Origin: Antarctobacter heliothermus
GTDB lineage: Bacteria > Pseudomonadota > Alphaproteobacteria > Rhodobacterales > Rhodobacteraceae
Assembly (NCBI RefSeq): GCF_900188425.1
Contig: NZ_FZON01000001.1
Location: forward strand, 1-64,000
DNA: 64,000 nucleotides
Direction: 5' to 3'
Shown: positions 1-64,000 of the stretch, one piece after another
Numbering within the stretch: the stretch's first letter is position 1
Layout of the letters: each line of letters opens with the position of its first letter
The notes under the pieces: generated by a model
What the model was told of the DNA's origin: nothing
Databases searched by the model: none
What the model saw: only the letters and a program-made list of their open reading frames with translations
Translations under genes and position numbers: made by a program

Positions 1-232
1 GCTTGGGCTTCCGCGCGTTTGTCGCCAGCATCTCGTCGAGTTCGTCCTTCCAAGGACCGATCTTCGGCTGCGGCTGGACGGTCCGCTCGTAGGTGTGCTC
101 GGTCGCACCGGACCGGATCACCTTGCGCACCGTGTTCCGTGAAATCCGCAGTTCCCGGCAGATCTGCTTGATCGGCTTCTTGTCCTGAAAATACGCCCGA
201 CGGATCTTCGCAATCGTCTCCACAACCAACAT
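1..232 (-). CDS. istA: IstA-type transposase, N-terminal part (partial)
   Basis: The first 77 codons of an IS21-family transposase are visible; the rest is beyond base 1. The ATG at 232 begins MLVVETIAKIRRAYF. A helix-turn-helix follows at about residues 22-42 (PIKQICRELRISRNTVRKVI), which is the DNA-binding region expected at the N-terminus of IstA. The DDE catalytic core and the IstB ATPase gene would lie to the left. Family assignment rests on the N-terminal sequence and on the terminal repeats upstream. Confidence 0.8.
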   Translation of the reverse strand, partial: MLVVETIAKIRRAYFQDKKPIKQICRELRISRNTVRKVIRSGATEHTYERTVQPQPKIGPWKDELDEMLATNARKPK

Positions 233-332
233 CCCACACTGTGCTCCCCGATAGCCTCGGGAGCATCATCCACATCAGTGTAAGGGGGTCATTGTTGGAC
301 GCCGATCACCCCGTTACGGGGTCAAAATTGCA
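1..332 (-). mobile_element. IS21-family insertion sequence, left end (partial)
   Basis: This is the end of an IS21-type element that runs off the left edge of the window. It contains the start of an istA-type gene (1-232) and about 100 bp of terminal sequence. The inferred tip lies near 332; read on the minus strand it begins TGCAATTTTGACCCC. A second TGACCCC-type block follows at about 284-292, in keeping with the multiple terminal repeats of IS21 elements. The tip is inferred from these repeats and from the point where the neighbouring HTH gene loses sense. The other end and the target duplication are outside the window. Confidence 0.7.
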
Positions 333-593
333 TGCCTGTTCACAATCGCGGACAGCGGGCCGTTTCTGCGCCTTGAAATAGCCAGCTGTCGAGATTCCAG
401 CCGCGTCACATGCGGCGCTGATTGTCATGCCGCGACGGATGCGCAGTCCGATCGCCTTACGCAACTTCGCGGAGATCCGGGGGGACGGGGCGGGGAGTGC
501 TGCAAGGTGTGTCATACAGCAGAGTTTACTGCAGGAAGTGGCTCGGCTGCATGCACCCATCTTGGCATCGGTTTCTGCGGCCTTGGCCTCCAC
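306..593 (-). pseudogene. Small phage-like HTH protein, truncated by the IS21 element
   Basis: The open frame carries a helix-turn-helix-like stretch (KLRKAIGLRIRRGMTISAAC followed by DAAGISTAGYFKA) like small proteins of Rhodobacteraceae prophages and islands. The frame then runs into the IS terminus near 332, so the last residues (CNFDPVTG) are read from IS sequence and the native C-terminus is lost. The start is uncertain: GTG at 593, or ATG at 515 just before MTHLAALPAPSPRISAK. Neither has a strong ribosome site. I infer that the gene is dead or altered. I cannot name its function beyond probable DNA binding. Confidence 0.5.
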
Positions 594-614
594 GATCCCG
601 GCGGCACAGGAACG

Positions 615-1163
615 CTAGTCCTCAAAATGAAAAAATGAAAAATCCCGTGGGCACAAGTGGACTAGAGGTTTCGCGCGCCCGAATTTTACCCCCGCCCCCT
701 TCGGTTTCCGTGTGTAAGAGATCGAAGGGGGGGTGTTTCCTTTGTCAGGTTTCGGGCGCAGGCCACTCATTCCGGCTGCGGATTGCCATAGCCGCAGAAC
801 AAGCCGCAAACCGGGATCGCACATGGCAGCCTCAAACTCCGGCGATCCTTCGGGCATACTCGGCTTGAAGTACTCCCAAGCGACGTGCGCCAATCCTTGC
901 GCATCGTGGAGGGTTTGCGGTCGGCACGCCAGCATGGTTTCCAGCGCCGCCGCCTTACGCCTTTGCGCCGCCTTGGTTTCGGGCAGACCAAAGTCACCGC
1001 CGCCGGGCAATTCAATCGAGGCCCGCAGATCACGCCGGGCAGCCCGCCACTTGTCGTAGGCTTCCATGTTCGGCTCTGGGCAAATCGTGTCATGGTTCAT
1101 CGCGCTGCCTAGCGGCAGGGTTTGTCTCGGTTCGGATGGGTCGCGGGTGTTTGCCTTCGTCAT
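615..1163 (-). CDS. Hypothetical island protein
   Basis: A 182-aa protein with no family I recognise. The start is well supported: AAAGGAA lies 5 to 6 bases before the ATG at 1163. Residues 30-125 look like ordinary helical protein (YDKWRAARRDLRASIELPGG; LAHVAWEYFKPSMPEGSPEF). The C-terminal 40 residues (from about RKPKGAGVKFG to HFED) read like non-coding sequence, so the original stop may have been lost. It lies between the IS-disrupted HTH gene and the 3' end of tRNA-Arg, so it is probably cargo of the integrated element. Confidence 0.5.
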   Translation of the reverse strand: MTKANTRDPSEPRQTLPLGSAMNHDTICPEPNMEAYDKWRAARRDLRASIELPGGGDFGLPETKAAQRRKAAALETMLACRPQTLHDAQGLAHVAWEYFKPSMPEGSPEFEAAMCDPGLRLVLRLWQSAAGMSGLRPKPDKGNTPPSISYTRKPKGAGVKFGRAKPLVHLCPRDFSFFHFED

Positions 1164-1285
1164 GTCGATTCCTTTCCGATATCGAACTCGGAAGAATGCG
1201 CCAGTTTACAGGTCAGCCATCTTCCCTCCGGCTTCCCCATCGCAAAAGCAGTCAACACTTCATACGCGTAAGTTATTGGAATGAT

Positions 1286-1362
1286 TGGCGCACCCAAGAG
1301 GATTCGAACCTCTGGCCTCTGCCTTCGGAGGGCAGCGCTCTATCCAGCTGAGCTATGGGTGC
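1286..1362 (-). tRNA. tRNA-Arg (CCG)
   Basis: A 77-nt tRNA with an encoded CCA. The acceptor stem is GCACCCA paired with TGGGTGC, with discriminator G. The anticodon arm is CTGCC-CTCCGAA-GGCAG, giving anticodon CCG. The T arm is GAGGTTCGAATCCTC. The accessory genes begin immediately after its 3' end, which makes it the likely attachment site of the island at 1-1285. Confidence 0.97.
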
Positions 1363-1502
1363 GTGCTGGCGGCTGTATAGACCCAAGGGGCCGACCTCTG
1401 CAACGCCTTACTGACAGCCTGAAAATCAGAAGCTGACATTTTTGCGCGGCGCGGGCAACCGTGCAGCCTCTCGACACCCTGCCCCTCTGCGCCCGCGCCT
1501 TG

Positions 1503-2513
1503 TCAGGGCTTGTGCGCCTGCGCCAGCATGGTCATTTCCGGGATCAGCGGCGCGACGGTTATTCCGGCGAATCCGGCCCCCGCCAGTGCCCCGTCCAGCC
1601 ACCCCGCATCCAGCGAGCGGGCCTCGGGCGTGAATGCGGTATGTTGCAACTGCCAGAGCGCGGCCAGGGACGGGCCGGTCCGGTCCTCGTGGACCACAAA
1701 ATCATGGATCAACACGATCCCGCCCGGATTGAGCACCTCGAACGCCTGCCGGATCAGCCGCGCATGGGTGTCGCCCGGAACGCCCGACAGCAGATAGGAC
1801 ATCATCACCACATCCTGCCCCTGCGGCCAGGGTGTTTCCAGCGCGTTGCCCTCCAGATAGGTGATCCGGTCGGTCAGGCCCGCCTTGTCCACATATGTGC
1901 GCCCCAGCGCAGCGACATTGGGAAACTCCAGTATCGTCGAGGTCAGTTCCGGGTTCGCCTTGCACAGGGTGATGTCAAAGGCCGCCGTGCCGCCGCCCAG
2001 ATCCAGCATCTTGTGCTTGCCGGACAGATCCAGCGCCCTGACCAGTTGCCGCGCCGGGCCCAGTGACCCGGAATGCTGGCTTTCGGAATACAGCCGCGCC
2101 TGCTCGGGGTCGGAAAACCAGTCGGCATAGGACGCGGTTGCATCCTCGGCCATGGTACCGGCCAGCGCATCGCCCAGTTGATCCATCAGCGGATACATCT
2201 GCCGCCCCACCTGCAGGCGCAGATAGTCGGAAAAATCGTACTTGGCCCCCTGCACCAGAAACGCCTGCGCGGCAGGGGCGTTGGAAAACCGGTCCTCATC
2301 AACCGCGACCAACCCCATACCCGCCAGCGCCGTCAGCAAGGTCGTCACCCGGTCTTCATGTATCTTTGACACCTGCGCCAACTCGGTCGCCGTCATCGCC
2401 CCCTCTGCCAGATGGGTGAAGATCCCGAGTTCGAGCGCCGCGAACAGCGCCTTCGACCCCATGAATCCAAATGCGATTTGCGAAATTTCGTCAGCGTCGG
2501 TCAAAAGCGACAT
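1503..2513 (-). CDS. dsyB: SAM-dependent methyltransferase, probable DsyB (MTHB S-methyltransferase)
   Basis: A 336-aa class I methyltransferase of the dimerising O-methyltransferase type. An N-terminal winged-helix/dimerisation domain covers about residues 10-95, and the SAM-binding loop is MLDLGGGTAAFD at 169-180. The usual catalytic His of small-molecule O-methyltransferases (the HDW motif) is replaced by LLSGVPGD at 241-248, which argues against O-methylation by that mechanism. It is the last gene of the iscR-suf operon, 115 bp after sufS. From memory, dsyB, the enzyme that methylates 4-methylthio-2-hydroxybutyrate in DMSP synthesis, lies beside Isc/Suf genes in many marine alphaproteobacteria. 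Size, fold, missing His and location all fit, but I could not align it. The alternative is another acetylserotonin-type methyltransferase. A ribosome site GGAGAG precedes the ATG. Confidence 0.65.
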   Translation of the reverse strand: MSLLTDADEISQIAFGFMGSKALFAALELGIFTHLAEGAMTATELAQVSKIHEDRVTTLLTALAGMGLVAVDEDRFSNAPAAQAFLVQGAKYDFSDYLRLQVGRQMYPLMDQLGDALAGTMAEDATASYADWFSDPEQARLYSESQHSGSLGPARQLVRALDLSGKHKMLDLGGGTAAFDITLCKANPELTSTILEFPNVAALGRTYVDKAGLTDRITYLEGNALETPWPQGQDVVMMSYLLSGVPGDTHARLIRQAFEVLNPGGIVLIHDFVVHEDRTGPSLAALWQLQHTAFTPEARSLDAGWLDGALAGAGFAGITVAPLIPEMTMLAQAHKP

Positions 2514-2576
2514 GCGGCTCTCCGTGGCAGTTGCGGTGCCGCCAACCTGCCAAGACGCCGCCCGGAATTGAACCCC

Positions 2577-2598
2577 CGTTCAGAAAAAGACCTGAACG
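2577..2598 (-). other. Hairpin between sufS and dsyB
   Basis: The arms CGTTCAG (2577-2583) and CTGAACG (2592-2598) form a 7-bp stem with an 8-nt loop that is T-rich on the minus strand. It lies in the 115-bp gap between the sufS stop and the dsyB start. No long T-run follows, so it may be a processing or attenuation structure rather than a full terminator. Confidence 0.4.
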
Positions 2599-2628
2599 AG
2601 GGCGCACCATGTCTAGAAAACCGGCAGT

Positions 2629-3849
2629 CTAGCCGAAAAGGTCGTGTGCCAGCTCCAGCGCATCCACCAGCGCGTCCACCTCTGCCGTGGTGTTATAGAG
2701 GCCAAAGCTGGCCCGGCAGGTTGCGGTGACGCCCAGGAAATCCATCAGCGGCCCGGCACAGTGATGCCCCGCCCGCACCGCGACCCCCTTTTTGTCGAGG
2801 ATGGTCGAGATGTCATGCGCATGGCCTGCCCCCTGCATCGTAAAGGAGAAAATCGCCGCCTTGTCAGGCGTCGCCCCCTGCACGCTGAGCCAGTTCAACC
2901 CGTCCAGACGGGTCCGCGCGTAGTCGCGCAGCGCAGTCTCATGGGCGGCGATGTTGTCCATCCCCAGCCCCATCATGTACTCCAGCGCGACGCCAAGACC
3001 GATCTGCTGGACAATGCCGGGCGTTCCTGCCTCAAACTTCATCGGCGGATCGTTCCAGGTGATCTCATCCTTGTGGACCTCACGGATCATGTCGCCGCCG
3101 CCCATGAAGGGGCGCATTTCATCCATCCGGGCGCGACGCATCCAGATCGCGCCAGACGCCGACGGGCCATACAGTTTATGCCCGGTGATGGCGTAGAAAT
3201 CACAGCCGATGTCCTCGACATTGACCGGCATGTGGACCGTCGCCTGTGAGCCGTCCACCAGCACCGGCACGCCCTTGGCCCGCGCACCGGCGCAGATGGT
3301 CTTGACGTCCACCACCGTACCCAGAACGTTGGACAGATGGGTGACGGCCACCAGCTTGGTCTTGGGGCCAATGGCGTCGATGATTTTTTGCGGGTCAAGA
3401 TAGCCGGTCGAATCCACGTCGACCCATTTGATCACCACCCCCTGCCGTTCGCGCAGGAAATGCCAGGGCACGATATTGGCGTGATGTTCCATCACCGACA
3501 GCACGATCTCATCGCCCGGCTGCAGGTTGGGCATCGCCCAGCCATAGGCCACCATGTTGATGCCCATCGTGGTGCCAGTGGTATAGACGATCTCTTCGGG
3601 GTCTTTGGCGCCCAGAAAGCGCGCGATGATCTCTCGGACGCCTTCATATTTCTCGGTCGCAAGGTTCGACAGATAGTGCAGGCCCCGGTGGACGTTGGCG
3701 TATTCCTCGGCATAGCCGCGTGTCACCGCGTCAATCACCACCTGAGGTTTTTGCGCCGATGCGCCATTGTCCAGATAAACCAGCGGCTTGCCATTCACCT
3801 CACGCGAGAGGATCGGAAAATCGGCGCGAACCGTGTCGACGTCATACAT
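2629..3849 (-). CDS. sufS: Cysteine desulfurase SufS
   Basis: A 406-aa PLP-dependent group II cysteine desulfurase that takes sulfur from cysteine for Fe-S cluster assembly in the cytosol. The PLP lysine is K225 in ITGHKLYGPS, and the active-site cysteine is C364 in AGHHCAGPL, on the short loop typical of SufS. The N-terminal FPILSREVNGKPLVYLDNGA is the usual start of the family. The start codon overlaps the end of the upstream YIP1-like gene by 8 bp, so the two are co-transcribed and probably translationally coupled. SufE or SufU, the usual sulfur acceptor, is not in this cluster. Confidence 0.96.
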   Translation of the reverse strand: MYDVDTVRADFPILSREVNGKPLVYLDNGASAQKPQVVIDAVTRGYAEEYANVHRGLHYLSNLATEKYEGVREIIARFLGAKDPEEIVYTTGTTMGINMVAYGWAMPNLQPGDEIVLSVMEHHANIVPWHFLRERQGVVIKWVDVDSTGYLDPQKIIDAIGPKTKLVAVTHLSNVLGTVVDVKTICAGARAKGVPVLVDGSQATVHMPVNVEDIGCDFYAITGHKLYGPSASGAIWMRRARMDEMRPFMGGGDMIREVHKDEITWNDPPMKFEAGTPGIVQQIGLGVALEYMMGLGMDNIAAHETALRDYARTRLDGLNWLSVQGATPDKAAIFSFTMQGAGHAHDISTILDKKGVAVRAGHHCAGPLMDFLGVTATCRASFGLYNTTAEVDALVDALELAHDLFG

Positions 3850-4426
3850 AGTCTGTCATCCCTTCGGGTGTGACCCCGGCGAGGGTCAAAAGCAGCGAGA
3901 TGGCAAAAGCCATTGCAAACATGCCCAATACCAACACGGCCAAGGCGCGCAAGGGGCCGCCCAGCTCATGCGCCTCATCCAGAAAATTCACCGCGATCCA
4001 GACGCCAAGCGCCGTGGCCGCCATTGTCACCAGTCCGGCCAACATCAGCGAGATCGGGATAACCAGCAGCAATGCGCCCTGAACCAGAATGCGCAGCCCC
4101 TGCATCCAAATCATCAGCAGGGCGATTTCCTCAACCCGCGCCTTGCCTCCGAATAGCCGCCCGGTCCAGGTCAAGGCAAGGATACTGCACGCCAAGGCGC
4201 CGCCTTGCAGAACAAGCAGGATCGCCGGGTTGGACAACAGGGTCGGCGCACTGGTCGGGTCCAACAGCAAGGAACCCGAAAAGATCATCGCATTCAGCAC
4301 GACAACCAGCGCAAACGCCGTCCACAGGGCCTCGCGCCCCGGACGGATCGACAACAGCAAAGCGGCGACCTCACGCGGGTTCGTCACACTTTGCAGCGCC
4401 AGTTTCAGGTAGCCGTCCAGGGTCAC
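3842..4426 (-). CDS. YIP1-family-like membrane protein
   Basis: A 194-aa protein with about five hydrophobic segments, resembling the YIP1 domain family. I chose GTG at 4426 (VTLDGYLKLALQSVTNPREV): it overlaps the previous stop as GTGA, and its N-terminus matches the family opening, whereas the longer frame begins with Arg/Gly-rich junk. The motif NPREVAALLL is typical of bacterial YIP1 proteins. It is a paralogue-like neighbour of the next membrane gene, and both sit between sufD and sufS. Any role in Fe-S assembly is unproven; membrane location is a prediction. Confidence 0.75.
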   Translation of the reverse strand: MTLDGYLKLALQSVTNPREVAALLLSIRPGREALWTAFALVVVLNAMIFSGSLLLDPTSAPTLLSNPAILLVLQGGALACSILALTWTGRLFGGKARVEEIALLMIWMQGLRILVQGALLLVIPISLMLAGLVTMAATALGVWIAVNFLDEAHELGGPLRALAVLVLGMFAMAFAISLLLTLAGVTPEGMTDYV

Positions 4427-4932
4427 ACCGCGCCCTCTTCGCCACCCGGTCCCGCCAGTCTGCGCGCCTCGCGCAGGCCCGTGGTCCAGAACCAGAGGAA
4501 CACCCCCAGCCAAGCCGCGCCGACCAGCGTCAAGGCGCCCCCGGCCCCGATGAACCCACCGACCAGCCCATAGAGCAATGCCAGAGGCGCGGCCGCCAGC
4601 AGCGCCCAGAACAGCGACAGACGGGTTTCATATCCCCCAATCGGGCGCATCACAGCCGTCGCCACCAATTGGCTGAACCCGGCCACGACATAAAAGATCA
4701 ACGGCAGAAAGATCACCGTCGCCAGCAGCGCCCCGCCAAGCGCCGGTTCCAGTTCGGTGCCTTGCAGATGCGCCTCCCGCGCCAGCCGGGGCCATTGCGC
4801 GACAAACATCACGCCGCAGGCCCCCATCAGATAGGCCAGCGCGCGTGGTTCGCTGACCCCGCGCGCCAGAATCGCGCGCAGGGTCTTGCCCGGCCTGCGA
4901 TAGGTGGCGGCAATATCACGGGTGACAGGCAC
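4423..4932 (-). CDS. YIP1-family-like membrane protein
   Basis: A 169-aa integral membrane protein with about four hydrophobic segments (for example LAYLMGACGVMFVAQW and LLATVIFLPLIFYVVAGFSQ). It starts with GTG at 4932, 3 bp after the sufD stop, and ends in a GTGA overlap with the next YIP1-like gene. The pair may work together as a heteromeric membrane complex. No catalytic motif is visible. Position in the operon suggests a link to Suf function or just co-expression. Confidence 0.75.
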   Translation of the reverse strand: MPVTRDIAATYRRPGKTLRAILARGVSEPRALAYLMGACGVMFVAQWPRLAREAHLQGTELEPALGGALLATVIFLPLIFYVVAGFSQLVATAVMRPIGGYETRLSLFWALLAAAPLALLYGLVGGFIGAGGALTLVGAAWLGVFLWFWTTGLREARRLAGPGGEEGAV

Positions 4933-4935
4933 CGC

Positions 4936-6216
4936 TCAGCTGCGCCGACGGGCCAGCCAGGCCGCCACGCGTTCGACCAGTTCTTCTTGCAGGCTCTCGT
5001 CTTCGATCTCCTGCACCGCTTCGGCGATAAAGGCGATGGTCAGCAGATCCTCGGCAGTGCCGCGCGGCACGCCACGGGCCCGCAGGTAGAACAGCCCCTC
5101 CTCGTCAATCGCGCCAGAGGTCGAGCCATGCGAACAGGCTACGTCATCGGCGTAGATTTCCAATTCGGGCTTGGCAAGGAACTGACTGTCGCCGTCCAGC
5201 AACAGCGCCTGGCTGATCTGATAGCCATCGGTCTTCTGCGCGCCCGGTTTGACCAGGATCTTGCCCTGAAACACACCCGTCGCGCCATTGCGCAGCACCT
5301 TCTTGAACACCTGACGGCTTTCACAATTCACCGCGTCATGGGTGACAAAGATGGTGTCGTCATGGTGGAACGCGCCGTCCCCCATGCAGGCCCCGGCAAC
5401 ATGCGCCACCGCGTCGTCGCCGGTGATGTCGATCATCACCTCGTTGCGGGTCAGCATGCCGTTCACGGTCAACGTAAAGCTCTTGAACGTGCTTTCCTGC
5501 CCCAGACGGGCAAAGATATGCGTAGCGGCGCGGCGTTCATGGTCACGGCCCTGCGCGCGGATATGGTGCAGCGTGGCGCTGTCAGCCACATCGACCTCGA
5601 TACACTGGTTGAACCGTGCGGCGGCGGGTCCGTTTTCAAGGATCGTCGCCTCGGCTCCGGCGTCCAGCTTGATCACATGATGCAGGATCGCGTCCGAGGT
5701 TGAATCCTCATGGCGATAAATCAGGTTGATCGGCTTTGAGACCTTGCCGGTGACGTGGATCAGCACGCCGTCGCTGGCAAAGGCAGTGTTCAACGCCGCC
5801 AGCGGACGGGCCACCGGTGTTTGACCCTGCGCCTCAAGAACGCCGTACAAGTCCTTGGCCCAATGGATATCCTTGGCCTCGGCCAGACGGTCGACAGACA
5901 CGCCCTCAAGGCTCAGATCGTCGGAGTCGGCGGCGGAAAACACGCCGTCCACAAAGACGATCTTCAACCGGTCGCGCGCGGCAAACAGCGGCGTCTCATC
6001 GTCCTGATCCAGAACGGCAGCGGCAGGCGCATCCGCCGTGACCAGCGTATCAGGCCGGGTGTATTTCCAGTATTCATCGCGCGCGGTGGGCAGACCCATG
6101 GCGCGCAGACGCGCCAGCGCGTCCTGCCGCGCCGGATCGCTCCAGCCGCCTTCCGGCAGGGCCAGCGCGGACAGCCGCGCCTCGGTTGCGTCCAGTTTTG
6201 CTTGTGGCAGTGCCAT
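4936..6216 (-). CDS. sufD: Fe-S cluster assembly protein SufD
   Basis: A 426-aa SufBD-family protein that pairs with SufB and the ATPase SufC in the SufBC2D scaffold. The conserved C-terminal beta-helix core is clear (FQGKILVKPGAQKTDGYQ; DVACSHGSTSGAIDEEGLFY), including the His of the CSHGSTSG motif. The length is normal. Its ATG overlaps the sufC stop as TAATG, which couples its translation to sufC. Confidence 0.95.
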   Translation of the reverse strand: MALPQAKLDATEARLSALALPEGGWSDPARQDALARLRAMGLPTARDEYWKYTRPDTLVTADAPAAAVLDQDDETPLFAARDRLKIVFVDGVFSAADSDDLSLEGVSVDRLAEAKDIHWAKDLYGVLEAQGQTPVARPLAALNTAFASDGVLIHVTGKVSKPINLIYRHEDSTSDAILHHVIKLDAGAEATILENGPAAARFNQCIEVDVADSATLHHIRAQGRDHERRAATHIFARLGQESTFKSFTLTVNGMLTRNEVMIDITGDDAVAHVAGACMGDGAFHHDDTIFVTHDAVNCESRQVFKKVLRNGATGVFQGKILVKPGAQKTDGYQISQALLLDGDSQFLAKPELEIYADDVACSHGSTSGAIDEEGLFYLRARGVPRGTAEDLLTIAFIAEAVQEIEDESLQEELVERVAAWLARRRS

Positions 6217-6971
6217 TACGCGACCTCCGCAAGAATGTCGGCATAGCCGTTCTTTTCGACCTCAAGCGCCAGTTCGGGCCCGCCGGTCTTGATGATGCGG
6301 CCATCGGCCATGATGTGCACAACGTCCGGTTTGATGTGGTCCAGCAGGCGCTGGTAGTGCGTGATGACTAGAAACCCGCGCCCGGAGTCGCGCAGCGCGT
6401 TCACTCCGTCCGCCACCAGCTTCATCGCGTCCACGTCAAGACCCGAGTCGGTCTCATCCAGGATGCACATCCGGGGTTCCAGCATCGCCATCTGCAGGAT
6501 CTCGTTGCGCTTTTTCTCACCGCCCGAAAAGCCGACATTGACCGGGCGCTTGAGCATCTCGGCGTCGATCTTCAGCGACTTGGCCTTTTCGCGGATCACC
6601 TTGAGGAACTCGGCAGAGGACATTTCTTCCTCACCGCGCGCCTTGCGCTGTGCGTTCACAGCCGTGCGCAGGAAGGTCATGTTGCCGACGCCGGGGATCT
6701 CGACCGGGTACTGGAACGCCAGGAACAGACCGGCGGCGGCGCGTTCTTCGACGTCCATGTCCAGCAGGTCTTTGCCTTCCAGCGCGGCAGATCCCTCAGT
6801 GACCTCATAGCCATCCTTGCCGGACAGGACATAGGACAGGGTCGATTTGCCAGAGCCGTTCGGCCCCATGATCGCATGCACCTTGCCCGCCTCGACGGTC
6901 AGGTCGACGCCCTTGAGGATCTGCTTGTCCTCTTCTTCAAGTTTGACGTGCAGGTTCTTGATTTCCAGCAT
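6216..6971 (-). CDS. sufC: Fe-S cluster assembly ATPase SufC
   Basis: A 251-aa ABC-type ATPase of the SufBCD scaffold. It shows Walker A GPNGSGKST (about residues 36-44), signature FSGGEKKRNE, and Walker B CILDETDSGLD with the switch His in FLVITHYQRL. AGAAGGA precedes the ATG. The neighbours are ybjQ upstream and sufD downstream with a 1-nt overlap. Confidence 0.97.
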   Translation of the reverse strand: MLEIKNLHVKLEEEDKQILKGVDLTVEAGKVHAIMGPNGSGKSTLSYVLSGKDGYEVTEGSAALEGKDLLDMDVEERAAAGLFLAFQYPVEIPGVGNMTFLRTAVNAQRKARGEEEMSSAEFLKVIREKAKSLKIDAEMLKRPVNVGFSGGEKKRNEILQMAMLEPRMCILDETDSGLDVDAMKLVADGVNALRDSGRGFLVITHYQRLLDHIKPDVVHIMADGRIIKTGGPELALEVEKNGYADILAEVA

Positions 6972-7054
6972 TTTTTGTCCTTCTCAAGTCAGGTCCGTCG
7001 CGCACCTTTGCCAATGGGCGGGCGCGATCGTGTTCCATGGGTTGGGGTGGTGGA

Positions 7055-7366
7055 TCAGTCGATCACCACCGCTGTGCCGCTGGCAGAAACCATCAGCATG
7101 TTGTTGATCACTTCATAATCTAGGTCGACGCCCACCACGGCCGTGCCACCAAGGGCGGCGGCCCGGTCTTCCAACTCGCGAAGTGCGGTTTCGCGGGCTT
7201 CTTGCAGGCTGGCCTCATAGGCACCCGACCGGCCACCGATGATGTCGGTGATCCCGGCAAAGATATCGCGGAACACGTTTGCCCCAAGAATGGCCTCACC
7301 CACCACAATGCCCTTGTAGGCGGTGATGCGGCGGCCTTCTATGGCTGGGGTCGTGGTGACAATCAT
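7055..7366 (-). CDS. YbjQ/UPF0145 family protein
   Basis: A 103-aa YbjQ-type protein, a small fold that forms pentamers and is often annotated as a heavy-metal-binding domain. The hallmark pattern runs from [20 protein letters not shown] at the N-terminus through [20 protein letters not shown] to DLDYEVI. GGAG lies 7 nt before the ATG. It is inserted between sufB and sufC in the operon. Its biochemical role is unknown; a part in metal or oxidative-stress handling is only suggested by context. Confidence 0.85.
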
Positions 7367-7439
7367 CTTTCAACTCCAAGATCTTGCGACGCGCTTCTCA
7401 GGCAAGAGATACCGGTCAAAAGGCCCATCCGCGCTGTCG

Positions 7440-7661
7440 CTACAGCGGCCGCCAATGGCCCCAAAGATTGCAGTGCCGCGTGGCAAACAGGCTGGGTTCA
7501 CAGTCACGGACCTGCATGGCCATTTCCACGTCAATGCCGTGAATCAAGGTCGGGTCGTACAGCGGACCGGCGGCCAGCGCCGGTTCCTGCAAGCCAACGC
7601 CGCCGACCAGCATCATGATGCCCGCCAGCGCAAGCAGCCCCATACCCAGCCCGCGCCGCAT
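7440..7661 (-). CDS. Small exported or membrane-anchored protein in the suf operon
   Basis: A 73-aa protein whose ATG overlaps the sufB stop (TGATG). The first 31 residues form a basic start and a hydrophobic segment (MGLLALAGIMMLVGGVGL), consistent with a signal peptide or an anchor. The rest has two cysteines (DCEPSLFATRHCNLWGHW), possibly a disulfide pair in the periplasm. I know of no named family. Tight coupling to sufB supports it being real. Confidence 0.6.
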   Translation of the reverse strand: MRRGLGMGLLALAGIMMLVGGVGLQEPALAAGPLYDPTLIHGIDVEMAMQVRDCEPSLFATRHCNLWGHWRPL

Positions 7662-9193
7662 CAGCCCACGGACCCTTCAAGCGAGATTGCCACCAGTTGC
7701 TGCGCCTCCATGGCGAATTCCATCGGCAGCGCCTGCAACACGTCGCGGCAGAACCCGTTGACCACAAGGGCCACGGCCTCTTCCTCGTCCATGCCGCGCT
7801 GGCGGCAATAGAACAACTGGTCGTCGTCCACCTTGGAGGTGGTCGCCTCATGCTCGACCCGCGAAGAGTTGTTCTTGACCTCGATGTACGGCACCGTGTG
7901 CGCCCCGCATTTGTCGCCGATCAGCAAAGAGTCGCACTGGGTATAGTTGCGCGAATTTTTCGCCTTGGGGTGCATCGACACCAGACCGCGATAGGTGTTC
8001 TGCGCCACGCCCGCGCTGATGCCCTTGGACACGATGCGTGACCGGGTATCCTTGCCCAGATGGATCATCTTGGTGCCGGTATCGGCCTGCTGGTGGTTGT
8101 TGGTGATGGCGATGGAATAGAACTCACCCTGGCTTTCGTTGCCGCGCAGGATGCAGGACGGGTATTTCCACGTCACCGCAGAGCCGGTTTCCACCTGTGT
8201 CCACATCACCTTGGCCCGGTCGCCCCGGCAATCGGCGCGCTTGGTGACAAAGTTGTAGATGCCGCCCTTGCCCTCTTCGTTGCCGGGATACCAGTTCTGC
8301 ACCGTGGAGTATTTCACCTCGGCGTCTTCCTCGACGATGATTTCCACCACAGCTGCGTGCAGCTGGGCCACGTCGCGCTGCGGCGCGGTACACCCTTCGA
8401 GGTAGGACACATAGCTGCCCTTGTCGGCAATGATCAGCGTGCGCTCGAACTGGCCGGTGTTTTCCGCGTTGATGCGGAAATAGGTCGACAGCTCCATCGG
8501 GCAGCGCACACCCGGCGGCACGTAAACAAACGACCCGTCAGAAAAGACGGCCGAGTTCAGCGTGGCGTAAAAGTTGTCCGACACCGGCACGACCGAGCCA
8601 AGGTATTTCTTGACCAGTTCGGGATGCTCGCGGATCGCCTCTGAGATCGAGCAAAAGATCACGCCCGCCTTTTTCAGTTCCGCCTGAAAGGTGGTGCCAA
8701 CGGACACGGAATCGAACACCGCATCCACCGCCACGCGGCGCTCGCCTTCCTTGGCCTCGGCCGGGGTAGCCTCCGCGCCCTCGACGCCCGCAAGGATCAT
8801 CTGCTCTTTCAGCGGAATGCCCAGTTTCGCGTAGGTTTCCAACAGCTTGGGGTCGACCTCATCCAGCGACTTGGGCTTTTCGGTCATCGACTTGGGCCGG
8901 GCGTAGTAATACTGGTTCTGAAAGTCGATTTCCGGGTATTCAACCATCGCCCAGTCCGGCTCTTTCTTCTGCAACCAGCGCTCATAGGCTTGCAGTCGCC
9001 AGTCAGTCATCCACTGGGGTTCTTCGTTCTTTTCCGAGATCAGACGCACGATGTCCGGCGTCAGCCCCTTGGGGGCGTATTCCATCTCGATGTCGGTTTC
9101 CCAGCCGTGTTTGTAGGTGCTGACCGATTTGACGGCATCGACCGTCTCCTGGTCGACACCTTCCTTGACTGTCACTTCATCGAAAGCCGCCAT
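7661..9193 (-). CDS. sufB: Fe-S cluster assembly protein SufB
   Basis: A 510-aa SufB, the main scaffold subunit of SufBC2D where the cluster forms. Family motifs include [32 protein letters not shown] and the C-terminal core [20 protein letters not shown]. The length is usual for alphaproteobacteria. GAGAGG precedes the ATG. It follows the IscS-like desulfurase by 15 bp in the same operon. Confidence 0.97.
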
Positions 9194-9208
9194 CGGGTTT
9201 CCTCTCTT

Positions 9209-10312
9209 TCATGCGGCCCGCGCGCGGTGCCGCTGGTATTTGCTGATCCAGGCGTCGCAAAAGCGCGCCACGTCGTCTTCTGTTGTCTCCAGACCCAGGC
9301 TCACCCGGATGGCGCTGCCCGAAATCTGGTCGTCGTATCCCATCGCCTCCAGCACGCGGCTCCGGCGGACCTTGCCGCTGGAACAGGCGGACCCGGCGCT
9401 GACCGCAAAGCCTGCAAGGTCCATCTGCATGACCTGCGTCTCACCCTTCCAGCCGGGGGTCGCAAGGCACGCGGTGTTTGGCAAACGGACCGAGTCTTTC
9501 CCGACAGAAATAGTCACCTCAGAGGCAGCCTCAAGAGATTCTTCTAGAATGTTTCTAAGTTTTTCGACTCCGCGCCATCTTTCTGCCGCGACGTCACCCT
9601 GCGCCGCCTCAGCCGCCGCGCCGAATCCGGCGATGCCGATGACGTTTTCCGTGCCGCTGCGCCGCCCCATCTCCTGCCCGCCGCCCCTGAGGATGGCCTG
9701 CGGGTCGTCACGGGTGAAATTGATGAAGGCGCCGACACCCTTGGGGCCGCCGATCTTGTGCGCCGACAGGATCATGTAGGCCGGTTTGCGCCCCTCGGGG
9801 TAAAGCACCGGCACCTTGCCCGCCATCTGGGTGATGTCGCAGACAACGGCCCTGTCCCCATCACTGGCCACGACACAGCGGTCCGGCATCATGATCCCGG
9901 TCTCGCTGTTCGCCGCAGACATGGCCACCAGAGCCGCCTGCCCGTCCAGCAGTTCCAGCCCGCCAACCGTACCGTCCGCGTGGTGCAGCGCGGGCAAATC
10001 GAGCTCGGACCAGACATTCAGGCAGTCGTGTTCCGTCGGCAAGGCCGCAAAGACCCCGCCATGTCGGTCCTTTTGCGCCACCGCCAGGGCCGCCGCCTCT
10101 GTCGCCGATCCGGTAAAGATCACCTGCGACGTCAGGCAGCCCACCAGTGCCGCGACCTGCGCGCGCGCCGTCTCGACCACACCCTTGGCGGCGCGCCCCT
10201 CGGCATGGACTGATGAGGGGTTGCCCGTCACATCCATCGCCGCGATCATTGCCGCGCGCGCCTCGGCGCGCAGCGGCGTGGTCGCATTGTGATCAAGATA
10301 GACGCGCGCCAT
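9209..10312 (-). CDS. IscS/NifS-like cysteine desulfurase
   Basis: A 367-aa group I-like cysteine desulfurase. Key residues are the PLP lysine K186 in LSAHKIGGPKGVGAF and the catalytic C310 in SAGSACSSGKV. It is shorter than E. coli IscS (404 aa). It follows iscR by 3 bp and precedes sufB, so the operon has two desulfurases of different groups. It probably supplies sulfur to the Suf scaffold together with SufS, perhaps under different conditions. A stretch of rare AT-rich codons at residues 251-259 coincides with an operator-like sequence. Confidence 0.9.
   Translation of the reverse strand: MARVYLDHNATTPLRAEARAAMIAAMDVTGNPSSVHAEGRAAKGVVETARAQVAALVGCLTSQVIFTGSATEAAALAVAQKDRHGGVFAALPTEHDCLNVWSELDLPALHHADGTVGGLELLDGQAALVAMSAANSETGIMMPDRCVVASDGDRAVVCDITQMAGKVPVLYPEGRKPAYMILSAHKIGGPKGVGAFINFTRDDPQAILRGGGQEMGRRSGTENVIGIAGFGAAAEAAQGDVAAERWRGVEKLRNILEESLEAASEVTISVGKDSVRLPNTACLATPGWKGETQVMQMDLAGFAVSAGSACSSGKVRRSRVLEAMGYDDQISGSAIRVSLGLETTEDDVARFCDAWISKYQRHRARAA
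9543..9559. promoter_or_regulatory. Iron-Rhodo-box-like sequence inside the desulfurase gene
   Basis: On the minus strand this 17-mer reads CTTAGAAACATTCTAGA, matching 14 of 17 bases of the perfect palindrome upstream of iscR. It lies within codons (AAA CTT AGA AAC ATT CTA) that are rare in this GC-rich genome. It could be a second IscR site acting on downstream suf transcription, or chance. Confidence 0.35.
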
Positions 10313-10315
10313 GTC

Positions 10316-10783
10316 CTACTTGTCCTCTTCGTCGACCACCGCAAAGATGGACGGAACCGCCGGACAGGGCGCCAGCGAGTTTTCGACCACGTCCGACAAC
10401 CGTGTCTGATGCAAAAAAACGTAGACATGCGCCGACAGGCTTTGCCACAGGCGGTTGGTCATGGATTGCGCGCGGCTGCCCGACAGCCCGCCAGAGGCGC
10501 CCGCACCCACATGCATCGCGTCCACCGTCTCATCTACGGCGGCCAACACCTCGACCACCCGGATCTCTGCCGGGGGTCGCGCCAGACGATACCCGCCACC
10601 CGGCCCGCGCACGGATTCCACCAGTCCTGCCCGCCGCAGCTTGACGAACAATTGCTCCAGATAGGGCAACGACACGTCCTGCCGCCGGGAAATATCACCC
10701 AAGGTGACAAGCCCGTCAGAGGGCTGCATCGCGATATCTGTCAGCGCGACCATGGCGTAGCGACCTTTGGTACTCAACTTCAC
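10316..10783 (-). CDS. iscR: Rrf2-family regulator IscR (Rhodobacterales type)
   Basis: A 155-aa Rrf2 protein with an N-terminal winged helix (KLSTKGRYAMVALTDIA; ISRRQDVSLPYLEQLFVKLR; VRGPGGGYRLA). I chose GTG at 10783: KLSTKGRYA is the family N-terminus and GAGGGG lies at a workable distance before it. The three clustered cysteines that hold the cluster in E. coli IscR are absent (AGASGGLSGSRAQS there), and the only cysteine is C140 near the C-terminus. From memory, Rhodobacter sphaeroides IscR is also single-Cys and represses suf genes through the Iron-Rhodo-box. It heads the operon and is probably autoregulated. Confidence 0.93.
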   Translation of the reverse strand: MKLSTKGRYAMVALTDIAMQPSDGLVTLGDISRRQDVSLPYLEQLFVKLRRAGLVESVRGPGGGYRLARPPAEIRVVEVLAAVDETVDAMHVGAGASGGLSGSRAQSMTNRLWQSLSAHVYVFLHQTRLSDVVENSLAPCPAVPSIFAVVDEEDK

Positions 10784-10807
10784 GGCAGTTTCGCCCCTCA
10801 TCGCGGC

Positions 10808-10835
10808 GGCAATTGACCTTGTCCGTTCAATTGCC
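10808..10835. promoter_or_regulatory. Inverted repeat in the iscR leader
   Basis: A perfect 9-bp inverted repeat, GGCAATTGA (10808-10816) and TCAATTGCC (10827-10835), with a 10-bp spacer. It lies 25 bp upstream of the iscR GTG. Its sequence differs from the Iron-Rhodo-box, so it may bind a second regulator (Fur/Irr or other) or form a leader hairpin. Confidence 0.45.
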
Positions 10836-10870
10836 TATCTGCTTCCCAGCCCGGAACACGCCGGAGCCAA

Positions 10871-10887
10871 TTTAGAAACCTTCTAAA
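10871..10887. promoter_or_regulatory. Iron-Rhodo-box (IscR operator)
   Basis: TTTAGAA-ACC-TTCTAAA is a perfect 7-bp palindrome with a 3-bp centre, about 88 bp upstream of iscR and also upstream of the divergent hydrolase gene. It matches, as I recall, the motif assigned to IscR in Rhodobacterales. Predicted role: iron- or cluster-dependent repression of the iscR-suf operon. Confidence 0.75.
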
Positions 10888-10970
10888 GTAGCCGCGTGTT
10901 TTGGTCAAGAATGCCAAGGCGTCCAGTTGGGCCGCCCTTCAAATAGATGTGTAAGGAGCTGCGCCGCCCC

Positions 10971-11624
10971 ATGCCCGAGGTGATATTTCCCGGACCCGAA
11001 GGCCGTCTCGAAGGCCGCTATCATCCGCAAAAAGACCGCGATGCCCCCATCGCGATCGTTCTGCATCCGCACCCGCAGTTCGGCGGGACGATGAACAACA
11101 AGGTGGTCTACAACCTCCACTATGCGTTCTACAACATGGGCTTTACCGTGCTGCGGTTCAATTTCCGTGGCGTCGGTCGCAGCCAGGGCGAATACGATCA
11201 GGGCGTCGGCGAATTGTCCGATGCGGCCTCGGCGCTCGATTACCTGCAGTCGATGAACCAGAACTCCAAGCATTGCTGGGTGGCCGGGTTCTCGTTCGGG
11301 GCATGGATCGGGATGCAACTGCTGATGCGGCGGCCCGAAATCACCGGGTTTGTCTCTGTGTCTCCGCCGGCCAACATGTATGACTTCAGCTTCCTTGCGC
11401 CCTGCCCGTCGTCCGGTCTGGTCATCAACGGCACCGCCGACCGCGTGGCGCCACCTGCCGACACCCGGTCACTGGTTTCCAAGTTGCATGAGCAGAAGGG
11501 GATCAAGATCACCCATCAGGAGGTCGAGGGGTCCGGGCACTTCTTTGAAGAGCCGCACATGGACACGCTGATGGAATCGGTATCCACCTATGTAAAGCGG
11601 CGCCTGACCGAAAACACCCGCTGA
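10971..11624 (+). CDS. Alpha/beta hydrolase
   Basis: A 217-aa serine hydrolase of the dienelactone hydrolase-like COG2945 type. The nucleophile elbow is GFSFGAW (Ser near residue 110), after the oxyanion segment LHPHPQFGGTMNNKVV and the strand LRFNFRGVGRSQG. The late Asp is in NGTADRVAPP and the His in EVEGSGHFFEE. I chose the ATG at 10971 (MPEVIFPGPEGRLEG) because AAGGAG precedes it. The next small gene starts 10 bp after, so the two form an operon. Substrate unknown. Confidence 0.88.
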   Translation: MPEVIFPGPEGRLEGRYHPQKDRDAPIAIVLHPHPQFGGTMNNKVVYNLHYAFYNMGFTVLRFNFRGVGRSQGEYDQGVGELSDAASALDYLQSMNQNSKHCWVAGFSFGAWIGMQLLMRRPEITGFVSVSPPANMYDFSFLAPCPSSGLVINGTADRVAPPADTRSLVSKLHEQKGIKITHQEVEGSGHFFEEPHMDTLMESVSTYVKRRLTENTR

Positions 11625-11633
11625 GGAGCGCCC

Positions 11634-11915
11634 ATGTCCGTCGTCGATGAACTGGCAGACAAGCTCGCCCGCGACACGATCAAGGCGATGGACGTGCTTG
11701 GGGACGAAAACCTGCCCGATCAGGTGGCGGCGGTGTTGGGGGCGTCCTCGCCCTCGTCCGAGGAAATATTTCGCGCCGCCGTTCGCATCCGTCTGGCCGA
11801 ACGGCGCGCCCGCAACTTTCTGAACGACCACGTCCAAAAGGCGCTGGACGCCAAAAAGCGCGGCGAGTCCGTGCCACAGGCGCTGGCTCCGGGGTCGGAC
11901 AACGAAAACCTCTGA
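11634..11915 (+). CDS. Conserved small protein of unknown function
   Basis: A 93-aa, mostly helical, charged protein (MSVVDELADKLARDTIKAMD; AAVRIRLAERRARNFLNDHV). No signal peptide or metal motif is present. It follows the hydrolase gene closely, with GAGGAG just upstream of its ATG. I recognise it only as a type seen in Rhodobacteraceae. Confidence 0.75.
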   Translation: MSVVDELADKLARDTIKAMDVLGDENLPDQVAAVLGASSPSSEEIFRAAVRIRLAERRARNFLNDHVQKALDAKKRGESVPQALAPGSDNENL

Positions 11916-12003
11916 TCTGACAGACGCGGCAGCGACAAGCCGTAAGGCCGCCGTCAAGGCAATAAGATACGCGTCAATCGTGATGCGCTGCCCGAGAGAT
12001 GTT

Positions 12004-12432
12004 TCAGCTTGCCTCGACCGGCCAATAGCCAGCCAAATCCTTTAGTCCCGCCCGGATCAATTCGGCCAAAACGTCCAGATCCACCTTCGACAATGCGCCA
12101 AGATACAGGCAGGATTTGCCCAGTTTATGCGGCCCAAGCCGGGACAGGATCGTGCTGTAATCCGCGTATCCGGGCATGATGTAGACCACCATTTTCGCCT
12201 TTCGCGGCGCGAACCCGGTGGCCAGACTCTGCCCCGAATGGCCGCTGGCATAGGTGTAGGCATAGCGCCCATAGCCCACCATGGACGTGCCCCAAATGAC
12301 CGGCTGCCACCCCGTGACCTTGCGAAACACCGCGTCCAGAATCAGCGCATCCTCGCGCCGCCGCGCCGGTTCAACCTGGCTCAGAAACTCCGCAACCGGA
12401 GCATCCGAGGGCACTGTCATCCGATCCGCCAT
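12004..12432 (-). CDS. DUF1801 family protein
   Basis: A 142-aa YdhG-like DUF1801 protein. Characteristic segments are FRKVTGWQPVIWGTSMVGYG, FAPRKAKMVVYIMPGY and LGPHKLGKSCLYLGALSKVD. The family is cytosolic and has no settled function, though it is related to frataxin-like folds. It precedes nothing obvious; the lpdA gene lies upstream on the same strand after a 45-bp gap. Confidence 0.85.
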   Translation of the reverse strand: MADRMTVPSDAPVAEFLSQVEPARRREDALILDAVFRKVTGWQPVIWGTSMVGYGRYAYTYASGHSGQSLATGFAPRKAKMVVYIMPGYADYSTILSRLGPHKLGKSCLYLGALSKVDLDVLAELIRAGLKDLAGYWPVEAS

Positions 12433-12477
12433 TCTGTCGATCTCCCAAACAACGGTCCCCGCCGTGCCGCACCCCGG

Positions 12478-13872
12478 TCAGAAATGGATGGCGCGCCCCC
12501 AGGCATCCAGCACGGATTCGTGCATCATCTCGCTCAGTGTCGGGTGCGGGAACACGGTCTGCATCAGGTCCGCCTCTGTCGTTTCCAACTGGCGGCCCAC
12601 AACATAGCCCTGGATCAGTTCCGTCACCTCGGCCCCGACCATATGCGCGCCCAACAGCGCCCCGCTGGCCGCGTCAAAGACGGTTTTGACCATGCCTTCG
12701 GGTTCTCCCAGCGCGATGGCCTTGCCGTTGCCGATGAACGGGAACCGCCCCACCTTGATGTCAAAGCCCTGCGCCCGTGCCTGCGCCTCAGTCAGACCGA
12801 CAGAAGCGATCTGCGGCTGGCAATAGGTGCACCCGGCGATGCTGTCCGGGTCCACTGCGTGCGCGTCCTGCCCGGCGATCAGTTCGGCCACCATGACCCC
12901 CTCATGGCTGGCCTTGTGCGCCAGCCAGGGCGCGCCCGCGATGTCGCCGATGGCATAAATGCCGTCGACCCCGGTGCGGCACATCGGGTCGGTCACGACA
13001 TGGGACCGCTCCACCCGGACGCCCATGTCCTCCAGCCCTAGACCTTCTACATTTCCAACAATACCCACAGCCGAAATCACTGTATCCACGGTGATCTTTG
13101 ACTTATCCCCATTTTCATCCACATGCGCGACAACCGCATCCTTGCCGCGATCCAACTGGGTGACCATGGCCCGCTCAAGGATCGTCATGCCCTGTTTCAC
13201 AAACTGCTTTTTCGCAAATGCGGCGATCTCTTCGTCCTCGACCGGCAGGATGCGATCCATGACCTCGATCACCGTGACCTCGGCCCCCAGGGTGCGGTAG
13301 AAACTGGCAAACTCGATGCCGATGGCCCCGGACCCGATCACCAGCAGTTTCGACGGCATCCGCGACGGCACAAGCGCGTGTTTGTAGGTCCAGACCCGGT
13401 CGCCATCCGCCTCCAGCCCGGGCAGTTCGCGCGCCCGCGCGCCGGTGGCCAGCACCACATTGGCGGCCTCCAACACCTGTTCACCCTTGTCCGTGGTAAC
13501 ATGCACCCGCCCCGGCCCGTCCAGCCGCGCGGTGCCCATGAGCGTTGTCACCTTGTTCTTTTTCAGCAGGTGCCCGACGCCCGAAGACAGCTGTTTCGCC
13601 ACCCCGCGAGAGCGTTGGACCACCGCGTCCAGATCATAGCCCAGGCCCTCGGCCGACAGGCCAAATTCCTTGGCGCGCTGCATCAGGTGGAAAACCTCGG
13701 CCGACCGCAACATCGCCTTGGTCGGAATACAGCCCCAGTTGAGACAGATGCCGCCCATATGCTCACGTTCGACCACCGCCACGCGCAAGCCCAGTTGCGC
13801 GCCCCGGATGGCCGCGACATAGCCGCCGGGGCCCGCCCCGATCACCACCATGTCAAAGCGTTGCTCGCTCAT
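12478..13872 (-). CDS. lpdA: Dihydrolipoyl dehydrogenase
   Basis: A 464-aa FAD-dependent E3 that reoxidises dihydrolipoamide with NAD+. The FAD motif is VVIGAGPGGYVAA, the redox disulfide is C43/C48 in GGICLNWGCIPTK, the NAD motif is VIGSGAIGIEFASFY, and the C-terminal catalytic pair is in VFPHPTLSEMMHE. I chose the ATG at 13872 because GGGAGGAA precedes it. No E1 or E2 genes are nearby, so the partner complex is encoded elsewhere. Confidence 0.95.
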   Translation of the reverse strand: MSEQRFDMVVIGAGPGGYVAAIRGAQLGLRVAVVEREHMGGICLNWGCIPTKAMLRSAEVFHLMQRAKEFGLSAEGLGYDLDAVVQRSRGVAKQLSSGVGHLLKKNKVTTLMGTARLDGPGRVHVTTDKGEQVLEAANVVLATGARARELPGLEADGDRVWTYKHALVPSRMPSKLLVIGSGAIGIEFASFYRTLGAEVTVIEVMDRILPVEDEEIAAFAKKQFVKQGMTILERAMVTQLDRGKDAVVAHVDENGDKSKITVDTVISAVGIVGNVEGLGLEDMGVRVERSHVVTDPMCRTGVDGIYAIGDIAGAPWLAHKASHEGVMVAELIAGQDAHAVDPDSIAGCTYCQPQIASVGLTEAQARAQGFDIKVGRFPFIGNGKAIALGEPEGMVKTVFDAASGALLGAHMVGAEVTELIQGYVVGRQLETTEADLMQTVFPHPTLSEMMHESVLDAWGRAIHF

Positions 13873-13962
13873 GCCGTTCCTCCCTGCCCACATCGCAGCA
13901 AAGGCTAGCTTAGCGTGGCACGCGGGGCAATCACCCCGCGCGCGCCAGATCAGGCGTCAAAT

Positions 13963-14544
13963 TCAGGCGGCGACGTCAGCCTGCAGGTCGCGCAGGATCT
14001 CTGCATATCCGCCATTGTCCAGAAACCCTTGTTCCGGCTGCGTGGTACGGCGCGACAGGGCCGCGTTGCGATAGGGGAAACGGCCAAAACTGCGGATCAC
14101 TTCGCGGTGGACACGCGCGTGCAACAGATTGCTGTCCGACTCTGGCATCCGTTCCTTGAACAAACGCACGCAGCGGTCCTGATCACACAGGTTTTCCGCG
14201 TGCATCAGCGGCATGTAAAAGAACTGCCGCGCCGGGGTGTCGATCTTGAGATCCCAGCCGCGATGGATTGCCTGTTTCGCCGCCGCGCGCGCCACCTCGT
14301 CCGAGGCAAAGGCGCGGCGATCGTCGCGGAACATGTTGCGCGGAAACTGGTCGGCCAGAATGATATAGGCCAGCGCACCTGACGGATAGGTCAGCCACAG
14401 GCCAAAACGCCCGTCCATCAGCCCCTGCAAAGCATCGCCAAACCGCGTGCGGATCGTCTCATCCAGCGTGTCATCCTTGGCGTACCAGCCCTGCGGACCC
14501 ACCTCATCCAGCCAAAAGGCCAGTATATCGTCGGGCGTGATCAT
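13963..14544 (-). CDS. DUF924 family protein
   Basis: A 193-aa all-helical protein of the DUF924 family. The N-terminus MITPDDILAFWLDEVGPQGWY, the segment LILADQFPRNMFRDDRRAFA in the form YIILADQFPRNMFR, and FFYMPLMHAE are hallmark motifs. AAAGGAG precedes the ATG at 14544. The function is unknown. Confidence 0.9.
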   Translation of the reverse strand: MITPDDILAFWLDEVGPQGWYAKDDTLDETIRTRFGDALQGLMDGRFGLWLTYPSGALAYIILADQFPRNMFRDDRRAFASDEVARAAAKQAIHRGWDLKIDTPARQFFYMPLMHAENLCDQDRCVRLFKERMPESDSNLLHARVHREVIRSFGRFPYRNAALSRRTTQPEQGFLDNGGYAEILRDLQADVAA

Positions 14545-14643
14545 CTGTTTCTCCTTTGTCACCCGTTACTCATCCCACCACGAAAGATCATTGCGCAAAC
14601 CGTGGCAGGCACCCAAATCACGAATTCTGTCAGGTTCTGACAC

Positions 14644-15894
14644 TCAGGGCTTTGGCGCGTCTGCATCGTCGTCCTGCTGGTCGATGAAATATTCCTGCGC
14701 CACCTCGACGGCAACCTGCGTCGACGACGGCATGACCGGCGCATAGGCGCCGGTGTCCCCGACAGAAGGCGCGGCCCGCTGCGTCATCCGGTACAGCGCG
14801 TAGACCGCGATGATCGTCAGCAGCGCCAGGATCAGCACGAAGAACCCGCTCGGTCCGGCAACCCCCATGACCCAGCCAATCACCAGCGGACCGGCGATGG
14901 CGCCCATGCCGTTGACAAACAGCAGCCCGGCAGAGGCGCTGGCCATGTCCTCGGGTTCCAGAAAGTCGTTGGTATAGGCAATCAACAACGAATACAGCGG
15001 GTTGGAACAGCCGCCGATCACAAAGGCCGAGGCCACCAAGACGGTGAACGACCCGCCAAGCGCCGCCGCGACCGCCGCCGCCACGGCCCCGACCGCCGCC
15101 ACCAGCATGACCAGCCGCCGCCGGTCGACCCGGTCGGAAATCCAGCCCAGCGGGTATTGCAGCACCAGCGCGCCGACATAGAAAGACGCGACAAAGATCG
15201 AGATCTGGCTGAGTTTCAGGCCCACCTCAGTGGCGTAGACGGCGGCCATGCCGAACTGCGCCGAAAACACGCCGCCCAGAAAGAACATCCCCACCATGCC
15301 CAGCGGCGACACGCCATACAGCTCCCGCAGGGTCATCGGTTTGGAGGATTCAAACGCCGGTGTCGGCTGGATCGACAGCAGGATCGGCGCAAAAGAGATC
15401 GAAACCAGCACCGAGGGGATGACAAACAGCAGGAAGCCGGAGGCATCCGGCACCACCAGCAACCCCTGGCTGATGATGATGCCGCCCATCTGCACGATCA
15501 TGTAGGCTGACAGGGTCTGCCCGCGCGTTTCATTGTCGGCGGCATTGTTCAGCCAGCTTTCGGCGGTCACATAAACCCCGCAAAAGCAGTAGCCCAGAAT
15601 CAGCCGTCCCAGCGTCCAGGCAATCGGGTCTTGCAAGGCCGGAAACAGGATCAGCGCCGCCGAGATCAGCGACCCCAGCGCGGCAAAGACCCGGACGTGG
15701 CCGACCCGCCGGATCATCCCCGGCACCGTCCGCGAGGCGAACAGGAACCCGGCGAAATAGCCCGACATCACAATCGACATGGTGCCCGCAGAGAACCCCG
15801 CCTCTGCCCCGCGCACGCCCAGCAAAGAGCCCTGTAACCCATTGCCGATCATCAGGAGCAACATGCCGAGCAAGAGCGCCCAGGAGTTTTTCAT
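14644..15894 (-). CDS. MFS transporter
   Basis: A 416-aa, 12-helix major facilitator. The loop 2-3 region is VPGMIRRVGHVRVFAALGSL, and helix 5 carries GYCFCGVYVTAESWLNN, a motif seen in YcaD/YfkF-like MFS proteins. The C-terminal tail is acidic (EYFIDQQDDDADAPKP). Start is ATG at 15894; a TTG at about 15908 after AAGGAA is an alternative. Substrate unknown. Confidence 0.9.
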   Translation of the reverse strand: MKNSWALLLGMLLLMIGNGLQGSLLGVRGAEAGFSAGTMSIVMSGYFAGFLFASRTVPGMIRRVGHVRVFAALGSLISAALILFPALQDPIAWTLGRLILGYCFCGVYVTAESWLNNAADNETRGQTLSAYMIVQMGGIIISQGLLVVPDASGFLLFVIPSVLVSISFAPILLSIQPTPAFESSKPMTLRELYGVSPLGMVGMFFLGGVFSAQFGMAAVYATEVGLKLSQISIFVASFYVGALVLQYPLGWISDRVDRRRLVMLVAAVGAVAAAVAAALGGSFTVLVASAFVIGGCSNPLYSLLIAYTNDFLEPEDMASASAGLLFVNGMGAIAGPLVIGWVMGVAGPSGFFVLILALLTIIAVYALYRMTQRAAPSVGDTGAYAPVMPSSTQVAVEVAQEYFIDQQDDDADAPKP

Positions 15895-16080
15895 CACATG
15901 CAACAACGGTTTATTCCTTCTTTCGCCCAGACTGCCGGGCACGGCTGATCATTTCCAGACCACAGGCGACGCCCTGCACGATTCGATGTCGCAGGGAAAC
16001 CATTCCCGACGACCGGGCGGCGGAAAGCCGCGTTTGCATAGGTTTTGGACAGTGTGGAAACCTTGGCGGTGCCGGGGCCG

Positions 16081-17139
16081 TCAGCCGCGCTGCGGCGGCA
16101 GCAACAGCGAAGCATCTCCGTAAGAGAAGAACCGATAGTCCCCGGCGACCGCATGGTCATAGATGGCGCGAATGCGCTCGGGGCCCATCAGGGCCGAGAC
16201 CAGCATCATCAGCGTCGATTTCGGCAGGTGGAAATTGGTCATCAGCGCGTCGGTCACGTTAAATGTGAAACCGGGGTAGATAAAGATATCCGTCACCCCC
16301 CGGAACGGCGCGATCTGGCCGCTGCGCGCCGCTGTTTCGATCAACCGCAGCGCGGTGGTGCCAACAGGGATAATCCGCCCCCCGGCGGCGCGGGTGGCGG
16401 CGATCTCTGTCGCGGCGGTCTCTGTGACCTCGCCCCATTCGCCGTGCATCTTGTGGCTGGTCACGTCCTCGACCTTGACCGGCAGAAAGGTGCCCGCGCC
16501 CACATGCAGGGTGACATGGGTAAAAGTGACGCCCTTGGACGCCAGCGCCGCCAGCAGCGCATCGTCGAAATGCAAGGAGGCCGTGGGCGCGGCAACTGCG
16601 CCCGTATTGCGCGCCCAGACCGTCTGGTAATCCTCACGGTCGCGATCATCGGCAGCGCGTTTGGCGGCGATATAGGGTGGCAAGGGCATGGCCCCGGCAG
16701 CATTCAGCGCCGCGTCGAAATCCTCTCCCGACAGGTTGAACCGCAGCTTGCCCTGCCCCGCTTCGCGTGCCTCAAGAATGGCGCTCAAGTCATTGGAAAA
16801 CCTAATATCCTCACCATCCCGCACCTTTTTCAGCGGTTTGATCAGCGCCGCCCATGTGCCGTCTGCCTGCGGCTCCAGCAGGGTAACCTCGATCCGGGCC
16901 TCGGTCTCACCGGCGTCGGACACCCGCTTGCGAATCCCTTGAAGTCGGGCCGGTATCACCTTGGTATCGTTCAGGATAAGTCGATCCCCGGGGCGCAGCC
17001 ACTCCGCGATGTCAAACACATGTGCATCCGTTATCGCGTCCCCCTCGGCCACCAGCAACCGGGCAGAGGAGCGCGGGCGCGCGGGCCGCGTGGCAATCAG
17101 CCGATCCGGCAGGTCAAAGTCGAAATCGCTCAGTTTCAT
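16081..17139 (-). CDS. queA: tRNA preQ1(34) S-adenosylmethionine ribosyltransferase-isomerase QueA
   Basis: A 352-aa QueA, which builds epoxyqueuosine at the wobble base of tRNAs with GUN anticodons by transferring ribose from SAM. The N-terminus [19 protein letters not shown] and the core motifs [20 protein letters not shown] and [12 protein letters not shown] are diagnostic. Length is normal. It follows the AsmA-like gene by 17 bp on the same strand, so the two are probably co-transcribed. Confidence 0.96.
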
Positions 17140-17156
17140 GGGTCAACCCGTTGGGA

Positions 17157-20100
17157 TCATTGTGACAGCTTGGGCGGCGGCCGCCGAAAGATGTCACGGA
17201 ACATACCCGGAGTGAAGGCCGAAAGCGGGTTGACCAGAACACGCGGCTTTTCGACCGTGCCGCGCAGGTTGAAGTTGAAGCCAATCAGCCCCTCACCCTG
17301 CCGCGAGATCAGCCGCCCGATGCCGTTCACCAGATAGATCGGCGACAGCACGCCCTGCAAATCCATGCGCCCGCTTGCCAGATCGTAATAGCCGTCCAGC
17401 GAGATCCCCATCGACGGCCCCACGGCGCTGGACCGGCTGATCACCACGCGGCTGGGCGTCAGGCGAAACCGCGCCTCGACGTCCGAGAAAAAGATCCCCG
17501 GACCGTTCAGCTGGTCCAGCATCCCCACGATGCTGACCGCATCCAGCAGGGCGGCAATGGCGGGCGCTTTGCGCAGCCGCGTGCCCTTGATCGTCATCAT
17601 GCCGTCATAGGTGCCGGGCTTGCCCCGCACCGGCGCCAGATCCAGCCGGAACGCGCCGTCGCGCACGGTCTTGAGCATATCCGCCGCACGCAGCACCTCG
17701 CCCGCGTCCTCGGCGGTGATGCGAAAGGCGGTGCCGCCGTTTTGCGGTACGGCCACGCCTTTGACCGGCGCACGCCCGCCCAGCTTGGCGGTAAAGGCGC
17801 CGTTCAGCCCCCGCGTGGTATCAAAATCGGCGCGGAACTCTTCAAACACGATGCTGTCGGTCAGCCGCAGTGTGTCCAGCGTCAGCGCCAGAGGTGCGCC
17901 CCCGCCGCCCGGACCGGCCCCGCCATCGGTGCCGGAACTGGAGGTGAACGGCGCGCTGCGCATGTCGATCCGGCCCTTGTCCACCTCGATCCCCGGAATG
18001 CCGCCCGCGCGCGCCACCAGCCGCCCGCTGACATCCAGCCAGTCGCCGACCGTGATCCGCGACAGCTCCAGCCGGTCGAACCCGCCGGAGCGATCCAGCA
18101 GAACCCGCCCCTGTGCATCCAGTCCCGCCCCCGACAGCGCCAGGCGTTCGATGGTCGGCACCTCGCCCAACAGGCCCGCGACGCTGAAATTGCCCCGCGC
18201 GGCGGGGGTCAGATCCCAGCCGATCTGCGGCAACGACAGGCCCAGCCCGTCCAGATTGCTGGTCAGCTCAAACCGGGCTGGCGCGCCGCGCGGCATATCG
18301 ATGCGCAACCGCCCCATGCCGCGCCCGCGCACGCTGTCCGGCGGCAGCCCGATGCCAAGCGCGGCGATGCTCTGCGCGGTCAGCGTCACCTCTGCGTCAA
18401 CCTCGCCGCCGCTGCCTTGCAAGGGGCGCGCCCAGCGGCCCTTGGCCGGGACACCGTCCACCAGCACCGCGCCCTCCAGCGCCACGGCGGCATTGGTGAC
18501 GCTCAACTCCAGCCGGTCGGCGGTCAGCGGCTTGCCGGGGATCGCGGTGGGCGCATCAATGTCGCGCAGCGTGCCGGACAGGTCCAGCACCACCTGATCC
18601 AGCGTCAGCCCCTCCTTCAGCGGCAGCGCGATGCGCCCCGACACCTGCGCCCGACCGCTGGCCATGTCGACGGTCCGGTCGGCCTTGTCGATCAGCCGCC
18701 AGGCCTCGTTGTTGAGATAGGCCAGCGCGGCGGTGACACCGCCAGCGGCCTGCAGACGGACCTCTCCGACCGGCGGTTGTGCGCGCAGGTCGGCGATGAC
18801 AAATTCGCTCCCTGTGATGTCGATCGGTCCGCGCCCGGCATCGGTGGTCCCCGCCTCCAGCCGCAGGCCAAGCCGGTTGTCATGCAGCGTCAGCCGCCCC
18901 GCCGCCCCGGTCAGGCCGGGCAGGCGCGGGTTGAAGGTGGCAGTGCCGTCGGAAAAGCCCAGATCAAGGTAGGTTTGCGGCATCGCCTCATCCGGCGCGG
19001 CGCGCAACGCAAAATGCACATCCTCGATCTGGCCGCTTTTGACGTTGTTGGTGATCCAGCGCCGCACCCCCGGAAAACGGTCGGCGGGCCAAAAACTCAG
19101 CACCTGTTCCGGGGTCGTTTGGGCGGCATGGGCGTCCAGCGCCAGTTGCCAGCCTGCGCGTTCCGCCGACAACCGCCCCGAGGCCCGCAACGGGTAGGCC
19201 GGGTCGGTCACCCGCAGCTCTCCCAGGGTCATCTGGAACGGTTCCAGCCGGATCTTGAAGGCCATCTCGGCCCCTGACAGTGCAATCGGGCGCTCCAGCA
19301 GCGCCCCCTCGGCCAGTGACATGTCGGTCAACAGAAACTGCCCGGTCAGCCCGCGCGGCCAGCCGGTCTCGATCCCGTTCAGACGAGCGGTTCCGGCGGC
19401 GGTCACGGTGCCCAGCGGAGAGGTCAGTTGAATGCGCTGAAACCGCAGAACCCCCTCGTCGGGGCGATAGGTAAAGGCGGTCTCTGCCGCGTCAAACGGC
19501 AGCGCGCGGGTGGCGGCGGTGGGTTGCAGCGCCCCCGCGCCGATCTGTAATGACGCCTCCAGCGGCTGCAACATGCCGTTTTCGTCCAGGGCCGAGCGCA
19601 GCGCGCCCGAAATCGGCGCATCCAACTCCTTGAGCCAGGCCAGCGCCGGGCTTTGCGTGGCAATGTCGCGCGACGCCAGCCCGTGTAGGAGGATACTGAA
19701 ATCAAGGCTCTGCGCCCCGATCGGGCTGTGCGCCTCGACCTCGACCGTGGCGACCCCGTCGCCGCCCGACAGCAGCGCCACATCGCCGGTTGCCCGCAAG
19801 ATGCCGTCCTCCCGCGCCAGCCGCAGCCGCCCGCCATCGGCGGTCCAGCCGCGCCGCGCGCGCTGATCCTCATAGCGCAGGGTCAGGGCGTCCGCCTCGA
19901 ACACCTCCAGCTGCGCCAGCTTGGGGTCGGCCATGATGGTGTCGATCTGCCCGATGATCTGGGCAATGTCCGGCATGTCGGCGCCTTCGGCAAAGGCATC
20001 GCCAAGCGCCAGACCCAACCGCCCGTCGCGGTCGCGCCGCAGGGTGACAAACGCGCCAGAGACCTGCGCCTCGCGCAGCACGACCTTGCCGCTCAGCAGC

Positions 20101-20441
20101 GCCCGTGGCGAGATCCCGGCCTCGATGTCCGACAACTGCGCCACCGGCGCGCCGTTCTGATTGCGGATGTCCACGTCCCACAGGATGATCCGCGCCAGCC
20201 CGGACCGTTGCACCAGCAGGCTCATGCGGCCAAAATCGACCCGGATGCCCGGCAGGCACTGGGCGATGCGCGCCTCGATCCGCTCCCGGACCCAGGCAGG
20301 CGCGTCCACCGGGCGCCCGATCATCATGTACCCCGAAATGCCAATCGCAGCGATCAGCGCCAGAAGAATGACCAGAACGGCACGACCGCGCCGCCGACGT
20401 CGCCGGGGCGTCGGGGTCGGAGTTTTTGCATCACCGCTCAC
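17157..20441 (-). CDS. Large AsmA/YhdP-like envelope protein
   Basis: A 1094-aa inner-membrane-anchored protein. A basic N-terminus (RRRRRRGR) is followed by one transmembrane segment (VLVILLALIAAIGISGYMMI), then a long periplasmic beta-rich repeat region, ending in the AsmA-like C-terminal domain (SLDGYYDLASGRMDLQGVLS; NGIGRLISRQGEGLIGFNF). Members of this superfamily form groove-like bridges thought to move phospholipid to the outer membrane. The start is GTG at 20441. Very GC-rich coding with a long antisense open frame, which is an artefact of codon use. Confidence 0.88.
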   Translation of the reverse strand: MSGDAKTPTPTPRRRRRRGRAVLVILLALIAAIGISGYMMIGRPVDAPAWVRERIEARIAQCLPGIRVDFGRMSLLVQRSGLARIILWDVDIRNQNGAPVAQLSDIEAGISPRALLSGKVVLREAQVSGAFVTLRRDRDGRLGLALGDAFAEGADMPDIAQIIGQIDTIMADPKLAQLEVFEADALTLRYEDQRARRGWTADGGRLRLAREDGILRATGDVALLSGGDGVATVEVEAHSPIGAQSLDFSILLHGLASRDIATQSPALAWLKELDAPISGALRSALDENGMLQPLEASLQIGAGALQPTAATRALPFDAAETAFTYRPDEGVLRFQRIQLTSPLGTVTAAGTARLNGIETGWPRGLTGQFLLTDMSLAEGALLERPIALSGAEMAFKIRLEPFQMTLGELRVTDPAYPLRASGRLSAERAGWQLALDAHAAQTTPEQVLSFWPADRFPGVRRWITNNVKSGQIEDVHFALRAAPDEAMPQTYLDLGFSDGTATFNPRLPGLTGAAGRLTLHDNRLGLRLEAGTTDAGRGPIDITGSEFVIADLRAQPPVGEVRLQAAGGVTAALAYLNNEAWRLIDKADRTVDMASGRAQVSGRIALPLKEGLTLDQVVLDLSGTLRDIDAPTAIPGKPLTADRLELSVTNAAVALEGAVLVDGVPAKGRWARPLQGSGGEVDAEVTLTAQSIAALGIGLPPDSVRGRGMGRLRIDMPRGAPARFELTSNLDGLGLSLPQIGWDLTPAARGNFSVAGLLGEVPTIERLALSGAGLDAQGRVLLDRSGGFDRLELSRITVGDWLDVSGRLVARAGGIPGIEVDKGRIDMRSAPFTSSSGTDGGAGPGGGGAPLALTLDTLRLTDSIVFEEFRADFDTTRGLNGAFTAKLGGRAPVKGVAVPQNGGTAFRITAEDAGEVLRAADMLKTVRDGAFRLDLAPVRGKPGTYDGMMTIKGTRLRKAPAIAALLDAVSIVGMLDQLNGPGIFFSDVEARFRLTPSRVVISRSSAVGPSMGISLDGYYDLASGRMDLQGVLSPIYLVNGIGRLISRQGEGLIGFNFNLRGTVEKPRVLVNPLSAFTPGMFRDIFRRPPPKLSQ

Positions 20442-20523
20442 TGGAAGCCCGCATCTTCTGTCTTACTCTCTCTTGGCGTAGCTCTATGACACATCTTAGC
20501 GCACCGAAACAAAGGAGATATCC

Positions 20524-20985
20524 ATGTCCGACACCGCCGCGACCGCCGCACCGGAATTTACCCTGCCCTCGACCGCCGGTGACGTCTCATCCGCCGCCCT
20601 CAAGGGGACGCCGTTTGTGCTGTTCTTCTACCCGCGCGATGACACCTCTGGCTGCACCAAGGAGAATGAGGCCTTCACCGCCCTCCTGCCACAGTTCGAG
20701 GCGCTGGGGGTCAAGGTCTACGGCATCTCCAAGGATTCGATTGCCAGCCATGAAAAGTTCATGGCCAAGAAGAACCTGACCGTGCCGCTGATCTCTGACG
20801 AGGGGTCCGACCTGTCCGAAAATCTGGGCGTGTGGAAGGAAAAATCCATGTACGGCAAGACCTTCTGGGGCATCGAGCGGTCCACTTTCCTGATCGGTGC
20901 CGACGGCCGGATCGCGCAGGAGTGGCGCAAGGTCAAGGTGCCAGGCCATGCCGAAGCAGTGCTGGAGGCGGCGCGCGCCCTGTGA
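20524..20985 (+). CDS. bcp: Bcp-type thioredoxin-dependent peroxiredoxin (1-Cys)
   Basis: A 153-aa PrxQ/BCP peroxiredoxin that reduces peroxides in the cytosol. The active-site segment is FYPRDDTSGCTKENEAF with peroxidatic C44, which is the only cysteine in the protein; the resolving Cys five residues later, found in many BCPs, is absent, so resolution needs an external thiol. AAAGGAG precedes the ATG. It is divergent from the AsmA-like gene. Confidence 0.95.
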   Translation: MSDTAATAAPEFTLPSTAGDVSSAALKGTPFVLFFYPRDDTSGCTKENEAFTALLPQFEALGVKVYGISKDSIASHEKFMAKKNLTVPLISDEGSDLSENLGVWKEKSMYGKTFWGIERSTFLIGADGRIAQEWRKVKVPGHAEAVLEAARAL

Positions 20986-21078
20986 TCGTTGGCGGCGTGC
21001 GGGGCCTTGCGCCCTGCGGCCCCGGCCCTCATACCCCCGGGGACATTTGACAGCCCGACCAAACAAGAGGGACGCCGC

Positions 21079-21906
21079 ATGACCATGAGCCTTTGCGAGA
21101 TGGCGGTGGACGTTCTGACCACCGCCGATGGCCGGCAGAAAACCGCCAAGTCACGGGCCTACGCGGCGCAATGGTTTGCCGCACGCGACGCGGGCACGCC
21201 GATTCCCGTCGGGCGGGCCGACCCGCCGCTCCGCCCCGCGCGGCCCGAACAACCGGAGCTGCTGAACCCGCGCGACGTGCCCAAACGCAAACCCGGCAGC
21301 CCGCAGGGCCGCATCGCCCTGCTGCATGCCGTCGCGCATATCGAACTGAACGCCGTCGATCTGCATTGGGACATCATCCCGCGCTTTGCCGCGACGCCGA
21401 TGCCCGCCGGGTTCTATGACGACTGGGTCAGAGCGGCGGATGATGAGAGCAAACACTTCAACCTGATGTGTGATTGTCTGGAAGAGATGGACAGTTTCTA
21501 CGGCGCCCTGCCCGCCCACGCGGGCATGTGGCGTGCCGCAGAAGACACAGTTGATGATTTGATGGGCAGGCTCGCCGTGGTCCCGATGGTGCTCGAGGCG
21601 CGCGGTCTGGACGTCACTCCCGGCATGATCGGGATCTTTCGCAAGGCAGGTGTCACAAGCGCGGTAACAGCCCTTGAAACGATCTATGCCGAAGAGGTCA
21701 GCCATGTGGCCTATGGGTCAAAATGGTTCCACTTCTTGTGTGGCAGGCACGACACGGACCCAATTGTTGTGTTTCACGATCTTGTCAGACGCTACTTCAA
21801 AGGCGCGCTCAAACCCCCATTCAACGATGAAAAACGCGCCGAAGCGGGGCTGCCACCGGACTTCTATTGGCCGCTCGCGGATCAGACCCCGCCTAGAACC
21901 CGTTGA
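21079..21906 (+). CDS. DUF455 ferritin-like protein
   Basis: A 275-aa protein with a ferritin-like four-helix bundle of the DUF455 type. Likely metal ligands are in HAVAHIELNAVDLHWD, ADDESKHFNLMCDCL and YAEEVSHVAYGSKWFH. I chose ATG at 21079 (MTMSLCEMAVDVL), preceded by AAGAGGG. It lies 93 bp after bcp on the same strand. Metal binding is predicted from the His/Glu pattern; the function is not established. Confidence 0.88.
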   Translation: MTMSLCEMAVDVLTTADGRQKTAKSRAYAAQWFAARDAGTPIPVGRADPPLRPARPEQPELLNPRDVPKRKPGSPQGRIALLHAVAHIELNAVDLHWDIIPRFAATPMPAGFYDDWVRAADDESKHFNLMCDCLEEMDSFYGALPAHAGMWRAAEDTVDDLMGRLAVVPMVLEARGLDVTPGMIGIFRKAGVTSAVTALETIYAEEVSHVAYGSKWFHFLCGRHDTDPIVVFHDLVRRYFKGALKPPFNDEKRAEAGLPPDFYWPLADQTPPRTR

Positions 21907-22069
21907 ATAGGCGGTTTTTTGCCATTTCGGCCCCTTCCCGCCGGTGCGACCGAATCGCATGGCTAAAATTCTTGCGGAGTGACGAATGGCTGGGGTAAGC
22001 CCGTCGACAGGGTGCCGTTCTGTGGGGACAGCGAGCACCTTGTATGGGACGGGACTAGGGGACAGTCGG

Positions 22070-23380
22070 GTGAGATCACGTCTGACGATCAGATTACATG
22101 CGCTTGTTGAGCGCTTTTTTCCAGAACGCCGGCTCTTTTTGAGATCCGACACCGATACGCGGTTCATCCGCCTTCGGTCCGAAACGCAGGCCGTGGCTTT
22201 CACCGGCCTCACCGTGCTGATGGGCTGGACCATCGTGGCCACCGCGATCCTGCTGATGGATTCGATCGGGGCCGGAAATTTCCGCGAACAGGCCAAACGG
22301 GAACAGCTGACGTATCAACAGCGCCTCAACGCGCTGTCGGCCGAACGCGACGCCCGCACCGCAGAGGCACTGGCCGCGCAGGACCGCTTTTCCGCAGCCC
22401 TTCGTCAGGTCTCGGTCATGCAGACCGAACTGCTCGACTCCGAGGCGCACCGCCGCGAGCTGGAAACCGGGATCGACGTGATCCAGGCCACGCTGCGCGA
22501 CGTCATGAAATCCCGTGAGGATGCCACCAAGCGGCTGGTCGAACTGGAATCCGACCTCAAGGGTGAGGTTGCCGTGGCCCGCGCCAGCGGCGATGACGCC
22601 ACCGTGAACCTGCTGACCGACGCCCTGTCCCGCGTCGCAGAGGAACGCGATCAGGTCATCGCCGACGCCCAGCTGTCGCTGATCCGCGCCGCAGAGATGC
22701 AGGCCGCCATCGAAACACTCGAAGACAAGAACGACCGCATCTTCCGCCAGCTCGAAGAGGCGATGACCGTCTCCGTGCTGCCGCTGGACAAGATGTTCGA
22801 AAAGGCCGGGATGAACCCGGACCGCATTCTGGACGAGGTCCGCAAGGGTTACTCCGGTCAGGGCGGCCCGCTGACACCGCTGTCCTTCTCGACCAAGGGC
22901 GATGATGCCCCCTCCCCCGACACGCTGCGCGCCAACCGCATTCTCAACCAGATGGACCGGCTGAACCTGTACCGGATCGCCGCGCAAAAGGCGCCGTTCG
23001 CCTCGCCGCTCAAGGATGCGTTCCGCTTTACCTCGGGGTTCGGCTATCGCTGGGGCCGTCTGCACGCAGGCACCGATTTTGCCGCCCCGCACGGCACGCC
23101 GATCTATTCCACAGCCGATGGCGTCGTGATCCACGCCGACTGGCAGTCGGGGTATGGGCGGCTGGTCAAGATCCAGCATGAATTCGGCATCGAGACACGT
23201 TATGCGCATATGTCCAAAATCCGCGTGAAAGTCGGGGATAGGGTCTCGCGCGGGCAGCGGATCGGTGATATGGGAAACACTGGTCGATCGACCGGGACCC
23301 ATCTCCATTACGAAGTCCGAGTCGGTGGCAAACCCGTCAATCCGATGATCTATATCAAGGCTGCGAACGATGTTTTCTAA
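22070..23380 (+). CDS. M23-family peptidoglycan endopeptidase with coiled coil
   Basis: A 436-aa membrane-anchored LytM-type protein. One transmembrane segment (about residues 42-63, TGLTVLMGWTIVATAILLMD) is followed by a long coiled coil (about 75-250) and a C-terminal M23 domain with zinc ligands in LHAGTDF and THLHYE. I chose GTG at 22070 (RSRLTIRLHALVERFFPER) because the longer frame adds an uncharacteristic N-terminus. The gene overlaps the bactofilin gene by 11 bp. M23-bactofilin pairs are known from cell-shape systems, so a role in localised wall cutting is likely. Confidence 0.9.
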   Translation: MRSRLTIRLHALVERFFPERRLFLRSDTDTRFIRLRSETQAVAFTGLTVLMGWTIVATAILLMDSIGAGNFREQAKREQLTYQQRLNALSAERDARTAEALAAQDRFSAALRQVSVMQTELLDSEAHRRELETGIDVIQATLRDVMKSREDATKRLVELESDLKGEVAVARASGDDATVNLLTDALSRVAEERDQVIADAQLSLIRAAEMQAAIETLEDKNDRIFRQLEEAMTVSVLPLDKMFEKAGMNPDRILDEVRKGYSGQGGPLTPLSFSTKGDDAPSPDTLRANRILNQMDRLNLYRIAAQKAPFASPLKDAFRFTSGFGYRWGRLHAGTDFAAPHGTPIYSTADGVVIHADWQSGYGRLVKIQHEFGIETRYAHMSKIRVKVGDRVSRGQRIGDMGNTGRSTGTHLHYEVRVGGKPVNPMIYIKAANDVF

Positions 23381-23891
23381 GAGCAAGATCAATGAGCCCG
23401 GCCACAAGGCCGACGACGTGTCGAAACCGGCCATGCCTGAGCCTTCGAAAGCCTCCGCAGGGGATTACAAGCCCGCCGCGACGCCAAAGGCGAAGCCGCC
23501 GGCCTCTGTCCTGTCCGCTGACCTGCATGTGACCGGCAATCTCAAGACGACCGGCGACATTCAGGTCGAGGGCACGGTAGAGGGCGACATTCGCGCCCAC
23601 CTGCTGACCATCGGCGAAAGCGCCACCATCAAAGGCGAAGTTGTCGCTGACGATGTGGTTGTAAACGGTCGTATCGTGGGCCGCGTCCGTGGCCTGAAGG
23701 TCCGCCTGACCGCCACCGCGCGCGTCGAGGGTGACATCATCCACAAGACCATCGCCATCGAATCCGGTGCGCATTTCGAGGGTTCTGTGCAGCGTCAGGA
23801 CGATCCGCTCAACGGCGGCAAACGTCCGGTGCAACAACCCGGTGCGCAGCAGGCCGCGCCCGCCGCCGCCGCGACCAGCAACAACGACTGA
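23370..23891 (+). CDS. Bactofilin
   Basis: A 173-aa bactofilin, a polymer-forming beta-helical cytoskeletal protein. The core (about residues 50-125) has the repeating pattern VTGNLKTTGDIQVEGTVEGD, IKGEVVADDVVVNGRIVGRV and LTATARVEGDIIHKTIAIES. Flanking tails are proline/alanine-rich and disordered. Start ATG lies inside the end of the M23 gene, implying translational coupling. Bactofilins recruit wall enzymes, which fits the neighbour. Confidence 0.95.
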   Translation: MFSKSKINEPGHKADDVSKPAMPEPSKASAGDYKPAATPKAKPPASVLSADLHVTGNLKTTGDIQVEGTVEGDIRAHLLTIGESATIKGEVVADDVVVNGRIVGRVRGLKVRLTATARVEGDIIHKTIAIESGAHFEGSVQRQDDPLNGGKRPVQQPGAQQAAPAAAATSNND

Positions 23892-23912
23892 TTTCCAAGC
23901 GCAGTCTCTGGA

Positions 23913-23948
23913 ACGTAAAAGGCCCCGCACATGCGGGGCCTTTTACGT
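23913..23948. terminator. Bidirectional transcription terminator
   Basis: A perfect 17-bp stem (23913-23929 with 23932-23948) and a 2-nt centre, with A-rich and T-rich ends. It sits between the convergent bactofilin and lipoprotein genes and should stop transcription from both sides. Confidence 0.92.
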
Positions 23949-23986
23949 TTTGCCAAGGGTGCCCCGGCACGATGCCGGGACCGGCG

Positions 23987-24271
23987 TCAGTTGCCGCGTC
24001 TTTGCTGCTGGGTCTGTTGTTGGTCCTGCACCTGTTGCTGGGCCTGTGTCAGGTCACGCGTCTGGGTGCGGTTGGCCGCTGCCACGTCCGGGCTGACCGG
24101 GCCCGCAATGGTTCCGTCCGCCAGGACAAAATTGTCGCCAATGATCGCCCCGTTCACCACGTTGCCGAACTTGTCGAATTCCGGCTGTACATAAACTTCG
24201 GTCTCTTCGGTCTGCGCGCAGGCCGCTGCAAGTGCCGCACAGGCGCAGGCCGCAATCCAAGTCTGGCGCAT
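23987..24271 (-). CDS. Small Gln-rich lipoprotein
   Basis: A 94-aa predicted lipoprotein. The signal peptide MRQTWIAACACAALAAAC ends at a lipobox Cys (C18), and the mature part begins AQTEETEVYVQPEFDKFGN. The C-terminal 25 residues are Gln-rich (AQQQVQDQQQTQQQ). GAGGGAC precedes the ATG at 24271. A much longer open frame in the same phase exists upstream but is antisense to the next gene and is not real. Function unknown. Confidence 0.8.
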   Translation of the reverse strand: MRQTWIAACACAALAAACAQTEETEVYVQPEFDKFGNVVNGAIIGDNFVLADGTIAGPVSPDVAAANRTQTRDLTQAQQQVQDQQQTQQQRRGN

Positions 24272-24475
24272 TTTCTGTCCCTCATTTGATTGTTTCCCCG
24301 CGTTCATTCTGCGCTGTGGCCGCCCCCTGTGCAAGACGACATCTGCGGGGATTGGAATGCCTCGCAAGATCCCAGGACGTCTGCAACCGGATCCGGTCCA
24401 GCCCCAGCCGGAAAAGGCTCGCGTTGCGGGGGCGCATTTGCTTTGATGTTGCCACCCATCCCGGAAGGACACGTC

Positions 24476-25858
24476 ATGCGCCGCCCGCTCATACTTGCGC
24501 TTTGCACATTGCTGATGCCCGTCGCCGCCAGTGCGGCGCGTATTGGCCTGACCGACGACCCGGCCTACGGATGCCTTGTCGAATTGAGCGGCAGGATAGA
24601 GCCGGGGGATGCCACCCGACTGCGCGCGGCCATCGAAGAGGCGGCCAGCCTGCCGCGGTACGACGGCACGATCTACGTCAATGCGGATCTCGACGACGGC
24701 AGACCGAACTTCGGCATCTACCAACCCTTGCATCTTTGCCTCGACAGCCCGGGCGGGTCCCTGAGCGAGGCAATGGACCTGATCGACGTTGTACACGGCC
24801 ACCTTGGCACGGTGGTCCGGGACGGCGCGCGCTGCGAGAGCGCCTGCGCGCTGGTCTTCATGGCGGGCAGCCATTCGACCGAGACCGATTTTGGCCTGTC
24901 GGTGAACCGCTTCTTGCATGTCGGCGGAAAGCTGGGGTTTCACGCCCCCAGTCTGACCGTGGCAGAGGGCCGCTATGACGCCGATACCGTCGAACGCGCC
25001 TACAGGGTTTCGGTGTCGGTGACGGAACTGATCTTTCGCAACCTCGTCCGCTTTCGCTTTTCTCCCTCGCTGGCGGCGCGGATGCACGCCACCCCGGCCG
25101 AAGACATGTTCTACGTCACAACGGTCGAACAGGCCGCGCGTTGGGGCATTGCCGTACTGGGCGTCGACAGCCCGTCCAGTGTGACTGACGCGGTCATCCG
25201 CACCGCCTGCGGCAATCTCTACCTGTCGGCATTGGACCGCATGACCAGCGATCCAGAAGTCTGGCCAAACGCCCTGAGCGGCATGAACGAGCCTGTGGAA
25301 CGCCTTGGCGACCAAGGCTATAGCTATCGTGCCTTCGGGCAGGAGGCGGCGGGGGCCTGTGTCGTAAGGGCGGAGAATCCGAACAACAACGACGGCATTG
25401 CCGGCAGCTTTTGGGGCACCGCCCCCTTGGTCCGCACCTCTGTCTGGGCCACGGCAAACGTGCGCGACGCGGAACCGCCTGTCTCTTTCGGGTTCCTGCA
25501 GAATTTCATGGCATGGCCCGGAGTACTGCCGCTGGACGCCCTGCCCCGCGATGGACAGGCCCGCGTCCTGAACACCTCTGGCACATGCACCGTCTTCGAT
25601 AGTGCGGACCGGCTCACCGACAGCGATCCCTGCACGCGCGCGCGACAGGCCACGGGCGATGGCGGCATGACCGACACCCATTTCTGGCCATCCGGCGCGC
25701 GGACCTTGCTGGAGTACCAGGGCGGCACGATTCGGGTGAATGGCAATTCCGGCGGGATCAGCTACTGGCCCGGACAGCCGGTTCAGGGCGCACCGCGCCC
25801 CACCTGCACGCTCAACAGCGGCTCTGGCAATCGGTTCTGCTTTCAGGCGCTGGACTGA
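24476..25858 (+). CDS. Periplasmic ClpP-like (COG3904-type) protein
   Basis: A 460-aa secreted protein. The signal peptide is residues 1-20 (cut after AASA). Residues about 35-210 look like a ClpP/crotonase-fold domain: LCLDSPGGSLSEAMDL for the oxyanion loop, a candidate nucleophile S122 in CESACALVFMAG and a candidate His H156 in KLGFHAPSL. The remaining 250 residues are Cys-containing and unfamiliar, with a Trp/Gly-rich end. GGAAGGAC precedes the ATG. The proteolytic role is inferred from the fold motif. Confidence 0.75.
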   Translation: MRRPLILALCTLLMPVAASAARIGLTDDPAYGCLVELSGRIEPGDATRLRAAIEEAASLPRYDGTIYVNADLDDGRPNFGIYQPLHLCLDSPGGSLSEAMDLIDVVHGHLGTVVRDGARCESACALVFMAGSHSTETDFGLSVNRFLHVGGKLGFHAPSLTVAEGRYDADTVERAYRVSVSVTELIFRNLVRFRFSPSLAARMHATPAEDMFYVTTVEQAARWGIAVLGVDSPSSVTDAVIRTACGNLYLSALDRMTSDPEVWPNALSGMNEPVERLGDQGYSYRAFGQEAAGACVVRAENPNNNDGIAGSFWGTAPLVRTSVWATANVRDAEPPVSFGFLQNFMAWPGVLPLDALPRDGQARVLNTSGTCTVFDSADRLTDSDPCTRARQATGDGGMTDTHFWPSGARTLLEYQGGTIRVNGNSGGISYWPGQPVQGAPRPTCTLNSGSGNRFCFQALD

Positions 25859-25966
25859 CGCGGCATTCGACCGCCGCGCCCCCGGCGCGCTCGCGGCTCG
25901 CCAAGGCGCGATAGCCCCGGTCGGACCGGCACTGCGTCCCCGGCATCGCCCATGCGACGGACCAGA

Positions 25967-26551
25967 TCACGCCTCCAGCACGGCATCCCAATACAGAAAG
26001 TCCAGCCAGCTGTCGTGCAGGTGGTTGGGCGGGAATCGCCGCCCCATGTTCAACAGCTCCCCGGCAGAGGGCTGGCGCGGCGGTTTGCGCAGCGCCATTC
26101 CCACCTGCCGCAGGCTTTTGGAGCCTTTGCGCAAGTTGCACGGCGCACAGGCCGCCACCACGTTTTCCCAGCTGGTGATGCCCCCCGCCGCGCGCGGAAT
26201 CACATGGTCAAAGGTCAGTTCGGCCTTGGCCCCGCAGTACTGACAGTGAAATTCGTCCCGCAGAAAAAGATTGAAGCGCGTGAAGGCCACGCGCTTCTGA
26301 GGTTTGACGAAATCTTTCAGCACCACCACGCTGGGTATCCTCAGCGTCATGCTGGGGCTGCGCACCACCTCGTCATATTCGGCGACAATATCGACCCGGT
26401 CCAGAAAGGCCGCCTTGATGGCGTCCTGCCAGGTCCACAGGCTGAGCGGATAGTAGGACAGCGGACGATAGTCCGCGTTCAGCACCAACGCAGGGTGATG
26501 CTTGAGCGCGCCCGGTTCGCGCACGAAATTGGTTCTGAACTCGCTATTCAT
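25967..26551 (-). CDS. HNH endonuclease
   Basis: A 194-aa HNH-family nuclease. The zinc ribbon and HNH core are CQYCGAKAELTFDHVIPRAA and NVVAACAPCNLRKGSK. The N-terminal part ALVLNADYRPLSYYPLSLWT is shared by a widespread chromosomal HNH family. I chose ATG at 26551 (MNSEFRTNFVREPGALKHHP). There are no phage or restriction genes nearby, so it appears to be a core gene; its substrate is unknown. Confidence 0.9.
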   Translation of the reverse strand: MNSEFRTNFVREPGALKHHPALVLNADYRPLSYYPLSLWTWQDAIKAAFLDRVDIVAEYDEVVRSPSMTLRIPSVVVLKDFVKPQKRVAFTRFNLFLRDEFHCQYCGAKAELTFDHVIPRAAGGITSWENVVAACAPCNLRKGSKSLRQVGMALRKPPRQPSAGELLNMGRRFPPNHLHDSWLDFLYWDAVLEA

Positions 26552-26748
26552 GAGAGACTCGCCCTCTGCCCGGTCTGCCTGTTCATCAAGCGCCAGAGCG
26601 GGGAACCCGCCCCAGCTTGAAAACACTATATCTCGCGTTTGCGCTCTGGCAAGTCCCGCAAGATGAAGTGGTCAGACAGAGGCTTAGCCTGCCTAGGTAA
26701 AGGGCATGTGACAAACGGGATTACGGTATCCACAAGCAGAGCAGGTGA

Positions 26749-27045
26749 TCAGCCCGGCACCAGATCGTAATGCCGGATCAGCCGGTGTTCGACGAGCGCC
26801 TCCTCGGCGGGGTCGACATGCGGCGTGGTGTAATCCTCACCGACAAAGGACTTGAGCGCATCCAGATCACGCCAGATCATCACAAAGGCAAACGCGCGCG
26901 GACTCTCGGGCCGCGCGGCGCCGGGAAACACATCGACGATTCCCTCTGTCCTCTTCATCAGGGGAATCGCCACCTCGTGAAAGAACTTGCTGAATTCCGC
27001 CTCTTTGCCGGGGCGCGTTACAACCTGAAAGATACGCATGATCAT
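26749..27045 (-). CDS. Antibiotic biosynthesis monooxygenase (ABM) domain protein
   Basis: A 98-aa single ABM domain (dimeric ferredoxin-like fold), starting IMRIFQVVTRPGKEAEFSKF. GGGAGG precedes the ATG by 7 nt. The family covers quinol monooxygenases, haem-degrading enzymes and signalling proteins; the sequence alone does not tell which. Confidence 0.8.
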   Translation of the reverse strand: MIMRIFQVVTRPGKEAEFSKFFHEVAIPLMKRTEGIVDVFPGAARPESPRAFAFVMIWRDLDALKSFVGEDYTTPHVDPAEEALVEHRLIRHYDLVPG

Positions 27046-27139
27046 GGCAGGGCCTCCCGCGTGACGGGCCGGAACACCCCGGCCCCTGCCCCATCATAGC
27101 ACATCGCCCGCACGCAGGCCCGCAGCAAGGCGGCTGGAG

Positions 27140-28693
27140 CTACGGGACTTCGGGCCGTTTGGTCAGGACCAGCGTCAGCACCTTTTCCGCCCCGCCGCGC
27201 GAAATCCTGACCGCGATCCGCTCGCCCGGCCTGCGGTCGCTCATGATCCGGACCATACCCCGCGTGTCCTCAAACGGGTCCCCGTCCAGCGAAAGGATAA
27301 CATCGCCAGCTTTCAATCCAGCTGTCCTTGACGGTCCTTCGGGCACGTCGGACACCAATACGCCCTGTTGCCCGGCCAGATCCAGCGCTTCGGCCATCTC
27401 TTCGGTCAAGTCCTGAACACGAAGGCCCATATAGCCCGATTCAGCCGGGGGCAGCTCAACAGGCTTTGGGTCTTCTGCCTTGGGCTCCGCAAGGCGTTCT
27501 TCGTATTCCCTAAAAAAGTCCTCAAACGGGCTGCCTGTCGGAGGGACCGGCTCGTCCGCGTCTTTGCCATCTGCAGGACCATCCTCTTTCGGATCGGCGG
27601 TCTGCTCTTGCTCTGCGGCGATCCGGGCGCGCTCGGCCTCTTCAATGGCCTTGGCCCGGGCCAAAACGGCTTTGTCCTCTGCCAGCTTGGTTTCAGCACG
27701 GGATGCCGCCCGAGTTCCCGGGAAATCACGCAAAAGGTCTTCCAGCATGGCAATGCGCGCCTCCGCGTCATTGTTCAGGATCGCGTCGCTCAGCGCCAAC
27801 GCCGCATCCAATTCGCTGGAATCGGGCGCGGCCACCGGGCTGGCTGGTTTGTCGGCCACCAGAACCTTTGACTGGGCCAGAATATCGGCCATGGGCACCG
27901 CATAGTTCTTTTCGCCCGCCCGGCTGCCCGCATGATGCAGGGCCACAACTGCCTTGCTGTCCGCATCAATCACCGGAGATCCCGAATTTCCCGGCAAGGT
28001 GTCACAGAGGTGATGCAGTCGGTTGCCAACGACGGCGGGGCTGTCGGCCTGGCATTTCTCACGGCTGATGCGCTGCGCCTCGCCCATCGGATGGCCGATC
28101 ACCCAAAAGGGCGTATGATCCAGCGGCATTGCAGAGGTCAGTTTCAGCGCGCCGAATTCCGCATTTGCATCGCCCAGCACCTGCAACACCGTGTAGTCCA
28201 GCTCTTTGCTGGTCTCAAGCGGCACCGGGTTGACGTGAAATGTTGTCACCCCATCGGAGAATCCGTCGCGCAGGAACCCGGCGTGGAACTGCACCGCCGC
28301 GATGAATGTGGCCCCCCGCGCGCGCATCTTGGGATTTTCAAGGATGCCCGGGACGCAATGGTTGTTGGTCACCAGTTTGTTGCCATCGACCAGAAAGGCC
28401 GTGCAGGGCGCATGGCCGACATTGGTCAGTACCTGCAACAGCCCCACGGCGCGCCCGGTGCGGGCAAACACGGAGTCCGGGCCGTAACTGGCGACAAACT
28501 CGTTGTTGTAGGCCCCCACCTGCGCCTCCAGCTGAATATCCCCCAACAGGGACTCCGTCTGCGGCACGACGATCTGGCCAAAGGTCTCTGGCGGGAAAAG
28601 CATCAGATCCTGCGCCTGCACCTCTGCCGATATCGACAGGGCAAGGACGCAGGCGGCAAGGGTCAGGCGGGCGCTGGACGTGAAAAAGGACAT
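27140..28693 (-). CDS. Secreted trypsin-like serine protease with C-terminal PDZ domain
   Basis: A 517-aa exported protease. The signal peptide ends near residue 27. The chymotrypsin-fold domain has H112 in VTNNHCVPG, D164 in KELDYTVLQV and S235 in LPGNSGSPVID. A charged, helical linker (about 290-400, with many Glu/Ala/Lys) leads to a PDZ domain at about 425-510 (GVLVSDVPEGPSRTAGLKAG; GDVILSLDGDP). The architecture resembles DegP but the protease domain is of the V8/trypsin_2 type with extra cysteines. Probably periplasmic quality control. Confidence 0.88.
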   Translation of the reverse strand: MSFFTSSARLTLAACVLALSISAEVQAQDLMLFPPETFGQIVVPQTESLLGDIQLEAQVGAYNNEFVASYGPDSVFARTGRAVGLLQVLTNVGHAPCTAFLVDGNKLVTNNHCVPGILENPKMRARGATFIAAVQFHAGFLRDGFSDGVTTFHVNPVPLETSKELDYTVLQVLGDANAEFGALKLTSAMPLDHTPFWVIGHPMGEAQRISREKCQADSPAVVGNRLHHLCDTLPGNSGSPVIDADSKAVVALHHAGSRAGEKNYAVPMADILAQSKVLVADKPASPVAAPDSSELDAALALSDAILNNDAEARIAMLEDLLRDFPGTRAASRAETKLAEDKAVLARAKAIEEAERARIAAEQEQTADPKEDGPADGKDADEPVPPTGSPFEDFFREYEERLAEPKAEDPKPVELPPAESGYMGLRVQDLTEEMAEALDLAGQQGVLVSDVPEGPSRTAGLKAGDVILSLDGDPFEDTRGMVRIMSDRRPGERIAVRISRGGAEKVLTLVLTKRPEVP

Positions 28694-28859
28694 GAAAAGG
28701 CGACTCCGGACAAACGAATATGCCGGTCAGTCTATCAAGGAATTGTCCTGCGCCCAGTGCGGAATCCCCGCACGCAAACCTTGCCAAACGGTAAATTCGC
28801 CTCTGCAAGCCTTTGAAGACGCTACGTCACCTTTCCCGCCACATGTGGACAGCTTTGGG

Positions 28860-29525
28860 TCAGAACCCGCATTTGTCCCGCAAAAAGGCCAGCGCCACAC
28901 CCAGACCATCAGGGGCAATCCCATGGGCGGTGCCCTCCATGATGTGGGCAAAAACTTCCTTGAAGCCCGCCTCCTGCAAGGCCTCCGCCGCCTGCGGCAG
29001 CGATTGCACCGGCACCACATCGTCCTGATCGCCATGGATCAGCAGGACCGGCGGGCGGCTGACCACCTCATCCGCCAACAGCTCGGGTGCCAGCAGCCGC
29101 CCCGAAAACCCGACGATCCCCGCCAGTTCCTCTTCGCGGCGCGGCCCCACATGCAGGCTCATCATCGTCCCCTGCGAAAAGCCCAGCAAGGCGACCTGTT
29201 CGGGCAACAGATCCTCATCCACCATCAGCGCGTCCAGAAAGGCATTCAGATCATCCACCGACCGCGCCATTCCCGCCATGGATTCCTCTTCGGACGATCC
29301 ATCAATCCAGGGAATCGGAAACCACTGAAATCCCATGGGGGCCCCGGAACAGGCCTCGGGCGCATCAGGCGAGACAAACAACGTATCGGGCAGGTGTTCG
29401 CCCAAAGGGTCTGCCAACCCCAACAGGTCCGCCCCGTTCGCGCCATACCCGTGCAGGAAGACCACGCAGGACCGCAATTCCCCTGAAACCGGCTCTTTCC
29501 GGCCTGTCTGCAATACCCGTGTCAC
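28860..29525 (-). CDS. Carboxylesterase/phospholipase family hydrolase
   Basis: A 221-aa alpha/beta hydrolase of the YpfH/COG0400 type. Motifs: oxyanion LHGYGANGADLLGLA, nucleophile elbow GFSQGTMM, acid HGDQDDVVP and the His in GTAHGIAPDGL. It starts with GTG at 29525 in a GTGA overlap with the preceding glycosylase stop, so it is the third gene of the cobK-alkA-esterase unit. Substrate unknown. Confidence 0.9.
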   Translation of the reverse strand: MTRVLQTGRKEPVSGELRSCVVFLHGYGANGADLLGLADPLGEHLPDTLFVSPDAPEACSGAPMGFQWFPIPWIDGSSEEESMAGMARSVDDLNAFLDALMVDEDLLPEQVALLGFSQGTMMSLHVGPRREEELAGIVGFSGRLLAPELLADEVVSRPPVLLIHGDQDDVVPVQSLPQAAEALQEAGFKEVFAHIMEGTAHGIAPDGLGVALAFLRDKCGF

Positions 29526-30169
29526 GCAATACCCTCCCGGCTTTTTTCAACGTGGTAGTAGGCCCAGAGCGCCCGCGCCGCAACCGATCTCCACGGGCTC
29601 CACGCCTCGGCCATCTGTCGCAGCGCCTTTTCCTTGGGCCGCTCAGGCAGATCGAACAACAGCCGCGCCGCCTCTTGCAGCGCCAGATCGCCGGGGGCAA
29701 AGACATCCGCCCGGCCAAGGCTGAACATGGCATAGATCTCGGCAGTCCAGACGCCGATGCCCTTGACCGCCACCAGCGTCTTGATGACCTCATCGGTGGG
29801 CATCTCGCGCAGCCCGTCAAAATCGATCCCTGCCTCGGCCAGGGCCTGAGCATAGGTCGCCTTCTGACGGCTCAGACCAAGCGCGCGCAAGCCGTCGTGA
29901 TCGGCGGCCCGGATCGCCTCTGGCGTGACCATTCCGGCGACCTCCAGCTTGGCCCAGATCGCGCGCGCCGAGGCAACGCTGACCTGCTGGCTGACGATGG
30001 CACTGAACAATTGGCCGAAACCGTCCTCCCGCAAACGCAGCGGCAGTGGGCCGGTCTGCGCCAAGGCCAAACCAAAGCGCGGCTCACTTCGGACCAACCA
30101 GCCCGCGCCCTCGGCCACGCAGGCATCCCCGCGGATGACCCGCCCTATACGGGATGGGCACTCAGCCAT
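29522..30169 (-). CDS. DNA-3-methyladenine glycosylase II (AlkA-like)
   Basis: A 215-aa HhH-GPD base-excision glycosylase that removes alkylated bases. The helix-hairpin-helix is VAVKGIGVWTAEIYAMF and the catalytic Asp lies in GRADVFAPGDLALQEA. GGAGG precedes the ATG at 30169. Its start lies 25 bp inside the cobK 3' end, which couples the two. Confidence 0.92.
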   Translation of the reverse strand: MAECPSRIGRVIRGDACVAEGAGWLVRSEPRFGLALAQTGPLPLRLREDGFGQLFSAIVSQQVSVASARAIWAKLEVAGMVTPEAIRAADHDGLRALGLSRQKATYAQALAEAGIDFDGLREMPTDEVIKTLVAVKGIGVWTAEIYAMFSLGRADVFAPGDLALQEAARLLFDLPERPKEKALRQMAEAWSPWRSVAARALWAYYHVEKSREGIA

Positions 30170-30852
30170 GTCAGGGCCTCCTTGACGGTTTGGACACGCG
30201 GTCCGCCGGGGCGGCGGGGGCGGTCGATCATGGCAACAGGCAGGCGCAGGGTCCGCGCGGCGGCCAGCTTGGGCCAGCCGCCGGTCCCGCCTGCATTGCT
30301 GACCAGCAGCCAGTCAATCCGTTCCTTGCGCAACAGTCGCATCTCGTCATGAATCGTGAACGGTCCCTGCCCGGCCAGAAACCGCCCCCTGCGCAGCGGC
30401 AACGGGCCCGACACCTCACCGATCCGGCGCATCAACACCTCTGCCCGCATCGCGCGCAGCCCCGACAGGGCTTCGCCGCCGGTGGCAACCAATACGCGCG
30501 CCCCGTCGGGGATCACCTCGGCAGCCTGCCGCACCTCGCGCAACGGCACCCAAAGGTCACGGCGCGTCGCGCGCCACGGCGGACGCACCAGTTGCAGATG
30601 CGGCAGATCCAACGCATGTGCGGCGCGATGGGTGGCAAAAGCGGTCTGCGTGTCACAGGGATGCGCCGCCTCGACCACCACGCCGGCACCCGCGCCCCGC
30701 AACACATCGGCGCTCACAGGCCCTATGTCGACAGGACAAGGCCAACGCCGCGTCACGCGCTCTGCTGCGGGCAAGATCACCCGCGCGCCCGGCACCGCCC
30801 TGGCCAGCAAAAACGCCTCGATCGAGCCGCCGATGATCACGATCCCATTCAT
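30145..30852 (-). CDS. cobK: Precorrin-6A reductase
   Basis: A 235-aa CobK/CbiJ enzyme, which reduces the corrin ring with NADPH in cobalamin synthesis. Motifs are VIIGGSIEAFLLARAV at the N-terminus, AAHPCDTQTAFATHRAAHAL and the C-terminal LLVSNAGGTGGWPKLAAART. No other cob genes are in the window, so it is separated from its pathway. It leads the unit with alkA and the esterase. Confidence 0.92.
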   Translation of the reverse strand: MNGIVIIGGSIEAFLLARAVPGARVILPAAERVTRRWPCPVDIGPVSADVLRGAGAGVVVEAAHPCDTQTAFATHRAAHALDLPHLQLVRPPWRATRRDLWVPLREVRQAAEVIPDGARVLVATGGEALSGLRAMRAEVLMRRIGEVSGPLPLRRGRFLAGQGPFTIHDEMRLLRKERIDWLLVSNAGGTGGWPKLAAARTLRLPVAMIDRPRRPGGPRVQTVKEALTWLSAHPV

Positions 30853-31180
30853 CCCGAACCCTTAGAACAGCGCCGATCAAAGCGAAACCTCCCCCGACGC
30901 GCCCAAGATTCTTCTGGCCAACAATATCCCGGGGGAGTCGACCGAAGGGAGACGGGGGCAGCGCCCCCTGTTCCCTGTCGAACCGGGCCAACATCTGGAT
31001 AGACATCCAGCGACCTTCCCGTCAGCCTGATCTCGAAAAGCGGCGCGGCTCCCACCGACAAGGTCCTCCCTCCCCCCAACTGTTCCCAACCATCCCCAAC
31101 CTTCCCCCTAGCCGCCTTCGATCCACGGCGCGACACAAACGCTCTTGCACCGACCCGCGCCGCCACATACCCATCACATC
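30853..31180. other. 328-bp intergenic region between cobK and an MFS gene
   Basis: A divergent intergenic region with no convincing gene. It holds one copy of the 27-nt repeat and its hairpin (30909-30970), then C-rich sequence up to the MFS start. Both flanking promoters must be here, but I see no clear -35/-10 pair. Confidence 0.6.
30909..30970 (+). repeat. Intergenic repeat element, copy 1
   Basis: The core (30909-30936) contains CTTCTGGCCAACAATATCCC and a G-run, one substitution away from copies 2 and 3. It is followed by GGGGGC-AGC-GCCCCC (30954-30968), a perfect 6-bp hairpin. Members at 35520, 56611 and, inverted, 54029. Confidence 0.8.
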
Positions 31181-32398
31181 ATGACATCCGCACATGACGC
31201 CCCCGCCCGCCGCAACGTAGTGGTTCTTGTTCTCGCGCAGGCGATCCTGGGCGCACAGATGCCGATGATCTTTACCATCGGCGGGCTGGCCGGACAGTCG
31301 CTTGCCTCCAACATCTGTTTCGCAACCCTGCCGATCTCTCTGATCGTGCTGGGGTCGATGCTGTCGGCAACGCCGGTGTCCTGGCTGATGCAGCAATACG
31401 GGCGGCGCGCCGGGTTCTTTGTCGGCGCGGGTGCGGGCGCGCTTGGCGGCGCTGTCGGGGCCTACGGACTTTACATGGCCTCCTTCCCGATCTTCCTGCT
31501 GGGGTCGTTGATCACCGGCACCTACATGTCGGCACAGGGTTTCTACCGATTCGCCGCCGCCGACACCGCGTCGGATGAATTCCGCCCCAAGGCGATTTCC
31601 TACGTCATGGCGGGCGGGCTGGCCTCGGCCATCATCGGTCCGCAACTGGTCAAGGCAACCTCGGACGCCTTTGTGGTGCCCTTTCTTGGCACCTATGCGG
31701 CGGTAATCGCGCTCAACCTTCTGGGCGCGCTGCTGTTCCTGTTCCTCCAGATTCCGCGCCCGCCACGCCCGGCCGAGGACGCGCCCAAGGGCCGGACCCG
31801 GATGCAGCTGCTGGCCACCCCGCGCATCGCCGTCGCGGTGATCTGTGCCACCGTTTCCTACGCGCTGATGAACCTTGTGATGACCTCGACGCCGCTGGCC
31901 GTGGTGGGCTGCGGGTTTGAGACGAACGACGCTGCCAATGTGGTCACCGCCCACGTTCTGGCGATGTTCGCACCCAGTTTCTTCACCGGCCACCTGATCG
32001 CCCGCTTCGGCGTTGAAAAGATCATGGCCACAGGACTGGTGATCCTAGCGGGCGCCGGTGTTGTCGGCCTGTCGGGCGTCGCGCTGGAACAGTTCTTTGT
32101 GGCGCTGGTGCTGCTGGGGCTGGGCTGGAACTTTGGCTTTATCGGCGCCACTACCATGCTGGCCGGCGCGCATGAGCCGCATGAGCGTGGCCGCATGCAG
32201 GGTCTGAACGACCTGATCGTCTTTGGCGGCGTGACCTTTGCCTCGCTGGCTTCGGGCGGATTGATGAACTGCTCGGGCGGGTCGGCGCAGCAGGGCTGGA
32301 CGGCGGTGAACCTTGCCATGGCGCCCTTCCTCGTGCTGGCGGGCGGTGCACTGATCTGGCTGGTGCTGCGGCCTCGGGACGAGGCCTCAGCCCAGTAA
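31181..32398 (+). CDS. MFS transporter
   Basis: A 405-aa 12-helix major facilitator. Segments include FTIGGLAGQSLASNICFATL at the N-terminus and LMQQYGRRAGFFVGAGAGAL for the loop 2-3 motif. I chose ATG at 31181. It runs tail to tail into the next gene with a 12-bp overlap. Substrate unknown. Confidence 0.88.
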   Translation: MTSAHDAPARRNVVVLVLAQAILGAQMPMIFTIGGLAGQSLASNICFATLPISLIVLGSMLSATPVSWLMQQYGRRAGFFVGAGAGALGGAVGAYGLYMASFPIFLLGSLITGTYMSAQGFYRFAAADTASDEFRPKAISYVMAGGLASAIIGPQLVKATSDAFVVPFLGTYAAVIALNLLGALLFLFLQIPRPPRPAEDAPKGRTRMQLLATPRIAVAVICATVSYALMNLVMTSTPLAVVGCGFETNDAANVVTAHVLAMFAPSFFTGHLIARFGVEKIMATGLVILAGAGVVGLSGVALEQFFVALVLLGLGWNFGFIGATTMLAGAHEPHERGRMQGLNDLIVFGGVTFASLASGGLMNCSGGSAQQGWTAVNLAMAPFLVLAGGALIWLVLRPRDEASAQ

Positions 32399-33157
32399 CA
32401 GCCGCCAGCGCCGCTGGAACTCGCTGAGTTGCAATCGCCCTTCGGCAACAACTGCCGGATCGCGTGCGACCACCTCCAGCAAGGGCCGCGCCAGCGCAAA
32501 CTCGCGCAGCGCCGGACCCGCCGCGCCCAAGGACCGGCGCTGCGCCCGCAGGCCGCGCGGCATGTCGTCCAACTGCCGCCGCGCCAACTGTGCCAGCGCC
32601 TCGGGCCGCCCGTCCGGCAAGGGCAGCTTGCCGCGCGCCTCCAGTTCCGGCACCGCCTGAAGATACCGCGCCAACGCCGCGCCGCGCGCAATCGGCAAGG
32701 CGGCGCTCGCCCGCTCGCGCGGAGCACCCAACGCGATCAGCGCCACCACGGCAATCCCGCCCGATGTCTTTTCAAGATAGTCCAGCAAGGCAGCCTCATC
32801 GGCAAAGGGCGCCCGGTCCAGATCGGCTTCACGCGCATCTATCGCCGCCATCAACGGGGCCGGATCAACGCCCGCCAGCGCCTGCGCCAACGGGGTCACC
32901 ACCTCATGACGCCGCACAAACCCACCCGCTGCGATCTCTTCCAGCGCGTCGTGCCACCATTGCAGCCGCATCCGGGCGATCATCGGTTCCTGCGTCACCC
33001 ATGGGGCGCGGGACACCTCGACGTTGAACGCGTAGAGCGGAAACAACACCGCGCGGGCGGACACCGGCGACGCCATCGCCGCGGCAAACCGCTCCGGGTC
33101 GCCGCGCTCGACGATCTGCGCACAAGCGTACAGGTCACTGCCCGGTTCAATAGTCAC
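32387..33157 (-). CDS. Squalene/phytoene synthase-family protein
   Basis: A 256-aa trans-isoprenyl synthase-fold protein, closer to the NDUFAF6-like branch than to true phytoene synthases. The aspartate-rich motifs of the active enzymes are degenerate: only MRLQWWHDALEEI is clearly conserved. Start GTG at 33157 overlaps the upstream methyltransferase stop (GTGA), with GGAGGG before it. No other carotenoid genes are nearby, so carotenoid synthesis is unlikely; a complex I assembly role would be the analogy. Confidence 0.78.
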   Translation of the reverse strand: MTIEPGSDLYACAQIVERGDPERFAAAMASPVSARAVLFPLYAFNVEVSRAPWVTQEPMIARMRLQWWHDALEEIAAGGFVRRHEVVTPLAQALAGVDPAPLMAAIDAREADLDRAPFADEAALLDYLEKTSGGIAVVALIALGAPRERASAALPIARGAALARYLQAVPELEARGKLPLPDGRPEALAQLARRQLDDMPRGLRAQRRSLGAAGPALREFALARPLLEVVARDPAVVAEGRLQLSEFQRRWRLLLG

Positions 33158-33879
33158 GACACCCTCCGCGCCACGGTCAGCAGATAGCCGGTTTCCGAAC
33201 GCACCGCGCGCCAGTCCTCTGCCTCTTTGGCGCAAAGATCCAGCATGTCGGTCAGCCGCGCGTCCCCCTGCGCGCGCAACGTCTCGATGCGCGCCTCCAT
33301 CGGCTGATAATAGGCCTCCCAGCCCGCGTCGGACACATCCCGCGTGCCAAGGATTTCATATCCTGCCGCTGTCACAGCCGCCACGATGCCCAGGCGGTTG
33401 CGTGTCGGATATCCCTCCCAAAAGGCACAAGCCTCGGGGCCGGGCGTGTCGGTAAAATGACAGGGCTCTGAAAACGCAAGCACGGCGCCGGGTTTCAACG
33501 CGCCGCGCATGACCTCCAGCCCGTGTTCCAGACCCAAAAAATACAGCGCTCCGGCGCACCAGATCATGTCAAACGGGACCCGCGGCAGATCGGCAGTCTC
33601 TGCCAGATCGGCCCTTTGAACGGACACATCGGGCGTGTCCAAAAACCGCGCCCGCATTTGCGCGACAAACCCTTCCTGCTTGTCAAACGCCAACACCCGC
33701 GCGCCCGGCACGGCCTGCGCCAGCACCTCCACATCCGCGCCCGGACCTGCTGCGGCGTCACAGATCACCGCGCCCTCGGGCAACCCGGCCAGACCCGTGG
33801 CCCAAACCACATCCTCTGCGGTGCCCGGCCCCTCGCGCGGCAGATCCTTGTGAACCTCGAAAAAGGTGCTCCAGTCCAT
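33154..33879 (-). CDS. Class I SAM-dependent methyltransferase
   Basis: A 241-aa methyltransferase. The SAM-binding region is VICDAAAGPGADVEVLAQAV and the second acidic strand is VLAFDKQEGFVAQM. I chose ATG at 33879 (MDWSTFFEVHKDLPREGPG), which overlaps the cimA stop by 1 nt (ATGA), so it is coupled to cimA. Its substrate is unknown. Confidence 0.85.
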   Translation of the reverse strand: MDWSTFFEVHKDLPREGPGTAEDVVWATGLAGLPEGAVICDAAAGPGADVEVLAQAVPGARVLAFDKQEGFVAQMRARFLDTPDVSVQRADLAETADLPRVPFDMIWCAGALYFLGLEHGLEVMRGALKPGAVLAFSEPCHFTDTPGPEACAFWEGYPTRNRLGIVAAVTAAGYEILGTRDVSDAGWEAYYQPMEARIETLRAQGDARLTDMLDLCAKEAEDWRAVRSETGYLLTVARRVS

Positions 33880-35504
33880 CAGGCCGCCCCTGTTTCGCCG
33901 TCGCGCACCAGCTTCCACCGCACCGCATCCAACAGCGCCTCGAACGAGGCATCCACGATGTTCGCACTGACGCCCACGGTGGCCCACCGCCGCCCCTGAC
34001 GATCTTCACTGTCGATGATGACGCGGGTCACCGCCTCTGTGCCACCCTGGGTGATGCGCACCTTGAAGTCGACCAGCCGCATGTCGTCAATCGCCTCCTG
34101 ATAGCGGCCCAGATCCTTGGCCAGCGCCTTGGACAGCGCGTTGACAGGTCCACGGTCATTGCCCGCCTCGTCCATCGATTCCGACACCGACAGCTTTTTC
34201 TCGCCGTCCACCTTCACAACCACAACCGCCTCGGACAGCGACACCATCTTGTTGTACTTGTTCTTACGCCGCTCCACCGTCACCCGGTAGCGTTTGACCT
34301 CAAAGAACTCGGGCAGCAGCCCCAATTCGTCCCGCGCCAGCAACTCAAAACTGGCCTGCGCGGTGTCGTAGGAATAACCCTCGCTTTCCTGCTCCTTGAC
34401 GCGATCCAGAATGCGCGCCAGCGCCGGATTGCTCTTGTCGACCTCCAGCCCCATCTCCCCCAACCGTCTGCGCAGGTTGGACTGGCCCGCCTGATTGGAC
34501 ATCGGCACCACGCGACGGTTGCCAACCATCGTGGGGTCGATGTGCTCATAGGTGGTCGGGTCCTTGAGGATCGCGCTGGCGTGCAATCCGGCCTTATGGG
34601 CAAAGGCCGAGGCGCCAACATAGGCCACTTGTTTCTGTGGCACCCGGTTCAGGATGTCGTCCAGCATCCGGCTGGTACGGGTCAGTCCTGCCAGCGCCTC
34701 GGTGCTGACGCCAATGTCGAACATGTCCTTGTAGGGCGCCTTCAACATCAGTGTCGGGATCAGCGCCGTCAGGTTGGCGTTGCCACAGCGTTCACCCAAC
34801 CCGTTCAGAGTCCCCTGTACCTGACGCGCCCCCGCCATGATCGCCGCCAAAGACCCGGCCACAGCGGTTTCCGTGTCATTGTGCGTGTGGATGCCCAATC
34901 GGTCGCCCGGCACCGCGTTTTCGATCACATCGCGCACGATCTGCCCAATTTCATGCGGCAAAGTCCCGCCATTGGTGTCACACAGCACAATCCACCGCGC
35001 GCCCGCCTCCAACGCCGCGCGCAGGCAATCCAGCGCATAAGGCGCGTTTGCCTTGTAGCCGTCAAAGAAATGCTCGGCATCAAACAGCGCCTCGCGCCCC
35101 TGCCCCACAAGATGGGACACAGAGGCCGCGATGTTGGCAATGTTCTCGTCCAACGTGATCCCCAGCGCCGTGGTGACGTGGAAATCATGTGTCTTGCCCA
35201 CCAGACAGACGGCGGGCGTGCCCGCGTTCAGGACCGCGGCCAACACCTCATCATTGGCGGCTGACCGACCCGCGCGTTTGGTCATGCCAAAGGCGGTCAT
35301 GGTGGCGCGGGTCTTGTGCACCTCCTCGAAAAAGGCGCTGTCAGTCGGATTCGCCCCCGGCCAACCGCCTTCAATGTAATCGACCCCCAGCGCATCCAGC
35401 GCCGCCGCGATGCGCAGCTTTTCAGCGGTCGAGAACTGCACCCCTTGCGTCTGCTGCCCATCGCGCAGCGTGGTGTCGTAAAGCGAAAGACGTTCTTTAA
35501 CCAT
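33879..35504 (-). CDS. cimA: (R)-citramalate synthase
   Basis: A 541-aa HMGL-like/LeuA-family enzyme that condenses pyruvate with acetyl-CoA, the first step of the threonine-independent isoleucine route. The N-terminal motif is YDTTLRDGQQTQGVQFS, metal ligands are in GIHTHNDTETAVA, and a C-terminal LeuA-type regulatory domain begins near residue 400, so feedback inhibition by isoleucine is likely. GTG codons 3 and 6 bp upstream of the chosen ATG are possible alternatives. It is the first gene of the unit with the methyltransferase and the phytoene-synthase-like gene. Confidence 0.94.
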   Translation of the reverse strand: MVKERLSLYDTTLRDGQQTQGVQFSTAEKLRIAAALDALGVDYIEGGWPGANPTDSAFFEEVHKTRATMTAFGMTKRAGRSAANDEVLAAVLNAGTPAVCLVGKTHDFHVTTALGITLDENIANIAASVSHLVGQGREALFDAEHFFDGYKANAPYALDCLRAALEAGARWIVLCDTNGGTLPHEIGQIVRDVIENAVPGDRLGIHTHNDTETAVAGSLAAIMAGARQVQGTLNGLGERCGNANLTALIPTLMLKAPYKDMFDIGVSTEALAGLTRTSRMLDDILNRVPQKQVAYVGASAFAHKAGLHASAILKDPTTYEHIDPTMVGNRRVVPMSNQAGQSNLRRRLGEMGLEVDKSNPALARILDRVKEQESEGYSYDTAQASFELLARDELGLLPEFFEVKRYRVTVERRKNKYNKMVSLSEAVVVVKVDGEKKLSVSESMDEAGNDRGPVNALSKALAKDLGRYQEAIDDMRLVDFKVRITQGGTEAVTRVIIDSEDRQGRRWATVGVSANIVDASFEALLDAVRWKLVRDGETGAA

Positions 35505-35519
35505 CACCACGCCCCTGCC

Positions 35520-35568
35520 TTCTTCTGGCCAAAAATATCCCGGGGAGCGCGAGGGGCTGGCCCCTCGC
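35520..35568 (+). repeat. Intergenic repeat element, copy 2
   Basis: The core TCTTCTGGCCAAAAATATCC plus CGGGG begins at 35520. It is followed by a perfect 9-bp inverted repeat, GCGAGGGGC and GCCCCTCGC (35549-35568). It lies between cysS and cimA, both on the minus strand. Confidence 0.85.
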
Positions 35569-35595
35569 TTCCGTCCTTTGCCGCGAACGGATCCC

Positions 35596-36984
35596 TCATC
35601 CCAAAGCCTCCAACTTCACCGCGTCAAAGCCCGCGCCCGGCACCAGCTCCACACCCGCCTTGGACATGCGCACCTCGACCCCCGCCGCGATCAGCGCCGC
35701 CTTCAGCCTGTCGACCTCGGAAAAATCCTTGCTCTGCATGGCCTCGGCGCGCACCCCGGCCAGACGGTCCGCCAATGCCGACAGATCCACTGAAACGGTG
35801 TCCCATCCGGCCAGATCCGGCGTCAGCAACCCGAGCAACCCCGCCCCGGCCTTCAGCGCTGGGGCCTCCCCCGCCGCGGCCAGACGGTGCAGCTCGGAAA
35901 TCGCACCGGCGGTGTTCAGATCGTCGGCCAATGCGGCAACCACAGGCTCGGGGATTTCGCCCGGCTCAACCCCTTCAACCATACCGCGCCACTTGCGCAG
36001 GGTGGTCTCCGCCTCACGCGCTTTCTCCGCCGTCCAGTCCATCGGCTTGCGGTAATGCGTCGACAGCATCACAAAACGGATCACTTCGCCCGGAACGCCC
36101 TGCTCCAGCAGATCCCGCACGGTAAAGAAGTTGCCAAGGCTCTTGGACATCTTCTTGCCCTCGACCTGCAACATCTCGTTGTGCAGCCAGACGCGGGCAA
36201 AATCCCCCTCAGGATGGGCGCATTTCGACTGGGCGATCTCGTTCTCATGATGCGGAAAAGTCAAATCATTGCCGCCGCCGTGGATGTCAAACGTCTCACC
36301 CAACAGCGCATGGCTCATGGCCGAGCATTCGATATGCCACCCCGGCCGCCCACGGCCCCAGGGGCTGTCCCATCCCGGCAACTCGTCCGTGGACGGCTTC
36401 CACAGGACAAAATCCATCGGGTTCTTCTTGTACGGTGCCACCTCTACCCGCGCGCCCGCGATCATGTCATCAACTGACCGGCCCGACAGCGCGCCATAGC
36501 CATCGTAGCTTTCGACCGAGAACAGCACATGGCCCTCCGCCGCATAGGCGTGACCCCGCGCGATCAGGGTTTCGATCATGGCGACCATCTCGCCGATATA
36601 GCCGGTGGCACGCGGTTCGTGATCCGGTCGTAACGCGCCCAAGGCATCCATGTCCGCGTGATACCAGCCTATCGTCTCATCGGACCGTTCGCGCACCAGA
36701 TCCTCCAACGACCCAGCCGCCCCCGCCTCCTTGCGTTTCAGCGCGGTGGCGTTGATCTTGTCGTCCACGTCGGTGAAATTGCGCACATAGGTGACGTGAT
36801 CGACATCGTAAACATGGCGCAGCAGCCGGTAGAGCACGTCAAACACCAGCACGGGCCGCGCGTTGCCCAGATGGGCCCGGTCATAGACCGTGGGACCGCA
36901 GAGATACATCCGCACATTTGTCGGGTCGATCGGGACAAAGATGTCCTTCTTCCGGGTCGCAGAGTTGGTAAAGCGAATGTCCAT
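35596..36984 (-). CDS. cysS: Cysteinyl-tRNA synthetase
   Basis: A 462-aa class I synthetase that charges tRNA-Cys. The zinc and HIGH-like region is [18 protein letters not shown], and the KMSKS loop is [19 protein letters not shown] chose ATG at 36984 ([20 protein letters not shown]) with AAGGA upstream; the longer frame adds 15 unlikely residues. A short Cys-codon reading frame lies 99 bp upstream and may control it. Confidence 0.97.
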
Positions 36985-37083
36985 GGCCTCGTCCTTCGCA
37001 AATGTTGCGGCGGGCCTAGCAACTCTCATGATGGATTGGAATAGAGGACCGTCCCGCCGTTGGCCGGGGGGACCCGACCGATG

Positions 37084-37125
37084 TCAGCAGATAATGCAGC
37101 AGGGGATATGTGCGGCGGTCGTCAT
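37084..37125 (-). CDS. Putative Cys-codon leader peptide of cysS
   Basis: A 13-codon frame encoding MTTAAHIPCCIIC, with three Cys codons (two adjacent) in its last six codons, followed by TGA. It lies upstream of cysS on the same strand. No ribosome site is visible, but a candidate promoter (TTGGCG, 17 bp, TATCAC) would start transcription almost at the ATG, so the mRNA would be leaderless. This has the form of an amino-acid-sensing uORF; the idea is inference. Confidence 0.4.
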   Translation of the reverse strand: MTTAAHIPCCIIC

Positions 37126-37131
37126 GGCGCC

Positions 37132-37160
37132 GTGATAGCAGACCGGAGGCAGGACGCCAA
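37132..37160 (-). promoter_or_regulatory. Candidate sigma70 promoter of the cysS unit
   Basis: On the minus strand, TTGGCG (37155-37160) and TATCAC (37132-37137) are separated by 17 bp. The -10 element ends 6 nt before the leader-peptide ATG. Confidence 0.4.
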
Positions 37161-37199
37161 GTCCCGCCTCACAGCCCAACTTCTCAGCCATATCCGGGG

Positions 37200-37577
37200 T
37201 CAGTCGTAGCAGACCATCTCATATTCCACCGCATCCGGTCCGTCGAAATAGAACCGGCGCCCCGGCTCATAGTCCGCATGGTTATGGGTCTCGAACCCCA
37301 GATCACGCACCCGCGCCTCTACCGCGTCCAGATCGTCGACCACGATACCCACATGGTTCAACCCGGCGCTGTTGGCATAGCGCGGCACAGCAGACGCGAC
37401 CGAGGATTTGGGCGAATACAGCGCCAGATAGCTGTCTGTTTCGCCCACATGCACCGAATAGCCGCCGTTCAGGGAATTACCCTCCCACCGGACATGCCAG
37501 TCCAGCAACCGGGTCAGAAATGCCGCCGTCGCCTGGGCGTCGGGGACGGTGATGTTGACGTGTTCCAATCGTGCCAT
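37200..37577 (-). CDS. VOC-family (glyoxalase-like) protein
   Basis: A 125-aa single vicinal oxygen chelate domain pair, starting MARLEHVNITVPDAQATAAF. Possible metal ligands are H6, H near AGLNHVGIVVDD and a Glu near the end (VEYEMV). I chose ATG at 37577. It is divergent from soxR and its promoter contains a SoxR-type box, so expression under redox-cycling stress is likely. The substrate (methylglyoxal, antibiotics or others) is not clear. Confidence 0.85.
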   Translation of the reverse strand: MARLEHVNITVPDAQATAAFLTRLLDWHVRWEGNSLNGGYSVHVGETDSYLALYSPKSSVASAVPRYANSAGLNHVGIVVDDLDAVEARVRDLGFETHNHADYEPGRRFYFDGPDAVEYEMVCYD

Positions 37578-37618
37578 CGTTCGCTCTTTCGTTCTGTTCA
37601 AGGTGGCGACAAGATCGC

Positions 37619-37637
37619 ACTTCAAGTATACTTTAAC
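37619..37637. promoter_or_regulatory. SoxR box between the VOC gene and soxR
   Basis: CTTCAAGTATACTTTAAC is a near-palindrome resembling the SoxR consensus CCTCAAGTTAACTTGAGG. Towards the VOC gene it lies in a 19-bp spacer between TTGAGT and a weak -10 (GATCTT), the long spacer used by MerR-type activators. Confidence 0.65.
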
Positions 37638-37669
37638 TCAAGAACAATCTTCTCAGGTTTTTCAACGGC

Positions 37670-38125
37670 ATGAACAAATCGGGACTGACAATCGGCGAAA
37701 TCTCGACCCGCACCGGCCTCGCCGCGTCAGCCATTCGCCACTACGAATCCGAATCCCTCGTCTTTCCCGATCGCAACGCGGGCGGGCAACGGCGCTATCA
37801 GCGGGCCGATGTCCGGCGATTGTCCTTTGTGATGATCGCGCAGCAACTGGGCTTTACCCTTGCCGAAATCAGAACCGAGCTGTCGACCCTGCCGCAGGAC
37901 CGCGCCCCGACCAAGGCTGACTGGACGCGCATTTCCCGCCGCTTCGGGCAGGTGCTGGACGCCCGCATCGACCGGATGACCGCCCTTCGGCAACGTCTGG
38001 ACAGTTGCATCGGTTGCGGCTGCCTGTCGTTGCAAAGCTGCAAGCTCTACAACCCCGAGGATCGCGCCGCGCGCGCTGGGGCCGGCCCGCGCTACCTGAT
38101 GGGGGATCGGCCGCTGGACGAATAG
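37670..38125 (+). CDS. soxR: Redox-sensitive transcriptional activator SoxR
   Basis: A 151-aa MerR-family regulator. The winged helix is LTIGEISTRTGLAASAIRHY, and the [2Fe-2S] ligands are the four cysteines in CIGCGCLSLQSC. This is the full SoxR signature. It is divergent from the VOC gene, which is its probable target; no soxS is present, as is usual outside enterics. Confidence 0.95.
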   Translation: MNKSGLTIGEISTRTGLAASAIRHYESESLVFPDRNAGGQRRYQRADVRRLSFVMIAQQLGFTLAEIRTELSTLPQDRAPTKADWTRISRRFGQVLDARIDRMTALRQRLDSCIGCGCLSLQSCKLYNPEDRAARAGAGPRYLMGDRPLDE

Positions 38126-38149
38126 CCCCGCGCAGGCCATGCTGGCGGC

Positions 38150-38494
38150 ATGAGCCGCGATATCGTCAATGATATCTGCCGCGCCCAACCCGGCGCGGAG
38201 TGGTCCGACCCTTGGGGCGGTGGCCACGACGCATGGAAGGTGGGCGGCAAGATGTTCGCCTGCATCGGCAGCATGGGGGACGGCGTTTCGGTCAAGACCC
38301 CCTCTGTCGAAGATGCACAGCTCCTGATCGACCTGCAGCGCGCCACCCGCGCGCCCTATTTCCATCGCTCCTGGGTTTTGCTGGACTGGGACGCCATCCC
38401 GCCAGTGGAACTGCGCGACCGGATCGAAACGTCATATCGGATCGTCTTTTCAAAACTCACCAAGAAAGCGCAGCGCGCCATCACCGGGAATTGA
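38150..38494 (+). CDS. MmcQ/YjbR family protein
   Basis: A 114-aa MmcQ/YjbR (CyaY-like fold) protein. Typical segments are VNDICRAQPGAEWSDPWGGG, KMFACIGSMGDGVSVKT and APYFHRSWVLLDWD. It follows soxR by 24 bp on the same strand and could be co-transcribed. The function of this family is not settled; DNA binding has been proposed. Confidence 0.88.
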   Translation: MSRDIVNDICRAQPGAEWSDPWGGGHDAWKVGGKMFACIGSMGDGVSVKTPSVEDAQLLIDLQRATRAPYFHRSWVLLDWDAIPPVELRDRIETSYRIVFSKLTKKAQRAITGN

Positions 38495-38662
38495 CCTCGA
38501 CGGCCCGCCTCCCCGAGTGTCTGTTTGCTGGTGAGCCTTGATGCGCAATACCTCACCGACATGGCACTCCAACCGCCCGACCGGAGGCCGCAGGCCGCCG
38601 GACGGGTCAAACAGCGCGCGCGCCAGCGCGCTCCGCCGGATCACACCGCCGCCAGCACGTCC

Positions 38663-39820
38663 CTACTGGTCGCGCGCCGCCTCCAACGCGCGATAGGTGG
38701 CGACGTTGCGGTTGTGTTCATCCAGCGTCACCGCAAAGTTATGACCGTCTGACGGATTCAACGTCTTGGCCACGAAATAGATGTAATCCGTGTTCGCCGG
38801 GTCCAGCGCCGCCTCGATGCTGGCACGGCCAGGATTGGCGATGGGCGTCGGAGGCAGACCATTGATCACATAGGTGTTCCATGGCGTTTCCTTGCGCAAC
38901 TCTGACTGGCGCAGCCCCCGGCCCAACACGCCCTGCCCCTCTGTGACACCATAGATCACCGTCGGGTCGGTTTGCAGGCGCATGCCCTTTTCCAGCCGGT
39001 TCACAAAGACGCTGGCGACCTCGCGCCGCTCTTGCGGGCCGCCGGTTTCCTTTTCGATGATCGAGGCCAGGATCAGCGCCTCTTCGGGGCTTTCCAGCGG
39101 CAGGCCCGATGCGCGGTTCGACCAGGCCTGTGCAAGGATCACTTCCTGCGCCTGCTGCATGCGCGTGATCACCTCGGCGCGGGTGTCCCCGACCCCGATT
39201 TCATAGCTGTCGGGGGCCAGACTGCCTTCTGGCGGCACGTCTACCGCGCCCTCAAGCACGTCGATCTGTTTCAGCTCCTCGACCACCTGCCAGCTGGTCA
39301 CGCCCTCGGCCAGCGCCACGCGGTAACGGGTGTCTCCGGCCTCTTTGACACGGGTGTAGACCTCGGGGATGTCGCCCTCACCGGGGTCAAAGCTGGCGCG
39401 CTCTTCATAGCGCCCCGTCACCGGGTCGATCTCGCGCACCTGCACCGTGGCGCGGGTGATCCCGATCCGGTACACCACCTCTGTCCCGCAGGTCGAGGCA
39501 CCGCCACGGGTGACAATATCGGTGATCTCTGTCATCGAGGCGTGTTCCGGCACCAGATAGCTGCCCGCCTTCAGGGCCTGCGCCCGGTCGGTGTAATCCG
39601 CGCCAAGGCGAAAGATCATCGCGCTGGACACCGCGCCCTGATCCGACAGATCCTCAGACACCGCGCGCATGTTGGTGCCGCGCGGCACCTCCAGGCAGAT
39701 CGGCGCGTCAAGCGGCCCTTCGGCCGAATACTCGGACTGGCCCCAGATCAGGACGCCGCCGAAAAGGAACAGCGCGACAACCAGAAAGGTCAGCGCGTTC
39801 GAGGCGATACTGCGCCACAT
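38663..39820 (-). CDS. mltG: Endolytic murein transglycosylase MltG
   Basis: A 385-aa inner-membrane-anchored YceG/MltG that cuts nascent glycan strands. One N-terminal transmembrane segment (ALTFLVVALFLFGGVLIWG), a LysM-like part, then the catalytic core with Glu in ASIIEKETGGPQERREVASV and the downstream QTDPTVIYG. It follows fabF by 6 bp, an arrangement common in proteobacteria. Confidence 0.95.
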   Translation of the reverse strand: MWRSIASNALTFLVVALFLFGGVLIWGQSEYSAEGPLDAPICLEVPRGTNMRAVSEDLSDQGAVSSAMIFRLGADYTDRAQALKAGSYLVPEHASMTEITDIVTRGGASTCGTEVVYRIGITRATVQVREIDPVTGRYEERASFDPGEGDIPEVYTRVKEAGDTRYRVALAEGVTSWQVVEELKQIDVLEGAVDVPPEGSLAPDSYEIGVGDTRAEVITRMQQAQEVILAQAWSNRASGLPLESPEEALILASIIEKETGGPQERREVASVFVNRLEKGMRLQTDPTVIYGVTEGQGVLGRGLRQSELRKETPWNTYVINGLPPTPIANPGRASIEAALDPANTDYIYFVAKTLNPSDGHNFAVTLDEHNRNVATYRALEAARDQ

Positions 39821-39826
39821 GGGGGA

Positions 39827-41089
39827 TTACTCCGGTTTGCCGAAGATCACGCTGGCGTTGGTGCCGCCAAAGCCGAAAGAGTTCGACAGCGCATAGGTGA
39901 TCTTGCGTTCGCGTTTGGCGTTGGGCGCAAGGTCGATCGGGGTTTCGACCGCCGGATTGTCAAGATTGATGGTCGGCGGGACCACCTGATCGCGGATCGC
40001 AAGGATCGAAAAGATCGCCTCGATCGCGCCAGCGGCGCCCAGCAGGTGCCCGGTTGCCGACTTGGTCGACGACATGGTCGCATTGGACACGGCATCGCCC
40101 AACATACGCTCCACCGCGCCCAGTTCGATGGTGTCCGCCATGGTCGAGGTGCCGTGCGCGTTGATATAGTCCAGCGCGTCGGGCGTCAGGCCCGCGTCCT
40201 TCAACGCCGCCCGCATCGACCGTTCGCCGCCATCGCCGTCCGAGGCAGGCGCGGTGATGTGATAGGCGTCGCCCGACAGGCCGTAGCCGCAAACCTCGGC
40301 ATAGATCTTGGCGCCGCGCGCCTTGGCGTGTTCGTATTCCTCCAGCACCACAACGCCCGCGCCTTCGCCCATGACAAACCCGTCACGGTCGGCGTCGTAA
40401 GGGCGGCTGGCCTTTTGCGGATCGTCGCCGCGCTTGGTCGACAGCGCCTTGCAAGCGTTGAACCCGGCGATGCCGATTTCCGAAATGGCCGCCTCTGCGC
40501 CGCCCGCGATCATCACGTCGGCGTCGCCGTATTTGATCAACCGCGCCGCATCGCCGATGGCATGCGCGCCGGTGGAACAGGCGGTCACAACCGCATGGTT
40601 CGGGCCCTTGAAGCCATAGCGGATCGACACGTTGCCGGAAATCAGGTTGATCAGCGCGCCGGGGATAAAGAACGGCGACACCCGGCGTGGACCCTTGTCC
40701 CGGATCAGCAGCGCGGTTTCCGCGATGGAGTTCAGCCCGCCGATGCCAGAGCCGATCATGACGCCGGTGCGCAGGCGGTCCTCTTCATCCTCGGGCGTCC
40801 AGCCGGCATCCCGCACCGCCTGATCGGCAGCGGCAATGCCAAAGCGGATGAATTCATCCACCTTGCGCTGTTCCTTTTTGTCCATGTAGTCGTCGACATT
40901 AAAGGTGCCGTCCGTGCCGTCACCATACGGAACTTCGCAGGCATAGGTCGTGGCCAGATGGCTGGCGTCAAACTTGGTGATGGTGCCCGCGCCGGACTGT
41001 CCGTCCAGCAGGCGTGACCATGTTTCTTCCACTCCGGACGCCAGTGGCGTGACAAGCCCCAGCCCGGTGACAACTACGCGACGTGCCAT
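39827..41089 (-). CDS. fabF: Beta-ketoacyl-ACP synthase II
   Basis: A 420-aa KAS II that elongates fatty acids. The nucleophile Cys is in VVTACSTGAHAIGDA, the catalytic histidines in NAHGTSTMADTIE and TKSATGHLLGAAG. I chose ATG at 41089 (MARRVVVTGLGLVTPLASGV). acpP and fabG, usually upstream, are not adjacent here: the next gene upstream is divergent. Confidence 0.96.
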   Translation of the reverse strand: MARRVVVTGLGLVTPLASGVEETWSRLLDGQSGAGTITKFDASHLATTYACEVPYGDGTDGTFNVDDYMDKKEQRKVDEFIRFGIAAADQAVRDAGWTPEDEEDRLRTGVMIGSGIGGLNSIAETALLIRDKGPRRVSPFFIPGALINLISGNVSIRYGFKGPNHAVVTACSTGAHAIGDAARLIKYGDADVMIAGGAEAAISEIGIAGFNACKALSTKRGDDPQKASRPYDADRDGFVMGEGAGVVVLEEYEHAKARGAKIYAEVCGYGLSGDAYHITAPASDGDGGERSMRAALKDAGLTPDALDYINAHGTSTMADTIELGAVERMLGDAVSNATMSSTKSATGHLLGAAGAIEAIFSILAIRDQVVPPTINLDNPAVETPIDLAPNAKRERKITYALSNSFGFGGTNASVIFGKPE

Positions 41090-41275
41090 GCGCCTGCCCT
41101 TCTGTTCGTTCGCTCTTGGTCCGGTCATAACGCGCGAAGCCGTGCAGGGGCAAGAGGATGCCGCCGCGATCGGCAGATCGACGTCGATGCGTGTATGGCG
41201 GGGCCAGCAACGAAACCCGGACAATTGCGGCCAATTCGGGTATGGTGGCCAGACCTGCTGCCCGGGGATGATCAA

Positions 41276-42148
41276 ATGCTGTATCGACTGGCCCTAGCCA
41301 CCGTCTGCCTGTTGTCCCTTGGCGCGGCCCCCGTCCGCGCGGACGGGTTCATCAACCCCGATCCGGGGCCGGTCACGGGCTGTTTCAACACAGACGCCCG
41401 TCGCGCGTCGCAGTTTGACAAGGGGCATTCGCCTAGCGCACGGTCGCTGACGCGGGCGGACGCCAAGTTGACGGCATTGGCGCAGGGCGCCGGTTTGGTG
41501 GAAACCTGTCTCACTACGCCGAACGGTCAGCAAACCTATATCGCCTACGGTGATATTCTCTATCGATATGAGCACTTGCAACAAAGCCATTGCATGGCGC
41601 TTCGGCTGCGGGACAACAAGATGCTGGCCGTGGGAACCTGCTTTCCCGACCGGGTGATGCGGGACGCCGGGATCCGCACCGGCCATATGCGTGTGCACCT
41701 TGGCCCTGCCGCATCGCAGCAGACCTTTGAGGTGGTGCCCGTCGCCGCTGCACTCCTTCCGACCGGGCCGGCAGCTGTGCTGCAAGTGGTCGGGGGCGAC
41801 AGAAAAGTGCCCACGGCCCCGATCCTGAAACACGCCACGGCAGACCCGATGCCCGGGCAACGGGCCATTCTGGTGTTCCATACGTCGGATGGCGTGCTGT
41901 CGATCATCGACACAGAGTGTCAGGTCGCCGCTCCGACGCCTCGGTCAAATCTGTCTCCGGGCAGTTTCCTGAACACCTGCCGCGGCAGCGTTCCCACCGG
42001 AGGCGGGTTGCTGCTGGACGCCGAAACCTACGAATTGCTGGGGATCCAGACCGGCTGGCGCGGTGATGGCCTGATGAAGGCCACCCGCCCCACTGCCCTG
42101 CTGGACGCATTGGGCATCGGCGATGACGCCCTTTTGTCCAAAGACTGA
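41276..42148 (+). CDS. Secreted degenerate trypsin-like protein
   Basis: A 290-aa exported protein with a signal peptide ending near residue 22. The pattern follows a trypsin-2-like fold, but the His site reads MLAVGTCFPDR (Thr in place of His) and the Ser site reads TCRGSVPTGGGLLLD (no GNSGS). It may be an inactive protease that binds rather than cuts. Several Cys pairs could form disulfides. Divergent from fabF. The fold assignment is tentative. Confidence 0.6.
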   Translation: MLYRLALATVCLLSLGAAPVRADGFINPDPGPVTGCFNTDARRASQFDKGHSPSARSLTRADAKLTALAQGAGLVETCLTTPNGQQTYIAYGDILYRYEHLQQSHCMALRLRDNKMLAVGTCFPDRVMRDAGIRTGHMRVHLGPAASQQTFEVVPVAAALLPTGPAAVLQVVGGDRKVPTAPILKHATADPMPGQRAILVFHTSDGVLSIIDTECQVAAPTPRSNLSPGSFLNTCRGSVPTGGGLLLDAETYELLGIQTGWRGDGLMKATRPTALLDALGIGDDALLSKD

Positions 42149-42182
42149 CCTGGGGTAACTGTCCGGTCCAGTTCGTTTCGTG

Positions 42183-42980
42183 TCAGGCCCAGTCGCTGCC
42201 CAGATCGGCGCGCGCCCGCGTGACCCAGTGGTCCTGCAACCAGCCGGATGGCTTGGCATAGCGGATCACTGACCCGCTGTATCCGGCGATGGCCTCTGGC
42301 ATCTTGGGTCGTCCGTGAAAACAGACCACGCGGGCATCCTGTGGCAGGCGCGGCGCGCGGAAATAGTTGCCCGGAAACGGGTTGCAATCATATTTGAACG
42401 ACACCACCCAAGGGTCGGGAATATAGGTGAACACCTCCCGCCCCATCGCCTTGTGCGAGGTATAGCGCTGTTCCGAGCCGCGCGCCTCTTCGACCTCGGC
42501 ATAGGGGTTGGCGGCGAGATCGTCGTACAGGAACCCGTGCAAGGCCGGATCAAAGCGAAAGACCGATCCGTGCCCAGTGGGCCGCCCCTTGCGCTTTTCG
42601 GTCCAATCGTGGCGCATCGCCACCATGCCGGGGGCCAGGTCGTGGATCTCATCCAGCGACCCGGTGATCACCACGTCCAAATCGAACCCCAAAACAGGCC
42701 CCGCCAGATCCGGCACCAATCCGGGCCGAAACAGCGAGGTCTTGCGCATCGCCCCTTGCCGGTTCGCCACCGCAAGCGCCGCGTTCATCGGTTCGGCAAA
42801 GGGTTCCACCGGCAGGCCCAGCACCTCGATATCCGGATGCAGCCCCTCGCCGTGTTCGGTCATGCAGAAAAACCGCACCGGGCGCGACAGGTTGCGCCGC
42901 ACGCCCGAGTATAGCCGGTTGACGTATTCGGGACCAAACAGCGTCCCCCACTTGATGCACATGACGTTGATCGGTGACAT
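42183..42980 (-). CDS. Glycosyltransferase-like protein
   Basis: A 265-aa protein starting MSPINVMCIKWGTLFGPEYV at 42980, with AGGGAC upstream. The nucleotide-sugar region shows VLGFDLDVVITGSLDEI, a DxD-like acidic motif as in GT-A enzymes. The segment CFHGRPKMPEAI near the end is shared by this group. Probably cytoplasmic and cell-surface related; donor and acceptor unknown. A longer open frame upstream is not coding. Confidence 0.78.
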   Translation of the reverse strand: MSPINVMCIKWGTLFGPEYVNRLYSGVRRNLSRPVRFFCMTEHGEGLHPDIEVLGLPVEPFAEPMNAALAVANRQGAMRKTSLFRPGLVPDLAGPVLGFDLDVVITGSLDEIHDLAPGMVAMRHDWTEKRKGRPTGHGSVFRFDPALHGFLYDDLAANPYAEVEEARGSEQRYTSHKAMGREVFTYIPDPWVVSFKYDCNPFPGNYFRAPRLPQDARVVCFHGRPKMPEAIAGYSGSVIRYAKPSGWLQDHWVTRARADLGSDWA

Positions 42981-43229
42981 CGCGCGTCCCTGCCTTTGCT
43001 GTTGCGCGGCAGATAGCAACGCGGGCCCCAGAATACCAGCGGTTGATACCAGCGCTTGCAGCGGCGGCCCGCCGGGTCTAGACAAGATGCAGACCCAACA
43101 GGACGGAGGACAAGATGGAGATTGCATCCCCCCTCCGGGCCGCGCGCTGAACACCAGCCCGCCGCCCGTGCACGCACACCGGGCCGCCTCCGGCGGACCC
43201 AATTGCATGTCTGAACGGGACTTATCGCA
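42981..43229. other. Intergenic region upstream of rsgA
   Basis: A 249-bp divergent region. It contains an 11-codon frame, MEIASPLRAAR (43113-43148), with a good ribosome site (GGAGG) just upstream; this may be a leader frame for rsgA or chance. GC-rich inverted repeats occur near 43185-43197. No other gene is visible. Confidence 0.4.
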
Positions 43230-44270
43230 TTGACAGATGACACACTGACCGGCCTTGGATGGTCGGACCATTTTGCACGCCAACTGACGCCAGAGGATGC
43301 TGGCCTGACCCCTGCCCGCATCGCCGAGGTTCACCGCGACCGTCTGCGCGCCGTCACTCTTGCGGGTCAGGTTGACCTCTTGCCCACGGAATCCACAGGC
43401 ACCTATGTCGTGGGCGACTGGGTTCTGAGCAACAGCACCCATGCGGTGCGGCGCCTGACCCCGACCGGCGAGATCACCCGACGCGCCGCCGGGCGTGACG
43501 TCAGGATGCAGCGCATCGCAGCCAACGTCGACACGCTGGGCATCGTCACCAGCTGCAACGCCGATTTCAATGTTGCACGGCTGGAACGCTATCTGGCGCT
43601 GGCGCATTCCGGCGGCTGCCTGCCGCTGATCGTGCTGACCAAACCCGACATGGCCGTGGATGCGGATGACTACCTGAGGCAGGCGCAACGCCTGTCTCCG
43701 CTGGTGACCGCGATCAGCCTGAACGCCCGCGATCCCGAGGAGGTGGCTCGCCTGACCCCGTGGTGCAAGAACGGCCAGACACTGGCGCTTGTCGGGTCAT
43801 CGGGTGTGGGCAAGACAACGCTGCGCAATGCGCTGACCGGAGAGGACGCCGCAACACGCGGCATCCGCGAGGATGACGCCAGGGGCCGCCACACCACCAC
43901 TAACCGCAGCCTTGCGCCAACGCTTGCGGGCGGCTGGCTGATCGACACGCCGGGGATGCGCGAATTGCAATTGGCAGATGTGGGCGACGGCATCAGCGCG
44001 GTCTTTGACGACATCGAGGAACTGGCGCTGACCTGTCGGTTCCGCAATTGCGCGCATGAGGGCGAACCGGGCTGCGCCGTGCAGGCCGCCATTGCCGCCG
44101 GAGATCTCGACGCGGACCGCCTGGCCCGCTGGGGCAAACTGCGGCGCGAGGATCGCCACAACTCTGAAACGGTGGCGGAATCGCGCGCGCGCGGCAAAGC
44201 CTTCAACCGTGTGGTCAAAGAGGCCATGTCCAAGAACAAGCGCAAGCGGCCCCCCGGCGACACCGCCTAA
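43230..44270 (+). CDS. rsgA: Ribosome small-subunit GTPase RsgA
   Basis: A 346-aa circularly permuted GTPase that helps 30S maturation. After an N-terminal OB fold, the G motifs appear in permuted order: KPDM (G4), then GSSGVGKTTLRNAL (G1) and DTPGMREL (G3), followed by a zinc knuckle in TCRFRNCAHEGEPGCAVQAA. The start codon appears to be TTG at 43230; I see no better in-frame ATG. A 9-bp hairpin follows the stop. Confidence 0.94.
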   Translation: MTDDTLTGLGWSDHFARQLTPEDAGLTPARIAEVHRDRLRAVTLAGQVDLLPTESTGTYVVGDWVLSNSTHAVRRLTPTGEITRRAAGRDVRMQRIAANVDTLGIVTSCNADFNVARLERYLALAHSGGCLPLIVLTKPDMAVDADDYLRQAQRLSPLVTAISLNARDPEEVARLTPWCKNGQTLALVGSSGVGKTTLRNALTGEDAATRGIREDDARGRHTTTNRSLAPTLAGGWLIDTPGMRELQLADVGDGISAVFDDIEELALTCRFRNCAHEGEPGCAVQAAIAAGDLDADRLARWGKLRREDRHNSETVAESRARGKAFNRVVKEAMSKNKRKRPPGDTA

Positions 44271-44281
44271 CACGCCCACTT

Positions 44282-44303
44282 GCGGACAGGCCCCCCTGTC
44301 CGC
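44282..44303 (+). terminator. Hairpin after rsgA, possible terminator
   Basis: GCGGACAGG (44282-44290) and CCTGTCCGC (44295-44303) form a perfect 9-bp stem with a CCCC loop, 11 bp after the rsgA stop. It lacks a T-run. The remaining 240 bp up to tRNA-Leu hold no gene I can support. Confidence 0.45.
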
Positions 44304-44545
44304 ATCGGCGGTATGGTTCCTAACCGGCGGACACGTCATGCTGGCGATAATGGGCTGATCTGTAGCGGCAGGCATCGAAGACCGCCCGTCTGTCGAGACA
44401 CGCAAGCACCCGGTCCGGTTTGCCAACCGCGATCCCGACGATTGCTGATCGGCCTTTCAGCCTGATGGTCGCTTGCAAATCCAGCCGGCCCGCTCGTTTT
44501 GTCCCGAGACAAAGCGACGGCAGTCCAGAATGATGGTCTGATATG

Positions 44546-44631
44546 TGGTGCCCAAGGTGGGATTCGAACCCACACACCCGCAAAGGCGGGGGATTTTGAA
44601 TCCCCTGCGTCTACCGTTCCGCCACTTGGGC
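44546..44631 (-). tRNA. tRNA-Leu (CAA)
   Basis: An 86-nt class II tRNA with encoded CCA. Acceptor GCCCAAG pairs with CTTGGGC, discriminator A. Anticodon arm GGGGA-TTCAAAA-TCCCC gives CAA. A variable arm (CGCCTTTGCGGGTG) and the T arm GTGGGTTCGAATCCCAC are present. Confidence 0.97.
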
Positions 44632-44860
44632 ACGGACCACGTCTTTAGCCGCCCGCATTTGTCTGGACAAGGGCGATTTGCAACAGCGATGACAAAACCC
44701 GCCATAGCGGCAACCACACATACATGCCTACGTCATGTGCAACGCCACACCCGGCGTCAAAGGTGCGGCGGTCAATGGCTGGCGCCCACGCAGCCGATTT
44801 GCTAACCGGAGGCAAATCACGGACGCCCTCTTGCGCGCCAAAAGGCCAGGAAACTCCTTT

Positions 44861-45475
44861 ATGACGACCTCTGACGCCAGCATCCTGGCCATATCGGACC
44901 GCCTTGACAGTCTGGTCGCGGAGGCGCCGGGCGACTCTGTGTCGCTCGACTGGATCCTTTCGCAATTGCACGAACGGGCCTTTGGTCTCTTTCTGCTGAT
45001 CCTCGCGCTGCCCTGCTGCATCCCCTTCCTGTACGGGATTCCGCAGATCGTCTCGTTGCCATTGATGTTCGTGTCCGTGCAAATCCTGCTGGGCCGCCGG
45101 ATGCCCTGGCTGCCCCGCAAACTGGGCGCGCGCACGGTCTCGACGGCTGGACTGGCCAGTCTCGCCCGCCGCGCCGGACCCTGGCTGCGCCGAATCGAGG
45201 CCGTCAGCCGCCCCAGGCTGGGCGCACTGACTCGCCGCCCTGTCGACCAGCTTGTCGGGCTTGGCCTTGTGGTGTTCAGCGCCTCGATCATGGTGCCGCT
45301 GCCGGGCACCAACACGGTGCCCGGTTTTGCGGTCGTGGTGGTGGCCATGGGCCTGTTGCAGCGCGATGGCGTGCTGGTCCTGGTTGGGGCGATTCTGGGG
45401 ACAACCTGGATTGCCACCCTCATATTTGCGGGTGCGACGCTGGCCAGCCTGATCAAGGCATGGATCGGTCTCTGA
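44861..45475 (+). CDS. ExoD-family exopolysaccharide synthesis protein
   Basis: A 204-aa ExoD-like membrane protein. The motif FGLFLLILALPCCIPFLYGI and the later ASIMVPLPGTNTVPGFAVVV are characteristic, with about four hydrophobic segments. I chose ATG at 44861 with AGGAA upstream. ExoD was named for a rhizobial exopolysaccharide phenotype; its biochemical function is unknown. Confidence 0.9.
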   Translation: MTTSDASILAISDRLDSLVAEAPGDSVSLDWILSQLHERAFGLFLLILALPCCIPFLYGIPQIVSLPLMFVSVQILLGRRMPWLPRKLGARTVSTAGLASLARRAGPWLRRIEAVSRPRLGALTRRPVDQLVGLGLVVFSASIMVPLPGTNTVPGFAVVVVAMGLLQRDGVLVLVGAILGTTWIATLIFAGATLASLIKAWIGL

Positions 45476-45568
45476 GCGCACCAAACATGCCCCCAAGGGG
45501 CCGCAATGACTTGAACCGCCCCCCGTCCTGCGCCACCACTGCAGTGGCCAAGCCATCATGAGGACCCT

Positions 45569-46027
45569 ATGACCCGTCGCACTTATACTCTTCTGGCCCT
45601 CGTCGGATCAGCCGGACTCTTGCTTGGCGCGTTGTACTTTCAGTATTTTCGCGGGTTGCCGCCTTGTCAGTTGTGCTACTGGCAACGCTACGGCCATTTC
45701 GGCGCATTGGGGTTTGGCGCCATCGCGCTGGTGGTTCCGGCGCGCATCCTGCTGGGTCTGGGCGCACTGGCGGCGCTGTCCAGTTCATTGGTCGGGATCT
45801 TTCACAGCGGTGTAGAGCGCAAGTGGTGGGACGGGCTGAAAAGCTGCACGGCGCCGTCGATTGAGGGGCTGACCCCGCAAGAGGCGCTGGACGCGATCAT
45901 GAACGCGCCGATGGTGCCCTGCGACCAGATCCCGTGGGAGCTGTTCGGCCTGTCGATGGCCAACTACAACGTCTTTGCCTCTGCGGCGATTGCGGCGCTG
46001 TTTGTGCTGGCGGCCAAGGCGCGCTGA
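45569..46027 (+). CDS. dsbB: Disulfide bond formation protein B
   Basis: A 152-aa DsbB, which reoxidises DsbA with quinones at the inner membrane. Four hydrophobic segments; the first cysteine pair is in LPPCQLCYWQRYGH and the second pair is C110-like in LKSCTAPS and VPCDQIPW. It follows exoD by 93 bp and precedes the broken LuxR-type gene. Confidence 0.95.
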   Translation: MTRRTYTLLALVGSAGLLLGALYFQYFRGLPPCQLCYWQRYGHFGALGFGAIALVVPARILLGLGALAALSSSLVGIFHSGVERKWWDGLKSCTAPSIEGLTPQEALDAIMNAPMVPCDQIPWELFGLSMANYNVFASAAIAALFVLAAKAR

Positions 46028-46151
46028 GACGCGAGAAACCCGCCGAAACCGAAGTCATAGGCCGCAAACCCCCGGCTTTCGGCCAATACCGCATCGGCCC
46101 GGTGCAGTGCATCTTTTGTCCACGGCCCGCAGTCCCGCAGGTCGCCGAAAC

Positions 46152-46444
46152 ATGGACCTTGCCGCCGGGGCCTTTCATGACATCGTCACGCAGCAATTCG
46201 AAAACTGGCGCATGCCCCTGTCGGAACAGGATGTGGCGATGCTGACGCTCAAGGGGCTTACCATCCCCGAGGTTGCGCAGATGCGCGGCAATACCGACGA
46301 TACGGACAAGGCGCATCTGGGCGCATCTGGGCGCATCTGGGCGCGATCTACAGCAACCCCGGGATCAGCGGGCGCGGCGCGTTTCTTGCCCTGTTCATCG
46401 AGGAGCTGATAACTGCGCCCCCAACGCATCACAGCCCGACGTGA
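46152..46444 (+). pseudogene. LuxR-type HTH regulator, frameshifted by a tandem repeat
   Basis: The first part encodes the start of a LuxR/FixJ-like HTH (LSEQDVAMLTLKGLTIPEVA; QMRGNTDDTDKAHLGA). The frame then breaks at three tandem copies of a 10-bp unit. Removing two copies restores AHLGAIYSNPGISGRGAFLA and LFIEELI up to TGA at 46444, which is the usual C-terminal half of this HTH family in Rhodobacteraceae. The membrane domain that relatives carry upstream is not visible. Either a decayed gene or one switched by repeat slippage. Confidence 0.7.
46311..46340 (+). repeat. Tandem repeat, 3 x GCGCATCTGG
   Basis: Three exact 10-bp copies at 46311, 46321 and 46331, followed by GCGCG. One or four copies keep the reading frame of the LuxR-type gene; two or three break it. 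Confidence 0.95.
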
Positions 46445-46504
46445 CATGGCCTGCCCGCTCTGGCATGACTGGGCGCAACAACCCGCAGCAAAGGCCCGCG
46501 CCCC

Positions 46505-46648
46505 ATGACCAACCGGCTTGCCATCATCCTTGGGCTTATCCTTGTCGGCGCGGTTGTCGCGGACATGTCCTTGACCGATGGGGCGAACCTGCTGTTCCTT
46601 GGGCGCAAGGTCTTTGTCCTGATCGACTGGCTGGCCTTCTGGCGCTAA
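46505..46648 (+). CDS. Small membrane protein upstream of gap
   Basis: A 47-aa protein starting MTNRLAIILGLILVGAVVAD and ending VFVLIDWLAFWR. It is mostly hydrophobic with one likely transmembrane helix and an aromatic C-terminus. I recall similar 45- to 50-residue proteins in Rhodobacteraceae. It ends 107 bp before gap on the same strand. Function unknown. Confidence 0.65.
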   Translation: MTNRLAIILGLILVGAVVADMSLTDGANLLFLGRKVFVLIDWLAFWR

Positions 46649-46755
46649 GCTGACAGCAGTTGCCCGGGTTGACTTTTTCGCGCCTGGATGATTGTTAGCG
46701 GTAACAAGATCATTTTCTTCCGTATCCGCCCCACGACACAAAAGGGACCCTCCCA

Positions 46756-47757
46756 ATGACCGTCAAAGTCGCCATCAATGGCTTCGGCCGCATCGGACGC
46801 AATGTCCTGCGCGCCATCATCGAATCCGGCCGCACCGACATCGAAGTGATCGCAATCAACGATCTTGGCCCGGTGGAAACCAATGCCCACCTGCTGCAAT
46901 ACGACAGCGTACATGGCCGGTTCCCGGTCGAGGTGACGCATGGCGACGACAGCATCGACGTGGGCCGTGGCCCGATCCGCGTGACCGCCATCCGCAACCC
47001 CGCCGACCTGCCGTGGTCGGACGTGGACGTGGTGCTGGAATGTACCGGGATCTTTACCTCGAAAGAGGCCTGTCAGGCGCATCTGGACAACGGGTCCAGC
47101 CGCGTTCTGATCTCGGCCCCCGGCAAGGACGCGGACAAGACCATCGTCTACGGCGTCAACGACAGCGTGCTGACGGCAGAGGATCTGGTGGTCTCCAACG
47201 CCTCCTGCACCACCAACTGCCTGGCCCCGGTGGTCAAGGTGCTGAACGACGAAATCGGCATCGTCAAAGGCTTCATGACCACGATCCACAGCTATACCGG
47301 CGACCAGCCGACGCTGGACACCATGCACAAGGATCTGTACCGCGCCCGCGCGGCGGCCCTGTCGATGATCCCCACCTCGACCGGCGCGGCCAAGGCCGTG
47401 GGTCTGGTGCTGCCGGAACTGAACGGCAAGCTGGACGGCGTTGCGATCCGCGTGCCCACGCCCAATGTCTCGGTCGTTGACCTTACGTTCGAGGCCTCGC
47501 GCGACACCACCGTCGAAGAGATCAACGCCCTGATCCGCACCGCAGCCGATGGTCCGCTCAAGGGCGTGCTGGGGTATACGGACAAAAAGCTGGTCTCGAC
47601 CGATTTCAACCATGACCCGCATTCGTCGATCTTTCACACCGACCAGACCAAGGTCATGGAGGGCACCATGTGCCGCATCCTGACGTGGTATGACAACGAA
47701 TGGGGCTTTTCCAACCGCATGGCCGACACCGCTGTCGCCATGGGCAAACTGATCTGA
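46756..47757 (+). CDS. gap: Glyceraldehyde-3-phosphate dehydrogenase
   Basis: A 333-aa NAD(P)-dependent GAPDH of glycolysis/gluconeogenesis. N-terminal NAD motif [14 protein letters not shown], catalytic Cys in [12 protein letters not shown], and the C-terminal [13 protein letters not shown] terminator follows 24 bp after the stop, so it ends the transcript. Confidence 0.97.
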
Positions 47758-47780
47758 CATCACCCCGCAGGGTGACAGAC

Positions 47781-47806
47781 AAAGGCCGCTTTCGGGCGGC
47801 CTTTTT
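47781..47806 (+). terminator. Rho-independent terminator of gap
   Basis: AAAGGCCGC and GCGGCCTTT form a 9-bp stem around TTTCGG, followed by further T residues, directly after the gap stop. Confidence 0.92.
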
Positions 47807-47903
47807 GCATGGATGGGACGCGGGCCTCCCGATACCCGCGTTTTCTTTCCCCAAGGGAAGACCTGCAAAAAACGCAAGGCGACTATCCGTTTCCGGCAAT
47901 TGT

Positions 47904-47916
47904 GCTGCACTGCAGC
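47904..47916. promoter_or_regulatory. CTGC-N3-GCAG palindrome (PhaR-like site)
   Basis: GCTGCA-C-TGCAGC is a perfect palindrome containing CTGC-ACT-GCAG, the form I recall for PhaR operators that control PHB granule genes. It lies 46 bp upstream of the DUF1127 gene. Confidence 0.4.
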
Positions 47917-47923
47917 GCACCTA

Positions 47924-47949
47924 TGTTTGCGGTAACATAAACGCAAACA
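47924..47949. promoter_or_regulatory. Inverted repeat before the DUF1127 gene
   Basis: TGTTTGCG (47924-47931) and CGCAAACA (47942-47949) form a perfect 8-bp inverted repeat with a 10-bp AT-rich centre. It ends next to the ribosome site AGGAG, so binding or folding here could control the small gene. Confidence 0.5.
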
Positions 47950-47961
47950 GGAGACTTTGAT

Positions 47962-48120
47962 ATGACCCTCTTTTCCGACATCCGCATCCGCATGAACAAG
48001 CACGCCCAATTCCGCGCCACCGTCCGCGAGCTGGAATCGCTCGACGCCGTGACGGCCCGCGACCTTGACATTGCACCGTCCGAAATCCGTCGCATCGCGC
48101 GTCAGGCCGTCTACGGTTAA
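47962..48120 (+). CDS. DUF1127-like small protein
   Basis: A 52-aa basic protein: MTLFSDIRIRMNKHAQFRAT, then ELESLDAVTARDLDIAPSEI and a tail RRIARQAVYG. The pattern of an Arg-rich helix followed by RDLGIxxxEIxxxA is that of DUF1127, a family of small proteins in alphaproteobacteria linked to RNA and phosphate or stress physiology in some species. AGGAG precedes the ATG. Confidence 0.8.
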   Translation: MTLFSDIRIRMNKHAQFRATVRELESLDAVTARDLDIAPSEIRRIARQAVYG

Positions 48121-48365
48121 GGCCATCGCGCCAACAGTTTGCGACACGGCGCCGCGCCCGGAACATCGGGGCGGCGCCGGGGCCTACACCCTCGTCAAGG
48201 CAGATCGGTCGAACCGCAGGATGGCCAGCGAGACAATCCAGAACGGGCCTTACGTCACGCGCCGCAGCTATCCCGCGCAGGACATCGCCATGCAGTTCAT
48301 CTGCAAGGCCTGATCGCTGACCGCCTCGCGGCGGACAGTCCGATACGTCATTTCTGTCTGGTGGC
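48121..48365. other. Intergenic region after the DUF1127 gene
   Basis: A 245-bp gap between the DUF1127 gene and the end of coaD. A 9-bp GC inverted repeat (48147-48155 with 48171-48179) may end the DUF1127 transcript. A short open frame (to 48313) shows no family features, and I do not call it. Confidence 0.5.
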
Positions 48366-48860
48366 TCAGGTGCCCAACCGATGCTTGAGCGCGGCATTCA
48401 CGGCAGGGGGGACAAATTTTGACACGTCCCCGCCCAGCCGCGCGATTTCCTTGACCAGTTTGGAGGCAATGGCCTGATGCCGCGCCTCCGCCATCAGGAA
48501 CACCGTCTCGACGCTGTCATCCAGCGCGCGGTTCATGCCGACCATCTGATACTCATACTCGAAATCCGCCACCGCGCGCAGGCCGCGAATGATGATCTGT
48601 GCGCCAACGTCATTGGCGCAGTCGATCAGCAGGTTCTCGAACGGATGCGCCACGATCTCCGTGCCCGTCTGTTCGGACAATTCGCGGCACTCGGCCTCGA
48701 TCATGGCCACACGCTCTTCGAGCTTGAACAAGGGCCCCTTGTCGCGGTTGATGGCCACGCCGATCACCAGCCGGTCCACCAGGGAGGCGCCGCGCCGGAT
48801 AATATCGATATGCCCCAGCGTTAAGGGGTCAAAGGTTCCGGGATAAAGACCGACGCGCAT
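48366..48860 (-). CDS. coaD: Phosphopantetheine adenylyltransferase
   Basis: A 164-aa nucleotidyltransferase that makes dephospho-CoA, the penultimate step of CoA synthesis. The T/HxGH motif is in PGTFDPLTLGHIDIIRRGA, and IIRGLRAVADFEYEYQMVGM and a degenerate ISST-like tail (SKFVPPAVNAALK) follow. Length is normal. AAGGGAAG precedes the ATG. Confidence 0.96.
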   Translation of the reverse strand: MRVGLYPGTFDPLTLGHIDIIRRGASLVDRLVIGVAINRDKGPLFKLEERVAMIEAECRELSEQTGTEIVAHPFENLLIDCANDVGAQIIIRGLRAVADFEYEYQMVGMNRALDDSVETVFLMAEARHQAIASKLVKEIARLGGDVSKFVPPAVNAALKHRLGT

Positions 48861-48948
48861 CGCAGCTTCCCTTCTGGTTTGCCTTTGAGACGCAACAATA
48901 TTGCGCCGTGAAATGCAACCATGATCCGCCGCGATGCGGCAAATCCAC

Positions 48949-49386
48949 TTACCAGGGGTTTGAAATCATGCCTTCCAGCGCGTCCTTTTCGGCGGCCAGT
49001 TCTGTCAGACGCGCCTTGACCACGTCCCCCAATGTCACCAGCCCGACCATCTTGCCGTCCTCGACCACGGGCATGTGGCGGAACCGGCCTTCGGTCATCC
49101 GGGTCAGAATGCCGTCGGCGGAATCCTCGCGGGCGCAGGTAAAGGGGTCCGACGTCATGTATGTATCAACCGACGCATCAAGGCAGGCGGCACCCTTGGA
49201 CGCCAATTCGCGCACGATGTCGCGTTCCGACAGGATGCCAAGGGCAATCTCACCGTCTTCGGAGACGACCACCGTCCCGATGCGTTTCTCCGTGAGGATC
49301 CTCGCGGCCTCTGAAACCGTGGTTCCCGGCGTGACGGTGTAAACCCCGTCGGTGCCCTTACTCTTGAGGATCTGGTGAACCTGCAT
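48949..49386 (-). CDS. CBS-pair domain protein
   Basis: A 145-aa protein with two CBS domains forming one Bateman module, starting MQVHQILKSKGTDGVYTVTP at 49386 with GGGAGG upstream. CBS 1 is about residues 1-65 and CBS 2 about 70-130 (YMTSDPFTCAREDSADGILT; EGRFRHMPVVEDGKMVGLVT). Such stand-alone proteins usually bind adenine nucleotides and regulate partners. No partner is adjacent. Confidence 0.92.
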   Translation of the reverse strand: MQVHQILKSKGTDGVYTVTPGTTVSEAARILTEKRIGTVVVSEDGEIALGILSERDIVRELASKGAACLDASVDTYMTSDPFTCAREDSADGILTRMTEGRFRHMPVVEDGKMVGLVTLGDVVKARLTELAAEKDALEGMISNPW

Positions 49387-49505
49387 CGCGTGACCTCCCT
49401 GCAACATGGCCATGACAGTAGCGTGGCGCGGGTCGATACAGACTGTCAAGTGGTTGAAAGTCTCATGGACCTCTCCATCGGCCCCCGCGCACGGACTTGC
49501 GCCGC

Positions 49506-50423
49506 TCAGCCGGGCGGCCCGCCCTGCTCTGCCAACAGTTCCAGCCGGGTCAGTTCCTCACGCATTCCCGCCACCAGCGCCTCGGCGAAACGGGTCTGGC
49601 GTTCCAGCCGCCGGTCGTCGGCGTGGCGCACAAGGTAGAAACTGCGGGTCAGCGAAATCTGTTCGCGCAGGACAAACCGCAGGCCCGGCGCGGTCGGCAT
49701 GGCAAAGTCATGCACGATTCCCAGCCCCGCGCCCTGCCGCAGCCAATGAAACTGCACCGCAACGGAATTGGACGCCAGCGGCACCCGCTCGACCCCCAGT
49801 TCGCCAAGGTAGTCCAGTTCCTTGTCAAAGATCATGTCGGGGATATAGCCGACCGCCCGATGCCCCTTCAGGTCTTCAGGCACCGCTATGGGGGCATGTG
49901 CGGCCAGATAGGCGTCACTTGCGGCCAGATGCAGCCGGTAGTCGGTCACTTTCTGCACAACCAGCCGCCCGGCAGAGGGCGGCGAGACGGCGATGGCCAT
50001 ATCCGCCTCCCGCCGACTGAGATTGACCACCCGCGGCAGCGCCACGATCTGCACGTCCAGATCCGGGTTGCGGTCGGCGATCCGCGCGCAGACCTGCGGC
50101 AGCAGGAAGCTGGCGCAGCCATCCGGCGCGCCGATCCGGATCTGCCCCGACAGACCCTCGGTCCGGCCCACCAGCGCCTCGGACGCCTGGCTGGTGGCCT
50201 GTTCCGCCTCTTCGGCAAAGCGCACAAGGCGCGATCCCGCCTCGGTCAGCGCATAGCCCTGCGGCGACTTGGCGAACAAGGGCGCGCCAAGGCTTTCCTC
50301 CAGCCGCGCCACCCGCCGTCCCACCGTGGCCGCATCCATCCGCAGCCGCCGCCCCGCCGCCGACAGGCTTTCGTCGCGCGCCACGGCAAGGAAAATCCGC
50401 AGGTCGTCCCAGTTGTCCACCAT
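49506..50423 (-). CDS. LysR-family transcriptional regulator
   Basis: A 305-aa LTTR. The winged HTH is WDDLRIFLAVARDESLSAAG then RRVARLEESLGAPLF, followed by a periplasmic-binding-like effector domain from about residue 90. Start ATG at 50423 is very close to AGGAGG, so GTG at 50420 is also possible. It is divergent from mmsA, which makes it the likely regulator of mmsA and valine degradation. A longer open frame continuing to 52145 is antisense to mmsA and not real. Confidence 0.92.
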   Translation of the reverse strand: MVDNWDDLRIFLAVARDESLSAAGRRLRMDAATVGRRVARLEESLGAPLFAKSPQGYALTEAGSRLVRFAEEAEQATSQASEALVGRTEGLSGQIRIGAPDGCASFLLPQVCARIADRNPDLDVQIVALPRVVNLSRREADMAIAVSPPSAGRLVVQKVTDYRLHLAASDAYLAAHAPIAVPEDLKGHRAVGYIPDMIFDKELDYLGELGVERVPLASNSVAVQFHWLRQGAGLGIVHDFAMPTAPGLRFVLREQISLTRSFYLVRHADDRRLERQTRFAEALVAGMREELTRLELLAEQGGPPG

Positions 50424-50430
50424 GCCTCCT

Positions 50431-50486
50431 TTGCAAAAACGCAAAACGCCTTTGCCGCATTCTGTCTGTTCACAGCATTTTTGCAA
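50431..50486. promoter_or_regulatory. Inverted repeat in the LysR-mmsA intergenic region
   Basis: TTGCAAAAA (50431-50439) and TTTTTGCAA (50478-50486) are perfect 9-bp arms 38 bp apart, framing the short divergent promoter region. They may be paired LTTR half-sites or operators. Confidence 0.5.
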
Positions 50487-50522
50487 GAGTACGATCCGCG
50501 CCAAGCATAGCAGGAGGATTCC

Positions 50523-52022
50523 ATGACCGAACTCACAAACTGGATCAACGGCCAGCACGTCAAAAGCGGCTCGGGCCGGTTTTCGGACGTCTTCAACCCC
50601 GCCACCGGCGAAGTGCAGGCCAAGACGCCGCTGTCGTCGGTCGAGGAACTGAACGAGGCCGTCGCCAAGGCGAAAGAGGCGCAGGTCGCATGGGGCAACA
50701 CCAATCCGCAGCGCCGCGCCCGCGTGATGATGGCATTCGGTGCCTTGATCAACAAACACATGGACGAACTGGCCGAGCTGGTCGCCCGTGAACACGGCAA
50801 GACCCTGCCCGACGCCAAGGGCGACGTGCAGCGCGGTCTTGAGGTCGTTGAGGTCTGCATGGGCGCGCCCAGCCTGCTGAAAGGTGAGTTCACCGATGAT
50901 GGCGGCCCCGGCATCGACCTCTATTCCATGCGCCAGCCGCTGGGTGTGGTTGCGGGCATCACGCCGTTCAACTTTCCCGCCATGATCCCGCTGTGGAAGA
51001 TGGCCCCGGCGCTGTCCTGCGGCAACGCCATGATCCTCAAACCGTCCGAGCGTGTGCCCTCCACCGCGCTGCGTCTGGCGGAACTGCTGCAAGAGGCCGG
51101 TCTGCCCGATGGCGTGTTGCAGGTCGTGAACGGTGACAAATCCGTGGTCGATGCAATCCTCGACAACGAGGACGTCGCCGCCGTCGGCTTTGTCGGCTCG
51201 ACGCCCATCGCGCAGTACATCTATGGCCGCGCCGCCAACAACGGCAAACGCGCCCAATGCTTTGGCGGTGCCAAGAACCACATGATCATCATGCCCGACG
51301 CCGATCTGGACAAGGCCGCCGACGCGTTGGTCGGCGCCGGCTACGGTGCCGCCGGTGAACGCTGCATGGCGATCTCCGTCGCTGTGCCGGTGGGCAAGGA
51401 AACCGCTGACGGCTTGATCGAACGGCTGATCCCGCGCGTCGAAAAACTCAAGGTCGGTCCTTACACCTCGGGCGACGACGTGGACTATGGCCCGGTGATC
51501 ACCGCCGCCGCCAAGTCGCGCATCGAAGGTCTGGTCGACAGCGGCGTGAATCAAGGCGCCAAGCTGGTCATCGACGGGCGTGGGTTCGAAATGCAGGGCT
51601 ATGAGAACGGCTTTTTCGTCGGCCCCTCGCTGTTCGACAACGTGACCCCGGACATGGACATCTACAAAGAGGAAATCTTTGGCCCGGTCCTGTCCACCGT
51701 TCGCGCTGACACCTATGAGGACGCGCTGAACCTTGTGATCGACAACCCCTACGGCAATGGCACCGCGATCTACACCGCCGACGGCGACACCGCGCGTGAC
51801 TTTGCCCACCGGGTCAACGTCGGCATGGTTGGCATCAACTTCCCGATCCCGGTGCCGCTGTCGTACCATACCTTTGGCGGCTGGAAGAAATCGGCCTTTG
51901 GCGACCTCAACCAATACGGCCCCGACGCCTTCCGATTCTATACCAAGACCAAGACCGTCACCGCGCGCTGGTTCTCTGGCATCAAGGAAGGCGGAGAGTT
52001 CAACTTCAAGGCGATGGACTAA
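50523..52022 (+). CDS. mmsA: Methylmalonate-semialdehyde dehydrogenase (CoA-acylating)
   Basis: A 499-aa aldehyde dehydrogenase that converts (S)-methylmalonate semialdehyde and malonate semialdehyde to propionyl- or acetyl-CoA, the last valine-specific step. Catalytic C281 is in GAAGERCMAISVAVP, and N150 in GITPFNFPAM. The usual ALDH Glu is replaced by the GGAKNHMIIMPDAD motif, diagnostic for the CoA-acylating type. AGGAGG precedes the ATG. Confidence 0.96.
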   Translation: MTELTNWINGQHVKSGSGRFSDVFNPATGEVQAKTPLSSVEELNEAVAKAKEAQVAWGNTNPQRRARVMMAFGALINKHMDELAELVAREHGKTLPDAKGDVQRGLEVVEVCMGAPSLLKGEFTDDGGPGIDLYSMRQPLGVVAGITPFNFPAMIPLWKMAPALSCGNAMILKPSERVPSTALRLAELLQEAGLPDGVLQVVNGDKSVVDAILDNEDVAAVGFVGSTPIAQYIYGRAANNGKRAQCFGGAKNHMIIMPDADLDKAADALVGAGYGAAGERCMAISVAVPVGKETADGLIERLIPRVEKLKVGPYTSGDDVDYGPVITAAAKSRIEGLVDSGVNQGAKLVIDGRGFEMQGYENGFFVGPSLFDNVTPDMDIYKEEIFGPVLSTVRADTYEDALNLVIDNPYGNGTAIYTADGDTARDFAHRVNVGMVGINFPIPVPLSYHTFGGWKKSAFGDLNQYGPDAFRFYTKTKTVTARWFSGIKEGGEFNFKAMD

Positions 52023-52321
52023 GCTGATCTTTCGGGGGCGTCGCTTGTCGGCGCCCCTGTCGTTCCGAGTTGACGTGGCGCAGTTGACGTGGCGTAAAAG
52101 CTGCTCCAGGCACGCACCGGACGAAAAAGGAAAAGCACCATACAACCGTCGTCTCCCCCCTCACGCTGCGCGCCGGACTGGCGATCAAGGCGCTCTGCCA
52201 TGTTCCGGTCGCTGTCATTGGACGCGGGCCAAACCGCGACGGGTCAAATCGCCTGTCAGTTGCGCCGGGGAAAGCGGTCCGGTCAGGACTGCCCGGAACC
52301 GGGCGCGCAAGACCATCCACC
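52023..52321. other. Intergenic region after mmsA
   Basis: A 299-bp gap. A GC-rich imperfect hairpin (52034-52057) follows the mmsA stop and may end transcription. A 13-bp direct repeat, AGTTGACGTGGCG (52068-52080 and 52082-52094), comes next. I see no gene. Confidence 0.5.
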
Positions 52322-52759
52322 ATGCCGATAGACCTTTCCGTCCACCCGGACCGACGGCTTGCGCTGTTCCGCATGAACGGCGTCATCGACGTACCCGACG
52401 CGATTGGCGCGTTTCGCTCTTACGTCGACCATCCGCTGTTCGACCCGACATTCGTGATGCTGACCGATACCGTCGCGGTCACCGAGGTCGATGCAAATTT
52501 TCGTGGCGTCGTGGGCGGTGTGCACCGGTCGCTGTCGCTGATACGCAAGTTCCCCCAAGAGGCGCACAGCGTCATCTTTGCGCCGCAGGACGTCACCTTT
52601 GGCATGGCCTGTGTGCTGCAGCAGGTGGTCGAACCGCTCTCGCATCTTCGGTTCGACATCCTGCGCGACGAAGCTGACGCCCTTGCGAAGGCAGGACAGG
52701 CAGAGCACAGCTTTGACGCGCTGCAAGCGGCATTGCTGCGCGCGCCTCTGTCCGACTGA
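52322..52759 (+). CDS. Conserved hypothetical protein
   Basis: A 145-aa protein of mixed alpha/beta type ([40 protein letters not shown]). The layout recalls STAS/SpoIIAA-like proteins, but no phosphorylation motif is evident. It precedes ybdK by 76 bp on the same strand. Function unknown. Confidence 0.7.
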
Positions 52760-52835
52760 CCGCGCGGGCGGCGCGAATTGCGGTCTTCCCTTTCGGGAAA
52801 GCCTCTGCTTTTCTTGGTCAAAAGCGGGGGACATC

Positions 52836-53963
52836 ATGGCCGAACCACCCTTCAGCATTGGCATCGAAGAGGAATACCTGCTCGTCGATCGCGACACCTG
52901 TGCGCTGGTCGAGGCGCCGGACGGCCTGATGGAGGCCTGTGCCGCGGAACTCGAAGGGCAGGTCAGCCCCGAGTTCCTGCAATGCCAGATCGAGATCGGC
53001 ACCCGCCCCTGCGCCGGGGTGGCAGAGGCCCGCGACGACCTGCGCCGCCTGCGCGCGTCCGTGTCGCGCCACGCGGAAAAACACGGCCTGTCGCCCATCG
53101 CCGCCTCCTGTCACCCGCTGGCGGACTGGAAGAACCAGCACCACACCGACAAGCAGCGCTACAACGACCTCAGCCGCGATCTGGGCGGGGTTGTGCGCCG
53201 CATGCTGATCTGCGGGATGCATGTGCATGTGGGGCTGGACGACGACCCGCTGCGCGCCGACCTGCTGGCGCAGACCAGTTACTTTCTGCCGCATCTGCTG
53301 GCGCTGTCCACCTCCTCGCCCTTCTGGCAGGGGCGCGACACCGGGCTGGCCAGTTATCGCATTTCGGTCTTCGACAACCTGCCCCGCACCGGCCTGCCGC
53401 CACAATTCGACAGCTGGCAGGATTTTGAGCGGTCGACCCAGATCCTTGTCGATACCGGCGCGATCGAGGACACCACCCGCATCTGGTGGGATCTGCGCCC
53501 CTCGGCGCGCTATCCCACGCTGGAGGCGCGCATCATGGACGTGCAACCGCGTCTGGAACACGCCCTGACGCTGGCCGCCCTGATCCAATGCATCATGCGG
53601 ATGCTGTGGCGTCTGCGCGTGCGCAACCAGCGCTGGCGCCTCTATGACCGGTTCCTGATCGGCGAAAACCGCTGGCGCGCGCAACGCTACGGCGTCAGCG
53701 CAGGGCTGATCGATTTCGGCGCTGCTCAGGTGGTGGCCTTTGACCAACTGGCCGAAGACCTGCTGGACCTGATCGAAGAGGACGCCGTGGCGCTGAAATG
53801 CCTGACAGAGGTCGCCCGCGTGCGCGAGATTGTCGAACAGGGCACCTCTGCCGATCGCCAGCGCGCGGTCTACGCCAAGGCCGAGGCAGACGGCGCCGAC
53901 CATGAGGGCCGAATGCGCGCCATCGTCCACCACCTGATCGACGAATACCACGCCGATCTGTGA
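52836..53963 (+). CDS. YbdK-family carboxylate-amine ligase
   Basis: A 375-aa protein of glutamate-cysteine ligase family 2. The N-terminal catalytic motif [20 protein letters not shown] and the central [12 protein letters not shown] with the later [20 protein letters not shown] are diagnostic. YbdK enzymes have weak gamma-glutamylcysteine ligase activity in vitro; the physiological substrate is unsettled. The neighbours give no pathway. Confidence 0.9.
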
Positions 53964-53981
53964 TCCGTCGCAGGGGGGCGT

Positions 53982-54055
53982 CATGCCAAAGGCATGCTTT
54001 CAGCATGACCCCCGTCTCCCTGAGGTCGCCCCCGGGATGTTTTGGCCAGAAAAAG
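53982..54055 (-). repeat. Intergenic repeat element, copy 4 (inverted)
   Basis: On the minus strand the core (54029-54055) reads CTTTTTCTGGCCAAAACATC plus CCGGGGG. It is followed, towards lower coordinates, by a G-run/C-run hairpin with arms GTCATGC and GCATGAC and an inner CATGCC-AAA-GGCATG stem (53982-53996). It lies between ybdK and the GT4 gene. Confidence 0.7.
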
Positions 54056-54162
54056 GCGGGGCAAGGCGGCCCGTTGCCATTGGCGGCGCATCCGTCCCGC
54101 TTGCCCTTGGCAGCACGCCCGCGCCACGATAGGACGCCCGCACCAGCCCGGAGACGCGTCCC

Positions 54163-55299
54163 ATGAAAACCGCCATCGCCACGTCGGACTATTTTGTCAT
54201 GGGCGAGACCTTTATCAACCGCCATATCCAGCACCTCTTTGGCGGCGAGACCTGCGTGGTCTGCGGGCGGTTCAATGGTGAGGATCCGCTGGGCAAGCCT
54301 CTGTTCACCCGCCGGGGGCCGCTCTCGGCGATGGACAAGTTCCGCGCGCCCTTTGCCGCCGCTGGGGGGGCGCTGCTGCACGGCACCTCGCGCCTGCCCT
54401 TTGGCGACAACCGCCGCCAGCTTGCCGCGTTTTTGCGCGATGAGGGGGTCGATGTCATCCTGGCAGAGTTCGGCACCCAGGCGCTGGTGATGGCGCAGCT
54501 GGGCAATGCCATGAACATCCCGGTCTTCACCTACTGGCGCGGCACCGATGCCTCCAAGATGCTGCGCTCACGCCAGCGGGTCCGCTCTTACCGGCTGATG
54601 ATGCCGCGTCTTGCGGGCATGTTTTCCGTCAGCCAGTTCCTGCTCGACAACCTCGCCGCACACGGCATCCGCCACGACAACGCCCATGTGGTGCCCTCGG
54701 GCGTCGACATCCGCCGCTTTGCCCCCGGCCCCAAACGCCCCGGCAGCTTTCTGGCCGTCGGGCGCATGGTCGAGAAAAAGGCCCCCCACATCACCCTGCG
54801 CGCCTTCGCCACAGCCGCCAAAACCCGCGACGCGCACCTGACCTTCATCGGCGACGGCCCCCTGCTGGACGACTGCCGCACGCTGGCCGCCACTTTGGGC
54901 GTGGCCGATCAGGTCACCTTCACCGGCGCCCTGCCCCATGACCAGGTCCGCGAGCACTTGTTGACGACCGAAGTCTTTCTACAGCATTCCGTCACCGCCA
55001 ACGACGGCAACACAGAGGGCCTGCCCACCGCCATACAAGAGGCGCTGGCCTGCGGCTGCATCACAATCTCCACCCGCCACGCCGGTATCCCCGAGGCGGT
55101 CGAGGACGGTGTGAACGGCCTGCTGGTCGATGAATGGGACGAAGACGGCTTTGCCGCGCGCATCGCGCAGATCCTCGACACCCCCGACCGCAGCGCCCTG
55201 TCCGCCGCCGCCCGCGCCACCGCCGAGGCCAAGTTCGACAATGACGTGGGCCTTGCGCGGGTCGAACAGATCATCCGCGAAACCTGCGCCAACACCTGA
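54163..55299 (+). CDS. GT4-family glycosyltransferase
   Basis: A 378-aa GT-B glycosyltransferase. The C-terminal donor domain shows VPSGVDIRRFAPGPKRPGSF, LAVGRMVEKKAPH and the EX7E motif region EGLPTAIQEALACGCITIST. GGAGACG precedes the ATG. It is followed by a strong hairpin at 55330. Likely acts on a cell-surface polysaccharide; specifics unknown. Confidence 0.9.
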   Translation: MKTAIATSDYFVMGETFINRHIQHLFGGETCVVCGRFNGEDPLGKPLFTRRGPLSAMDKFRAPFAAAGGALLHGTSRLPFGDNRRQLAAFLRDEGVDVILAEFGTQALVMAQLGNAMNIPVFTYWRGTDASKMLRSRQRVRSYRLMMPRLAGMFSVSQFLLDNLAAHGIRHDNAHVVPSGVDIRRFAPGPKRPGSFLAVGRMVEKKAPHITLRAFATAAKTRDAHLTFIGDGPLLDDCRTLAATLGVADQVTFTGALPHDQVREHLLTTEVFLQHSVTANDGNTEGLPTAIQEALACGCITISTRHAGIPEAVEDGVNGLLVDEWDEDGFAARIAQILDTPDRSALSAAARATAEAKFDNDVGLARVEQIIRETCANT

Positions 55300-55329
55300 G
55301 TTACCGCAAACACCGACCGCCATTTCACT

Positions 55330-55359
55330 GGCCCGCTTTGCAGAATTGCAAAGCGGGCC
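55330..55359 (+). terminator. Hairpin terminator after the glycosyltransferase gene
   Basis: A perfect 13-bp stem (GGCCCGCTTTGCA, with its complement ending at 55359) around a GAAT loop, 31 bp after the stop codon. There is no long T-run, but the stem is very stable. Confidence 0.7.
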
Positions 55360-55403
55360 TGCATCCGCCCCTGTTGCATTACACGCGCCTTCGCGCGACA
55401 ATC

Positions 55404-55417
55404 TGAACGAGTGTTCA
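55404..55417. promoter_or_regulatory. TGAAC-N4-GTTCA operator-like palindrome
   Basis: TGAAC-GAGT-GTTCA lies 25 bp before the acyl-CoA dehydrogenase start. Palindromes of this form are common operators for TetR-type regulators of acyl-CoA catabolism. The regulator is not in the window. Confidence 0.4.
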
Positions 55418-55441
55418 TTTCAGCCGAGGGAGGAGGCCGCG

Positions 55442-56581
55442 ATGGATTTTGCGCTTTCAGAGGAACAGACAGCCATCTTCGACATGGCCCATGCCTTCGG
55501 GCAAGAGCGCATCGCGCCCTTCGCCCGCGAATGGGAGGCCGCAGGCACCATCCCCAAGGAACTCTGGCCCGAAATCGCGCAACTGGGATTCGGCGGACTC
55601 TACGTCTCCGAAGAAAGCGGCGGCTCCGGCCTGTCACGTCTCGACGCGGCGCTGGTGTTCGAGGCACTCAGCATGGCCTGCCCGTCGGTCGCGGCCTTCC
55701 TGTCGATCCACAACATGTGTGCACGCATGATCGACAGCTTTGCCAGCGACGACTTCAAGGCCCGTGTGTTGCCAAAGGTTCTGACCATGGAAACCGTGCT
55801 CAGCTACTGCCTGACCGAACCGGGCAGCGGCTCTGACGCCGCCGCCCTGCGCACCCGCGCCACCCGCACCAACGCGGGCTACAGTCTGTCGGGCACCAAG
55901 GCGTTCATCTCCGGCGGTGGCTATTCGGACGCCTATGTCGTCATGTGCCGCACCGGCGAAGACGGCCCCAAAGGCATCTCCACCTTCTATGTCGAGGACG
56001 GCGCAGAGGGTCTCAGCTTTGGCGCGCTGGAACAAAAGATGGGCTGGAAATCCTCGCCCACGGCACAGGTCCAGTTCGACGATTGCCCGGTTCCGGCAGA
56101 AAACATCATCGGCGAAGAGGGCCGCGGCTTTTCCTACGCCATGGCAGGCCTCGACGGCGGCCGCCTCAACATCTCGGCCAGCGCATTGGGTGCGGCGCAA
56201 AACGCGCTCGACCTGACGCTGCAATACATGTCCGAACGCAAGGCCTTCGGCAAAACCATCGACCAGTTCCAGGCGCTGCAATTCCGCCTCGCGGAATACG
56301 AAACCAAACTGCAAGCCTCGCGCATCTTCCTGCGCCAAGCCGCGTGGAAACTGGACAACAAGGCGCCCGACGCCACCAAATTCTGCGCCATGGCCAAGCT
56401 CATGGTCACCGACAATGCCTTTGACGTGGCCAACGGATGTTTGCAGATGTTCGGCGGCTACGGCTACCTCGCCGACTACGGCGTCGAAAAGATCGTCCGC
56501 GACCTGCGGGTCCACCAGATCCTCGAAGGCACCAATGAGATCATGCGCCTGATCATCTCGCGCCAGATGCTTGCGTCCTGA
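55442..56581 (+). CDS. Acyl-CoA dehydrogenase, probably isobutyryl-CoA dehydrogenase
   Basis: A 379-aa FAD-dependent acyl-CoA dehydrogenase. FAD/substrate motifs are YCLTEPGSGSDAAAL and GTKAFISGGGYSD, and the likely catalytic Glu is near residue 362 in QILEGTNEIMRLI. I chose ATG at 55442 (MDFALSEEQTAIFDMAHAFG) with GGGAGGAGG upstream. With mmsA and the following hydrolase-dehydrogenase it makes the valine pathway, so isobutyryl-CoA is the likely substrate. This is inferred from context. Confidence 0.9.
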   Translation: MDFALSEEQTAIFDMAHAFGQERIAPFAREWEAAGTIPKELWPEIAQLGFGGLYVSEESGGSGLSRLDAALVFEALSMACPSVAAFLSIHNMCARMIDSFASDDFKARVLPKVLTMETVLSYCLTEPGSGSDAAALRTRATRTNAGYSLSGTKAFISGGGYSDAYVVMCRTGEDGPKGISTFYVEDGAEGLSFGALEQKMGWKSSPTAQVQFDDCPVPAENIIGEEGRGFSYAMAGLDGGRLNISASALGAAQNALDLTLQYMSERKAFGKTIDQFQALQFRLAEYETKLQASRIFLRQAAWKLDNKAPDATKFCAMAKLMVTDNAFDVANGCLQMFGGYGYLADYGVEKIVRDLRVHQILEGTNEIMRLIISRQMLAS

Positions 56582-56610
56582 CCACAACCTGGGGCACCGC
56601 GCCCCCCGGT

Positions 56611-56684
56611 TTCTTCTGGCCAAAAATATCCTCGGGGGTGAATGGACCAAAGGTCCAGAGGGGGCAGACAGCCCCCTGACCCCC
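56611..56684 (+). repeat. Intergenic repeat element, copy 3
   Basis: The core TTCTTCTGGCCAAAAATATC plus CTCGGGGG (56611-56638) is followed by GGACC-AAA-GGTCC and then GGGGGC-AGACA-GCCCCC. It lies between the dehydrogenase and the fused hydrolase-dehydrogenase gene. Confidence 0.85.
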
Positions 56685-56700
56685 TCAAGACAGGCACAAC

Positions 56701-58611
56701 ATGACCGATATCCAGATCCGCACTCAAGGCCACGCCGGCCACATCACGCTGACCCGCCCCAAGGCGCTGAACGCGCTGACCTGGGACATGTGTCTCGCGG
56801 CGGAAAAGGCGCTGGACGCCTGGGCCAACGATGACGACATCGCGCTGGTGATCATAGATGCAGACGGCGACCGCGCCTTTTGCGCGGGCGGCGACATCGC
56901 CGAGATGTACCGCATCGGCATCTCGGGCGACCTCGACTATGGCCGCCGCTTTTGGCGCGACGAATACCGCATGAACGCCAAGCTGGCGGAATACTCCAAA
57001 CCCATCGTCAGCTTCCTGCACGGCTTTGTCATGGGCGGCGGCGTCGGTCTGGGCGGGCATTGCTCCCATCGGATCGTCTGCGAGAGCACCCAGATCTCCA
57101 TGCCCGAGGTCGGAATCGGCTTTGTCCCCGACGTGGGCGGCACCTATGTCCTGTCCCGCGCGCCGGGCCGGCTTGGCGAATACCTTGGCCTCACCGCCGC
57201 GCGCATGGGGCCGGGCGATGCGATCCACGCCGGCTTTGCCGACCGCTATCACCCGCAGGACGACTGGCCCGCGCTGAAACAGGCACTGATCGACAGTGGC
57301 GACATCACGGCCCTGGGCGAGGCCCCCACACCGCCCGACAGCCCGCTGGCCGCGCAACAACCCGAAATCGATACGCTTTTCGGCGGTGAGGCGCTGCGCG
57401 ATGTGCTCAACACCCTGCGCGCCAGCGACAGCGCCGTGGCCCAGGACGCGCACAAACGCATGTCGCGCAACGCGCCCTTGTCCATGGCCCTGACGCTGGA
57501 GATGATCCACCGGCTGCGCACGCCCTCCCTCACCATTCGCAAGGCGCTGGAGCTGGAATACCGCGTCAGCCACCGGATCATGGCACACGGGGACTTCCTC
57601 GAAGGCATCCGCGCCGCCATTATCGACAAGGACAAATCGCCCAAATGGCGTCACCCGCTGGATCAGGTGCCCCTGATCGACGTGGCCAAGATGCTGATGC
57701 CGCTGGGCAAGGACAGCCTCGATTTCAAGGAGAATACCATGCAGATCGGCTTTATCGGACTGGGCAACATGGGCGCGCCCATGGCCGCCAACCTCGCCAA
57801 GGCAGGCCACACCGTCACGGGCTTTGACGTGGCTGGCGCGCAGGCAGAGGGCGTGACACAGGCCAACAGCGCCGCAGAGGCCGCGCAAGGGGCCGAGATC
57901 GTCATCACCATGCTCCCCAATGGCGAGATCCTCAAATCCGTCGCGGCAGAGATCCTGCCGGTGATGGACAAGGGCGCCATCCACCTTGACTGCTCCACCG
58001 TCGATGTCGCCTCCGCCCGCGCGGTCGCCGAAGAGGCCGCCACCAAGGGCGTCGAGGCGCTGGATGCGCCGGTCTCCGGCGGTGTCGGCGGCGCGTCGGG
58101 TGGCACGCTGACCTTCATGGTGGGCGGATCGGACGCCGCCTTTGCCCGCGCCCTGCCCCTGTTCGACATCATGGGACAAAAGGCGGTGCATTGCGGTCCG
58201 TCCGGCAACGGTCAGGCGGCCAAGATCTGCAACAACATGATCCTCGGCGTGACCATGATCGCCACCTGTGAGGCCTTTGCCCTCGCCGACAAACTGGGGC
58301 TGAGCCGCGAGGCGATGTTTGACGTGGTTTCGACCTCATCGGGTTACAGCTGGTCGATGAACGCCTATTGCCCCGCCCCCGGCGTCGGCCCGCAAAGCCC
58401 CGCCGACAACGACTATCAGCCCGGTTTCGCCGCCGACCTGATGCTCAAGGACCTGCGCCTCAGCCAGCAGGCCGCAACCGACGCCGACGCCGACACGCCC
58501 TTGGGCGCGGCCGCGATGGAGCTATACAAACAGTTCGTCGAAGACGAAGACGGCAAAGGCCGGGATTTCTCTGCCATGCTGCCGCGTTTCGAAAAACGCG
58601 GGCGCGGCTGA
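56701..58611 (+). CDS. Fused 3-hydroxyisobutyryl-CoA hydrolase / 3-hydroxyisobutyrate dehydrogenase
   Basis: One 636-aa open frame that joins two enzymes of consecutive valine-degradation steps. Residues 1-346 are a crotonase-fold 3-hydroxyisobutyryl-CoA hydrolase, with E136 and D144 in SMPEVGIGFVPDVGG. Residues 347-636 are a 3-hydroxyisobutyrate dehydrogenase, with NAD motif IGFIGLGNMGAPMA and a catalytic Lys (162 in its own numbering) in GNGQAAKICNNM. Between them, AAGGAG lies 6 nt before the ATG at 57739, an intact ribosome site. Inserting one T in the preceding codon would create a stop (TTC TAA). So this is a recent in-frame fusion, an error, or two proteins made from one gene. Confidence 0.85.
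   Translation: MTDIQIRTQGHAGHITLTRPKALNALTWDMCLAAEKALDAWANDDDIALVIIDADGDRAFCAGGDIAEMYRIGISGDLDYGRRFWRDEYRMNAKLAEYSKPIVSFLHGFVMGGGVGLGGHCSHRIVCESTQISMPEVGIGFVPDVGGTYVLSRAPGRLGEYLGLTAARMGPGDAIHAGFADRYHPQDDWPALKQALIDSGDITALGEAPTPPDSPLAAQQPEIDTLFGGEALRDVLNTLRASDSAVAQDAHKRMSRNAPLSMALTLEMIHRLRTPSLTIRKALELEYRVSHRIMAHGDFLEGIRAAIIDKDKSPKWRHPLDQVPLIDVAKMLMPLGKDSLDFKENTMQIGFIGLGNMGAPMAANLAKAGHTVTGFDVAGAQAEGVTQANSAAEAAQGAEIVITMLPNGEILKSVAAEILPVMDKGAIHLDCSTVDVASARAVAEEAATKGVEALDAPVSGGVGGASGGTLTFMVGGSDAAFARALPLFDIMGQKAVHCGPSGNGQAAKICNNMILGVTMIATCEAFALADKLGLSREAMFDVVSTSSGYSWSMNAYCPAPGVGPQSPADNDYQPGFAADLMLKDLRLSQQAATDADADTPLGAAAMELYKQFVEDEDGKGRDFSAMLPRFEKRGRG
57739..58611 (+). CDS. mmsB: Internal start: 3-hydroxyisobutyrate dehydrogenase (MmsB)
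   Basis: The in-frame ATG at 57739 with AAGGAG upstream would give a 290-aa stand-alone MmsB, which is the normal length and N-terminus (MQIGFIGLGNMGAPMAANLA). It oxidises 3-hydroxyisobutyrate to methylmalonate semialdehyde, the substrate of MmsA at 50523. Whether it is made separately or only as part of the fusion cannot be told from sequence. Confidence 0.7.
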   Translation: MQIGFIGLGNMGAPMAANLAKAGHTVTGFDVAGAQAEGVTQANSAAEAAQGAEIVITMLPNGEILKSVAAEILPVMDKGAIHLDCSTVDVASARAVAEEAATKGVEALDAPVSGGVGGASGGTLTFMVGGSDAAFARALPLFDIMGQKAVHCGPSGNGQAAKICNNMILGVTMIATCEAFALADKLGLSREAMFDVVSTSSGYSWSMNAYCPAPGVGPQSPADNDYQPGFAADLMLKDLRLSQQAATDADADTPLGAAAMELYKQFVEDEDGKGRDFSAMLPRFEKRGRG

Positions 58612-58712
58612 CACGTCCTTGGCGGCTTTCCGCCCGAACCATGCAGTATTTTCGACGGAACTCCGGGCTGGTGCGTTTCATATAGACAACGCACACATCC
58701 CGGAGATTCACG

Positions 58713-59099
58713 ATGAACCGCTCTACCCTCACTTTGCTCCTCAGCGCCGGTCTGCTGTCTGCTTCCCTTGCCAGCCCCGCAATGGCAGACCGTTGCACAC
58801 CCGGACAATCAAAGAATTCTCGCGCCTGTGCTGCAACCATCCAGCACAAAAAATCCGTTCAGAAGCAGCACCAAAAACAAGTGCAAAAGCAGGTACAAAA
58901 GCAAGTCCACAAACAGACCGTGAAATTTCGCAAAGGGCAACGCATTGCGAGCCATCACGCTCAACTGAAAAATCCCGGACGCTACGGCCTGCGAGACGAC
59001 CGCACCTATGTGGTGGTCGAAAAACAGGTTTACCGGATCGACCCCGACACGCGGGCGGTTCTCAGCATCATCGGGGCCCTCGCACAACTCAGCAACTGA
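58713..59099 (+). CDS. Secreted Lys/Gln-repeat protein, RcnB-like C-terminus
   Basis: A 128-aa exported protein. The signal peptide ends at AMA (about residue 25). A basic repeat region (HQKQVQKQVQKQVHKQ, about 52-70) leads to a C-terminal part (RYGLRDDRTYVVVEKQVYRI; DPDTRAVLSIIGALAQL) that resembles RcnB-type periplasmic proteins. GGAG precedes the ATG. Metal-related function is only suggested by that resemblance. Confidence 0.7.
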   Translation: MNRSTLTLLLSAGLLSASLASPAMADRCTPGQSKNSRACAATIQHKKSVQKQHQKQVQKQVQKQVHKQTVKFRKGQRIASHHAQLKNPGRYGLRDDRTYVVVEKQVYRIDPDTRAVLSIIGALAQLSN

Positions 59100-59186
59100 G
59101 CCGGGGTGGTTGATCCAGATCATATGCAAAGATGAATATGCGATGATAGTTCACCGTAGGATCAACCATTTCCCTCGGAGGCAACC

Positions 59187-59390
59187 ATGTTTGCAAAAAA
59201 CGTCGGTCAATCGGACCGCATCATCCGCGCCATTGTCGGCATCGTGGCGATCATCGCCTTTTTCATGATCTCGGGCGGCTGGTCATGGCTGCTGCTGGTC
59301 GTGGGCATCGTGATGCTGGCCACCGCCGCACTGGGCACCTGCCCGCCCTATGCCCTGCTGGGCATCAACACCTGCAAACTCAAATCCTGA
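59187..59390 (+). CDS. DUF2892 (YgaP-type) small membrane protein
   Basis: A 67-aa inner-membrane protein with two helices. The family pattern is KNVGQSDRIIRAIVGIVAII and then GTCPPYALLGINTCKLK, with the conserved Cys pair. CGGAGG precedes the ATG. The family is often next to rhodanese or sulfur-related genes, but here it stands alone. Confidence 0.9.
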   Translation: MFAKNVGQSDRIIRAIVGIVAIIAFFMISGGWSWLLLVVGIVMLATAALGTCPPYALLGINTCKLKS

Positions 59391-59440
59391 GCTTGACAAC
59401 AGCGGGGCCCTCGCCGGGCCCCGCACGCCAACGTCAGACG

Positions 59441-62305
59441 CTATTCCGCCGCCACCTTGCGCGGCTGCAACATCGGCTTGAGATAATGGCCGGTGTGCGA
59501 TTCCTCTACCTCGGCCACCTGTTCCGGCGTGCCTTCGGCCACGATCCGCCCGCCACCATCGCCGCCCTCAGGGCCGATGTCGATGATCCAGTCGGCGGTT
59601 TTCACCACGTCCAGATTGTGTTCGATCACCACAACCGTATTGCCGCCCTCAACCAGTTCGTGCAGCACTTCCAACAGCTTGCGCACGTCTTCAAAGTGCA
59701 GGCCGGTGGTCGGTTCATCCAGGATATACAGCGTGCGCCCGGTGGACCGCTTGGCCAGTTCCTTGGACAGTTTGACGCGCTGCGCCTCGCCACCTGACAG
59801 GGTCGTCGCCTGCTGGCCGACCTTGATATAGCCAAGGCCGACACGGGCCAGCGCATCCATCTTGTCCCGGATCGACGGCACCGCCTTGAAAAACTCCTGC
59901 GCGTCTTCAACCGTCATGTCAAGAACGCCAGCTATGCTCTTGCCCTTGAACAGAATTTCCAATGTCTCGCGGTTATAGCGCGCGCCTTTGCAGGTCTCAC
60001 AGGTGACATAGACATCCGGCAGAAAATGCATCTCGATCTTGATGACACCGTCGCCCTGACAGGCCTCACAGCGCCCGCCCTTGACGTTGAACGAAAACCG
60101 CCCCGGCTTGTAGCCGCGCGCCTTGGCCTCTGGCAGACCGGCAAACCAGTCGCGGATCGGGGTAAAGGCCCCGGTGTACGTCGCTGGATTCGAACGCGGA
60201 GTCCGCCCGATGGGCCGCTGGTCAATGTCGATCACCTTGTCCAGATGTTCCAGCCCCTTGATCGTCTCACAGGGGGCCGGTGTCTGGCGCGCACCGTTCA
60301 GCGCCATGCTCGCGGTCTTGAACAGGGTTTCAATGGTCAGGGTGGACTTGCCGCCGCCGGACACCCCGGTCACGCAGACGAATTTGCCCAGCGGGAACTC
60401 TGCCGTGACCTCTTTGAGGTTGTTGCCCGTGGCCTTCACCACCTTGAGTTTCTTGCGGTTTCCCTTGCGCCGCTCCGCAGGCACCGCAATCTCTCGCGCG
60501 CCGGACAGATATTGCCCGGTCAGGCTGGCCGGGTCGTTCTGGATCTCTTCGGGCGTGCCCTTGGCCACTACCTGCCCGCCATGCACCCCGGCACCGGGGC
60601 CAATGTCAAAGACGTAATCCGCCTCGCGGATCGCCTCTTCGTCGTGTTCGACGACGATCACCGTGTTGCCCTGATCGCGCAGGTTTTTCAGCGTATCCAG
60701 TAGCCGCGAGTTATCGCGCTGGTGCAGACCAATCGACGGCTCATCCAGCACATACAACACCCCGGTCAGGCCAGAGCCAATCTGGCTGGCCAGTCGGATA
60801 CGCTGACTCTCACCGCCGGAAAGCGTTCCAGATGAACGACTTAGCGTCAGATATTCCAGTCCGACATTGTTCAGGAACCCCAGTCGTTCACGGATTTCCT
60901 TTAGAATGGCCTTTGCGATTTCGTTCTTCTGCTTGGTCAGGCTGGCGGGCACGGTTTCGCACCAGTCAAACGCCTGCTTGATCGACATCTCAACCACCTG
61001 ACCCACATGCAGATCGGCGATCTTGACCGCCAGCGCCTCTTCCCGCAGGCGGTAGCCGCCGCAGGTGCCGCAGGGCCGGTTGTTCTGATAGCGTTCAAAC
61101 TCTTCGCGGATCCAGTTGCTGTCGGTCTCGCGATAGCGGCGTTCCATGTTGGGGATCACCCCCTCAAACACGCGGCTGACCTGGTAGATGCGCCCGCCCT
61201 CGTCATAGCGGAACTGGATTTCCTCGTCGCCCGAACCGTACAAAAACACCTGCTGCACATGGGCGGGCAGGTCTTTCCAGCGGGCCTTTTTGTCAAACTC
61301 GTAATGTTTGGCAATGGCTTCGATGGTTTGCAGGAAATAGGGCGATTTACCCTTGCGCCATGGCGCCAGCGCGCCATCGCTGATCTTCAGCGTCTGGTCC
61401 GGCACCACAAGGCGTTCGTCAAAGAACAGCTCCTTGCCCAGACCATCACAGACCGGACAGGCCCCGAAAGGCGCGTTGAAGGAAAACAGCCGGGGTTCGA
61501 TTTCCGGGATGGTAAAGCCGCTGACCGGACAGGCGAAATTCTCGGAAAAGGTGATCCGCTCCGGCTCGCCCTCATCCTCGCGCGGCGCGGTTTCCAACAC
61601 GGCAATGCCGTCGGCCAGATCCAGCGCGGTGCGGAACGAATCCGCCAGCCGGGTTCCCATGCCCTCGCGCACCACGATCCGGTCGACAACGACGTCGATG
61701 TCATGGCGAAACTTCTTGTCCAGCGTCGGCGGGCTGTCCAGCTCGTGGAATTCCCCGTCCACCTTGACGCGCTGGAACCCCTGCTTGCGCAGCTCCAGGA
61801 ACTCCTTGCGGTATTCGCCTTTGCGGTCGCGCACGATGGGGGCCAGCAAATAGCCGCGCGTCCCGTCCTGCATGGTCATGACCCGGTCGACCATGTCCTG
61901 CACCTGCTGCGCCTCGATGGGCAGGCCGGTGGCCGGACTGTAGGGGGTGCCGACCCGCGCAAACAGCAGACGCATGTAGTCGTAAATCTCTGTCACCGTG
62001 CCAACGGTGGACCGCGGGTTCTTGGACGTGGTCTTTTGCTCGATGGAGATCGCCGGCGACAGACCGCTGATATGGTCCACATCCGGCTTTTCCATCATGT
62101 CGAGGAACTGCCGCGCGTAGGCGCTCAGCGACTCGACATAGCGGCGCTGGCCCTCGGCGTAGATGGTGTCAAAGGCGAGGCTGGACTTGCCCGACCCGGA
62201 AAGCCCGGTGATCACAACCAGTTGATCGCGCGGGATGTCCACGTCGATGGATTTCAGGTTGTGCTCGCGCGCGCCGCGCACCTCGATTTTCTTGAGTTCC
62301 GGCAT
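59441..62305 (-). CDS. uvrA: Excinuclease ABC subunit UvrA
   Basis: A 954-aa UvrA, the damage sensor of nucleotide-excision repair. It carries two ABC ATPase modules ([20 protein letters not shown] near residue 34; [12 protein letters not shown] in the second half) and zinc modules ([26 protein letters not shown]). I chose ATG at 62305 ([20 protein letters not shown]). The longer open frame to 63091 is antisense to the next gene. An SOS box lies 70 bp upstream. Confidence 0.97.
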
Positions 62306-62374
62306 CTCTGACCCCCGGTATTGCAACCCGGCAGTACATAGTCGGATTCCCCGCTGTCGCCAATCGAAAAGCGT

Positions 62375-62389
62375 GAACGAAATGTGAAC
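62375..62389 (-). promoter_or_regulatory. LexA (SOS) box of uvrA
   Basis: On the minus strand, GTTC-ACATTTC-GTTC matches the alphaproteobacterial SOS consensus GTTC-N7-GTTC exactly. It lies 70 bp upstream of the uvrA start and about 140 bp upstream of the divergent gene. Confidence 0.85.
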
Positions 62390-62530
62390 ATGCCCCGACC
62401 GCAACAGAAAACGGCCATCTCCCGCCGCCGCGCCCGCCGAATACCCGCTGCACCAGTCAGGGAAACCTTTCCTTGCCCCGACGCCACACAGGGTGCAGGC
62501 TTTGGCCATTACCGCCAAAGGGGGATTTCC

Positions 62531-64000
62531 ATGACACGGTTTCGCCGCGCCGCATTGGCGCTTTGTGTACTGCCCGGCCTTGCCGCCGCGCAGGAGGACG
62601 TGAACTCCATCCTGGTGCTGGATGCGTCCGGGTCCATGTGGGGACAGATCGACGGGGTCACCAAGATCGAAATCGCGCAGGGCGTGGTCGGCGATCTGCT
62701 GCGCACCCTGCCCCAGACGCAAGCCATCGGCCTGACGGCCTATGGCCACCGCACCAAGGGCGACTGCACCGACATCGAAACGCTGGTGATGCCCGGCGCC
62801 GCCAGCCGCGACGCCATCAGCGCCGCCGTGAACAAGCTGCGCCCGCGTGGCAAGACACCGATGACCGATGCCGTCGTCGCCGCCGCCACAGCGCTGAAAT
62901 ACACCGAAGACCCCGCCACCGTGATCCTCGTGTCCGACGGGATCGAGACCTGCAACCCCGACCCCTGCGCCGCCGCCCGCGCGCTGGAAGAGGCGGGCGC
63001 ACAACTGACCGTACATGTGGTCGGCTTTGACGTCAGCGACCCTGAGGCGCGCCGCCAGATGCAATGCCTTGCGGATGAAACCGGCGGGCAATTCCTGCTG
63101 GCCGCCAACGCCAGCGAGTTGGGCGAGGCGCTGGGTCAGGTCACGCAGGCACAGCCGGTCTATCCCACGCTCTTTGTCGCCACCGATGGCGCGGACGGGG
63201 GCCGGATCGAGACGCCGCTGATCTGGGACGTGGTCCAGGGTGAGGAACGCGTCGTCGATCTAGAACGCAACGCCAGCTTTTCCAAGGATCTGATGGCGGG
63301 CACCTATACCGTGTCCGTGCTGCGCCCCGATGATGAGGCCAGCGTCGAGAAAACCTTTACCGTGGTGGATGCGGGCCAGACCGTGACGCTGGAACTGCCC
63401 AGCTCGCTGCCCGATGCCTCTGTCAGCGGACCCGCCTCTGCCGTGGCCGGGGCCACCATCCAGATCGACTGGACCGGACCGGATGCCAAGGGCGATTACC
63501 TCTCCGTCGCCAAGGTCGATGTCCGGGGCTATGTCAACTACGTCTACACCCGCGACGGCACCCCCGGCGCGCTGCTGATGCCGCCACAGCCCGGCCCCTA
63601 TGAACTGCGCTACATCATGGCCGACGGCAAGGTTACGCTGGCCTCACAGCCGATCACCGTGACAGAGGCACAGGCCACGCTGGACGCTGCCGACACCGTG
63701 CCGGTCGGCGCAACCCTGCCCGTGACATGGACCGGACCGGACTACAAAGGCGACTATGTCGCCGTCTCCAAACTGGATGAGTCCGGCTACGTCAATTACC
63801 GCTACACCCGCGACGGCGACCCGGCAGAGCTGCAAATGCCGCCGGAGGCAGGCCGCTATGAATTGCGCTACTACATGGCGCAGGCCAAGACGGTGCTGGC
63901 CACCCGCGCCATCACCGTCAGCGATGTGGCGGCCACACTGGATGTGCCAGACACCGCCCCCGCAGGCGCCGCCATCCCCATCGGCTGGACCGGACCGGAC
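62531..64000 (+). CDS. Secreted von Willebrand factor A protein with repeated C-terminal module (partial)
   Basis: The first 490 codons are visible; the gene runs off the right edge. A signal peptide (about residues 1-20) is followed by a VWA domain (about 25-200) with a complete MIDAS: DASGS, Thr in KTPMTDA and Asp in VSDGIETC. After a link domain, an 85-residue module repeats from about residue 292: [15 protein letters not shown] then [26 protein letters not shown] then [11 protein letters not shown]; and a third beginning WTGPD at the edge. Likely a periplasmic or surface binding protein. AAAGGGGG precedes the ATG. Confidence 0.85.

Follow-up and report, generated by a model that had tools for sequence, protein, structure and literature searches.

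A DsyB-type methyltransferase gene in a slot of variable cargo bordered by sufS and tRNA-Arg(CCG), whose content seems to be exchanged between lineages

In Antarctobacter heliothermus, dsyB sits in a slot bordered by sufS and tRNA-Arg(CCG), which in relatives is often empty and sometimes holds other genes. We consider it quite probable that dsyB is lineage-exchanged cargo of this variable slot, with suf being mainly its address, and that in the DNA studied here an upstream repeat is missing and promoter use may be mixed. The dsyB gene was reportedly first described in the discovery paper of Curson et al. 2017. According to the available text of PMC10989797, no other known S-methyltransferase genes of DMSP synthesis are as abundant in the sea as the DsyB/DSYB genes.

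The window, i.e., the whole stretch of 64,000 nucleotides that was analysed, starts at base 1 of its contig, and its relevant features are collected in Table 1. The 336-aa open reading frame reported at 1503-2513 by the first-pass annotation is present, and its strand is corrected here to minus (2513..1503), the plus-strand reading of the interval containing two stops. The dimerising methyltransferase domains ascribed to this protein were also found (PF08100, 64.6 bits; PF00891, Methyltransf_2, 63.6 bits), while every NCBIfam model stayed below its cut-off and the protein was the sole match to PF00891 in the whole genome at E <= 0.001. The GC content of the gene (0.637, GC3 0.795) is similar to that of the suf genes. 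The nearest downstream gene is tRNA-Arg(ccg), and an Rfam scan of window positions 1-14000 returned this tRNA alone. Past the tRNA, the contig start (1-1163) contains two open reading frames with no Pfam match, as well as a frame that by eye resembles an IS21 transposase, with weak helix-turn-helix matches below the cut-off.

Table 1. Features of the dsyB slot and the isc-suf run in the window
Feature	Position	Strand	Evidence
tRNA-Arg(ccg), other border of slot	1286..1362	-	ARAGORN, Rfam
dsyB (almost certainly), MTHB S-methyltransferase of DMSP synthesis	1503..2513	-	phmmer full-length to 7wdq/7wdw; MTHB residues kept
sufS-dsyB gap	2514..2628	-	RNA fold and pattern scans
Predicted stem containing dsyB ribosome-binding site	2561-2514	-	RNA fold
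Block GGTTCAATTCC..TCTTGGCAGGTTG, common to window and Mameliella	2543..2574	-	alignments, by eye
Predicted hairpin, 13-pair stem	about 2603-2572	-	RNA fold
sufS cysteine desulfurase	2629..3849	-	TIGR01979 530.9 bits, cut-off 475.1
Yip1-domain protein, start uncertain	3842..4513	-	PF04893 36.4 bits
Hypothetical protein, kept in relatives' runs	4423..4932	-	no Pfam match; tblastn
sufD	4936..6216	-	TIGR01981 224.2 bits, cut-off 222
sufC	6216..6971	-	TIGR01978 360.9 bits, cut-off 212.8
Small ybjQ-like protein (name by eye)	7055..7366	-	ORF; matches in many relatives
sufB	7661..9193	-	NF008773 897.9 bits, cut-off 717
IscS/NifS-like cysteine desulfurase	9209..10312	-	PF00266; best TIGR03402 217.3 bits, below equivalog cut-offs
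Irr-type box inside iscS, 2 mismatches	9543..9559	.	pattern scan
IscR-like Rrf2 regulator	10316..10801	-	PF02082 122.6 bits; TIGR02010 141.9, below cut-off 207.55
Irr-type box TTTAGAA-N3-TTCTAAA upstream of iscR, no mismatch	10871..10887	.	pattern scan

Judged from its sequence, the gene is almost certainly dsyB, as the first-pass annotation had proposed, given a full-length match to the crystallised DsyB of Nisaea denitrificans and the conservation of the MTHB residues. In phmmer, the best solved-structure matches were 7wdq and 7wdw, whose entries bear the names MTHB methyltransferase and DSYB; they span residues 1-336 at 480 bits (E 3e-143), and the next solved relative after the DsyB structures was RedM (8tji; 101 bits, E 7e-28), which, like other dimerising methyltransferases, belongs to the same fold family by sequence but scores far lower. 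All six MTHB-binding residues given in the available text of PMC10989797 (Tyr97, Gln101, Tyr129, Tyr142, Gln146, and His291) are kept in the window protein, in 81/81 aligned DsyB rows, and in 4/4 far relatives. Among the SAM-contact residues (Ser150, Gly173, Asp196, Asp223, Ala224, and Ser239), four of six are identical; Asp196 is replaced by Glu and Asp223 by Asn, each a frequent variant within the family (Glu in 31 and Asn in 61 of 81 rows). That the protein is a common type of O-methyltransferase acting on small molecules and has nothing to do with DMSP, a reading to which its generic Pfam domains and the NCBIfam scores below cut-off would lend themselves, can practically be ruled out by the DsyB match, 480 bits against 101 for the next solved relative, and the fully kept MTHB residues.

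HDW is the usual catalytic motif of such O-methyltransferases, and the lack of its His, pointed out before, was borne out: the corresponding stretch reads MSYLLSGVPGD in the window and MSYLFSGVAGD in N. denitrificans DsyB. A mechanism by proximity, without a catalytic base, has been proposed for the DsyB family (available text of PMC10989797), and the missing His is in keeping with it. Reasoning from the kept residues, window DsyB would use this mechanism to methylate the sulfur of MTHB (4-methylthio-2-hydroxybutyrate) with S-adenosylmethionine, en route from methionine to DMSP. Window DsyB is 65% identical to the N. denitrificans protein (7wdq, 7wdw; PMC10989797, in the part available), with which it shares the full length, the six MTHB residues, and the missing HDW His, whereas the latter has Asp196/Asp223 in place of Glu/Asn and its gene (L046) has no sufS within 10 kb. 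Identity to Sediminimonas qiaohouensis DsyB is 71%, and the window protein groups with Mameliella (100/99) in an 85-row tree that includes N. denitrificans DsyB and is made of DsyB rows only, with no outgroup. In a survey of 295 genomes of the family, including the window's own, a DsyB match at E <= 1e-60 was present in 20, four of which form a far clade (L098-L101; 52-54% identity, six MTHB residues kept) that is possibly a second DsyB type. The DMSP lyase family PF16867 gave a single match in the window's own genome, below the cut-off.

The claim that dsyB is often next to Isc/Suf genes was examined in one scan that returned 134 dsyB relatives, of which the best 80, leaning to window-like genes, were analysed, and it agrees with what was found: 50 of these best 80 of 134 loci have sufS next to dsyB. 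The arrangement is sufS upstream on the same strand at <500 nt in 44 loci and sufS at 0.9-1.8 kb in five; in one further locus (L073), dsyB is convergent with sufS, being inverted between the two borders at 117 nt from each. Four of the 80 (L026, L050, L054, and L072) have dsyB beside tRNA-Arg(ccg), at a distance of 74-129 nt, with no sufS within 10 kb; dsyB is elsewhere in 24, including L080, where 4.3 kb upstream were covered, and the sequence is too short to place the gene in two (L059 and L060). When sufS is upstream on the same strand (50 loci, window included), tRNA-Arg(ccg) follows within 3 kb downstream in 48, at no more than 400 nt in 45 of them, the two exceptions being L028 (3.1 kb covered) and L034. 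Since the tRNA accompanies dsyB in 48/50 sufS loci and in four loci lacking sufS, tRNA-Arg(CCG) is a steadier neighbour than sufS.

The same slot was followed from the sufS side in a set of 70 sufS loci, five with dsyB beside sufS and 65 with none, two of the latter (L105 and L124) coming from genomes that have dsyB elsewhere. These 65 comprise 25 from the best-scoring 30 (about 1.5 kb downstream, one 0.2 kb) and 40 that were hand-picked, with no random draw (2.1-3.6 kb); tRNA-Arg(ccg) lies <500 nt from sufS in 36 and 0.5-2.7 kb away in 12, another 16 show none within the 1.5-3.6 kb searched, and one sequence is too short. Of these 12 wider gaps, six (L159, L160, L175, L176, L186, and L191, all without dsyB) hold cargo that Pfam matches identify, among them PhoX alkaline phosphatase, multihaem cytochrome c, a spermidine-synthase domain, animal-type haem peroxidase, a B12-binding domain, and RTX repeats. 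Neighbour mining in 30 loci outside the slot or unplaced, using crude open reading frames, found no family common to three independent loci.

Many slot dsyB genes also have an inverted repeat of their own. When the 140 nt directly preceding dsyB are scanned, CGAC-N7..9-GTCG turns up at 31 of 51 slot loci, compared with 0/4 tRNA-only loci and 3/24 loci elsewhere, and in the 200 nt after sufS in 3/65 loci without dsyB; a stricter form, CGACA-N5..8-TGTCG, is present in 13/51 slot loci versus 0/65 stretches after sufS without dsyB. Among 100 upstream sequences, 92 of them distinct, that make up an overlapping set, the repeat was found in 34/53 slot loci, against a mean of 0.5 and a maximum of 3 in 200 shuffles, and in 1/53 when the control stretch from -600 to -460 was scanned. 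It adjoins dsyB when sufS is 0.9-1.7 kb off (L007, L008, and L057) and when suf is not near (L021, L043, and L062), and is missing in L030 and L063, two of the five displaced loci. The 20 slot loci whose last 140 nt lack it include the window and three Mameliella (L003-L005).

The repeat halves measure 15-17 nt end to end, with variable spacing, and the form CGACAt-N-aTGTCG was observed before a -10-like TAGGCT or TAGGGT (e.g., L009, L016, L055, and L066). With the -10-like hexamer picked by rule inside a set window, the distance from the repeat centre to the hexamer is 34.5-37 nt in 12 loci or 46-48.5 nt in 19, one of the latter (L049) being mis-called and by eye fitting the shorter group, and a 32nd scored locus (L074), with a 13-nt match, being taken as chance. 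The two groups are approximately one helical turn apart and largely follow clades, so that they represent few events. By eye, the repeat differs from what precedes iscR, namely TTGACGAATT and Irr-type boxes. We regard the repeat as a putative protein-binding site before a private dsyB promoter. Its half-sites (TGTCG/CGACA) exceed shuffles in the final 140 nt ahead of dsyB (45/53 slot and 18/27 unlinked loci), but they were not relied on because they are frequent in the control stretch from -600 to -460 too (37/53 and 10/27, respectively). A regulon search with GCGACATN{2,6}TGTCGC in 16 dsyB-bearing genomes gave 63 matches versus 7 for the reversed pattern, with 0-7 matches per genome and palindromic ones counted on both strands. 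Twelve of 25 loci from this search were inspected: 10 lie under an open reading frame of at least 110 aa, and no common target emerged among the 12 beyond one conserved coding site (L144 and L150). Thus, the signal is above the control, yet a common target is missing, and no regulon is claimed. Neither the slot nor the repeat was met in the dsyB literature as far as its available text extends (including PMC10989797, PMC7494906, PMC8004995, and PMC11306096), and earlier notice is possible.

In the window, dsyB follows sufS on the same strand after 115 nt and, as the first-pass annotation had it, closes the Fe-S run, in the order iscR-iscS-sufB-ybjQ-sufC-sufD-hyp-Yip1-sufS-dsyB, all on the minus strand. 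Three of its nine gaps are wide (those flanking the ybjQ-like gene, 294 and 83 nt, and the one before dsyB), and the remaining six are at most 15 nt or overlaps. Scanning of the 64 kb for Irr-type boxes with up to 2 mismatches yielded the two matches in Table 1 against a shuffle mean of 0.02, one of them at the isc-suf operon promoter; a first pattern with N2 matched the iscR site alone, with 3 mismatches. The consensus used is one that we take to be of Irr type, and it is in part seen upstream of iscR in relatives. The IscR-like protein has, by eye, a single Cys, presumably the trait of Rhodobacter-type IscR. The layout resembles that of the Rhodobacter sphaeroides isc-suf operon in the available text of PMC6956336, with an iscR-first run and Irr-type boxes before iscR and inside iscS; in the window run, dsyB comes after sufS. 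As far as that text goes, RNA-seq suggested co-transcription in R. sphaeroides and IscR binds P1-P3, whereas for Irr, binding could be confirmed at P3 (inside iscS) alone and not at P2 (the iscR promoter).

The sufS-dsyB gap of the window has a predicted fold of -53 kcal/mol (z -2.94), matched in stability by 1 of 200 shuffles, and translation control by this folding is possible on the basis of four sequences (window and Mameliella). Other slot dsyB genes have their -35/-10-like region where the GGTTCAATTCC..TCTTGGCAGGTTG block aligns; their -10-like hexamer is TAGGCT or similar, versus CAGGTT in the window and Mameliella. The window and Mameliella gaps have in common the TCTTGGCAGGTTG block as well as an end reading CGGAGA-CCGC. 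A sigma-70 scan of the window gap found no promoter-like site and a pattern scan found no terminator-like site. The possibility of a sigma-54 site there was weighed by eye and dropped.

Among the competing explanations, the one that survives best is that of the first-pass annotation, in which dsyB ends the iscR-suf transcript and DMSP synthesis comes under Fe-S/iron control through IscR/Irr; we hold it to be rather unlikely. It draws on the same-strand position of dsyB behind a gap with no terminator-like site, the recurrence of this arrangement with sufS <500 nt upstream in 44 of the best 80 loci, the R. sphaeroides-like Irr-type boxes before iscR and inside iscS (PMC6956336, available part), and the changes of both repeat and -10-like hexamer in the window clade. 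As a general rule, wiring to IscR did not hold up: the tRNA is the steadier neighbour, the slot may be empty or hold other cargo, the DsyB and Suf trees conflict (see below), and 31/51 slot carriers have their own upstream repeat. It is also opposed by the five loci with dsyB 0.9-1.8 kb from sufS, the inverted L073, and the four sufS-less loci by the tRNA. Moreover, salinity and nitrogen starvation induce N. denitrificans dsyB, which is not near suf (available text of PMC10989797), and the confirmation of R. sphaeroides Irr binding at P3 only, not P2 (PMC6956336, in the part available), speaks against it as well. Terminator-like sites, counted in 45 loci, numbered 8 versus a shuffle mean of 4.3 and a maximum of 9; because they are not clearly above shuffles, read-through may occur at any of the loci. 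The own repeat and promoter-like block in 31/51 slot carriers lead us to see the suf neighbourhood mainly as an address, and iron wiring does not look like the reason for dsyB's place beside suf. In the window and Mameliella, with the repeat missing and the -10-like hexamer changed, dsyB may depend on iron-type isc-suf read-through, on its own changed promoter, or on both. Given the shared strand and the gap with no terminator-like site, co-transcription with sufS is possible in the window, so that IscR/iron wiring could hold in the window clade as a local state.

Somewhat less probable still is that the repeat is no protein site but an RNA hairpin or a weak terminator of the upstream transcript. 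In some loci (L022 and L031), the stems are by eye long and end in A-rich and T-rich stretches, and the loop length of the repeat varies, both of which would suit a hairpin. However, the repeat stays by dsyB when sufS is distant or not near, its distances to the hexamer fall into two groups approximately one helical turn apart, and terminator-like sites show no clear excess. The idea of the repeat as a suf terminator is weakened accordingly, and the protein-binding site remains the reading that we prefer.

The history of the slot was approached by comparing trees. In a SufB+C+D+S tree (46 rows), the window and Mameliella join L049 and then Salipiger, whereas in the 85-row DsyB tree they join Marinibacterium and Pseudooceanicola (13 rows, 100/97). 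In AU tests of two trees each, run on quick trees with a simple model, with groups named from the other data set and L073 as a long branch, the DsyB data rejected {window, Mameliella, L049} (p-AU 0.0018) and this group plus Salipiger (p-AU 5e-5), and the Suf data rejected the DsyB grouping (p-AU 1e-6). This conflict suggests that slot content, dsyB included, seems to have been exchanged between lineages. Gene transfer agents belong to the biology of this order. The exchange would most simply proceed by recombination in the conserved flanks, for which such agents may perhaps be the vehicle. An ancestral suf-dsyB neighbourhood, inherited vertically with many losses, appears improbable as the DsyB and Suf trees conflict and the AU tests stand against it as the whole story. 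It gains from the clustering of slot loci on the 85-row DsyB tree, where the slot label changes 7 times (at least 5 on starred branches; gain and loss being indistinguishable) against a shuffled mean of 23.2, and from L117, which has no dsyB beside sufS and keeps, by eye, a Salipiger-like dsyB upstream stretch after sufS, likely a deletion scar.

A bolder scheme, which we put forward as a speculation with rather poor prospects, is that dsyB would be a one-gene cassette with its own operator (CGACAt/aTGTCG) that is swapped at the slot, that in the window clade the operator would have been lost and the iron-controlled isc-suf transcript would have taken over, and that the regulator acting at the operator would carry the salinity/nitrogen response. 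Apart from this scheme, the slot itself offers a reason for the frequent adjacency of dsyB and iron-sulfur genes without assuming iron control. The repeat provides a concrete bait for finding a dsyB regulator.
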